The notes beneath the pieces were generated by a model. That model did no database searches. It saw only the letters and a list, made by a program, of their open reading frames with translations, and was not told the DNA's origin. Both the position numbers and the translations under genes were made by a program. A stretch of 64,000 bases of DNA from Gigantopelta aegis (taxonomy: Eukaryota > Mollusca > Gastropoda > Neomphalida > Peltospiridae), in contig NC_054702.1 of assembly GCF_016097555.1 (NCBI RefSeq), forward strand, positions 91,477,798 to 91,541,797, given 5' to 3'. This document shows, in pieces, positions 1 to 64,000 of the stretch (its first letter is position 1; every line of letters starts with the position of its first letter).

Positions 1-1318
1 AGATTGATTTCAAAAGAAGTATCATAACAGAGTCGTAATAGTGTGCAACAATGACTTATTGTCAGAGTACAGGAGTTTGTGATCACGATATGTGGTTTCA
101 ATTTCGTCTGTAGGAGGACTGCCACTTTGTGGCGTGCCAAGAACGTTTTTCAAAGATTTGAACAATAAACGAATACCTCAATGCGCAAAAGGATATACAC
201 ATAATAGTTTAAACAAGGAACTGTGAGTATTGTAGAGAAATATTGCTCAAATTACTTTGGAGCGAAGTATGCTGTATCTTTAATATTCACTGTTATACCT
301 ATATATCTTAAAATAACTGGGCCATGCGAGAAATAAATATATAGGGCCCAGTAATATGGGGTCTTCTCCATATGGACAAAGAATGTAAATCCAAATAAAA
401 GGAGCACTTTGTCGAACCCCATCATCCACTAGATACTGCCCTGTTAGTCAAATTTCTCGTTCGTCTTGTATGATTGCAATAACCCATATTATAGCTATTA
501 TTTTGAAAACAATACCAGCTGGGTTAGGGTTAGGGTTAGGGTCTGATGTCCTGAAATTAAAATTATGTACACCATAACTTGGTGATATATTCGGATTAAT
601 GTCTTGATTTACAAAAGGGGACAGCTGCGTTTGAAGACGAGTTTATATATACAGTGTCTTTACAATAATGTTTTTGCTATTAAACAATATTAATCATGAT
701 TGATTTACTTGGTAAAGGGTTGAAAGCGGATAATAAAAAGGTAACATTGTAGAATTACGGGAAATGTGTGGTCAAGCGCGGACCAAGGATTTTGTAAGGG
801 GGGGGGGGGGAGGGGGGCGGCACAAAATTCTAAAGAAAAAGTAATTTAAGTTTGTCGAAGGCAAATGAGCTGAGTTTCCAAAGGGAGCGTGATTTGTAAA
901 AAGGTACGGGTGCGTGTTCCCCGGAACATTTTCAAATCAAGATGCTGAGGCGCGTTTTCGGGGCCATTTAATGTGATATATTGTTGATTATGATTTTTTT
1001 TTTTTTAATTTTTAAAGTCATTAAAATGAAGGGCGCTTCAAACAGACGGTGGATCCGTCGGTGGGAGTTAGAGCTAAATGGATACATTTGTATTGACTCT
1101 GAAGTCAAGTAACGGTTTATATACATGTAGATATGATTCTATACCTGTATTTGTGTGTTTCACTGCGCGGTAAAATGCAGCATGTGGGGTACAGCTTAAT
1201 GTTAGTAGCACTTTGAAGATTATGGATTCGTGAACCATTATCGTACAAAGAAAGTCATAGTTATAATGCATATACATACAATTAAAAACAAACTCCGAAA
1301 ATGTCTTATACAACTAAA
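1..1318. other. Intergenic sequence, no gene recognised
   Basis: AT-rich sequence with frequent stops in all frames. The only features seen are a short telomere-like tract near 521-541, a G run near 799-820 and a T run near 993-1005. I see no exon, SINE or transposon end that I can support. Confidence 0.5.
521..541 (+). repeat. Short interstitial telomere-like (TTAGGG)n tract
   Basis: Three uninterrupted GGGTTA units followed by GGG. TTAGGG is the telomere repeat in molluscs and most animals. The tract is too short to be a telomere, so it is an internal remnant or a chance expansion. Confidence 0.7.
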
Positions 1319-3268
1319 AATGTAAACCATCTGTACGGTCACTTGAGACTGACAGTGTATCTATAGTAATGGTTGTGACGTGTAAGCCATCTGTACGGTC
1401 ACTTGAGACTGACAGTGTATCTATAGTAATGGTTGTGACGTGTAAGCCATCTGTACGGTCACTTTAGACCAACAGAGTATCCATGGTAATGCGTGTGACG
1501 TGTGGACAATATACACGGTCACTTGCGACTAGCAGTGTATCCATGGTAATGGTTGTGTGTCTGTGAACCGTCTGTAAGGGACACTTGCGACTAGCAGTGT
1601 ATCCATGGTAATGGTTGTGTGTCTGTGAACCGTCTGTAAGGGACACTTGCGACTAGCAGTGTATCCATGGTAATGGTTGTGTGTCTGTGAACCGTCTGTA
1701 AGGGACACTTGCGACTAGCAGTGTATACATGGTAATGGTTGTGTGTCTGTGAACCGTCTGTAAGGGACACTTGCGTCTAGCAGTGTATCCATGGTAATGG
1801 TTGTGTGTCTGTGAACCGTTTGTAAGGGACACTTGCGAATAGCAGTGTATCCATGGTAATGGTTGTGTGTCTGTGAACCGTCTGTAAGGGGCACTTGCGA
1901 CTAGCAGTATAAACATGGTAATGGTTGTGTGTCTGTGAACCGTCTGTAAGGGACACATGCGACTAGTAGTATAAACATGATAATGGTTGTGTGTCTGTGA
2001 ACCGTCTGTAAGGGTCACTTGCGACTAGCGGTGTATCCATGGTAATGGTTGTGTGTCTGTAAACCGTCTGTAAGGGACACTTGCGACTAGCAGTGTATAC
2101 ATGGTAATGGTTGTGTGTCTGTGAACCGTCTGTAAGGGACACTTGCGACTAGCAGTGTACACATGGTAATGGTTGTGTGTCAGTGAACCGTCTGTAAGGG
2201 ACACATGCGACTAGTAGTATAAACATGGTAATGGTTGTGTCTGTGAACCGTCTGTAAGGGTCACTTGCGACTAGCGGTGTATCCATGGTAATGGTTGTGT
2301 GTCTGTGAACCGTCTGTAAGGGTCACTTGCGACTAGCAGTGTATCCATGGTAATGGTTGTGTGTCTGTGAACCGTCTGTAAGGGACACTTGCGACTAGCA
2401 GTATAAACATGGTAATGGTTGTGTGTCTGTGAACCGTCTGTAAGGGACACTTGCGACTAGCAGTGTAAACATGGTAATGGTTGTGTGTCTGTGAACCGTC
2501 TGTAAGGGACACTTGCGACTAGCAGTGTAAACATGGTAATGGTTGTGTGTCTGTGAACCGTCTGTAAGGGACAATTGCGGCTAGCAGTGTATACATGGTA
2601 ATGGTTGTGTGTCTGTGAACCGTCTGTAAGGGTCACTTGCGACTAGTAGTATAAACATGATAATGGTTGTGTATCTGTGAACCGTCTGTAAGGGTCACTT
2701 GCGACTAGCAGTGTATACATGGTAATGGTTGTGTGTCTGTGAACCGTCTGTAAGGGACACTTGCGGCTAGCAGTGTATACATGGTAATGGTTGTGTGTCT
2801 GTGAACCGTCTGTAAGGGTCACTTGCGACTAGTAGTATAAACATGATAATGGTTGTGTATCTGTGAACCGTCTGTAAGGGTCACTTGCGACTAGCAGTGT
2901 ATACATGGTAATGGTTGTGTGTCTGTGAACCGTCTGTAAGGGACACTTGCGGCTAGCAGTGTATACATGGTAATGGTTGTGTGTCTGTGAACCGTCTGTA
3001 AGGGACACTTGCGACTAGCAGTATAAACATGGTAATGGTTGTGTGTCTGTGAACCGTCTGTAAGGGACACTTGCGACTAGCAGTGTATACATGGTAATGG
3101 TTGTGTGTCTGTGAACCGTCTGTAAGGGACACTTGCGACTAGCAGTGTATACATGGTAATGGTTGTGTTTCTGTGAACCGTCTGTAAGGGACACTTGCGA
3201 CTAGCAGTGTATACATGGTAATGGTTGTGTGTCTGTGAACCGTCTGTAAGGGACACTTGCGACTAGCA
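1319..3268. repeat. 62-bp minisatellite array, about 31 units
   Basis: A direct tandem repeat built on the core CTGTGAACCGTCTGTAAGGG, followed by a variable half containing GCGACTAGCAGTGTAT and CATGGTAATGGTTGTGTGT. The first units (1319-1500) are 60 bp and more diverged. From about 1560 the period is 62 bp and units are nearly identical. Variants such as TAGTATAAACATGATAATGG recur every third unit near 2571-2950, giving a 186-bp higher-order period. Minus-strand reading frames here are repeat artefacts. Confidence 0.95.
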
Positions 3269-4807
3269 CATATATATTAGGATGCCATATACAGGTATTT
3301 AGATGCGCCATACACATATTTACATGCAATACTTGTATGCATATGTTATATTTGTATTTTAATGTCATAAATAATTATTATATTTAGATTCCATACATGT
3401 ATTTAAATGTCATACATAATTATATTTAGATGCCATATATATCTGAGGGCCATACGTGTATTTCGTGGTCAGAAAATGAATAATAGTAAGATTTGTTTTT
3501 CATAGCTATTGAGCCTATGCAATTTGAAGTAGATAAGTTTAGAATTAAACCAGATCAGCAAAGTGAAAACGAAATCTACTAGAAAGAAAATATTCTTCTA
3601 GAAGAATGATTGGTTGACGTGCGAAAGTTACGGTCGTACATTGGCGTAGCCACAATTGTATATTTGAGATCGTACATTTTGGGGAGAGCAAATACATTTT
3701 GAGTCGTGTTGTGTGGTGATAGGCAAATATAAAAAGTGGTGATGTAAAACCAAAAGCATAGATCATTTCTAACAATGGTGGAGAAAAGGTTTAACCCGTA
3801 AAAATGGACATTAATAAGTTTAGCTAATTTACAAACCTGTAACTCATTTGGATGAAGTTACAATAGAGTGAAAGAAGAGTCTGTCACGTTAAAACGAGAA
3901 ATATCCTTAAAAATAGATTAGAACTCGAATCAATAAGCTGCTTCTTCTCAGAAGCACATGCGTTTTTAAAAATATGAAACAAACATTTTTATTATTTAAT
4001 TTGTTTTGGTATTAGAAACACTAGGATGACCAGAAACACTAAAGAATAAAAGATAAGTAATGTTTGATTTCAGTGATCATAATCGGCTCTAATAGTGAAT
4101 AATATGCTGTAGTGTTCAAAAACTAGAGTCTGTCCATTTAACATACCTGTATATTGATGTGAATGCCTAAAAATGTAGACCAACCGTTGAAATAACCAGT
4201 ATATGATAAGACACCACATAGTTTTAAAATGTGCTGACGTGTCATTAAACAAATATTTCTTTCTCGCTTTGGACTAATAAGAAGACACTTAGTGCTGTGA
4301 CCGGAACGAATAAAATGGTTGTAATTATAAGCAAAAAGAAAGTAAATCAATTTTTAAAAATGCCCGTAATTCTACATTGTTACCTATATTATTACACAAA
4401 ATTGACATTTAATAACTTGCATATTACATCACTCTTTTGTAATAGTTAATAAAACAAACTAACGATTTAAAAAGTTAATTAAACCTATGAGCACTGAGGT
4501 ATTTTTGTTTGTTGACAGTCCAGAATATGGAAGCTTAGTGCGTCTCGACCGGATTGTAAATTTAGCTCGCGCTCAAATACGCTGACACTTGGGAAAGCCG
4601 GGAATATCGGTAATGACGTCATTGCGGCTTTTGTGCAAACACACGTATATTATTTTACAGTTTTTATATAAAAATGTCAAAACAAATGTATTTTTATTAA
4701 TGTTATGTGATTCAGGTTTAAATAAGATTAGGTATGTTCCAGAAATGCATTAGGTGGGTGGAAAGCGTTAAAAGTAAGCTAATTTGATTTTAGTAGTCTC
4801 ATATTGA
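3269..4807. other. Intergenic, AT-rich, with one dispersed-repeat copy
   Basis: No gene is recognised. 3790-4142 resembles 9686-10350 (listed separately). The rest is AT-rich sequence without any exon-like signal I can support. Confidence 0.45.
3790..4142. repeat. Dispersed repeat, copy 1 (MITE-like)
   Basis: Shares a long diverged block with 9686-10350: an acaaacctgtaac-like segment, a GAGTCTGTCACGTTAAAAC-like segment, a run of matches ending in AGAAACACT, and a GTAAGTAATGT-like segment. Its right end carries AAACTAGAGTCTGTCCATTTA-like sequence, the reverse complement of the left end of the other copy. This suggests a non-autonomous element with inverted ends. Boundaries are approximate. 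Confidence 0.5.
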
Positions 4808-4862
4808 AGGAAAGGAAATGTTTTATTTAGCGACGCACTCAACTCATTTAATTTTACGGTTG
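4808..4862 (-). repeat. SINE tail fragment (tail A)
   Basis: Reads GGAAATGTTTTATTTAGCGA then a GCACTCAACTCATTT block, the reverse complement of the 3' end of the tail-A SINEs at 18124-18438 and elsewhere. Only the tail is present. Confidence 0.75.
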
Positions 4863-4932
4863 ACTTCTGTTTTTTTATATTTATTGACATGTATCTATGT
4901 TTATTTCTACTACTATATATTGTTGTTGTTAG

Positions 4933-4966
<34 letters not shown>

Positions 4967-7117
4967 ATTGGTTTCTACCATTATTATGTGTTGTTGTAAA
5001 AGGAATACTTTTTTCTCTTCTTTTTTTGTGGAGTTTTGTTTTTAATACAAAGCTAAGTGAAAAATTAAAATGGTTTTAATACACTGGGTGCGATAGGGAT
5101 TGAAATCTTTGTTTAAAATTTTAGATCTTATTGAAAAAAAGTGTATACAGAACATTTTGCACACTTCAGCTAAGCTTAAACATCAAAGTGAACCTATTAA
5201 AAACAATTAGTAATTAGTCTACTTTTTGGAGTAACTGCAAGGGAGCTATATTTATTCTAATAAGCTCTCTTCTGTGCCAGTTTTGATTTAGTAAACTAGT
5301 CTGGAAGTGACAGTCCTCTTTTTGGTGGTGCAAGGATGTATTGGCCAGTAAAGGATATGGTCGGAAGTAGTGGCTGGCCTCCTGTAGACAATGAATTAGA
5401 TAGATATTAATAGAAGAGTACGAGAGAGGGGCGGGAGCAGGGGGGGGGGGCAGGGCAATCCCCGTAGTGCTGGAGCAAAACCTAAAATTCTAAAAAAAAT
5501 TATACAGATCTATATTCGGGCACAATGTGCTAACCTGATACCTTTTTACCATGTATTTTCCATCATTTTACCCTTAAAATTAGTTGTAATCCATGTAAAA
5601 AGCCTAGTGATTCGTTTTCAACCCTATAGCTGTTTGGTAGTAATTCTAATATGAATAAATGTTGTTATTCGGTCAGAAACCAGCTTGTCCTACAAGAATG
5701 GGATCCCGTACGCCTATGGGGATTCATGGAATCAAGCAGTATTTTGTCAAATACTCATTCAACTCAGCGTCGCGCAGAGATACGGTCTTCATTGTGGATA
5801 ACGATTTTGTCGATCAGGTTGTATAAACTTTTACAGTCAGGACTGCACATGTCATACCACACTCACCCTATTTTGTATGCAGCGTGAATATTAGGTTTAG
5901 TTTTAAACTGTATTTACGTGCCTATATACTTGCATAGGCTTTCATGGTTCGGAACATTATTACCGGGGAAGAGGGTTCAAACATCTATCATTCACTGAAT
6001 TAAATTTAAAATGTGTTCCATTGTTTGCAAAGACGGTTTTGAGTAAATGACGCCTCTAGGCCACTCATATTTTTTGCGCTCCCAGCCCCGCGCCTCTAAA
6101 ACAATAAGAATACGTTCTACTAGGCTATATGGTAGGATGGGGGGGGGGGGGGGGGTGCGAAGGGGAGGCGAATGGATCTGGCATAAAGAGCTAGTAGACT
6201 CTAATGTTTTTCACGACGATTTTGCCGACCCTAATATGTGGCGACTTAAGCCTAGGCCTTGTCGGCCTATGCGTTAATACGGCTCTGATTGATTGTATTA
6301 CAAATATTTTTTATCAAAGCTACTAGTAATAAATGAATGATTGGGTATCTTCTCAAACCTCAGGTTTCCACCCCGCCCTTTTTATATTTTCTGCAATGGT
6401 CTTCAGGTCGATAGCATTATGTAATAATCATTAACAGTTTTCTGTGCTTAACAGTTGATTTTGGCTAACAGTCAATGGCGATCGGTTAAACCTCAGGTAG
6501 CACATGTCACTTACTAACTATTTATAGCACACGGTACTCGACTTACACGTATTACATCATTCTATGGTCAGCTTAGATTATTTCGCGACAATTAAACATT
6601 ACATCCACATGTGTTGTATTTTTCCATAACTGTGAAATCGTTTATAATAAAATACATTTGATTGGTGTACCGTTTCTTCGTAATTGTTAACATCAGTTTT
6701 TATATCATTTTAGGAAAAAAAGATTTTATTCATGAATACATAAATGTCCTATTATGTTTTGTGAACATGTTTTAAATGTTTGTAAACACCTTTTAATTAT
6801 TGTTTTCGTCGACTTACGGTTTGGAGGCGTATTTGATTTTGTACATGACTAAATTCATCTTAAGGAATTAACGGCAAATCTTAATTATTTTGGTCTCATA
6901 TTTATGGATATAAATTCTAAAACCCTCTTTAATTGAAAAATTGACATACGTGACCGGAATTGAGACAAAAGCATAGTTTTGACGATGCAAAACCAGTTGC
7001 TTAGACAATCATATATGAATGGAATTGAATACATGAGCATGCGTGAAGTGATCACAAATAGTCGTAGAAGCACAACAGGAATAACATAGTACAGGTAAAC
7101 AGGGAAATATGAAACAA

Positions 7118-7120
<3 letters not shown>
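4863..7120. other. Intergenic, simple repeats only
   Basis: Holds a (TTG)n stretch near 4920-4970 and poly-G runs near 5441-5450 and 6139-6156. Open frames up to about 78 codons show no family resemblance that I recognise and are probably chance. Confidence 0.45.

Positions 7121-7209
<89 letters not shown>
7121..7209. repeat. (GA)n microsatellite
   Basis: About 44 uninterrupted GA dinucleotides. Frames through it encode only Arg-Glu or Leu-Ser runs and are not genes. Confidence 0.98.
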
Positions 7210-7213
<4 letters not shown>

Positions 7214-9685
7214 AATTCTCAAAGTACAACCTGTATTATCAATTATTTGTGTCAAGTTAACTCAAAATGCACTTTAATTGATATTTTTGTTAAAATTATG
7301 TTTAATGTTCTGCTAATATATTCCATGTATTCGTTGATATAAATGTTTCTGATATTTTAACGCTAAATAATAATATGATAAATTATCATAAAAGCTAAAT
7401 AATCTATCACAATTGGGTTCTGCTTGATTTTTTCGGAAATCCATAATTTTGAAGACAATAACACTAACAGCCAATGAACTTAATACTGAATTGTCTTCTT
7501 ATTTTATAATGTTTTAAATGTCTTACCAGTATGTTCATAAATTGGGTAAGTGTGCTTCAAGTAGTAGAAAATTAAATCATACCTTTTTAAAAATCCAAAA
7601 CAGTACTGACAACAGATTTGTCTTAATTTAAGATATGCATTAATTTGTATTTATCAAATGATTTCTACGAATACAATGCCGTGGGGTATAAAGTTCAAAA
7701 TGACATTCGGTTATTTTTGTATATTTAACTCAATGTTGATTCTCCTTGACAGTTAGATTTATATTGGCAAAAAGAGGGGTTTTCTCTAACTTTTTAATAA
7801 ATATCACAACTATAACCTATTTGGTATTAATATTCATTTATTTCCAAGTAAAAGATTAGCTACTGATCTGAAAATATATTTTAAAATAAACTTCTTTCTG
7901 TGATAAAACTTGAAAACGAAAACAAAACTGTTGTCAATACCTAAAACAATATTGTTATTAAAACAAAAGGTAAAAGAAGGACATTTTCGTCTTGTTTTGA
8001 CTCGATTTTTGACTTTCTGAAAATATTATGAAGAGAAATATTGATAAATATATTTTTCAAACATTTTGGTTTAGACTCGGCCTATTTTGAAACGAAGATA
8101 CTGAAACTGAAGCAACAGAATGTGTTTTTGTGGTTACGTGATGACAAACGTTAAACTGAAACAGGACCTTGGCGGTGTTTTGTAAGGAGCTTTTGCTGTT
8201 GGTTTGTTCCCTGGAAATTGCTTTGATTTTTTTTTTTTTTTTTTTATATCTTCAATAAAAGAATTATATAATAGCGATGATGTTCATAACAAAGTTATGA
8301 GAGATTGTGTTGAAGGTGGATGTCATAATAACGATGATTACAATGACGATGATGATGATGGATGAAGATGTTTGTGATGTATGGACATGGTGTAGTTGTT
8401 GTCAATGTTCCAATGATGATGGTGATGATAATAATGATGTCAATAATCATTACATTCTATGCATACACAAAATAAAATAATAATACATATACAACAAATT
8501 AAAAATTAAAAATTTACATATATTTTGGTAACTCAAAAATCAAAAGAATAAAATAATTCAATACTCCTGTGCTTAGAAACAAAAACAAAATCACTTACGC
8601 TGTCCATTTGATCGTCTGATAATGTTTTCGAGGAAAGTATTTTGGGGTGCCACAAGACCCCGCCTAGCTGCAGGCATGATGGAAAGGTATTTTCCGCGGC
8701 ACTGTCGTCTTGTTTTAGTTACATTGTAGAACTGTGTCCACCCGAACACACCTGTCCAAGCAGCTTATATCCATGAATGGTTATTGTTTAAATTTCACGA
8801 AATCTATGTTTTGTGCGTCCATCATAAACGAAGGAACAATCACATGATGCTACCTGTGCCAGGTAAAAGTCGTCGTGCCAAATCAATCATTAATAAAGGC
8901 AACGGCCAGTGCGCATGTGCGGTAGCTTATTATGCTTGTGATGTGAATTATATCACTTACGGATTTCCAGTGTGATTGCAGTGATGCTGTTGTCGTCATG
9001 GTTACCCCGCGAATGACAGCGCGGGTAGACATTTTGTCATAGCGAACGACGCAAACTGTTTTTGCTGTTTTATTATTAAAGTTAAACAATGCAACGATAG
9101 GTCGCTTTTTCTGTAGTATTCTTACTGTCTTTTGGAAACGTCTGTAGGGAATATTGTTTTGTCGTAGACCTTTGATTCAACGGAGCTTCGCTGCACTTTC
9201 TAACTAATCTAATGATTAACGCAAGTTCCACACCTGTAATTGGATCGATAATGTATTAAAGTCGCTCTCGGCACAGACCTGTGCGGACTTTTCCCAGTCG
9301 ATAGACCCCCCCATGGGGGTGTCCGACTGTGATTCATTGATGATTGACCACACCGGCTATAATTACTTTTCACATTTGTAACTGGACACTTGTGTGCGCA
9401 ATAATTACTGGAGCGCAAAATGTCTGTATACTATTTTGGAAACAAATCATTATGCATATAATTAATTAATGTAGCAGTTATTGTCAATAAAAGTGAAGCG
9501 AATAGACGGGTGGACACACGGACAATCAGACAGACTGCCAGAAAGGACAAAAACACAGACAGGCGGATGAATGGACAAGGGAAAACGGACGGACAGACAG
9601 ACAGACAGACAGACAGGTCAGCCAGAAAGGTCATGGACTTAGACAGACGTCACAAATGTATGCACACCGATTGACAGCTCAACTT
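7210..9685. other. Intergenic, no gene recognised
   Basis: AT-rich. Contains a GAT-rich stretch (8330-8450), a small GC-rich hairpin near 9003-9027 (ACCCCGCG / CGCGGGT arms) and (GACA)n near 9588-9616. No coding exon could be supported. Confidence 0.45.
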
Positions 9686-10350
9686 TAAAGTGACAGACTC
9701 TAGTTTCAGTCCCTGAAAATTGGACTCTAAGCTTTGGTTAATCTACAAATCTGTAACAGAATTGGATAAAGTTATAATAGACAGACAGACAGACAGACAC
9801 GTTCTTTATTTACGTCTCACCTTGTGTACAGATTGAAATAAAAACAAGACTTCAACAGTAATAATACAGTGATGCAGTAGTAAAAGTACACAAGCCACTC
9901 CTATGGAGTTATGAGAGACTTTAAAACTACAAAAAGACTATGAAAAACATTTAAAAGTATTGTATTTACAAGAAGTAACACTAAAAACCCTAAAATATGT
10001 ATATGTCTAGATGTATAAAAAATCTTTGACGACGTAATAAAATAACATGACAACTTTTGGCTGTAATTTTAACAATATCCGGTTGGCTTAAAAGTAATGG
10101 CATTTTTTCTTTCGAGTGAAACAAGGGTCTGTGAGTTTAAAACGGGGAGTTACTCTCTAGAATAGACTAGAGTTCATCTCCATAATCGTTACTTCTCAAA
10201 TGAACGTGCGTTTTCAGAATTATGAAAAATACATTTCGTAGTATTAAAAACAACAGGACGGTCAGAAACACTTCATGTGTTTGGAAATAGATAAACAAAA
10301 CAATAAACTGTAAGTAATGTCGAATTTCAAAGATAAAAAAACGGGTCTAA
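9686..10350. repeat. Dispersed repeat, copy 2, with internal insertion
   Basis: Homologous in blocks to 3790-4142. The left end has GTGACAGACTCTAGTTT. The blocks resume after about 10110 with AGGGTCTGTGAGTTTAAAAC. The stretch in between (about 9779-10110), starting with (ACAG)n and ACGTTCTTTATTTACG, is absent from the other copy and may be a later insertion. Confidence 0.5.
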
Positions 10351-10414
10351 TTGTGAAAAAGACGCGCTGGTGTTTAAAATTTGGGGTTTGCGACTTTTAT
10401 AATCTTAATGTGAA

Positions 10415-10721
10415 TGAAGGAAGAAATGTTTTATTTAACCAATGCACTCAACACCTTTTCCTGTACGGTTATATGGCATTGGAAATGTCGTTAAGGACCA
10501 TACATATAATAAATCTCCCGCAGTCGCCACTCAATGGGCTATTTTTCGATTAGCAGCAAGGGATCATTTATATATACCATCCCACAAACGGAATAGTACA
10601 TACCACGGTCTTTGTTAAACCAGTTGTGGAGCACTGGCTGCAATCGGTCCACCGACGAGGATCTTCCTAAACCGACCGCGCACCAGGCGAGCGCTTTACC
10701 ACTGGCCTACGTCTCGCCCCA
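10415..10721 (-). repeat. tRNA-derived SINE (head 1 + tail A)
   Basis: In minus orientation. The right end holds the tRNA-like head (reverse complement of GGGGCGAGACGTAGGCCAGT, then GGTAAAGCGC). The body has CCGCAGTCGCCACTCAATGG and TTAGCAGCAAGGGATCATTT, and the left end is the GAAATGTTTTATTTAACC tail. Same family as 18124-18438 and 61897-62222. Confidence 0.85.
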
Positions 10722-11267
10722 CTATATTAATATTTCAGGAGAACAAACATATGGAGCAAAATGTTACGGCGTGGTGGAGCATGTGTCTGGCAGTAGCTGT
10801 ACCAGGGCCTGGTACATTCAGCATAAAACATGCAGCACAATAAATGGAGGGTAGTGTAACTCATCAATTAATACCCAGTTCCCGTTGTCAATGATTTAAA
10901 CGATAATACAGTAATACAGTAACTACAAAAGGGAACTCCTATAGATTTGATGGAGCGACAGACAAATTTAATTACGAACTGCTCAGTGATTCAAGAATAG
11001 TTCTATATTTAGAGTTTCAGCGGAATAATTTGATTAACAGAAAATGTTGAAAGCCCCATTCTTGCAATACCGTCACTTAACATTGTCTACTGATGCGAAA
11101 TGCGAAATCGCCAACAGTCTTGGTTCAACGTAACACCCCCTGTCGCCATTTTAAAATGCGCCGGGAGTGTCAACATTTCGAAATCTTCATTTGTTTGTGG
11201 TCATAGTCAATCGCAGAAAATCAAAGAATCGAGCGTCACAGGCTGAATACAAATCTGGATGATCTAA

Positions 11268-11580
11268 AATTTTGTTTAACGACACTACTAGAGAACATTC
11301 ATTTTACAATCTAAAGTTTTGTTTAAAGACACTACTAGAGAACATTCATTATACAATCTAAAGTTTTGTTTAAAGACACTACTAGAGAACATTCATTTTA
11401 CAATCTACTAAAGTTTTGTTTAAAGACACTACTAGAGAACATTCATTTTACAATCTAAAGTTTTGTTTAACGACACTACTAGAGAACATTGATTTTACAA
11501 TCTAAAGATTTGTTTAACGACACTACCAGAGAACATTGATTTTACAATCTAAAGCTTTGTTGAACGACACTACTAGAGGG
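11268..11580. repeat. About 46-bp satellite-like array resembling a SINE tail (left part)
   Basis: Tandem units containing AAAGTTTTGTTTAACGACAC, TACTAGAGAACATT and GATTTTACAATCT. The unit core closely matches the 3' end of tail-B SINEs in this window (GTTTGTTTTGTTTAACGACA, then CCACTAGAGCACATTGATT). The array therefore looks like an expansion of a SINE tail. It is interrupted at about 11580 and resumes at about 12028. Confidence 0.85.
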
Positions 11581-12027
11581 TGTATACTACCAAATCAAAT
11601 CCCATAGACGACAATAGTAACATATGTGGCTAAAACTCCTACATGCAGCGTATCAATCGACATAAACGTCACGGATATAAATATTACCACCCCTCACGCT
11701 TAAAGTAAATCAGAACAAAAACGGGGGTCAAGCTGCTCATTTCTGAGATAACGGGTAGCGTCTATGACTACCCTAGTTCCGCACAAAATTCGAGTACTTT
11801 TTTCACAGGTACCCCGTATATGTTTCAAGCACAAGGCTACTTGACACAGTGGACTAGATGAAATACAATTATATACATGTTTTGCCCAGATGAAACTGGT
11901 TTTTTTACAACCAACACACTCAGATTTATCACCAATCACAGGACTTGTGGTGTTCACTTCTCTATCAAAAGTTGGATGCACCTCGAACTATGATGTAGCC
12001 GGAAGTTATTTGGTTTAGTACTACCTA
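11581..12027. mobile_element. About 445-bp insertion splitting the satellite array (MITE-like)
   Basis: Unique sequence that interrupts one 46-bp unit: the unit breaks after ACTACTAGAG and resumes at AACATTGATTTTAC. The ends are imperfect inverted repeats (GTATACTACCAAATCAAAT at the left; the reverse complement of the right end is GTAGTACTAAACCAAATAAC). This fits a non-autonomous DNA element. A 93-codon minus-strand frame (11700-11981) has several Cys and His residues but I could not assign it to a family. Confidence 0.5.
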
Positions 12028-12310
12028 TAAAACATTGATTTTACAATCTACTAAAGCTTTTGTTAAACGACACTACTAGAGAACATTGATTTTACAATCT
12101 ACTAAAGTTTTTGTTAAACGACACTACTAGAGAACATTGATTTTACAATCTAAAGTTTTGTTTAACGACACTACTAGAGAACATTGATTTTACAATCTAC
12201 TAAAGTTTTTGTTAAACGACACTACTAGAGAACATTGATTTTACAATGTAGTGTTTAACGACACTACTAAAGAACATTGTTTCTACAATCTAAAGTTGTT
12301 TCATGACACT
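12028..12310. repeat. About 46-bp satellite-like array resembling a SINE tail (right part)
   Basis: Continuation of the array at 11268-11580, with units carrying AACGACACTACTAGAGAACA and TTGATTTTACAATCT, decaying towards 12300. Confidence 0.85.
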
Positions 12311-12672
12311 AGCAGAGAACACTGATTTTAGAACCAAAGTACCTCAGGGCAGCGCTCTACCAACTGAGCCAAGGCCTTCATCATACTTCATAGCGGATGG
12401 CCTAAAGCTCGGACTAAAGGTTCTCGTCCATATCGACGCTTAGTGCATATTAGCTAATTTCATTAATTAATGAACAAAGTCGTTGGCGCATCAAATGCAC
12501 AGTATTGTTACCTTTGCATGTCATCTTCGCAAAGCAAGTTACCATTTCGTCTAACTGCATTACGAAATGCAGTTGTTAAACGGAATGATAGCTTGGCTTG
12601 CTAAGATGTTTGCATTTGTGTTAATATCGTTCTAAGGAATGCCGAAATATTTTACTGTAATGATGTGGTGTA

Positions 12673-12740
12673 GGAAGGAAGGAATTGTTTTATTTAAGGA
12701 CGCACTCAACACATTTTATTTACAGTTATATGGCGTCAGA
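12673..12740 (-). repeat. SINE tail fragment (tail A)
   Basis: GGAATTGTTTTATTTAAGGA, then CGCACTCAACACATTTTATT and TATGGCGTCAGA, are the reverse complement of a tail-A SINE 3' end. The head is absent. Confidence 0.8.
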
Positions 12741-12936
12741 GATGTGGTGTAGGGTGTATAAGCACAACTGCTGAAGAAAATCGAAGTGTTTAAAAATAAC
12801 GTGACATTTAATGACAAGGTTTTTATAAATGTAAACATCTAACCGTACGGTGTCTTTTATGCACTAAATACTTTGTTGAATAACAATGAAATAAGTAAAT
12901 ATTCAACACAAATGTATATTGGTGTAAACTTTTTAA

Positions 12937-13212
12937 AGGGACATTCCTGAGTTTGCTGCATATAGAATATCGGTGTCTGTATATTCAATGTGTTTCTGGT
13001 CGTCTTAATATTTGTAAGAAGCTCAAATTGGATTTTAGGAAATAAATTAAAATTTAATCTAGTACAAATATTAGAACGATCAGAAACACATTTAATATAC
13101 AGCCACTAATATTTTATGCAGAAAAATATATTTGATATATAATTACAGTCGTTAAAAAGTCTCTGTTAGTCGATAACATCTTACAAATTGTAGCAAACTC
13201 AGGAATGTCTCT
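12937..13212. mobile_element. TTAA-flanked MITE, copy 1
   Basis: Starts AGGGACATTCCTGAGTTTG and ends with its reverse complement, CAAACTCAGGAATGTCTCT. The flanks are TTAA at both ends (12933-12936 and 13213-13216). Much of the interior is also self-complementary (for example TGTTTCTGGTCGTCTTAATA against ATTAGAACGATCAGAAACAC). TTAA duplication is the hallmark of piggyBac-type transposition. No coding capacity. Confidence 0.88.
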
Positions 13213-13339
13213 TTAATCCTCGCTTTAGATTAAGCTAAGTGACATAGGTCGGAGGCTAGATCTAGACTCTGTGCGATCTAATCCAATTTTGCCGTCAACC
13301 AAACATTGAGGATCATTTCTAAACTACATTTTTAATCTA

Positions 13340-13559
13340 GATGGAAATTTAGATATATTAAAAATTCTATTTTATGTTTTCAATTATTAGAAACCCATTA
13401 AGACAACAATAGTTTTAATATATAAATTCAATATGGCCACCACTCACCCATTAAAGATGGAGATTTAGAAATACCTAAAATTCTATTTTATGTTTTCAAT
13501 TATTAGAAACCCATTAAGACAACAATAGTTTTAATATATAAATTCAATATGGCCACCAC
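13340..13559. repeat. 116-bp tandem duplication
   Basis: A segment beginning near TTCTATTTTATGTTTTCAAT at 13365 recurs at 13481, ending in AAATTCAATATGGCCACCAC. The second copy is broken by the hAT-type insertion at 13560, and related sequence resumes at 14874. Confidence 0.85.
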
Positions 13560-14662
13560 CAGACCTGTCAACCCTCCCGGATTCCGCGGGAGTCTCCCGG
13601 TATTTGATCAAATCTCCTTTTGACCTGTGCGGGAGACAGTTTCTCCTGTTAAATGACATTTTTGTAAGCATAAAAAAAAATCGATCCTCTTTCGTCAAAA
13701 TAACAGAAGTAACTCTGCCTTTTTTTTCTCATTCGAAAAATGTCGACTACTTTCGGTTTCCGAGAATGTAACAGGCCGAATTGTCCCGACTGTTTAACCT
13801 TTGCCGAAGTGAGAATTGTGGGATAGCCTATTTATATTGTTAAAAAAGCACATGGAGTTTATAAAATGACGTGTTATTATAATGTTTGTTGTCATCGTAA
13901 TGGCTACGACGCGTGTTGCCGCTAATTCAACAGGCTGTGTATTGACATTCAGTGTTGCCATATAAAAAAACAAAACTATCCAATTTAGTTCTAATAACAC
14001 CTCTGAATTGTAAAATGTCTTCCCACTGGATTACATAATGCAACTATGACGAATCTGAACTGCCAGACTCACGAGTTGACAGCGATACACACGATGCATG
14101 TTAAAATCACATGTCACAGCAAGACAACGAAAAGACCAATTAGCTGTATAAACATACTTGTGTCAGTTAATTTTGTATGTTTGTGCGGTAAAATGTTGGT
14201 TATAAGGGTACACTTCAAGAAATTATTTTTGTACAATTAAAAAATGTTGTGTTTGACATTGACATAAAGTTACTCACGGAAATGGGTATAATTCCGGTAT
14301 ATTTCACACGATGTCCGTAATGAGGTTTTACTTATGATTAATGAAAATACAATGTTTATTGCATCATTATAATGATTTTAAATAAGTACCACGCCACCGT
14401 TCCTCATTATAGTAAAATCTGAATATTAATTTATAAGATTTATATAAATTTGTTTTGGGTACTTAGGTACACTCACCACAAATGATAATGTAACGCAACC
14501 TGTAAGGCTAAGTGTAATACCGTAAATGTACTAATTAATTATTATTTTTCTTGTTCATGTTCTTAACATTTTTGGATAAAATATTTTTTTTTTTTTAAAT
14601 ATGTTTTAAATTATAATATTTTAAACTTAAAAAAATAAAAAATAAAAAATAATAATAATATA

Positions 14663-14695
<33 letters not shown>

Positions 14696-14873
14696 AATGC
14701 CAAGATCTAAGGTTAAGAAGTATATATGACATTATAAAGTATTCATATAACTTATTGTAATAATGTTTTTTTTAAATCTTGCGATTTTGGGTTAAATTGT
14801 GTGAATTTAAAAAATCTCCTGCTTTTTCAATACACACCTCCTGCTTTCTCTTGACTAAAGGTTGACAGGTCTG
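13560..14873. mobile_element. Non-autonomous hAT-type DNA transposon with 8-bp TSD
   Basis: Terminal inverted repeats CAGACCTGTCAACC at the left and GGTTGACAGGTCTG at the right. An exact 8-bp target duplication GCCACCAC flanks it (13552-13559 and 14874-14881). The subterminal left region is rich in CCCGG/CGGGAG. The 8-bp duplication with CAG-starting ends is diagnostic of the hAT superfamily. The 1.3-kb AT-rich interior shows no transposase that I can recognise, so it probably relied on a partner element. Confidence 0.9.
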
Positions 14874-14881
14874 GCCACCAC

Positions 14882-17419
14882 TCACCCATTAAAGATGGAG
14901 ATTTAGAAATACCTAAAATGCTATTTTATGGTTATTAAGACACCATTACTTATAAGCCGACTCACTTTTCATTTGTATAAATTCAATATGTCTGACACCT
15001 AACCATTGAAGATCTTTTTCTCAGCATATCTCCATTTCAATATGGTCATTAAGAAATATTTAAAATGTTATTAATAAATATTAAATATATATTAAATACG
15101 TTTTCTTGTTTAGAAAACCAGTGCCTACATATCTAGTGTGTTTGCGGTCTTGTTTGTAGAAGTCATTTTTTATTTTACTAATTTTAGTCATCAAAAAAGG
15201 CACTGTATGTCGTAAACATGTTACAATGACAGGCAACTCATAAAAGTACTTTTAATTAATGTCAAAAGTATGATGATAAGAGATATCGTGTGTCTGATAT
15301 ACAATTAAGTGCCTGGAATCCACTATCATCAGTACAGACGATAATAAAATTTAATAATTTATTATGTAGAACTAAGCTATGGCGGCAGTAAGATTAATAA
15401 CATTGTGTGTAGTCCTATCCGTGTTGTGCGTGTAGAAAACGCATTTCGTCTCTTTGAACCGACCGCTATTTCTGTTATACACGCAAGAGTGTATCACCTA
15501 TTATAAAATGACTCTACAATAATGAGATGCAGTATCATATATATATTACAATTATGTTTGTCTCGAACCACCGATATGTCGATCATGTTGGTTCAGTCCC
15601 TTCAACGTCGAGGTAAAGAAGTGTGACTATAAATATTATAGTATGTGCTGTAGTGTCTGTGGGACAAGAGCGGGCACAAACTCATTGCTGTTAATTGGAA
15701 AGGGTCTTAGTGTAAAAGGAAAGGAAACCTGTTTATTTAATTTATTTAATTTAACGATACCTCAACATTTCTATTCAATCATAAATTTTTTTTGTGATCG
15801 ACATGAAGTTAATTGCTGACACATATAATATAGTGTTTGAGAGACGCATTCCGATTAGCAGCAATGTTGGGGGGGGGGGGGGGGGGGGGGGGTTGCGTGC
15901 ATTTTCCTATAGATAGCATAGTACATACACAAAACGGAAAATAACTCAGAGAGGTCATGCGACATCGCACTTCAGCCGTGTGCTGATCTTCATCGACCTG
16001 CAGGGGTGACAATAATATCATGGGTTTCCTTGAGAGTGGCGAATACAGCACATATTCTGTATCTCTGAGACTAAAACAAATTCTATAAGCATCTGTTACT
16101 GTGCATACTTGATGATGTTAGCGCCAGTACACATATACTGACTCCATGTCGTCCCAGCCCACAGCTTGTCTCAAACATTTCTGGTTCCGTTACTGTGCAT
16201 ACTTGATGAAGCTAATGTCTGTACTTTCTGCTGTCTTAGACTTGCATCTTAAAATTGTGTGTTTCTAGAACAACCAGTTAATATTTAATTACCATTCCGC
16301 TGAGAATGTGACATGCATGTTATGCTATTGTTTTGAGGATTGTACATACTTTCAATATTAATTCAATATTAATCCCATGTTGTTATTCTACGTTTTAAAC
16401 ATGTATAATATCAGTAAAATATGTATCCATTACTTGTTTGTGCACACGCGCGCACACGTGCATGCAGAAGAGTTAATGATTTGCCAACAATTTACGAATA
16501 CGTATAAGAAACAGGTTACCACTTGAACACGATGGAACAAATCGCAGAGGAAAAAAGAAAGCTAAGACCTTTCAAGCGAAGACTGGTTTCAGAATGTATT
16601 TCTTCATCTGTCAACGTGTACGGCTTTTTCCCACTGCACATTGCCACAGCCTTTAAACAATGGCAGGAACGGGAGAGGGGTGGGGGATGGGGTTTTCAAG
16701 ATCCAATGCATCAGTTAAGCTGGAACATTGTGCCACTGAGTTAGTAGTAGTCGTGTTATTCTTGTGTGTACTGGGTTGAATCCTTAGAGGTCCCAAAACG
16801 CTTATCCTTTGATGTTCTGCACAAGTCGCGTTTTAATTTTTAGGGTTTTTTCTTCCTCCACTCGACAAGAATACCGAAGTGTAACAAAACTGTGGCAGGT
16901 GTCTGTGCTGTTTTGTTGTTAAATATTTATTCATTCACTTCGTCCTAAATGCGTGTTCTTTTGTTAAGTTCTCCATAGTGATACTAATTCGTAAGAATGG
17001 AATACAGTTTGTGCTCTGGAAATGACGTAATTAATTCTTTTAATGGTTGCATCACAATATGTCTGATATTTAAAGTACATAATACTTAACTGGTCTTGCT
17101 AATTCAGGCATATCTTTATTAATTAGAAAAATATCTGAACGTTATTCTTGTGATGTTTAAATTTGTGGGGTTTTTTTTACAGATAATACTGAAACCATTT
17201 GAATCGTTTTCATACGAATAAAACTGAAGTTTTGAATTCATAAGTGAAATGCATACATCTACATAATGTCGTAATAATACTGTATATATGTATGTACCTC
17301 CCCCTCCCTCCCTCTTCATCATTGCTAACACAACAGCCCCCCCCCCCCCTCCCACATACACACACACACGTCTCACCGAATGCACCAGGAGTTTGTGACA
17401 GATGGGAGTGGTATGGAAC
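14882..17419. other. Intergenic, degenerate repeats
   Basis: Holds the remnant of the 13.4-kb duplicated segment (to about 14940), a degenerate SINE (15717-15930), poly-G at 15867-15892 and purine-pyrimidine alternation near 16446-16465. No coding exon could be supported. Confidence 0.45.
15717..15930 (-). repeat. Degenerate SINE
   Basis: Recognisable pieces of the SINE body in minus order: GTTTATTTAA-type tail, CCGATTAGCAGCAATGTT, then ATAGCATAGTACATAC. A long G run interrupts it. Confidence 0.5.
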
Positions 17420-17544
17420 ACAATCTACAGTGTGTGTGACGTGTTACACATTGTGCCGTGGTCGTTGGCGCTGCCGGTTGTTGAGCTTTCAGAGTCTTCT
17501 CGTCTTTTGTGAGGAACTGTTGCTCGGAACTAGGTTATAAAATG
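17420..17544 (+). CDS. HHAT: Probable first exon of the plus-strand HHAT paralogue (start codon alone)
   Basis: The sequence TAAAATG is followed directly by a perfect donor, gtaagt (17545-17550), so the exon contributes only the ATG at 17542-17544. The same layout, ATG followed at once by gtaagt, occurs at the start of the minus-strand paralogue (50954-50956), and in both genes the next exon begins in phase 0. The 5' UTR boundary is arbitrary. The assignment rests on this parallel and on the lack of a better start nearer exon 2, so it needs transcript support. Confidence 0.5.
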
Positions 17545-20500
17545 GTAAGTTACACACACACACACATACACACACACACACACACATACACACACACAAA
17601 GAAAGAAACAAGAAAGTAAGGAAGCCAGTAAGAAGGGAAAACAAAGAGTTTAAAGGGATTTTTCTTGAACGCACATCAGCATAATTTCAAAGGGTGGTAA
17701 TTAGATGTTAAAGTTAAAGTTTGTTTTGTTTAACGACACCACTAGAGCACATTGATTAATTAATCATCGGCTATTGGATGTCAAACATTTTATAATTATG
17801 ACTTGTAGTCATCAGAGGAAACCCGCTACATGTTTTCTAATGCAGTAAGGGATTTTTTTTTATATGCACTTTCCCACAGACAAGAAAGAATATACCACGG
17901 TCTTTGACCGGTTGTGGTGCACTGGTTGGAATGAGTAAAACCTAATAAGTTGAATGGATCCACCGAGGTGGTTCGATCCTGCGACGCAAGCACCCCAATC
18001 GAGCACTCAACCGACTGAGCTAAATCCCGCTCCTAGATGTCTAAGTATTCCAGTCACGAAACTTGGTCTTGAAAACGATGACGAGGAGGAGAACTTTGTT
18101 AACGTGCGCATATCCCACAAACGGGGGCGGGACGTAGCCCAGTGGTAAAGCGTTCTCTTGGTGCGCGGTCGGTCTAGGATTGATCCCCGTTGGGCTATTC
18201 CTCGTTCCAGCCAGTGCACCACGACTGGTATATCAAAGGCCGTGGTATGTACTACCCTGTCTGTGGCATGGTGCATATAAAAGATCCCTGGCTGCTAATC
18301 GAAAAGAGTAGCCCATGAAGTGGCGACAGCGGGTTTCCTCTCTTAATATCTGTGTGGTCCTTAACCGTATGTCTAACGCTATATAACCGTAAATAAAATG
18401 TGTTGAGTTCGTTGTTAAATAAAACATTTCTTTCTTTCATCCCACAAACTGTTCAGGCACGTCTTTGCGGCCGCTCTCTGGCATGGTCTGGGATCCGACT
18501 CGGGTCAGAACAGTGCAATTAATAAGGGCAATTTTGATATATTTCTAAATTTTCATTTCATTTTAACTTATTTTCGTGCTCATATCAAATTATGGTTCAA
18601 GCATGCTGTCCTAGCACATACCTCAGCTGCCTGTCCAGGACAGTGGGTTAGTTTTTAATTGTTAGTGGTTAGTGAGAGAGAAGAGGGTGTAGTGGTCTTA
18701 CACCTACCCATTGAGTCGTTAAAACTCGCTCTGGGTGGGAGCCGGTACGGGCTGCGAACCCTGTACCTATCAGCCTTATGTCCAATGGCTTAACCACGAC
18801 ACCACTGAGGCCGGTATTACCCTAAAAAGGAAGGGGACCTTGTAGGCTATTAATTAATACTTATATAAATATTTTTTATTAGGGCGCAAAATGTTGAACG
18901 GGCAATTGCAACAGATAGATAATAAAAATTAACCGTAAGCTATTGAAATACGTTAAAGGGACATTCCTGAGTTTGCTGCATTGTAAGATGTTTCCGAAAA
19001 ATAAAATATTTCTACGATTAAACTTACATATTAAATATATTTTCTTGTTTAGAATATCAGTGTTTGTATATTTAATGTGTTTTAGGAAATAAAATAGTAG
19101 AACGATCAGAAACACGTTTAATATTAATAATATTTAATGCAAAAAAATATATTTGATATGGAATTACAATCGTTAAAATGTTTCCGTTTGTCGATAACAT
19201 CTTTAAAATTGTAGCAAACTCAGGAATGTCCCTTTAAGCCCTATGAAAATGATGAGAAAATTCTGCCGCCGCCACATAACCTACTCATATCTGTTGACAG
19301 CAATAGGTATTTTATATGCATTTACTCTTAGATAGAATAGAACATACCACGGACTTTTATATACCATTTGGGATGGGGGAGAAAAAAAAATGGCTCCGAG
19401 GAGGAATCGATCATACCATTATTCGATTAATTACGCATACTATCAGGGTTTCTGCCAGAGGGTAAAACGGGTATGGCGCCATACCCAAAACATTTTGCGG
19501 ATTTTTTTTTAAAGTTAACCTTTTGACAAAATTAATTACTCTTATCATTACTGTATGGTTTTCTTAACCCTAAACCTAAACTTAACCCATTTTCTTTCTG
19601 GGGGAAGCCCTGTTGACTGTGATTGCATTGAATTGCGCCATACCTCAAAAATTTATTTCTGGCAGAAACATTGACTATCACATATTCCATTAAAAAAATC
19701 ATCTAAACCAGTTACGGAAATCTTTGCGCCAATATTATGGTATATTTTGCAGGTAAGATTCCTTATCATTCGGTAAACATAGAGCTGACTGTGTGCTGTA
19801 GGTGTCTTGTACCATTGTTATGTTTTGAGTTCAACAAAGTGTTTGAGTAAAAGTATATTTTATGAAGGCCAAAAACCATGCAAACTGTGAAAGGTATTGA
19901 TTACCAAGTTCTTCTGGTTGTGTAATAGCTATGGGAGTGGGGTGAGATGCAACTTCCTCCATAGTCACTTTTTCACCTATAGTTATTTATTATTAAAATA
20001 CTAATTTGAAATATACTACAATTCTCTAAATGTGTTTGGTTTCACATCTTTCTTTCTTTTTTCTTGCCAAAGTGGAGACTTGCTGTTGGTATATTTAGTT
20101 CGTGGAATCAAATTTTGATACAGTATTCACTAAAATGTTAACCTGTTAATAATATTGCAATTTCAATTCTGCCTAGCAAAAGCATCTTCTAGAATGTTCT
20201 GCTATGTTAGCTGTAAATCGTAACAATTTATGCATTTTGCATAATCTAGTCACTATCAGCTGTCGACTTGTCTCTGTATCGAGCTGACGAGACATATTTA
20301 AATTATATTTATTTTATCATTTTTACACAGTCTGATCACAAAGCTCAGGCATCGACGCTAGGCATTCATTTCGATTGCAATCCATAAGCGTACGGGCTCC
20401 CATTTGGGGGTGGGGGGAGGGTGAGGGACAGGGGACTCTTTGCCTTAATTAAACGAAAATGCCCGAAACTGGATAACAATATTTATTCATATTAGCAGTA

Positions 20501-21637
20501 CTGCTAAAGAGCTATATAGGGTTGCAAACAAATCACTATGCATTTTTACATGGATTACAACTAATATTTTGCTTGAGCACTGCTCCTCTCTCTCTCCCCC
20601 CCCCCCCCCCCCCCCCCCGTTTCGTACGCTTACGTGGCAATCTAATGTATAGCGTGTTGTAACATACAATAGTAAATTACAAAGGGATTTACTATGTGCC
20701 AATTGAACCCAGGGGATGGCGGCTAGAATGTTATTAGCCGACATAGCACCGAGTGTTTACGAGGTTAGTGTACATGCTTCTCTCAGACATTTTGAAAAAT
20801 AGATGTCCTAAAATACAGTTTCCTGCATTATTACAAGTTACCATGACAAAATCCTAGTAAATGCATATTATTCTTTTTTAATCCTGCACACGCGCCTAGA
20901 ATATCAAAAAGAACAGACAATAGTTTGTTCTTTTAATTTCTTGGGGTAGTTTCGTGTTTACTGTCCTTGAATGTTATGTGTGTTCTGTTTCCTTTGACAC
21001 ATATCAAAAGTATCGGCACAGAAATGTCATACCACACGCTGCCATGAGCATAAAGGGAGATAAATCTTTAGGCTATTGTTGCTTCTAACAAATTGAAGTC
21101 GTATTTCTGATAGGTAGGACTACGAAGAAATCCGAAGAATTGCCAATAGCTGGTAGCACCAATGAATTATTTTTATCTTATAAAGTATTTCATACAAGAA
21201 TAGTAATAAAATTGACTGTGAATCTGTGATCATTTGCAGTTACTTTTTTTAAATTTCATATAGTAGCTTATGTTTGTCATGAAAGTACTTTTGTCTTTTA
21301 CATGTGTAGCAGGTGGTTTTTGTGTTGATTAATAAGACACAAACTGCAGGTTCAAATGATGCTTGGTTTATTGCAACAACACAGTAGAAAGCAAATAATA
21401 GTGATGAAGGTATCAGGATATGACAGAAAGAACCTAGGCCCTAAAATATACAATATAACAATAATAAATACCATGTAAGAGAGACAATAAATGCATACCA
21501 GAATAGATCAATACTATTATTATTCATCATAAACTGACACTGAACTATGCAATAATCCTGATAAATATAATCAACATCAAATATATTAGATAACTGTTAG
21601 TCAAATACATATAACATAAACATTCATATACGTTATA

Positions 21638-21687
<50 letters not shown>

Positions 21688-23624
21688 TACGTATAATTGT
21701 ATCTTTACATTTATAACATTCGTATGTACTCAGTAATATATAATGCAGGTATTAATAATACTATTCCAAATCTAAAATCATACTATGTACAAATACAAAC
21801 ATATATATCTTACAAAGTATCTAACAAGGGCCCTTTATACCTGATACTGCCTGCTAAAACATGTCCATGTTCCTATACAAATAATTAATCTGTTAGATTA
21901 AGCACATGATGAACACAATATAAAATAAAGCTCAATGAATACTATACTAATAAAATATGGTATAAAATAAACACGCAACCAACCGAACACAAATGGACAT
22001 GAGTTCCACCCGTACCCCCTTTCAATGGTTAGTTTAGTTTTAGGGATATGGTTAGGGTTAGTCTTTAGAGCCTTTGATATAGAGGGGTACGGGTCGAATT
22101 CTTTTTCACAAATGATATATCAACGCTCAATCATAACACATTGATACATTATTTTAAATGTATTGTTTATATGGAAATGTTATTACATTATTAAACAGAT
22201 TCAAGTTAAGTATGTTATTACTAACCAATACCATATCATAATTCATATTTAAATTTACATATTAAAAACATTATTATAATTTATATTTAATTTATTATAT
22301 TTAATTTAAACATTATTTAATATCATGCTGACAGTTAGTTCAACATTACAACAATTATTTGTTTTACTAACCTTATAGTCATGCAAATATCTTGCTTTGG
22401 TCTTTGTTTCTCTTCAAAAGTCTAAGTTGATCAAATTTTTTAACTCTTCGTGTATCTGAGATGAATCGCCCAGATCCTAATAACGCTAAAGTTTTTACCC
22501 AGGTACGTTATATAACACCCAAGCCACAGAAAATACCTAACAAAAGAAAGAGTGTTAGGTGGTGTAAAACTTGTGTCTACATAAGTTGTGCAAAGCCGGT
22601 TATGTTAACTGCTGAAAATAAAACAATGGTAAAATACTAAAATTACCCTGCTACATGTTCATGGTACTTTAAAATATTTTTAATACACGTATTATTTAAT
22701 TATTATAATTATTATACAATGTATTAGGCAGCTAGAAATAAAGGAATATTGCAGATTGTATTGAGAATTTACTATCCATAATTTGTTTTCTGTGTGAACA
22801 CTTGGATGTTTAGTCAGACGTATAGGACAATGCACAACATAAGATGTGGTGTTGTGTTTCGACTTTCAGTGTCAAGTCAAGACGGCCGTTAGTGAAGTCA
22901 AGGAAGTTGGTCGATGTCCAGGGAAAGATAACTCTTATGCACGCCTATCGAAGAAAGAGCTGGCTTTGTACATCGTCACCGAAGCGGCGACGTTGTTGTA
23001 TCTGACGTATTGTGTATACTGGGATTCCATAGGTCAGACATTTAGGATGAAGTTAAAATTCATTCTGAACGAATTAGTACATGTATACATGTAAAATTAA
23101 TATGATTTATAAACGGTTAAACAAAGTTATATATAAAACGACAATCTGCATGTAAAATGAATATTATTTATAAGCGGCCAAACTAAGTTATATATAAAAT
23201 GACAATCTACGTGTAAAATGAACATGATTTATAAACGGTCAAACCAAATTACATGTAAAATAACCATCTGCATGTAAAACGAATATAATTTATAAACGAT
23301 TTTGGGGGTTGGTGGGTGGGCAAATGCTCTTTATAAAGAGGTAACACTACGTGCTCATTTACGGAAAGAACACTGTACTAATATTTATGAAGTTTTCTGT
23401 GCACACATATAAAAACGTTACTTTTATAACTAGCTTACCTGTGTGTAATATTCTTAATATTTTCATGTAGACAATACATATATAAGCTTCTAATTAGAAA
23501 ACATTTAAGCTCATTATCTTAATTGTTTTGGTAGAATTACTTGGATCAAGACTAAGGCGACTTATTTGTCTGAGCTATATTGTTTGTGAGTGTGTGTTAT
23601 GTATGTGTGTGTGTGTATGTGTGT

Positions 23625-23655
<31 letters not shown>

Positions 23656-26600
23656 GGTTGTGTGTGCGTGTGTGTGTGCGTGTGTGCGCGTGTTTGTGTG
23701 TATGTGTGTGTGTGTGTGAATGAGGATGTGTGAGGGTGTGTGTGTGTGTGAGTGTGTGTGTGTACGTGCGTGTGTCTGTGTATATCGTGTGTGTGTGTGT
23801 GTGTGTGTGAATGAGGATGTGTGTGAGTGAGGGTGCGTGTGTGTGAGTGTGTGTACGTGCGTGTGTCTGTGTGTATCTCGTGTGTGTGTGTGTATCGTGT
23901 GTGTGTTGGTGTGTGTTTGTGTACCTGTACATGTGAGTATTTGTGTATAGGTTTGTTTGTGTGTTAGTGTTCGTCCGTATGTATAGGTGGGGCGTAGTCT
24001 ATTCCTAATATCACTACATAGGAATAAATTATTGTTTTCCTATGTCTGATAGGAACATACCTATTCGTAGAAATGTATTTACTGGAAGAGGGGTACTCTC
24101 AAAAGAGATGTCTATTTTTCATAAAACGTTATTGTAGGTATTATATTCGCATACATAGTTTATATTTGATAATATTATGTTGTGAATAGTGTTTTATTTA
24201 AAACATCTGGCCCAAACCCCACTCATATAATAATTTACAGCCCTGAATGATAAATAGAGAATAATAAATGAGTGGTCGTTAGATACCATTTATCTCACAA
24301 CGAGTTTAAAAAAAAATGTATCTTACGACCGAAAGTTGTGAGACAAATGGCATTATTCTATTTCTTACATATCCTCAAAAAGCAGGTTTTAAGCAAATTG
24401 TAACATCTTTATTGACTAAAAGATATTTACAACCCTTTGCACTTGTAGCTGCCTTACCTATATGTCACAGTGTAATCGATTTCCACCGTGCTGTTTTTTA
24501 TTGGACGTATGACATTGCTGACCTGGTCATCACCTAGGAGCAGCCAGTCGTATGTCTTGACATTGTTAAACACACGTACGTGTGTAAACAACTATGTGTT
24601 ATAAAAAATAGCACATGGTGTTCTCACCAACGGTTGTGTAAGAAATGTTCTCTTATTATGCGTTTGTGCTTTATTTTGTTTCTCAGACAGGACTCGATGG
24701 TTAGAGGTTTCCTTAGAAGACGGCTGGTCATGGCTTCAGCGAAGACGGGTGAGCAAACAGACATTTTTGGAATTCAAAGAATTGTTAAAGGGACATTCCT
24801 GAGTTTGATGCATTGTAAGATGTTTTCAACTATTAAAATATTTCTACGATTTAAACTTACATATTAAATATATTTTCTTGTTTAGAATACCAGTGTCTGT
24901 GTATGCAATGTGTTTCTGGTCGTCTTAATATTTGTAAGAAGCCCAAACTGGATTTTGTCTTCAAATAATTTCGTACGTATGAAAAAATTATATTTTAGGA
25001 AATAAAATGAAATTTAACCTAGTACAAATACTAGAACGATCCTAAACGCGTTTAATATACAGCTACTAATATTTTATTTTAAAAAATATATTTGATATGT
25101 AATTACAATAGTTAAAAAGTCTCTGTTAGTCGATGACATCTTAAAAATTGCAGTAAACAGGAATGTCCCTTTAACACATTATTGATATCGTGGCTTAGTT
25201 TATTGGGGAGGGGGTAATTGCTTTCTTGTGTTTGTTTGTGGAAAGGTTGTTGTTATTTTATTTAGCCATTGACATCGTAATGTCTTAAGATAAATGTATA
25301 AATGATTTAATCGACTAATGAAACAAATGTTGCATCGCATAATTTACAAACACATTTTATTAATTTGACTTTTTTATAAAATGACATAGTAAAAAAAACG
25401 TAACTAATGTAAGTGTCATGTTTTGTATAAATATGCACACTAATGTGTTAAAATTTAGGTATGTTGTTGCATTTCACCAATTCACGGGTTTGTTTATTTA
25501 TTTTCCTAATGCTCAAATGTACTATTAATTATTTACTACAGGATATCGCCGACTTCGAGTGGAGAATTTGGTACAGGACACTGTGGCAGCTGTTATTGTG
25601 GTACTCAGCCCATTTTCTTCTGGGAAAACTTCTGGAAGAGAACGCTCCAAGGGTGCGTTTTATACAAATACGTCACATCACGTATATGTAAACCTAGCAT
25701 TCCTATAAATGGTGTTAATATTTTATATTTTAATCGAATGCTATGGATAGTGCTATTAGACCAAAAAAATAAACAGTCGGTCTCTGGTTAGAGAAAATTT
25801 CAATAATTAATGAAGAGATACGGAAATTCACCTTAGTTCAAGCCAGAACTGGGATACGATCCCAATATCTGCAAGGCTCAAGGCCGGTGGCTTAACCACT
25901 ATACCGAAAATGTTCGGGGTGTTATAAGTGGTGTTGGTGAATGCTGGTGATTTTGGAAAATGTATGTAACAAATAAACCTGATCTCTAATAAAAGGATTG
26001 GAACCAGTACATCTTTGCGTTAGAGTCTAGTTCTGAATTGTTATCTCCGCTATTTTTGTCATTGAAACACGCTAAAACCATTAAATATATTTTGTAGCAA
26101 ACTATTCTACATAAGTTTTTCGATTTCATGTTTTTGGGTTGTTGGGTTTTTTGTTTGTTTGGGGTTGTTTGTTTTTTGTTGGGGGTTTTTGTGGGGTTTT
26201 TTGGGGGGGTGTTGTTGTTGTTTTGTGGGACGGGTTTGGAGGCGGGTTGGCTGTTTTGGGAGGAGAGATCCTTACGTTTTCTAACTATCGTTTTGTTACG
26301 TTGTAAGAACATGTACATAATTTTTGTAACCATGTAATGATTGGGTATACATTTATTCTAGACTGTCTTATACAGTCCGACGCCATATAACCGTAAATAA
26401 AATGTGTTGAGTGCGTCGTTAAATAAAACATTTCCTTCCTTCCTGTTTTACACAGTGTTATATATTTAACTGTTTTCGTTTCAGTTCAGAAACATCGGGT
26501 ACTTGATACTTGCAATGTTATCCCTTCTTCAAATGTTTGGCTGGAAGATCGTTCTGTTATTTATGGCTCACACCTGTGCCGTGTTTCTTGCTGCCAGTTT

Positions 26601-28251
26601 TGGTAGTACTGCTGTCGTCTGGGCAACGAGCCTCGGTTTGATGTGCATCATGAATTTTAACATACCGCAGATCTTTTTAGTTAGTATAATTAATGTAATC
26701 ACATTATTTAACATGATTATTACAATTGGATATTATATACATTTTAAAGTTAGTATATTATAATTGTATTATTGTATAAAATATGTTTAATGTAATATAT
26801 TATAACTAGATGTGATATCTGTGCACCTTCTGGGTTTTCGTTTTGATTTTTTGGTTGGTTGCTTTGTTTGGTTGTTTGCTTGTTGTTGTTTTTGTTTGTT
26901 TGTTTGTTTGTTTGTTTTGGTATTGTTTTTGTTTGTTTGTTTGTGTGTTTGTTTGTTGTTGTTATTTGTTTTTGTTTTTTTGTTTGATTGTGTTTGGTTT
27001 TTTCTAAATATGTTTAACCTCATACGGAATTGGCATTAGGCTTTGGCTGACCTTGGAGCAAATCATCCTATAAAAATACAATTTAACTTCCATTATAAAA
27101 TATTATTTGAGAACCTACTCTGGATTATCTTTTAAAAGTACAACATAGAAATGTGAAATTCACCAATATCAAAGTTCATAGTGGCATTACAATGGAAACA
27201 TTAGTTCACGCCACTCAGTACGTTTTATGACAAAAACGGTCTCTTAGGCCAAATTTTAAAATATTTACCTTGATTGACAGAATAAAAATTTTTGCGCCAA
27301 GAATAAAAGGTTCGGACACAAGTTTATGTGGCCATCTCATTTACCTTTTTATATAGCAGAATAAAGAAGTATGTCAGAGTTATTATAGTCAAATAATATT
27401 AATTTTGTTGGCCCTATGCTAAAACAATTTAAATTTATGAATTTCTGTGCTTGGGTTTCTAATTTTCGAAAAGATTAATCATCACGGTTTATTATTAATT
27501 TATTATTATCTTCTCCTTTATTTTTTTTTTTATTTTTTTTTTTTTCTAGAAGTCTCTGATTACAACACAGGAAAACAAAGAGGAGTTCGTTAATATCGTA
27601 AATATGGAATTCGGCATGGTCACTCTTAAATGTATCAGTTTTTCTTTGGAGAAACTGAAAAGCCAGACATCACAGTCAGATTCCAAAGATAGGCCAGATT
27701 CGAAAGAAAGGTCAGATTCGAAAGATAGGTCAGATTCGAAAGAAAGGTCAGATTCGAAAGAAAGGTCAGATGGTGAAGATTCACAAGAAAGAAGCCAGAA
27801 TGAGACAGACGCGTCGTTTGAAAGTCCCGCGTCAACAGACGTGGATGAGAAACCATGTGACTCCTACAGTCTGACCGATCTGTTGCAATACACGTTCTAC
27901 GTCCCTCTGTTTTTCTTCGCTCCAGTCGTGACGTTCGACACTTTTAAAACCCAGGTAATTAATTCCATATGCTAGAAATATACATACTTCGAGAGTTACC
28001 GATTTTTGTATTTACTATTCTACTTCCTGAAACTCAAAAACTATTTTTCACTATTCTTTTCCAGACTTGTTTGGGAGGAAATATTGAGGTTTCAGTTGTC
28101 GTTTAAGTATGTAAATAATTTATATTTGCAGATGCCGGATTCCTAGAATTTTGAAAATATAAATCATGATCTTTTTTTAATCTTTTTTGTGTGTTTTTTG
28201 CCAGAAGTCACTCCTCTTTGACATTTCTTACTAAAATTATTTATTTTGTCT

Positions 28252-28287
<36 letters not shown>

Positions 28288-31200
28288 CCAGATCAATGAA
28301 AAACCGCGTCCGTGGAACAGACGTAAAGTCTATCATGCCATATTTGCATTCGTCAGAATTGCCTTCTGGACTTTCTTCGTTGAATTCTCTTTGCACCACT
28401 TGTACTTCTCCGCCATTATGAGGAGTCCACACATCCTGAGACGTCTCTCCCGGTGGACGCTGATAGGGATCGAATACTTCTACCTCCAGCTGAGGATGGT
28501 CAAGTACTTTGTCTTCTACAGTCTCGCTGGACAGATAGCTAAGCTGGACGGTGTTGATGTCCCTGGACCTCCCAGCTGTATCTTCTACATCTACCGCTTC
28601 TCTGACATGTGGAGGTGAGAATTACATCAAGTAGAAACGCGTGGACTATGTACATGAGTCATAAGTGAAACTGTTGAATTATATTATTCTAGGGGCGGGA
28701 CGTAGCCCAAATGGTAAAGCACTCGCTTGGTGTACGGTCGGTCTACCGTTCCAGCCAGTGCTCCAATATTGGGGTAACAATGGTCATGGTATGTACTATA
28801 CTGTCTGTGGGATACTGCGTATAAAATATCCGTTACTGCTATAACTGAAAAGAGTAAACCCATTGTGTGACCGCGGCGGGTTTTCTCTCTTATTATTTGT
28901 GAGGTCCTTAACAATATGTCCGACGCCATATAACCTCTACGTAAAATGAGTCGAGTACAACGTTAAATAAAATATTCCTTCCTTCCTATATTATTTTATG
29001 GTAGCTTGGTGTTCAGTGCTCGGCTGGGGTACAATGAATTATAGATCTCGCTCGGTGGACCCATTAAGTCACTTTCCGTTCTTATAATTGCAAATCCGTA
29101 GGAACTGGGGAGGCCTTCCCACTTGAGTGCCTTAGCATTTATGATTGTCCTGCTGTATATTTAGTACTTATTATGACCTTTAAAATAGCCGAGTTGTTTA
29201 AATATTCAGATGCTAGGAAATTGCTTTTATAGCCCCCCCCCCCCCAAAAAAAAAAAAATCCCCCCCCCCCCCCCCCCCCCCCCTCCAAGTATAAACATTT
29301 CTTAGATCCCTCACATCAAATCGTTCAATGTTTAAGTATTTAGATGCTAGGAAATTGCAAATATTTCGCTCACCGTTCCCTCCATTTCAAACGGTCTTCC
29401 CACCGGCCTCAACTGCCTACGACTGATACATCAAATGGTTCATAAAACAATGACCTTCTCCCTGCTAATGATAAGTGTACATAACCTATGAAAAAGCAGC
29501 TGGATTCTTTCTTTATTATGGCAAAACTGTATATAGTGTCCAATATTTCTTCTTTGTGAGAATACGTATAAGTTACTGACTTAGTTTCTTTTCAGATTAT
29601 TCGACAAAGGATTGTATAAATTTATCACGAGGTAAGTACGAAACGATTAAATACATACACAACAGCACTCTTCTGAATGTTTAGAATGATTTTCAGGAAA
29701 GTAATCCTATCAATTTAATAAACACGATAATTGCATTTCTTAAATATAGCACGAGATGCTACACAGGTTACTTGTACAAAAACAATCAGAAAAGTGCAAT
29801 ACTGCCAAATCTATATTTATTAAAGTGCGTTAAGTATTCAGGGTGTTATTTGGTCTAATCTAATTATGGGTTGCAGTAAAAACTAAATAATCAGGGCAAA
29901 CAAAGTATAGGTTCGTTTCCAGCTAAAACATTCCCAGTCTGGAGCTCCACGCGATAAGACGTGTTTGTTTCGCCTGTGCACACTGCACGTGCTTTCGTGT
30001 GCTCGACTTCATTTCGTTGTTTTTGTCAGCGAAATGAAGTTTTCTACTGGGATGTATGCGGCCATTGGAACTGATTGAACGCTGGAACGCTTCTCGTTTC
30101 GACAGCCTGCACCACCAGGTTGGATTCTTTTTTAGCGAGATTCCTTGCCTCCACGTCATTTCTCCGTCTGACTGTCGACTTGGGGTTTTTTTCGTGACTC
30201 GTATGACGGCTATTCTGCAGAACGCCACGGTTGTTCGCGTTTAGTCTCTACATGTCCGAGCCTGTCCTAGCAGCACTGGAAGATTGACCGCCCCACTTTA
30301 AGAAGAAATAGGAAGCGGGGTCGGCCCCTACTACTCTTTTTCTAGACTTTACCTTGCTTTATAGTGATACCATCTCGTATCCTCCGGAGTCGGGCCCGTC
30401 CGCACCACTATACCAAACCATGACGACTGGACTATACCCAAGTCTGATACTCTCTCTCGTTCAGACGGATCCGGCTTCTCAAGATCTGTATTTCAGCACA
30501 GCACTACACCTTCAACGTCTATCGACTGTCAATCTAGGGGTTTTCTTGACGGGATGCAACCCATCTCGTCCCTTTAAGCTGTGCACACAAACGGCCTTAA
30601 CGAGGCCACTCGCGTGGACATATCGATCGGATTTTAAACTTTTAGATCTGCGTTCAAAACTTTAAGTCGAAATTACTTCTTTTTTAAAAATATTATTAAA
30701 TAGTCCGATCCTCTCTTCTTTCTCTTATTTAATTTTGGACTGTCCTTCTAAAATGCTCCAAATTATATAAATATTCGGCCGAGCAGTCAATTTTTTTTTT
30801 TTTTGGCTTGTAACCTTTTTTTATTTATTTTATTTATTCTATTAACGTTTTTACTAATTGCTATTTTCAAAATTCTGCCCATTTTCATATCCCCACCCCC
30901 CACCCCCCATCCATCCCGAGTGAGGCCACCGATCTTATCGGAGGTCGGACTCGGGATGGGCGTGTTCGAAACCCTAGTGGTATATGGGTACGTTAAACTA
31001 GTTATCATCATCATCCAGCTAAAACAAAACATAGTCCTTCACACAGAACCATAAAAGAGGCTTACTTTTTGAGTAGGTGGTCACGGTAAGGCACATTTAC
31101 ACTTTATTGTTCTAAGGGGAGCGACTTCCATTTGCCTCTCGCAACATAAGACTTTGGTATTGTGGTTTGTGCGTCTGTTTGTTTGTTTGTTTGCTTGCTT

Positions 31201-33105
31201 GCTTGCTTGCTTGCTTTCTATTTGGTTTTGTTTGTTTGGGGGGGGGGGTCGTTTTGTTTTGTTTTAGCTTTTGTGTTTATTGGTGGGTTTTTGTGTTAGT
31301 GGTGGTTATTTTAGTTTTATTTGGTGGGGCATTTTGAGGGAAGAGGAATGGAGATGGGGATGTAATGAATTGGACAAATTCATGATTGTACTTCCATTCA
31401 ACTATCAACTGCAACACGTGATTTGTTTTCTCTATATTTCCAGGTATATCTACATTCCGCTTGGAGGATCCAGGTCTGGGCTTTCTCAAAGACTGTTTGG
31501 GTCATTTGTCTGTTTTATGTTCTGTTATGTCTACCGCGGCCTAGACGTCTTTGCGTTAGTATGGTGTCTTTTCGCCTTCGCTGAACTAGTTCTAGAAATC
31601 TGTGCAGCTCTACTGCATGAGAATCCAATGGTTCAAAAATTTGAGGCAAGTAAAATAAGATATAGATATAGGATATAGTTTACTTTCGGGAGAGGGTGGT
31701 GGAAGAAATTAGCCCTGACAATGTTATGGGTACCATGTGTTCCGAATAAGCAGCTGTAGGTAACTCATACACTGGCTACTGGTTAAAATATCAGCGACGT
31801 TATATAATAGCAAGGAATTAACACACTTAAGGGAATAAAATTATTATTTTAAATATAACATATCTGTAGCAAAGCATTCATTCATGCATTTGTTGTTATT
31901 TCTGTTCTTATATCCAAATAAGGTTCAAGCACGCAGTTCTAGGCACACACCTTAGGTATCTGGACTGTCTATGTATGATAGTGGGTTAGTGGTTAGTTCT
32001 TAGTGAGAGAGAAAAGTCGGTGTAGTGGCCTTACAGCTACTCATTGAATCGGTAAACTCGCTCTGGGTGGGAGCCGATACTTATGTCCGATGGCTTAACC
32101 ACTACACCACCGAAGTCGATTACAAACTATGTATTTGTAGGATCTGCCCTTTAAAAAGTCAGTCTTTGCTTTTGCCTTCGTCGCTGGGTACTGTATATTT
32201 TATAATACACAAATGAAACTTGCATGCTTGAATAGGAAGAAATCGTGGTCCTCATTGTCAAATCAGACAACAGGATTAAGTATAATTCCACTAGTAGGTG
32301 TAAACTGACATGGTATGAATTGACATGGTATTCAGTATTTTGAATTTAATGGAAATATATTTTAGAAAGAGATATTTTAAAAATACTCTTAAATAATATA
32401 TTCCTACTAATGTGGTGGCTAGCACAAACTGGACTGCATTTGATGTTTTTACTGCAATCGAGGTAGGTTTAATTTTTGGAACAATGCAGGTAAGGTGCAG
32501 TCGTTTTGTTGAGTTGTTTCTAGTAAAATTTTACTATTGAATTCCGGAACATTATGTCTATAAAGAAGTGAGGTTGAGGGATTATGGTCCCCAACCCCCA
32601 ACCCCCGGCTACGCCAAAGCTCTCTGATCTTATTTATCTTTTTTTTCTCATTATCTTTTTTTTCCCTGTTTACTTTATTAAGCCGGTCCACTAGTATATA
32701 GTCATGTTTGATAAGATTTGCAATTAACCGAAAACCCAGCCAAATGGAATTAAAGAAAGACAGACAGAAAAGCCGTGAGAGTGTAACTATACACTGATTG
32801 TGTTTTTATCTTCGTAGACACGATTCCTAAGACCAGTGTGGGTGAGACGACTCCGCGCCTTGTTTGCAGTTCCTGGCTTTCTGATCTGTATGTTCCCAAT
32901 GAACTACTTCATCGCGGGAAGACAGATGGGCGATCTTTATGTGAAGAAGATGCTTATTATGGGTAGGTTTCATTCTCGGTTTGTCTGTCTCGTTTGAACA
33001 TTATTTGTCTCTCACATTATCTCTTTCTTTGCCCCCCCCCCCCCCCCCCTCTCTCTCATTCTCTCTCCGTCCTCTCGATCTCTCTCGATATCTCTCTCTC
33101 TCTAG

Positions 33106-33175
<70 letters not shown>

Positions 33176-33650
33176 GTCATACATACATACATACTGACGC
33201 ACAAGCATATACAACGTAGGTACATTGTTACTTCTAAGAGGAAATGTATATGATTAGTTTGACACTTTGTTTACACAGTATCATGAAAACCCGTTGCCGC
33301 TACATCGATTACTCCTACTTGATAGCAGCCATACAAGGATTCTTTTGTATGCACTCTCCTCTAGACAGGATAGCACACACCAATCCTTTGATGTGTTGTT
33401 CGTGGGCGTACTGGTTTGAACCGAGAAAACTTGACGCGTCCACTCTTGACTATCGATTCTACGATCGACTGCACCTCAGGCAAACTCTCTGCCACGGAGT
33501 CACATTAAAAAGACAAAATTCGGTTTTCTATTTCCAGGAACTTGGACGCCTTTGATTATAACGTCCTATCTACTGTACTGCCACATTCAAGTCGCCATCG
33601 AGATTGAAAGAATAACTAAAGCCAAGCTTTTGAAACTGAAAAAGGATTAG
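17542..33650 (+). CDS. HHAT: Hedgehog acyltransferase-like MBOAT protein, catalytic His replaced by Arg
   Basis: Eleven coding exons: 17542-17544, 22870-23032, 24687-24748, 25542-25652, 26485-26679, 27550-27954, 28292-28614, 29596-29631, 31444-31645, 32818-32962 and 33538-33650, giving 585 residues. HHAT-type enzymes palmitoylate the N-terminal cysteine of Hedgehog ligands in the ER lumen. Matches to the human protein as I recall it include [10 protein letters not shown] (human DATDFEWSFW), MVKYFVFYS (YVKYLVLFG), [20 protein letters not shown] (YFDVGLHNFLIRYVYIPVGG) and the C-terminal MBOAT tail. Asp424 and Cys409 (the heme-ligand position in human HHAT) are kept. Where HHAT has the catalytic histidine in WHGGYDYLW, this protein reads YRGLDVFAL, so Arg464 (codon CGC, 31535-31537) replaces it. 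It is longer than human HHAT (493) mainly because of a charged loop in exon 6. The C-terminus KLKKD fits a KxKxx ER-retrieval signal. All splice junctions are GT-AG except GC-AG after exon 9. No in-frame stop is seen, so it looks like a maintained pseudoenzyme or altered enzyme rather than a pseudogene. The first exon is the least certain part. Confidence 0.88.
17549..17598. repeat. (CA)n microsatellite
   Basis: Interrupted CA repeat immediately inside the proposed intron 1 donor of the plus-strand HHAT gene. Confidence 0.9.
17717..18033 (-). repeat. tRNA-derived SINE (head 2 + tail B)
   Basis: Minus orientation. The right end, read on the minus strand, gives GAGCGGGATTTAGCTCAGTC, a tRNA-like A box, then AGGATCGAACC, a B box. 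The left end is the tail AAGTTTGTTTTGTTTAACGA. The body has CATCGGCTATTGGATGTCAA. It lies in intron 1 of the plus-strand HHAT gene. Confidence 0.88.
18123..18438 (+). repeat. tRNA-derived SINE (head 1 + tail A)
   Basis: Head GGGCGGGACGTAGCCCAGTG, then GTAAAGCG and a B-box-like GGATTGATCCCC. The body has GTTCCAGCCAGTGCACCACG and GTGCATATAAAAGATCCCTG. The end is GTTAAATAAAACATTTCTTT. This is the best-preserved member of the family here, in intron 1 of the plus-strand HHAT gene. Confidence 0.92.
18560..18814 (-). repeat. tRNA-derived SINE (head 3 + LINE-like tail)
   Basis: On the minus strand the head reads CCGGCCTCAGTGGTGTCGTG then GTTAAGCC (A box), and later GGTTCGCAGCCC (B box). The left end, its 3' part, reads GGTTCAAGCATGCTGTCCTA, then CCTGTCCAGGACAG. 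This matches the 3' end of the LINE-like element at 34252-35684 (GGTTTCAAGCATGTCTGTCC). A second copy lies at 31905-32119. Confidence 0.88.
18957..19233. mobile_element. TTAA-flanked MITE, copy 2
   Basis: Same ends as the element at 12937: AGGGACATTCCTGAGTTTG and CAAACTCAGGAATGTCCCT. TTAA at 18953-18956 and 19234-19237. In intron 1 of the plus-strand HHAT gene. Confidence 0.9.
19297..19420 (-). repeat. SINE fragment
   Basis: GACAGCAATAGGTATTTTAT, then GCATTTACTCTTAGATAGAA and ACATACCACGGACTTT, are body pieces of the SINE family in minus orientation, ending in GGAATCGATC. Head and tail are eroded. Confidence 0.65.
19444..19673. mobile_element. Short inverted-repeat DNA element (MITE)
   Basis: Left end CAGGGTTTCTGCCAG and right end CTGGCAGAAACATTG are inverted. 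Inner repeats TATGGCGCCATACC and TTGCGCCATACC also pair. ACTATCA occurs at the left junction and again right after the right end, consistent with a 7-8 bp duplication, so hAT-type is likely. No coding content. Confidence 0.7.
20585..20620. repeat. Pyrimidine/poly-C tract
   Basis: TCTCTCTC followed by about 20 C residues. Possible G-quadruplex on the minus strand. Frames across it are artefacts. Confidence 0.9.
21305..22655. mobile_element. LTR-like unit (possible solo LTR), fossil
   Basis: About 1.35 kb bounded by TGTAGCAGG at the left and CCTGCTACA at the right, the TG...CA inverted ends typical of long terminal repeats. ATGT flanks the unit if its ends are set one base inward. No internal coding region or second LTR is seen, so a solo LTR, or an unrelated inverted-end element, is possible. 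It lies in intron 1 of the plus-strand HHAT gene and contains a (TA)n tract near 21644-21684. Confidence 0.4.
23582..23935. repeat. (GT)n-rich microsatellite cluster
   Basis: Imperfect GT repeats with an internally duplicated block (GTGTGAATGAGGATGTGTG occurs near 23715 and 23804). In intron 2 of the plus-strand HHAT gene. Reading frames encode only Cys-Val or Thr-His runs. Confidence 0.95.
24789..25170. mobile_element. TTAA-flanked MITE, copy 3
   Basis: AGGGACATTCCTGAGTTTG at the left and an AACAGGAATGTCCCT end at the right, flanked by TTAA (24785-24788 and 25171-25174). It begins 40 bp after the exon 3 donor (exon ends 24748) in intron 3 of the plus-strand HHAT gene. It is longer than copies 1 and 2. 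Confidence 0.88.
25840..25910 (-). repeat. SINE head fragment (head 3)
   Basis: On the minus strand: GTATAGTGGTTAAGCCACCG, an A-box-like stretch, and a GGGATCGTATCCC B-box-like stretch. No tail is recognisable. Confidence 0.6.
26375..26445 (+). repeat. SINE tail fragment (tail A)
   Basis: CCGACGCCATATAACCGTAA, then AAAATGTGTTGAGTGCGTCG and TTAAATAAAACATTTCCTTC, is the 3' end of a tail-A SINE. It ends about 40 bp before exon 5 of the plus-strand HHAT gene. Confidence 0.85.
26835..27005. repeat. T/G-rich (GTTT)n tract
   Basis: Runs of GTTT and GTT in intron 5 of the plus-strand HHAT gene. A similar T/G-rich stretch lies at 26120-26240 in intron 4. Confidence 0.85.
27550..27954 (+). CDS. HHAT: Exon 6 of plus-strand HHAT paralogue: expanded charged loop
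   Basis: Phase-0 exon of 135 codons (residues 179-313). Between the conserved SFSLEKL and [18 protein letters not shown] segments it carries about 65 extra residues relative to human HHAT. Residues 221-250 are five tandem hexapeptides of the form (S/P)DSK(D/E)R, encoded by an 18-bp DNA repeat at 27676-27765, followed by [10 protein letters not shown]. The paralogue has a loop of similar length but without the repeat (Asn/Ser/His-rich). The loop joins membrane segments; which side of the membrane it faces is not shown by the sequence. Confidence 0.85.
28692..28985 (+). repeat. tRNA-derived SINE (head 1 + tail A)
   Basis: GGGGCGGGACGTAGCCCAAA head, GTTCCAGCCAGTGCTCC body, GTTAAATAAAATATTCCTTC tail. 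In intron 7 of the plus-strand HHAT gene, 77 bp after the exon 7 donor. Confidence 0.9.
29231..29284. repeat. Poly-C / poly-A low-complexity tract
   Basis: C run, A run, then a second C run in intron 7 of the plus-strand HHAT gene. Assembly here could be imprecise. Confidence 0.9.
29931..31014 (+). mobile_element. LINE-like (non-LTR) insertion with 12-bp target duplication
   Basis: Flanked by an exact 12-bp direct repeat CCAGCTAAAACA (29919-29930 and 31015-31026). It ends with GTACGTTAAACTAGTTATCA then TCATCAT, a short-repeat 3' tail as in several LINE clades. It shares ATTCGGCCGAGCAGTCAA and GAAACCCTAGTGGTATATGG-like blocks with the minus-strand element at 34252-35684. The 5' end is probably truncated and no reverse transcriptase is visible. 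A CTTCATTTCG / CGAAATGAAG hairpin lies at 30008-30034. In intron 8 of the plus-strand HHAT gene. Confidence 0.75.
31168..31265. repeat. (GTTT)n/(GCTT)n and poly-G simple repeat
   Basis: GTTTGTTTGTTT then GCTTGCTTGCTT, followed by a G run, in intron 8 of the plus-strand HHAT gene. Confidence 0.9.
31444..31645 (+). CDS. HHAT: Exon 9 of plus-strand HHAT paralogue: altered catalytic site and GC donor
   Basis: Codes [13 protein letters not shown], then [18 protein letters not shown], ending ENPMVQKFE. Arg464 (CGC at 31535-31537) sits where the paralogue has His458 and human HHAT has its catalytic His in YWHGG. A single G-to-A change at 31536 would give CAC (His). The exon ends GAG followed by gcaagt, a GC donor. 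Using the nearby gtaaaa instead would put the next exon out of the conserved frame. Confidence 0.9.
31905..32119 (-). repeat. tRNA-derived SINE (head 3 + LINE-like tail)
   Basis: Second copy of the 18560-18814 type: left end AGGTTCAAGCACGCAGTTCT, middle CACTCATTGAATCGGTAA-like sequence, right end on the minus strand GGTGGTGTAGTGGTTAAGCC. It is more diverged and has lost part of the B-box side. In intron 9 of the plus-strand HHAT gene. Confidence 0.82.
33008..33178. repeat. C run and (CT)n microsatellite
   Basis: CT repeats with a TCTAGAGCTCTC interruption, in intron 10 of the plus-strand HHAT gene. Frames read Leu-Ser or Arg-Glu only. Confidence 0.95.
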
Positions 33651-34238
33651 TTTATCGTTAAAAAATTACGTTTTATTTTGAATTTTTCATTGAAGATACG
33701 ATTTTAGCATTAGCATTCTTATTGGTTTGGTTTAAATGCACCAATGTTTGACTTTTGTTTCTTAAGTTGTCAGTGCTCCCTTTTAAAAACACTGCCACAA
33801 TTTCAAGTACTGTTGTGATTTGTCATGACTTATTTGGGGTGGGGTTTTTTGGGGGTTTTTTTTTTTGGGGGGGGGGGTGGTTGCTTTAATCCTTTTTTAA
33901 AGTAATTAAAAATACAGCATTCAATTATAATTATATACGAATTTGTCTCATTTGTTCTCTCGAAATATTTTCATGTTCGAATGCATGAGATCGTTTATAT
34001 CATTGTATAGAATATGCATGTGTTTTGTCAAACTGGGGATCATTGTCCATCCTTGGTCGTACAACGTTGCATGCCTTTTCTAAACACAGTACAGTACAAA
34101 ACATGAACATGCGCAGTGCTAGTTAAGACTGGTTGCCATAAAATGTGTAACAGCACGTAACTAACGTAGACCAAAGAAAACGAAACAAATGGGAAACAGT
34201 CTGTGGTGGATCTGCGACTGATCATGTTCTACGCAGAC
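33651..34238. other. Region downstream of the plus-strand HHAT stop codon
   Basis: Should contain the 3' UTR of the plus-strand gene. G/T homopolymer runs occur at 33836-33880. An ATTAAA at 33905-33910 could be a polyadenylation signal, but I cannot call it with confidence. No other gene is seen. Confidence 0.4.
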
Positions 34239-34251
34239 CTTTGTATTCCCA

Positions 34252-35684
34252 ATCCAATATTTATTTACATGCTCATATACCACGAAGGTTTCAAGCATGT
34301 CTGTCCTGGGCATAATCTCTGGCCTTTGCCAGTGACTAAGTCCAGGACAGAAAAGGGTGGGGGATAAGTTTGAAGTGGGCAGATTTTGGAATAAGAATTT
34401 AGTTGTGTCCAGCGACTGCGCGGACCGACTAGTAGACACCGAAAATGGGCCGTGTTCTGACTGGCTGAATTTCGATTCCTTCGGGTCTAACTAGAAAAGC
34501 TAAAGTCTACGGAGAATAACAGCACCTAACATCATGTCCGGACTAAGAATTTAAACCCAAAAATAAGTTTGACTGCTCGGCCAAAAAGGTTTTAAGGTGA
34601 TTTGAGCAATTGAACGGGCGCCAAAGTAAATTGCGTTGGACTATTTATAAAAAAATAAACATAAAGATTTTGAAGCTCGATCGAAAAAGTTTAAAGTCCA
34701 ACTAAGCCCAAAAAAGGAGGATACCTGTCCTAGGTAAGGTTGTACTACTTCGGGGAGCTTGGAGTGTCTCGGAGCGACGGCAGCTTATCCCTGATCTGCT
34801 GTAGATGTTGGAGCACCTTGGAATAGTCGGGGCCGCAGACCGCTTGTAGCATCCTGTGGATCGATCTGTTGTCGAGTTCAGCAAACAGGATGCACTGTCT
34901 GTAGGTCTGGTCCCTTCGGTGCGTAACGACTATTCCCTTGGTTCCGTTGAAGATCTTGGAATGAAGCTCGTAACTGCTTGCCGTCGTCCATGGTCTTCCA
35001 GTGGTGGTTCGATATCCTCCCCCGAAGTAGTTGTGGTTTCTGCGTGTCCCCCTGTATGTACTGATGGAGATGACGGCGAAGTCCACTGATGGCAATGGTC
35101 CATTCGTCGTCAACAGGGGGAGCGGATTCCGGCGGCGGCTTGGTCTTGGCTGGCTGGGTGGTCGGTGATGTTGCCTTCCTTTTCGTCGCCAGAACAACAA
35201 GTCCATGTGGCGACTCGACGGGAGCGGTCGTTGTTGACCGCTGCACCGGAGTCGTCGTCTTTGGGGTGGAGGTTGAAGTCGGTGGTGGCACACTCGTCCG
35301 TTTGAATCTCACGATTTCCCTGGGTGGTGTACGGCCGTTCCGGGGATGCAGGCTCCACAAGTGGTTGCGTCCTCTCCGGAGGACTCGGTGGGGGCGGTAT
35401 CACAGGAGGGAGCGCCACTGGCGGTTGAGCCGCCAGCTTTGTCCCCCCCTGGGCCTTCCCTAGCACCGGTTTCTTCCTTCTTCTTCCTCTTCCAGTCCCC
35501 CCTTTCCGTTTCTGTGGAGGCGGGTCACCATACACCAAAGTCACGGTCGCCCGTGACCCGGTATACGTGACCCGGAACTCCAACATCGGGCCGAAGCTGG
35601 CAATCAGTCCCCCCAGGTGGGGGGGGCATCTCGAGAGCGCACGTTGACACGTCCACCTTCATCGAAGGACAGCTGGAGAAAAAG
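34252..35684 (-). mobile_element. LINE-like insertion with 13-bp target duplication
   Basis: Flanked by the exact direct repeat CTTTGTATTCCCA (34239-34251 and 35685-35697). Read on the minus strand it starts in GC-rich, coding-like sequence (Pro-rich, with a basic KRKGG/GRGRRRKK stretch) and ends with blocks shared with the element at 29931-31014 (CCGAGCAGTCAA; GAAACCTTCGTGGTATATGA). The coding-like part also holds DYSKVLQHLQQIRDKLPSL near its 3' side. I do not recognise the protein family; an ORF1-type product is a guess. It lies between the two HHAT 3' ends and is much more GC-rich than its surroundings. Confidence 0.7.
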
Positions 35685-35697
35685 CTTTGTATTCCCA

Positions 35698-36788
35698 TCA
35701 AGATTGTCACTTGTTTGTGTCGATCTGCGACGTGTTGCCGATCTTAAGGAAATCAGGCTTGAATATATTATTGCAGGCCCGGTTTTTTTTTACATAAAGC
35801 TAACAATGCCATTGCCTGATACTCTAGACGTATTAATTTTAAGTATAGATACAAATCAGGCAGGGATGGTGAATATTTTATATATATACCAAATAGGTAA
35901 GGGGATGAAATACTTGTTCTAAGCATTTGTGAAACAGCAGTGAGATCGCCATTTTATGAACACTATGAATTATACTGCAGCTTTATATTGATATATTCTA
36001 ATCAATAAACGTAGTGTCTGATTGGTCGTCTTTGTTCATTATTCCTAAGTGTCACATACGTTTATTGTCACAACTTGAAAACAAAACTTTGCGAGTAAAT
36101 TATTTTTGGAATAAAACGGGTGACTTTAAAAACTGGTTTCAGTGTGAATTCGGACAATGGATTTAATATAATCTGCACAATAAATAATTTACAGTTTGTT
36201 TGTTTTGTTTAACGACACCACTAGAGCACATTGAATAAATCATTTAAAGAGTATTTAAATTATCCGAGGCTTTATCATTCGATATTGATATTTTTGCATC
36301 TGTTTAGAAACATCTATCCTATGTGCAAGTTCTGATAGTTACGGTATGTTTAAATATTTATATTATACCAACATTATTATACGAAAGACGCGTTGTGGAT
36401 GGGATATTTTCTTTGACGAGATTCGTGAGGTGCGTGGGTTAGTTAATGCAAATTAAACAGTGTTTCTTTTGATTCATAATATATTAAAGTCTACTGTAAA
36501 CGTATCGATCAGATTTGTAGTTGTGAAAAGGATATGAGAAGAAATAATACATTTAATTGATTTTGTATAACTGGATGTATTTTGGTACACAATAAATAAC
36601 ATAAAAATTGTGTAACACATGCGATAATAACAACTGAAAATTCGGTTGTGCGTTTTTATTGGAATTTAGTATATTTAATCTGTAATTATATTTTTTTTAA
36701 ATTATCTACACCAAATGGATCTGCGGTCAAATAAAGAGTTTCTCTTGTGTAAAAAAGAAATAACATCGCCACTTTATATATAGAATAC
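35698..36788. other. Intergenic, AT-rich
   Basis: Apart from the SINE tail fragment at 36194-36241, nothing is recognised. The minus-strand HHAT gene may reach 36789 at its 3' end (candidate polyadenylation signal). Confidence 0.45.
36194..36241 (-). repeat. SINE tail fragment (tail B)
   Basis: GTTTGTTTGTTTTGTTTAAC, then GACACCACTAGAGCACATTG, is the tail-B 3' end in minus orientation, without body or head. Confidence 0.85.
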
Positions 36789-36794
36789 TTTATT
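36789..36794 (-). terminator. Candidate polyadenylation signal of minus-strand HHAT gene
   Basis: TTTATT on the plus strand is AATAAA on the minus strand, about 390 bp past the stop codon at 37180-37182. It is the nearest convincing hexamer, but transcripts are needed to confirm it. Confidence 0.35.
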
Positions 36795-36976
36795 CTAAAT
36801 TCACGGAATTACAAATACATTAGAATTTTCAATTACATAACTACAATTTTCTTTTTTTTTAAAGTGTTTTTCCTCTAGGTTAAATTTTTTATCAGTCTAA
36901 TATTAAGTGTTTGCAGCTTAATTCGGCTTCGATGGGAAAGCTGTATTATTATTTAGAATTTGTACTTTTTTTGGTC

Positions 36977-37082
36977 TCCCTCCCTCTCTCTCTCTCTCTC
37001 CCCCTCTCCCTCTCCCTCTCCCTCTCCCTCTCCCTCTCCCACTCCCACTCCCTCTCCCTCTCCCTCTCCCTCTCTCTCTCTA
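36977..37082. repeat. (CT)n / (CCCTCT)n repeat
   Basis: CT and CCCTCT repeats within the probable 3' UTR of the minus-strand HHAT gene. Confidence 0.92.
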
Positions 37083-37179
37083 TCAAGGTGGGAGGCGTGT
37101 AGACCTTGTTATACACTATAGTTTGAGATTCTTCTAATCAAGTCAAGGCAGCGTATTTCTTTCACAATGTCATGTTACA

Positions 37180-50956
<13,777 letters not shown>

Positions 50957-51156
50957 ATTGTTTCCTTTAGCCTGTACAGACAGCCTGTGCAAACATCTTT
51001 ATCTTGTTTGAAGGTATAAATTTACAGAACTATACAGAACTTGGGGCAGCGTCCAACTATTCAGGGAAAGGTCAGGGCAGGCCAACGGTGCTACCTGTTA
51101 CGCCTGAGTATCGAGTTGCAGAAGGAAATGAGCTTGTTCCCGTTTGGCATACTATA

Positions 51157-52651
51157 CTCTTCAAAAGAAGAAACGCAAAACCACATTGTCGTAACATTTG
51201 GAGAATTGATTTAATTATTGAATGGTGAGTCCGATAATTACCAAATGTTGCAGGATTGTTCACAATTCACTCTAGTCCATTGTGAGTAAGTGATAGGACA
51301 CACCACCAAGGTCAAGGTCATCTAGAGTCAATACCGGGTGTGGCCTCCGCGTGTGTTGACAACTGCCTGGCACCGCCTGCCCATTGAAGCAACCAGAGTA
51401 CGGATGACGTCCCGGGGGATGGTGGCCCACTCGGCCTGCAAGGCTGCTGCCAGCTCGGGCAGGGTCTGGGGCTGTGGTTGTCGCTGTCGGAGGCGTCGGT
51501 CCAACTCGTCCCATAGATGCTCAATTGGGTTCAAATCCGGTAATATCGATGGCCAAGGAAGGACATTAATGTTGTTGTTCTGTAGGAAAGCCGTTGTGAG
51601 ACGTGCTGTGTGAGGCCTGGCGTTGTCATGTTGGAACACTGCGTTGGCGTTGGCCATAACTGGAACGATGTGTGGCCGGAGGATCTGGTCAATGTAGCCC
51701 TGTGCATTCAGGTTGCCCTGCACGTGGACCAGGTCAGTTCTGCCAGTGTGTGAGATGGCTGCCCACACCATGACACTACCCCCGCCGAATCTGTCCACTT
51801 CCTGCACGCAGTTTGCCGCATAACGTTCCACCACGACGCCTATACACGCGACATCTTCCATCATGACGTCGGAGCAGAAATCGGGACTCGTCACTGAACC
51901 ACACCTGTCTCCATCGCAGTTGAGGCCATTGTCGATGAATCTGGCACCACTGCAGTCGGAGTCGACGGTGTTGTGGTGTTAAGATGACACCTCGAACTGG
52001 ACGTCTGGCACGAATTCCTACCTCACGTAGGCGGTTCCGTACGGTCTGGTCGGATATCCTGCGCAAACCTGGTATTGCTGCGGCTGTGGAGGTGGCAGTA
52101 GTCAATCGTTCCCGAAGGTGGCGTACCCGGATGTAGCGGTCCTGCCCGGGGGTAGTGACCCGTGGTCGACCGGATCTAGGGAGGTCACGTGTTGATCCAT
52201 GTTGCTGGTAACGGTCCCACAGTCTGGAGATGGTGCTTGGGGACACATGGAATGCCCTGGCAACGGCCGTTCTGGATTCGCCTGCGTCTAGTCGGCCGAT
52301 GGCATTGTTTCTCTGCGGTTCACTGAAACGTGGCATGTCCTGGATTGTCAACTGTCGGCCAGATACAGAGGCCAGGCAAGCGAACACCCTGCACTTTTAT
52401 ACTGTCGGTGTTCATGTTGCACGTGCAGACAACGCACGTGCAGTGGTGACATGGTTTGCACGTGGCTGCGTTTTTGCGAATATTCACATTTTGGAACTTT
52501 ATTGTACAGTAGCTGCGTTTTATCGAATGTAACCGTGGGAATGTGTTTGGGACATGCAATGACCTTATATTCACAAAGCATGAACCGGTAGGAAACATAA
52601 AATCGGAGTTATAACCCATTTGTACCCTTTTGCGTTTCTTTTTTTGAAGAG
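51157..52651 (-). mobile_element. Tc1/mariner element, Tc1-like, about 1.5 kb
   Basis: Inverted ends CTCTTCAAAAGAAGAAACGC (left) and, on the minus strand at the right, CTCTTCAAAAAAAGAAACGC, flanked by TA. The length is typical of Tc1 elements. It encodes a Tc1-type transposase on the minus strand and lies about 200 bp upstream of the minus-strand HHAT start codon. Confidence 0.9.
51328..52336 (-). pseudogene. Tc1-like DD34E transposase with one frameshift
   Basis: Starts MPRFSEPQRNNAIGRLDAGE, a paired-type helix-turn-helix, followed by a second HTH region with GRPRVT. The DDE domain shows WFSDESRF (first Asp), FQHDNARPHTARL (second Asp) and LPDLNPIEHLWDEL (Glu); exactly 34 residues separate the second Asp from the Glu, so it is DD34E, as in Tc1. 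The frame shifts near 51828-51836, between VYRRRG and ERYAANCVQE, where one extra G (GGTGGAACG instead of GGTGAACG) best explains it. The catalytic triad is intact on either side, so the copy died recently or the base is a sequence error. It ends GGHTRY. Confidence 0.9.
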
Positions 52652-52700
52652 TATATATACATGCTTGTAAACTGTTGAATGCACCTATCACATAACAACG

Positions 52701-53080
52701 GGGAGAAAGAAAGAAATGTTTTATTTAACGACGCACTCAACACATTTTATTTCCTGTTATATGGCGTCAGACATATGGTTAAGGACCACACAGATTTTGA
52801 GAGGAAACCCGCTGTCGCCACTACATGGGCTACTCTTCCGATTAGCAGCAAGGGATCTTTTATTTGCGCGTCCCACAGCACAAACCATGGCCTTTGTTGA
52901 ACCAGTTATGGATCACTGGTCGGTGCAAGTGGTTTACACCTACCCATTGAGCCTTGCGGAGCACTCAATCAGGGTTTGGAGTCGGTATCTGGATTAAAAA
53001 TCCCATGCCTCGACTGGGATCCGAACCCAGTACCTACCAGCTGTAGACCGATGGCCTACCACGACGCCACCGAGGCCGGT
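52701..53080 (-). repeat. Chimeric SINE (head 3 + tail A), nested insertion
   Basis: The left end is the tail-A 3' end (GAAATGTTTTATTTAACGAC), the body has TTAGCAGCAAGGGATCTTTT, and the right end on the minus strand is head 3 (CCGGCCTCGGTGGCGTCGTG, then GGGTTCGGATCCC). AACAACG occurs at both junctions (52694-52700 and 53082-53088), consistent with its own target duplication. Confidence 0.88.
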
Positions 53081-53088
53081 AAACAACG

Positions 53089-53368
53089 AGGGGGGACGTA
53101 GCTCAGTGTTAAAGCGTTCGACTACTACGCGGTCGGTTTAGGATCGTCCCCGGGGATCGATGGGCCTATTTCTCGTTCCAGCCAGTGCACCATGACTGGT
53201 ATATCAAAGGCCGTGATATGTGCCATGCCATCATGTCTGTGGTGTGGTGCATATAAAAGATACCTAGCTACTAATGAACAAATGTAGCGGGTTTCCTCTC
53301 TAAGACTAAATGTCAAAATTACCAAATGTTTCACATTCAATAGCCGATGATTAATAAATCAACTTTCC
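53089..53368 (+). repeat. tRNA-derived SINE (head 1 + tail B)
   Basis: GGGGGGACGTAGCTCAGTGT head, GTTCCAGCCAGTGCACCATG body, eroded tail AGCCGATGATTAATAAATCA. ATCACATAACAA follows it (53369-53380) and also lies left of the neighbouring SINE (52687-52698). This implies that it was here first and that the 52701-53080 SINE inserted beside it. Confidence 0.88.
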
Positions 53369-53461
53369 ATCACATAACAAGGAAAACAATGTCTAAGAAC
53401 TCCTCAGCAGAATGATTTTGTTGCTGATAGTCGTCAGATATAACGTAATTGTGATACTTAA

Positions 53462-53689
53462 AGGGACTATCCTGACTTTGGTGCCACTGTAGCATGTTTA
53501 CGACTAATGTTAGGCTCAGACTACCAACTACCAGCAGAAAGTTGGTGAACTTTCTGCTTTCACGACATTGGATATATACAGACACTGGTATTCTAAACGA
53601 GACAAAGTATTTAATATATAATTTTAGTCGCCAAAAGGATATGTTGGTCGGAAACATCTTATGATGGCTTCAAACTCAGGACAGTCCCT
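53462..53689. mobile_element. TTAA-flanked MITE, copy 4 (diverged)
   Basis: AGGGACTATCCTGACTTTG at the left and CAAACTCAGGACAGTCCCT at the right, flanked by TTAA (53458-53461 and 53690-53693). The interior keeps the GACACTGGTATTCTAAACGA-type segment of the family. Confidence 0.85.
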
Positions 53690-54089
53690 TTAATAAAGAA
53701 AGTTAGAGAAGATGCCAGCTTCCACCACACAGGTTGCGCTTATTGTTGCAGAGTAAAAACGACATATTTTACATGCATTTTGACCGCAGTAATACGTATT
53801 TTGAAATACCAGTCGTGGAGCATTGGTCGACAAGGGTAATAACCCAAACGGATTTTTAGGCAGATTGACCTTACAACTCATCGTACGCCAGACGAGTGTT
53901 TTCATCCGCTCCTCTCCTCTCCGACACCCCACCCCCACCCTCCAAGAGGATTGATCAATATTGATCCTTTTTATTACAGTACTTTATTATTTTTGTTGTA
54001 CGGAATAATGAGCAGTGTTGAGATAAATCAGAGACAAATAGTAAGGCAACTTCTTAAGTTAACATTTCTCTTCCCCAACATTATTAGTT

Positions 54090-54240
54090 TATTCTCTTCT
54101 CATTTATGTTTCGATTGTCCGTCTAAAATGCTCCAAGATATATAGATTTCGACTGAGCGGTAAATTCATTTTTATTTTGGCATGTTAGCCATTTTATCCA
54201 GGCTTGTTTTCCCGTCTCTTGGTTGTTTCAGTTATTCCAA
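54090..54240 (+). repeat. LINE-like 3' fragment
   Basis: GATTGTCCGTCTAAAATGCT, then CCAAGATATATAGATTTCGA and CTGAGCGGTAAATTCATTTT, matches 30735-30800 in the element at 29931-31014 (GGACTGTCCTTCTAAAATGC; CCGAGCAGTCAA). Boundaries unclear. Confidence 0.6.
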
Positions 54241-54299
54241 AAGTGTCTATACATGTGTGTTTATATGTATATAATAATGATATGTATGCATCATATGTA

Positions 54300-57200
54300 A
54301 GCACGGTAACAAAGCATTTTGCATTGTATTATATAACCTGCAACTCTCCCACGTGCAGATTTGAACTTGAATTTGATGCAAACACACTAAATGAATTCTT
54401 ATCCTTTATGACAGATGATCGACTATTATGTATATTAAAGTAGTATTTTGTACTTTTGAAACTTGCAAACTGATGTCGGTGCCGCTGTAGAAAGGAACAC
54501 ATAATGGCTAGTTTCAGAAGCATTTGGACTACAATGGTCAATAATAATAACAATAATAAAGAGGCGATTAGAAACGTTGGTATATCAAGAAATTTTTATT
54601 AGAAACGATCAGTATGACAAGCCAATCGGAGGGCATTTAGAACCAAAGTATTTGTGAAGGTCTTGGAGGTGACGGTTGGAGACGACTTGCTGCTTAGTTG
54701 GGTTTCTTTTTTTGTTGTTGTTTAACGGCACCACGAGAGCACACTGATATATTCATCAGACTATTGGATGTCAAACATTTGGTTATTCTGACTCGTAGTC
54801 ATCAGAGGAAACTCGCTATATTGTTCCTAATGCAGCAGATCTTTTATACGCACTTTCCCACAGACACGAAAGCACATACCATGGCCTTTGACCAGTTGTG
54901 ATGCACTGGTTGGAACGAGAAAAAACTCAAAGCACCTCCAGCGAGGACTCAACAGACTGATCTAAATGCCGCCCCTGCTGCTTAGATTGTTGAAGGACCA
55001 ACAGTGTTTTCGAGATACGTCAAAGAAAGTCTGGCAACTCATCCTTTTCAGTTTATTTGTATTGGTTATGCAAGTGGTTATTTAATATGACATGCAATTA
55101 TGTCCATATTCAAATAGTACTCTAAAATATACTGCAATTATTTTATAGGCAGTTGGTTGTTAGATACGATGCCCTGTATCGTATCAAAACCGGGCAACAC
55201 CTAGCTTAAAATAACCTGCGGGAAAGGACACTGAAAATACAATCAGGTCACAGTAATAAGGTGTTAGTTTGACCAAACATTTTAAACTAAAAAGGCACTT
55301 TTTCGTACTTTTCTTGAGATAAAACTCTACCGAATGCCACTTCACAAGGCAAAAAACCAACTAAACATAACATCAAATTTAAAATAACATTTTCATAACA
55401 AATCAAAAAAAAAAAAAAAAAGGTGAAGAGACCAAGATTAATAAATGCATGTAGTTTATTCAGAGTATTGTTGAGAGCTTTCATCAGCATGCTCAAACAT
55501 GCTCAGTACTCCAAGGCTGAGATCATATCTGAAGTCTATTAATACATTATATTTAAAATAACATTTATAACATTATGTACATCTGTTAGCTTAAGTATGT
55601 CACATGCTGTAGAACAGACATCAACTTCAAATCATTTGTATATTCCAGAGTTTATTAACAAATTTTGCAATATCACTTTTTAAAAGTTATTTACATGTAT
55701 ATACACCTTTCTCATTCTCGGTTTTTTCTTTCACTCACATCCGCTCATACAATTCAATAACTGCAGATGAACTTCAGATGAGCAACATCGCTTGTCAATA
55801 TTTCAAAGACACTCAACATGTTTTAAGATTAATCACCATATGTACAATTACACATGCTAAATGGACCACAATACAGCTCCATCTGAATCAAATAAATAAA
55901 TTTACAACCTTATTGTCTATATTACAAGATGGCAATAATGTGTATTTTTTGGGTAATTATCACACAGTACTTTACAAAACACTGAACATGTACTTATTTG
56001 AAGTGAGACAAACTGTAGTTTAAATCATCAAGCATATGCCCTGCTTTTTTCAGTGTAGTGGCATCATTATCATTTCACTAACAAACTGTTATCAAGTTAC
56101 CAGTAAGTTCAGTCTGCATATGACAGATGGGGTAAACTGATCTGCATTATAAATAAAAAAATAATATAAAAACAAAACCCACCTCATGAATATTGAATGT
56201 TAAACAGTTACTAGTCATCAACAGACATATGTGTATTTGCATTTATATTCAAGACTATAAAATGAATTTACAAAAATAGCTTTGCAAACTGTACTTTAAA
56301 GTTTATATCGAAGAAGACAAAGGAAGTTTGTTTACATTAATATAAACAATAAAGTAAATTGGGACAAACGATGGAACTTTTGAAACAGCTGTATTTTGTT
56401 TTTTACAATTATAATATTCTGTATATATTCTGATGACATGAGATGTCAACAGATTCTGGTGCTAAGGCAGTTCTCAGACAGGCTGAACATAGGAATTCAA
56501 CAGTTTACATATCCTGTTCTTTGGTCTTATCTAAGTCAGAACGTTTCTTTAGTCTAAATCATGAGTTCTTTTACAGTCCAACTCATAGTATAGTAGGTAA
56601 TTATATAAATCATAGTGATCATTCATGTTAATTTTGATTTGTACCACTACATATATTGATATGTAATGAGAATAATATTTGGTCGAAATTCTCAGATACA
56701 CACCTAAAATTTATTTTTTTAGCATTTGTTTGGAGTAAATTACTTTAAGGTTAGTAAGCAAGTAGCAAATTAGTTTTTAATAGAAATAATGCCAAATATT
56801 TAACCTCCATCTCACAACACACACGTGCACACTAATTTACTCTCTCATACACACACAGGCACACATCCCACATGATCAGTTCTACAACAGGCTACAAGAT
56901 TAACTGGTTAATATTTTATATCTGCATCACATTCCATTTGTAGATGGTCAAAAATACTTTTTAACAGGAAAGACGATTACTAAATCCTAGTTGCTCAATG
57001 ATTAGAATTCCAATTCCATTTACCCAATATGAACTAAAAGCATATAAACCTCCCTACTTTTTCACCCCAAGAGTGCATGCACATATCTAAATATGTCTGA
57101 GCACATCATTTTGACAGGTGGGTTTCTTTCGTCATGACAGAAAAGTCATTCTTTGAACATAGCCACCATTACTGACCATAAATATATTTTATTATTTCAC

Positions 57201-57480
57201 AATTAAAAAAACAACAAATAATAATGACATAAATAATGATAAAATAGACGAGTTTGCCTTCTTAACAAATTGCACCAAAGCATGAAATATACCACATACA
57301 ACGGTGAACACAGTGATTCCATGACAACAACTTCTGCTGGTACAGGACAATGATCCACCACCATAACTTTGATCTGCACACAAACTGCACACATGAAGCA
57401 GCATTCTGTGGAGTTGAATGTTTTCCACGTGTTGTGAAAGAGCAAGTGTATTTACACACGTAACAAATAAATAGTATTTC
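54300..57480. other. Mostly repeat-poor region, possible syntaxin-5 3' UTR
   Basis: Lies directly downstream of the syntaxin-5 stop codon on the minus strand. Apart from the SINE at 54713-54976 and an A run near 55408-55420 it is unique, AT-rich sequence. Several minus-strand AATAAA hexamers occur (for example 57187-57192), so a long 3' UTR is plausible, but I cannot place its end. No other gene is recognised. Confidence 0.4.
54713..54976 (-). repeat. tRNA-derived SINE (head 2 + tail B)
   Basis: TGTTTAACGGCACCACGAGA tail end at the left, GACTATTGGATGTCAAACAT body, and on the minus strand at the right GGGGCGGCATTTAGATCAGT head. Confidence 0.88.
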
Positions 57481-60400
57481 CTAGGCCATGAAGACTACAA
57501 ATATGATGAAAAATACTATCAAAACTGCAAATATTTTTATCATGAGCCACCGATTTGAAGTCACTGATTGAAAGTATTTTAGAATCTCTCCGTGTGCCGC
57601 TTCAATGTTTAACTGTGCATCTTCAACATTTGAATCAATCCTGTAAAACAAAAATATGTAGAAATTAGCAGTATTAAAACATTACAGTAAGTTCTTTCAA
57701 ATTTTCTTTTAGATGTTAATTTTATTTTTTTTAAATTCTGACAATTTTCTTCACAACCATAAACATTAAAGGTGCTGACTTAAGGTTCCAAGATGCATAC
57801 CTTTTGTTTCGAATCAAATAAATTATGAGCTACTACAATCACTAGGACTTACCAAATATGTTAAGCAGAGTTGAAAGTAATGTCTAAGTTAAAAGTGAAA
57901 ATTCTGTAATAGCTGATAACATTTACAGTGCATAACAACTATGGTCCACAACTTTTAACTTATAAAACTTTTAATTTTGTTATGTAATTAAATACAGACA
58001 TGCAATAACATCTATCTTAGAACTTAATCATAATTTGATTAACAACATGTACTACAATTATTTTCTATTCATAATACAATGGTAACAGCAGACAAGAGCT
58101 ATGCTGAGTTTGCTTCCACTGTAAGATGTTTCTGACCAACAGAGATTTTTGATAACGCAAATTAAAATGAAAAACATTTTCTTGTTTACAATATCAGTGT
58201 CTGTATAAAAAAGGTGTTTGTTGTCGTTCTAATGCTTGTAGTAGTTTGAACTGGATTTCACCTCCCAATAAATTTGTACATACTAAAAATATATAGTACA
58301 ACATAAAATGAAATATTAGTGCTACAAACATAAATCCATGACCACAAATATATTGGATATATAGACACTGGTATTCTAAATAAGAAAATTATTTAATATG
58401 TAATTTTAGTAGCCAAAAAGACTTCTAAGTCAGAAACATCTTACAATGGCTGTCAACTCTGGATAGTTCCTTTAATAAAATATAAAAAACACTGACCGTG
58501 TAACCATCTCCTCCTGTTCTTTAACCATGTGAGCCAACTGTGTAAATATTGATCCCAGTTCAACTATCGTAGACTCAATAGTCTGCATGGTCTCCGCTCT
58601 GCTTTGTATATAGGAATCCTAAAACAAAATATTTAAATTCTAATGTCCTCATATAAATGCTATAACTACAGTATTTATTATTAAGTTACAACCATTACTG
58701 TGCTGCTACCAGTTAAGAAAAACAAAATTTTGATCTGGGTAGTAGTTTGAGAATGTCCAGGAAATCTCCACTCGGAAGGACTTGCAAGATTTAAAGAAAA
58801 TATCTTCCGTGTAGGTAGTAATTTTGAATATATTACAAAATGTCTGTTTAGGTAGTACTTTTGCAATCTTAACAAAACCAAAACCACATAGATAGTAGCT
58901 AGTAGCTTTGAAATATTAATGATATGAAGAAATCATTAACTTACTAAATTCTTTTTTAAAAAAAAGGAAACAAATTATGGCCTTGTTCTTACTTGTTCAT
59001 CAATAATCTGCATTTGGTCCTGAAATTTTACCCCAGCGGCTCCATCCATATTAATAGCAACATCACCAGAACCCATTTCATCTTGTAGCAAAACAGACCC
59101 ATCTGAGGAAAAAAAAAAAAAAAAAAAAATTATATGTGCTACAAAAATGAACCATCCCACAGACAGGATAGCACATACCATGGCCTTTGATATACAAGTC
59201 GTGGTGCACTGGCTAGAGCGAGAAATAGCCCAATAGGTCCACCAATGGGGATCGATCGTATTTAATTTTAAAGTAACATTAATGAGATTATATATTTATT
59301 AAATAAAATTTAATTCATTGCAAATAAAGTAAACAAATAGGGTTTCAGGTAAGCAAAATCTGGAGTTGCAAATTAAGAAAAGATTAAGAAGTAAAATCTC
59401 ATCTATGATACAACCTCAACCTGTAACATTTATTCATAAATGATAAGTGATGTCCCCTCTTATCTATGATAAATGTGTGTTTGAACATGGGTTAATTAGT
59501 AATTATATTTCATGAAAAACATAACACAGAAATAAATGCCTAAAATTGATGCCATCAACATCATTGTCAACAGAAATGAAATAATCTATCTCACCATTTG
59601 TGATTTTTGTTGTAGAAAAGATAACAGTGAGAAATGAAACTTAAGACTGAAAATGTTACACCCAAACTATTTGTAAAAACATCATCTCTACCACAGCATG
59701 TTATAAATCACTGCCTAAACGGCGACGTGAACATAAGAATAAACTTACTGTGGCCTTTTAAAGCGGATGGAGGCAGAGATGAAGATACCCCGGATTGAGA
59801 AAACTGTTCTCTTCGAGACTTTTGATGTTTTAAATTCTGAAAATTAAATATTGATAAAACATTAGATTTCTATCTATAAAAAAATTTGGGTTTGTTTAAG
59901 GACACCACTAGAGCACATTGATTAATTAAACATCAGCTACTGGATGTCAAACATGTGGTAATTTATAGTCAGAGGAAATCCACTGCATTTTTCCATTAGC
60001 AGTAAAGGATCTTTTATATGCACTTTCCCAGACAGGAAAGCACATACCACGGACTTTGACCGGTTGTGGTGCACTGGTTGGAACATGAAAAACTAATTTG
60101 TTGAATGAATCCACCAAGATTCGATCCTGCGACGTAAGCACCTCGGGTAAGTGATCAACTGACAAGGAAAGTTTATTTGTTCAGGCAGACGCATTATCCA
60201 CCAATTTGGCAGGCACTGCTTCCAAATTTATTTAGAATGGTTGTACAATATCAATTCTATTTTAGAAGGGTGCTTTTAGCAACAGTGTATCACAAAAATA
60301 AAATGTAATTTATAACCAAATAAACCAATGTTAAAAACATAGTATTAAGAAGAATTAAGAGAGAAAACATTAGTAATATTCCTACCTCTGTTCGGACTTC

Positions 60401-63400
60401 TAATACTTGTTTGAATTCATTCGACATTGTGGCTAGCTTGGACTGAAATACAAGTTTAACTTACATATATTTGTCATGACTGTACCAATTCCACAAACTT
60501 GCTATAAAAAAATCCAGTAATTTTAACAATATAGTGTTTTAGTCATGTTAAAATATATAAATGTTAATAATTACTGGATACTGCAAATGTACCCAGATTA
60601 GGATAAACATGTTTTTCACAATTTTAAATATTACCCTTCCAAGGAATCCAACAAAACACTGATCATCCAGTTTCAAAACATATTCAAAATACAAGTATAC
60701 ACAAGGACTTAAATTATTTGATGTTTGTAGCACGTTTTCAACAACAAGTTTCTAATTCATTTTAATGTTCTGTTATTGGATTCTGTGAGTTTTGGAACCC
60801 AAGAAGTCGAAATTTTAAAATATCTATTTGATGCACAATAACAATCTGCTTTTAACAAGCTCTTATTGACTATTGTAAGACATTCTAAGCAAATGTAAAG
60901 GCATTTTCTGTGAGGTAAAATTAGTTTCTTTTTAAATGGAAAAAAAACATTTTGAATACAAACCTGAAGCGCCACCACAACTGAATTGGAATGAGTCTGA
61001 ATATGACTGCCATTTTTATTTCTTTGGGAACGAGCAAGCTGCAAGAATTGTAAACATTGTCAATAATATGAAAAGCAAAAGGTATAAGATTTTAAAATAA
61101 TGGAACCTTGATTTAACAGAATATTAGTATGTTTCATAATATATAAAATGCTTAACCGTGTCCTAGAGTATACTTAGAACCACTGAGAAAATAAATTTTA
61201 AATTAGTCTACAAATAATTTCATAGCTTCTAATATTCGTTCAAATCTAAATGATTGGATGCATGCATGAGCAGAGAATACTGTAAAAAAAATTCAAAATA
61301 AAGCTGATACAGTCCACTTAAAGTAGCTAGAGTTATGTAAAAAAAACAGGTTAGGGATTTTTAAAGATATCTTAGTGCTACAAAATTGTAAATCCATCAT
61401 AGGCTCATTACAGTGGTTTCACAATTTCATAACTCCAAGATACCTTCGAAAATATGGGTCCAGATTAGTATGACTGTCTCAGATTTCCTGCACGAGAAAG
61501 ATGAATAAAAGTTTCATTTAGAATATTTATGTCTGTCAAACAAACGGTGTCTGCTTTGATGGACTCGCTCAACATAACATGATATCATACCTCTTGAAGC
61601 TCAGCTATTTGCTTGTTTAAACTGTTAATATCTTGTTTGATGATATATGTCAGTTCTTGAATTTCAACTGGTTTGTCATTAAACAATGACTTTCTTTTTG
61701 CCACTGCAAATAAAACAGTAAGTTTCTTATAAACAAAAGAATAGAGATTTAGGTGTTCATAATGCAATAAGTGAACATAGTTTTTTCCAGCATTTTAACA
61801 TACATATATATCAAATGTTGTAAATCAATAATTTATTAGAAATAAAACAAATTTGTACACAATACTTTTCAGCTTTCAAATTTAAATAAATAAACTACGA
61901 AATGTTTTATTTAAGGATGCACTCAACACATTTTAATTTACGGTTATATGGAGTCAGACATATGGTTAAGGACCATACAGATATTGAGAGATGATACCCT
62001 GCTGTAGCTACGTCATGGGCTATTCTTTTCGATTAACAGCAAGGGATCTTTTATATGCACCATCCCACTGACAGGGTAGTACATACCATGGCCGTCGATA
62101 TTCCTGTCATGGTGCACTGGCTGGAACGAGAAATAGGCTAATGGGACCACCAACGGGGATCGATCCCAGACCGACCGTGCATCAAGTGGGCTCTTTACCA
62201 CTGGGCTACATCCCGCCCCCCATCAATAAACTAAGACAAAATCAACAACCATTGCAACATACTCTTGAAACTTACATATCGTCAACTTTTCCAATTTGGC
62301 AAATGTGTTTGCTAGATCTTTTCCAATACGTCTGAAAGTAAACCAAAACATAGTGGTAATAAATGTTGCTATACATCTTAACAATGTTTTCAAATGCTGC
62401 CTCCAGAAAGTAGGACAATGAAACAAGAGACACTGAACCATTCTCAAATTCTACAAATGATTACAGAGAAACCTGTTAAGTATTGATATAAAAGTACTAA
62501 AATGTGGCCCCTTACAACAGCGGACTGTTTAATCTGTAGACTACTGGATCAATTTGTGCCAACCATGCTGACATGGTACAAGTTGTAACTTTCACATAAA
62601 AAGTTTATAAACACATAAAATTATGTTCATATGTGAAAGGGTATTATTTTCTTGGGTTTCTAATTTTTTAATTTTTGGAGCACTTAATGATGTTTAAATT
62701 ATGCCTAAAATTTATAGCAGGATTTCCAGTATTCCCAATCACTGAGCTCTGCTGAGCAATTTGCTTTGGAAACCATCTACGATTCATATTCCAATATTTC
62801 TTATTTTCTTTTTGTTACAAAAATTGTCATATTTACTATCAAATTAGCTGTCACAATCAGCTATCAATTTCACAGAAACATAAAAAAGAAGAATTGCCAT
62901 AGTTAAAAGTTATCAAAAGCTTTTTTTTTTTATTCCATTATTATTTCTGGCCAAAACGGTGGGAAATATTCACTAATGAATGCAATGCATGCAATATACA
63001 GTGTGTTCATTTGTCAGGTGGTATGCAGTATCTAAAAGGTTAATAAGATAAATTTGTACTTGTAAGAAACCTCTCTTCTATGTACTTACTTGGCAATCAG
63101 TGTGAATTTGCTTCTATGTGCCAAATCTCTGTTCCTGTAGTGAGGAGCAACGCCATTTCCCTGAAAATATAAAAAAAACTTATATATATATATATATATA
63201 CTTTCATATTTGACTGGTTGTCTTCAGATCGGTCACTTTCGAATCGGACTCATTGTCCAATGGAGCAAGTAAGGAGAGCAACCACGGTACTTACAGTGAG
63301 TGCTGTGGGAAAATTTGAACCATGCATAATACTATTCTACAAGAGGTTGACAGATTCTAGATTGAAATTCTATGCTCTGCAGATCTGTAATACTACACTG

Positions 63401-63792
63401 ACATTTACTTGGACATCTCAACATAAAACACCCATACCAAAATAATTTATAATAGAAAAAATATTACACCTTGTAAACAATAGTCTAAAACAAAATTCTT
63501 TCCAACATAAGCCATGATAAACGTACTTGTCTTGACTGCAAGGACTTGACTGCTGACATGAACTCATTGGTTCTATCTCGACAAGTCATGTCTGGATCCA
63601 CTGAAATGTGAGAGGCTTGTGGTGAAGCCTGCACACTTTGTACAACTGTTGTTCTCGTGCGAGTCACGTAGCTGTTGCCGTCAGTAAAAGAATGGGGATT
63701 TTCTGATCCAGAATTGGTCCGTCGACGTCGTGCTATCATTTAGGACTTGTTTCAGACATCCCACAACACAAAATCGGATTGCAGGAACAGCA
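57481..63792 (-). CDS. STX5: Syntaxin-5 (Golgi Qa-SNARE), complete
   Basis: Ten coding exons: 63527-63739, 63090-63160, 62276-62331, 61591-61703, 60964-61038, 60386-60442, 59749-59836, 58993-59102, 58497-58618 and 57481-57640, giving 354 residues (human 355). Syntaxin-5 drives fusion of ER-derived and intra-Golgi vesicles. An arginine cluster (MIARRRR) starts the long form. MTCRDRTNEFMSAVKSLQ (residues 51-68) is the N-peptide that binds the Sly1 regulator. The Habc bundle covers roughly residues 75-225 (AKRIGKDLANTFAKLEKLTI and ELTYIIKQDINSLNKQIAEL). The SNARE motif spans about 262-322 with zero-layer Gln296 in VKEQEE. A tail anchor at about 334-353 (WLMIKIFAVLIVFFIIFVVF) leaves one lumenal residue after it. 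A cag acceptor at 63793-63795 suggests that the first coding exon begins at 63792 with 53 bp of 5' UTR and that a non-coding exon lies outside the window. Introns carry SINEs and a MITE. Confidence 0.97.
58085..58482. mobile_element. TTAA-type MITE, copy 5 (degenerate)
   Basis: GCTGAGTTTGCTTCCACTGT then AAGATGTTTCTGACC at the left and CATCTTACAATGGCTGTCAA then CTCTGGATAGTTCCTTTAA at the right are inverted, like copies 1-4. The outermost left bases are eroded. In intron 9 of syntaxin-5, ending 14 bp from exon 9. Confidence 0.7.
59150..59262 (-). repeat. SINE head/body fragment (head 1)
   Basis: CATCCCACAGACAGGATAGC, then ACATACCATGGCCTTTGATA and GTGGTGCACTGGCTAGAGCG, ending GGGGATCGATCG. Intron 7 of syntaxin-5. 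Confidence 0.8.
59888..60170 (-). repeat. tRNA-derived SINE (head 2 + tail B)
   Basis: GGTTTGTTTAAGGACACCAC tail at the left, CATCAGCTACTGGATGTCAA body, and a head at the right with GATTCGATCCTGCGACG (B-box side). Intron 6 of syntaxin-5. Confidence 0.85.
61897..62222 (-). repeat. tRNA-derived SINE (head 1 + tail A)
   Basis: ACGAAATGTTTTATTTAAGG tail end at the left; on the minus strand the right end reads GGGGCGGGATGTAGCCCAGT, then GGTAAAG, and GGGATCGATCCC. Nearly full length, in intron 3 of syntaxin-5, ending 54 bp from exon 3. Confidence 0.92.
63587..63589 (-). promoter_or_regulatory. STX5: Internal start codon for short syntaxin-5
   Basis: Met51, directly before TCRDRTNEF, aligns with the start of the short human STX5 form. 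It has G at -3 (GACATG), whereas the first ATG (63737-63739) has T at -3 (TAAATG). The weak first context and better second one would allow both forms from one mRNA by leaky scanning. No other in-frame Met lies between them. Confidence 0.6.
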
Positions 63793-64000
63793 CTGAAAAT
63801 AGAATTAAACAGAATCTAATCATGTGTATCACAGTGTTTGTTAATAGGCAGCAGACAAAAAGCTACTGCAACCACAATTGCAGCCTTCAAGTCATGAGCT
63901 TACAGTTATATCAGTTATATACATCACTGTACTCAGTAGGTAAAGCCACATGCTCTTCTTAAACAAAAAGCCTCTTGTCAAAAATAATGAAAAATCCTGG
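63793..64000. other. Upstream flank of syntaxin-5
   Basis: Read on the minus strand this is probably an intron ending in attttcag just before the first coding exon. No promoter element or other gene is recognised before the window ends. Confidence 0.4.

Follow-up and report, generated by a model that had tools for sequence, protein, structure and literature searches.

What kind of protein is encoded by an HHAT-type gene that carries arginine where the family carries its catalytic histidine (human His379)? Such a gene lies in the stretch of DNA analysed here, referred to as the window, which comprises 64,000 nucleotides from the assembly of the deep-sea vent snail Gigantopelta aegis (C4:91477798-91541797). 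The original prediction for this locus took the MBOAT histidine to be required for acyl transfer. For HHAT itself that requirement is unsettled: the human H379A mutant had no activity in a peptide assay, as reported in PMC8693861, but retained 49% of activity, and showed a higher Km for Shh, as reported in PMC2890405. A ready comparison is offered by a natural paralogue in which His has become Arg and the reading frame has been kept, alongside a sister with His and the canonical gene.

Three HHAT loci and their exons

The sequence C4 carries three HHAT loci. The canonical gene, HHAT1 (C4:91313842-91366357), is outside the window; P (22870-33650, plus strand) lies approximately 134 kb downstream of it and is followed by M (49849-37180, minus strand). 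P and M are convergent and have ten exons each. Searches of the assembly with P and with the G. aegis protein P0030 (HHAT1), in which only the best candidates were scored, yielded 18 matches each, and every match listed fell within these three loci. P0030 is reproduced exactly by the ten HHAT1 exons of the assembly. P0001, a further G. aegis protein, is 99% identical to M over 71% of M; it represents a truncated model of that gene, entering the GC-AG intron after exon 8 and ending there.

Exon models were constructed from homology and splice borders, and their phases match between P and M. Homology to M and HHAT1, together with AG/GT borders, placed the first exon of the homologous series in P (22870-23032, plus strand). 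Homology and splice borders likewise define, on the same strand, exon 2 (24687-24748), exon 3 (25542-25652), which reads DIADFEW and contains the equivalent of Glu59, exon 4 (26485-26679), exon 5 (27550-27954), exon 6 (28292-28614), with the equivalent of the heme residue Cys324 and the changes F296R and G305S, and exon 7 (29596-29631), which in its 36 bp encodes LFDKGLYKF and the Asp339 equivalent. The same applies to exon 8 (31444-31645), which holds the arginine codon as well as W378Y and N392A, and to exon 9 (32818-32962). The original prediction had been drawn at precisely the limits of exon 8, which enters in phase 2, ends in phase 0, and has an AG acceptor and a GC donor (gcaagt). Exon 10 (33538-33650), closed by TAG, was assigned from weak homology to HHAT tails (E approximately 1e-4 in the window) and from a fitting phase, acceptor and stop. 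A candidate start exon of 14 residues (22461-22502, plus strand) was proposed by eye from its ATG, open frame, consensus donor (gtacgt) and fitting phase (0) rather than from homology.

For M, all on the minus strand, homology and splice borders define exon 1 of the homologous series (49687-49849), exon 2 (48624-48688), exon 3 (48094-48204), exon 4 (47056-47250), exon 5 (46311-46694), exon 6 (45684-46006), exon 7 (45385-45420), with the Asp339 equivalent, exon 8 (44746-44947), with the retained histidine and a GC donor, and exon 9 (43907-44051). Exon 10 (37180-37289), closed by TAA, was placed like its counterpart in P, from a weak resemblance to HHAT tails (E as low as approximately 3e-4 in the window) and from a fitting phase, acceptor and stop. 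A start exon for M was searched for and not found.

The exons sum to 584 residues in P and 577 in M, with no stop inside either, so the expectation of an intact frame was borne out. Every intron position and phase of P agrees with those of M and HHAT1, and the hallmarks of a pseudogene (lost introns, stops, frameshifts, broken splice borders) are absent from its ten exons. It is apparent that the assignment to HHAT, also part of the original prediction, does not reflect a chance resemblance: P matches human HHAT chains (1e-37) and the Pfam MBOAT family PF03062 (75 bits against a cut-off of 27, 8.9e-21), M matches the latter at 2.5e-23, and the two proteins are 52% identical.

Several other features were observed in and around these genes. 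The intron after exon 8 is of the GC-AG type in both P (31645-32818) and M (44746-44051); HHAT1 has GT. An 18-bp tandem repeat of 5.4 copies (27675-27771) in exon 5 of P encodes a linker rich in Ser, Asp, Lys, Glu and Arg, and a 61-bp tandem repeat of 3.5 copies (23088-23298) occupies the intron after exon 1. On the minus strand, a Tc1/mariner-type transposase is encoded at 51328-52396 in two overlapping frames, with DDE_3 and HTH_Tnp_Tc3_2 domains, and three overlapping long open frames are present at 34745-35658, two of which were scanned without a Pfam match. Elsewhere in the G. aegis genome, 36 exon-level matches to Hint/Hog domains (E up to 0.001; 35 above the curated cut-off) were recorded at loci L023-L030, many of them clustered on C5, C11 and C12. 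Their number suggests an expansion of putative Hedgehog-like autoprocessing proteins in this species. Two of these loci, L024 and L025, combine an AIG1 GTPase and a Hint domain within one open frame.

Arginine at the histidine column and its neighbourhood

As predicted, P reads YRGLDVF where M reads YHGLDVY and human HHAT reads WHGGYDY, and the arginine codon is CGC, at 31535-31537. The column was compared with that of 24 other HHATs, namely 23 proteins and pieces of the human enzyme; each of them has histidine, and arginine occurs in P alone. The relatives were taken from protein searches, among the matches listed (5 of 5156, the best 14 of 7996, and 17 of 41 candidates). The distant MBOATs P0011-P0018 were kept outside all alignments, P0001 (partial M) and P0010 outside the comparison of 24, and P0009 outside both that comparison and the tree. 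In a separate alignment of 27 rows, which included P0001 and P0010 but not the human protein, histidine was again present in every row except P. P0010, a flatworm MBOA7-like protein, has the histidine and a Tyr at the W378 column. The suggestion that molluscs had made a pseudoenzyme is too broad for these data: the arginine was seen in one species, and all 15 of the others counted as molluscan, among them HHAT1, keep histidine, with P0023 and P0027-P0029 so counted by tree position only.

The ancestral state was probably His, most simply encoded by CAT. The codon is CAT in both M and HHAT1, so CGC requires two base changes, rather than the single transition from CAC that had been proposed. This also bears on whether the arginine could be an assembly or sequencing error in a gene that really encodes histidine. 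The residue is known from a single assembly, but an error would have had to alter two bases; the exon also carries N392A, a change that is likewise confined to P and affects a site invariant elsewhere; and no copy of the exon beyond that of M was found in the assembly. The host is reported to have been sequenced with both PacBio and Illumina libraries (PMC7895826), in a paper that dates its split from Chrysomallon squamiferum to 116 Ma. An error is accordingly regarded as highly improbable. When 31300-31800 was searched as DNA against the assembly, the matches were the query locus itself and M, and no second haplotype contig was found. The idea that P and M themselves are haplotype duplicates was rejected, their coding DNA being just 66% identical.

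P and M are sisters in the tree (support 100/100), on a stem of 0.73 changes per column. Their grouping with HHAT1, Haliotis and three further proteins received 92/95, under the 95 mark; trees in which the three G. aegis copies were constrained to form one group (p-AU 0.283), or to do so with Haliotis added (p-AU 0.404), were not rejected, so that the P/M lineage may have arisen from HHAT1 within this lineage. From its sequences, the second HHAT lineage is best described as a fast-evolving one that has split into the convergent pair P and M. Among the columns that are conserved in 95% or more of the other 24 HHATs (42 in all), P and M share the loss of four residues, G217 (Ala), F296 (Arg/Lys), G305 (Ser) and W378 (Tyr); the only further difference common to both is the absent start Met. 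H379 and N392 are missing from P alone, and Y20 and P212 from M alone. H379, W378, G217 and N392 are each present in 24 of the 24 other HHATs and all absent from P. In the human protein, W378A left 30% and G217A 20% of activity (PMC2890405). Because M shares these losses with P, the neighbour that had been described as intact is itself derived and no canonical HHAT; that role belongs to HHAT1, approximately 134 kb away. The four common losses also make the loss of His in P a late step of a longer drift.

The shared losses and the long stem could mean that both genes were neofunctionalised for another substrate, the loss of His in P being incidental. That account leaves unexplained why P alone lost the histidine, and no substrate is known; it is given very little weight.

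Among residues with described roles (taken from PMC8693861 and PMC2890405), P keeps human F58, E59, Y207, R250, W254, C324, W335, R336, F338, D339, G355, S357 and F372. Asp and Cys were thus correctly predicted to be preserved, although at 423 and 408 rather than 424 and 409 (numbering without the start exon; human D339 and C324). Luminal Glu59, at which charge reversal abolishes human HHAT activity, is Glu in P, M and HHAT1. R323, a heme salt-bridge residue that is variable among HHATs, is Ser in P; L257 is Phe, as in most other HHATs; Y382, Y384 and G448 are Asp, Phe and Ala, respectively. Several of the binding-residue changes of P also vary among other HHATs. Judged from these residues, the acyl-CoA and heme sites of P look largely usable, and the catalytic and some luminal positions have moved.

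Probable selection on P

The pairwise omega between P and M, calculated from 519 codons that do not belong to the repetitive linker, is 0.33 (dS 0.97), a value of 1 being rejected (p=8e-18). When both sister branches were given the same dS, P had an omega of 0.40 and M one of 0.27. Under this assumption omega=1 for P is rejected (p=2e-10), equality of the two estimates gives p=0.043, and values of 0.30 and 0.50 for P lie 3.2 and 2.4 likelihood-ratio units, respectively, from the best. When the dS of the sisters was free to differ, omega=1 for P was not rejected (lnL -5117.78 versus -5117.11), but this test carries no information, since HHAT1 is saturated at synonymous sites and its branch length is at its bound. 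Purifying selection, on which the original prediction depended, is therefore evident for P and M together, but on the P branch it can be told from neutrality only under equal dS. When omega between P and M was calculated exon by exon (Nei-Gojobori), the arginine-bearing exon 8 gave the highest value (0.36, 67 codons); the other eight measurable exons range from 0.18 to 0.29.

Losses confined to P or to M were also counted at mollusc-conserved columns. At those conserved in at least 90% of the 15 molluscan-treated sequences, P alone differs at 13 and M alone at 6 of 101 (p=0.17), those of P including human positions 289, 293, 379, 392, 439, 444 and 447. Other column sets gave 9 versus 4 of 77 (p=0.27), 23 versus 8 of 149 (p=0.011), 31 versus 12 of 195 (p=0.005) and 37 versus 20 of 252 (p=0.033). 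Taken together, these results indicate that P is probably under constraint, and that this constraint is weaker than that on M.

The lower constraint could be compatible with slow decay, and the possibility must be weighed that P lost its function recently, with the arginine as one early lesion. P is indeed faster than M at conserved sites. In 2000 simulations of a neutral P branch, a mean of 20.9 stops and a minimum of 8 arose, and P has none; when neutrality was confined to the last 5% of the branch, 13% of the runs were stop-free, but for the last 10% the proportion was only 2.4%. P was not among the annotated proteins matched, a weak sign in that P0030 was also missed by part of the same searches. 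Against decay, all ten exons are free of stops, frameshifts and lost splice borders, and at the 42 near-invariant columns P has two losses of its own, as does M. Recent loss of function is considered unlikely. That P still looks shaped by selection despite the loss of His suggests a job other than ordinary catalysis.

Possible functions and comparison with known systems

The explanation that we favour, at about even odds of being correct, is that P has been retained as an HHAT-type paralogue with weakened catalysis, probably as a pseudoenzyme that binds or regulates, similar in this to vertebrate HHATL (GUP1) but apparently of independent origin. This reading is suggested by HHATL, which has Leu at the position of the catalytic His and reportedly both interacts with Shh and lowers its palmitoylation (PMC2890405, PMC5831804); the analogy drawn in the original prediction was a fair one. 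In the P/M lineage, the Trp that adjoins the catalytic His would have gone first, together with three further residues that are almost invariant; the split into P and M would have followed, and after it the loss of the His itself from P. The protein would still fold as an ER-membrane MBOAT protein and retain the Cys for heme, the residues of the palmitoyl-CoA gate and phosphate site, the Glu that contacts the peptide, and the Asp. Its transfer of palmitate to Hedgehog would be poor or absent and, by analogy with HHATL, it would most likely persist as a binder or regulator that holds acyl-CoA and/or a Hedgehog or Hog-type substrate.

The main rival to the pseudoenzyme is an active enzyme free of histidine. 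P may still be active, given that it keeps the Asp proposed to activate the substrate and that H379A was 49% active in one assay. In such an acyltransferase, Asp339 would activate the substrate and Arg would donate the hydrogen bond to the carbonyl of the thioester, and the acyl donor or the secreted substrate might be a different one; we regard this as possible, though with a good deal less confidence. Asp339 mutants of human HHAT were nearly or fully inactive, as reported in PMC2890405 and PMC8693861. His379 is described as perhaps a hydrogen-bond donor, with a proton shuttle argued against (PMC8693861), and the one-step model of Jiang et al., as given in a review (PMC10213974), has Asp339 as the activator. 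Glu59, the heme Cys and the CoA-site residues are also kept, and the 36 Hint/Hog matches make further substrates conceivable. On the other side stand the complete loss of activity of H379A in the peptide assay and the absence from P of both W378 and N392, found in all 24 other HHATs. The narrower proposition, that an MBOAT enzyme with Arg in place of the near-universal catalytic His still acylates, Asp339 activating and Arg polarising the thioester, appears slightly less probable again.

Among the matches listed in a search of the open-access literature, no title was found on a His-less mollusc HHAT or such an MBOAT pseudoenzyme.

In comparison with HHAT, Skinny hedgehog and Rasp, the canonical Hedgehog N-palmitoyltransferase, P shares MBOAT homology and the equivalents of Asp339, Cys324, Glu59, Trp335 and Arg336, but is without His379, Trp378, Gly217 and Asn392. 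Possession of more than one HHAT is a feature that G. aegis has in common with other lophotrochozoans, as exemplified by Hhat1 and Hhat2 of Platynereis and the pairs of Solemya and Mercenaria. Unlike P, the Solemya and Mercenaria pairs keep the histidine in the alignment, and His379 is among the conserved sites of the Platynereis proteins according to a figure legend in PMC9695228.

The closest parallel is HHATL. Like P, it is an HHAT-family MBOAT paralogue that has kept the Asp and lost the His in a genome that also has an intact HHAT. The two differ in the replacement, Arg in P and Leu in HHATL, and P is sister to M (100/100, 52% identical) in a tree that contained no HHATL sequence, a placement that speaks against orthology to HHATL. 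From these comparisons, the loss of His in P looks independent of that in HHATL. Should P be a regulator, HHAT pseudoenzymes would have evolved in animals on two or more occasions, by way of different residues.
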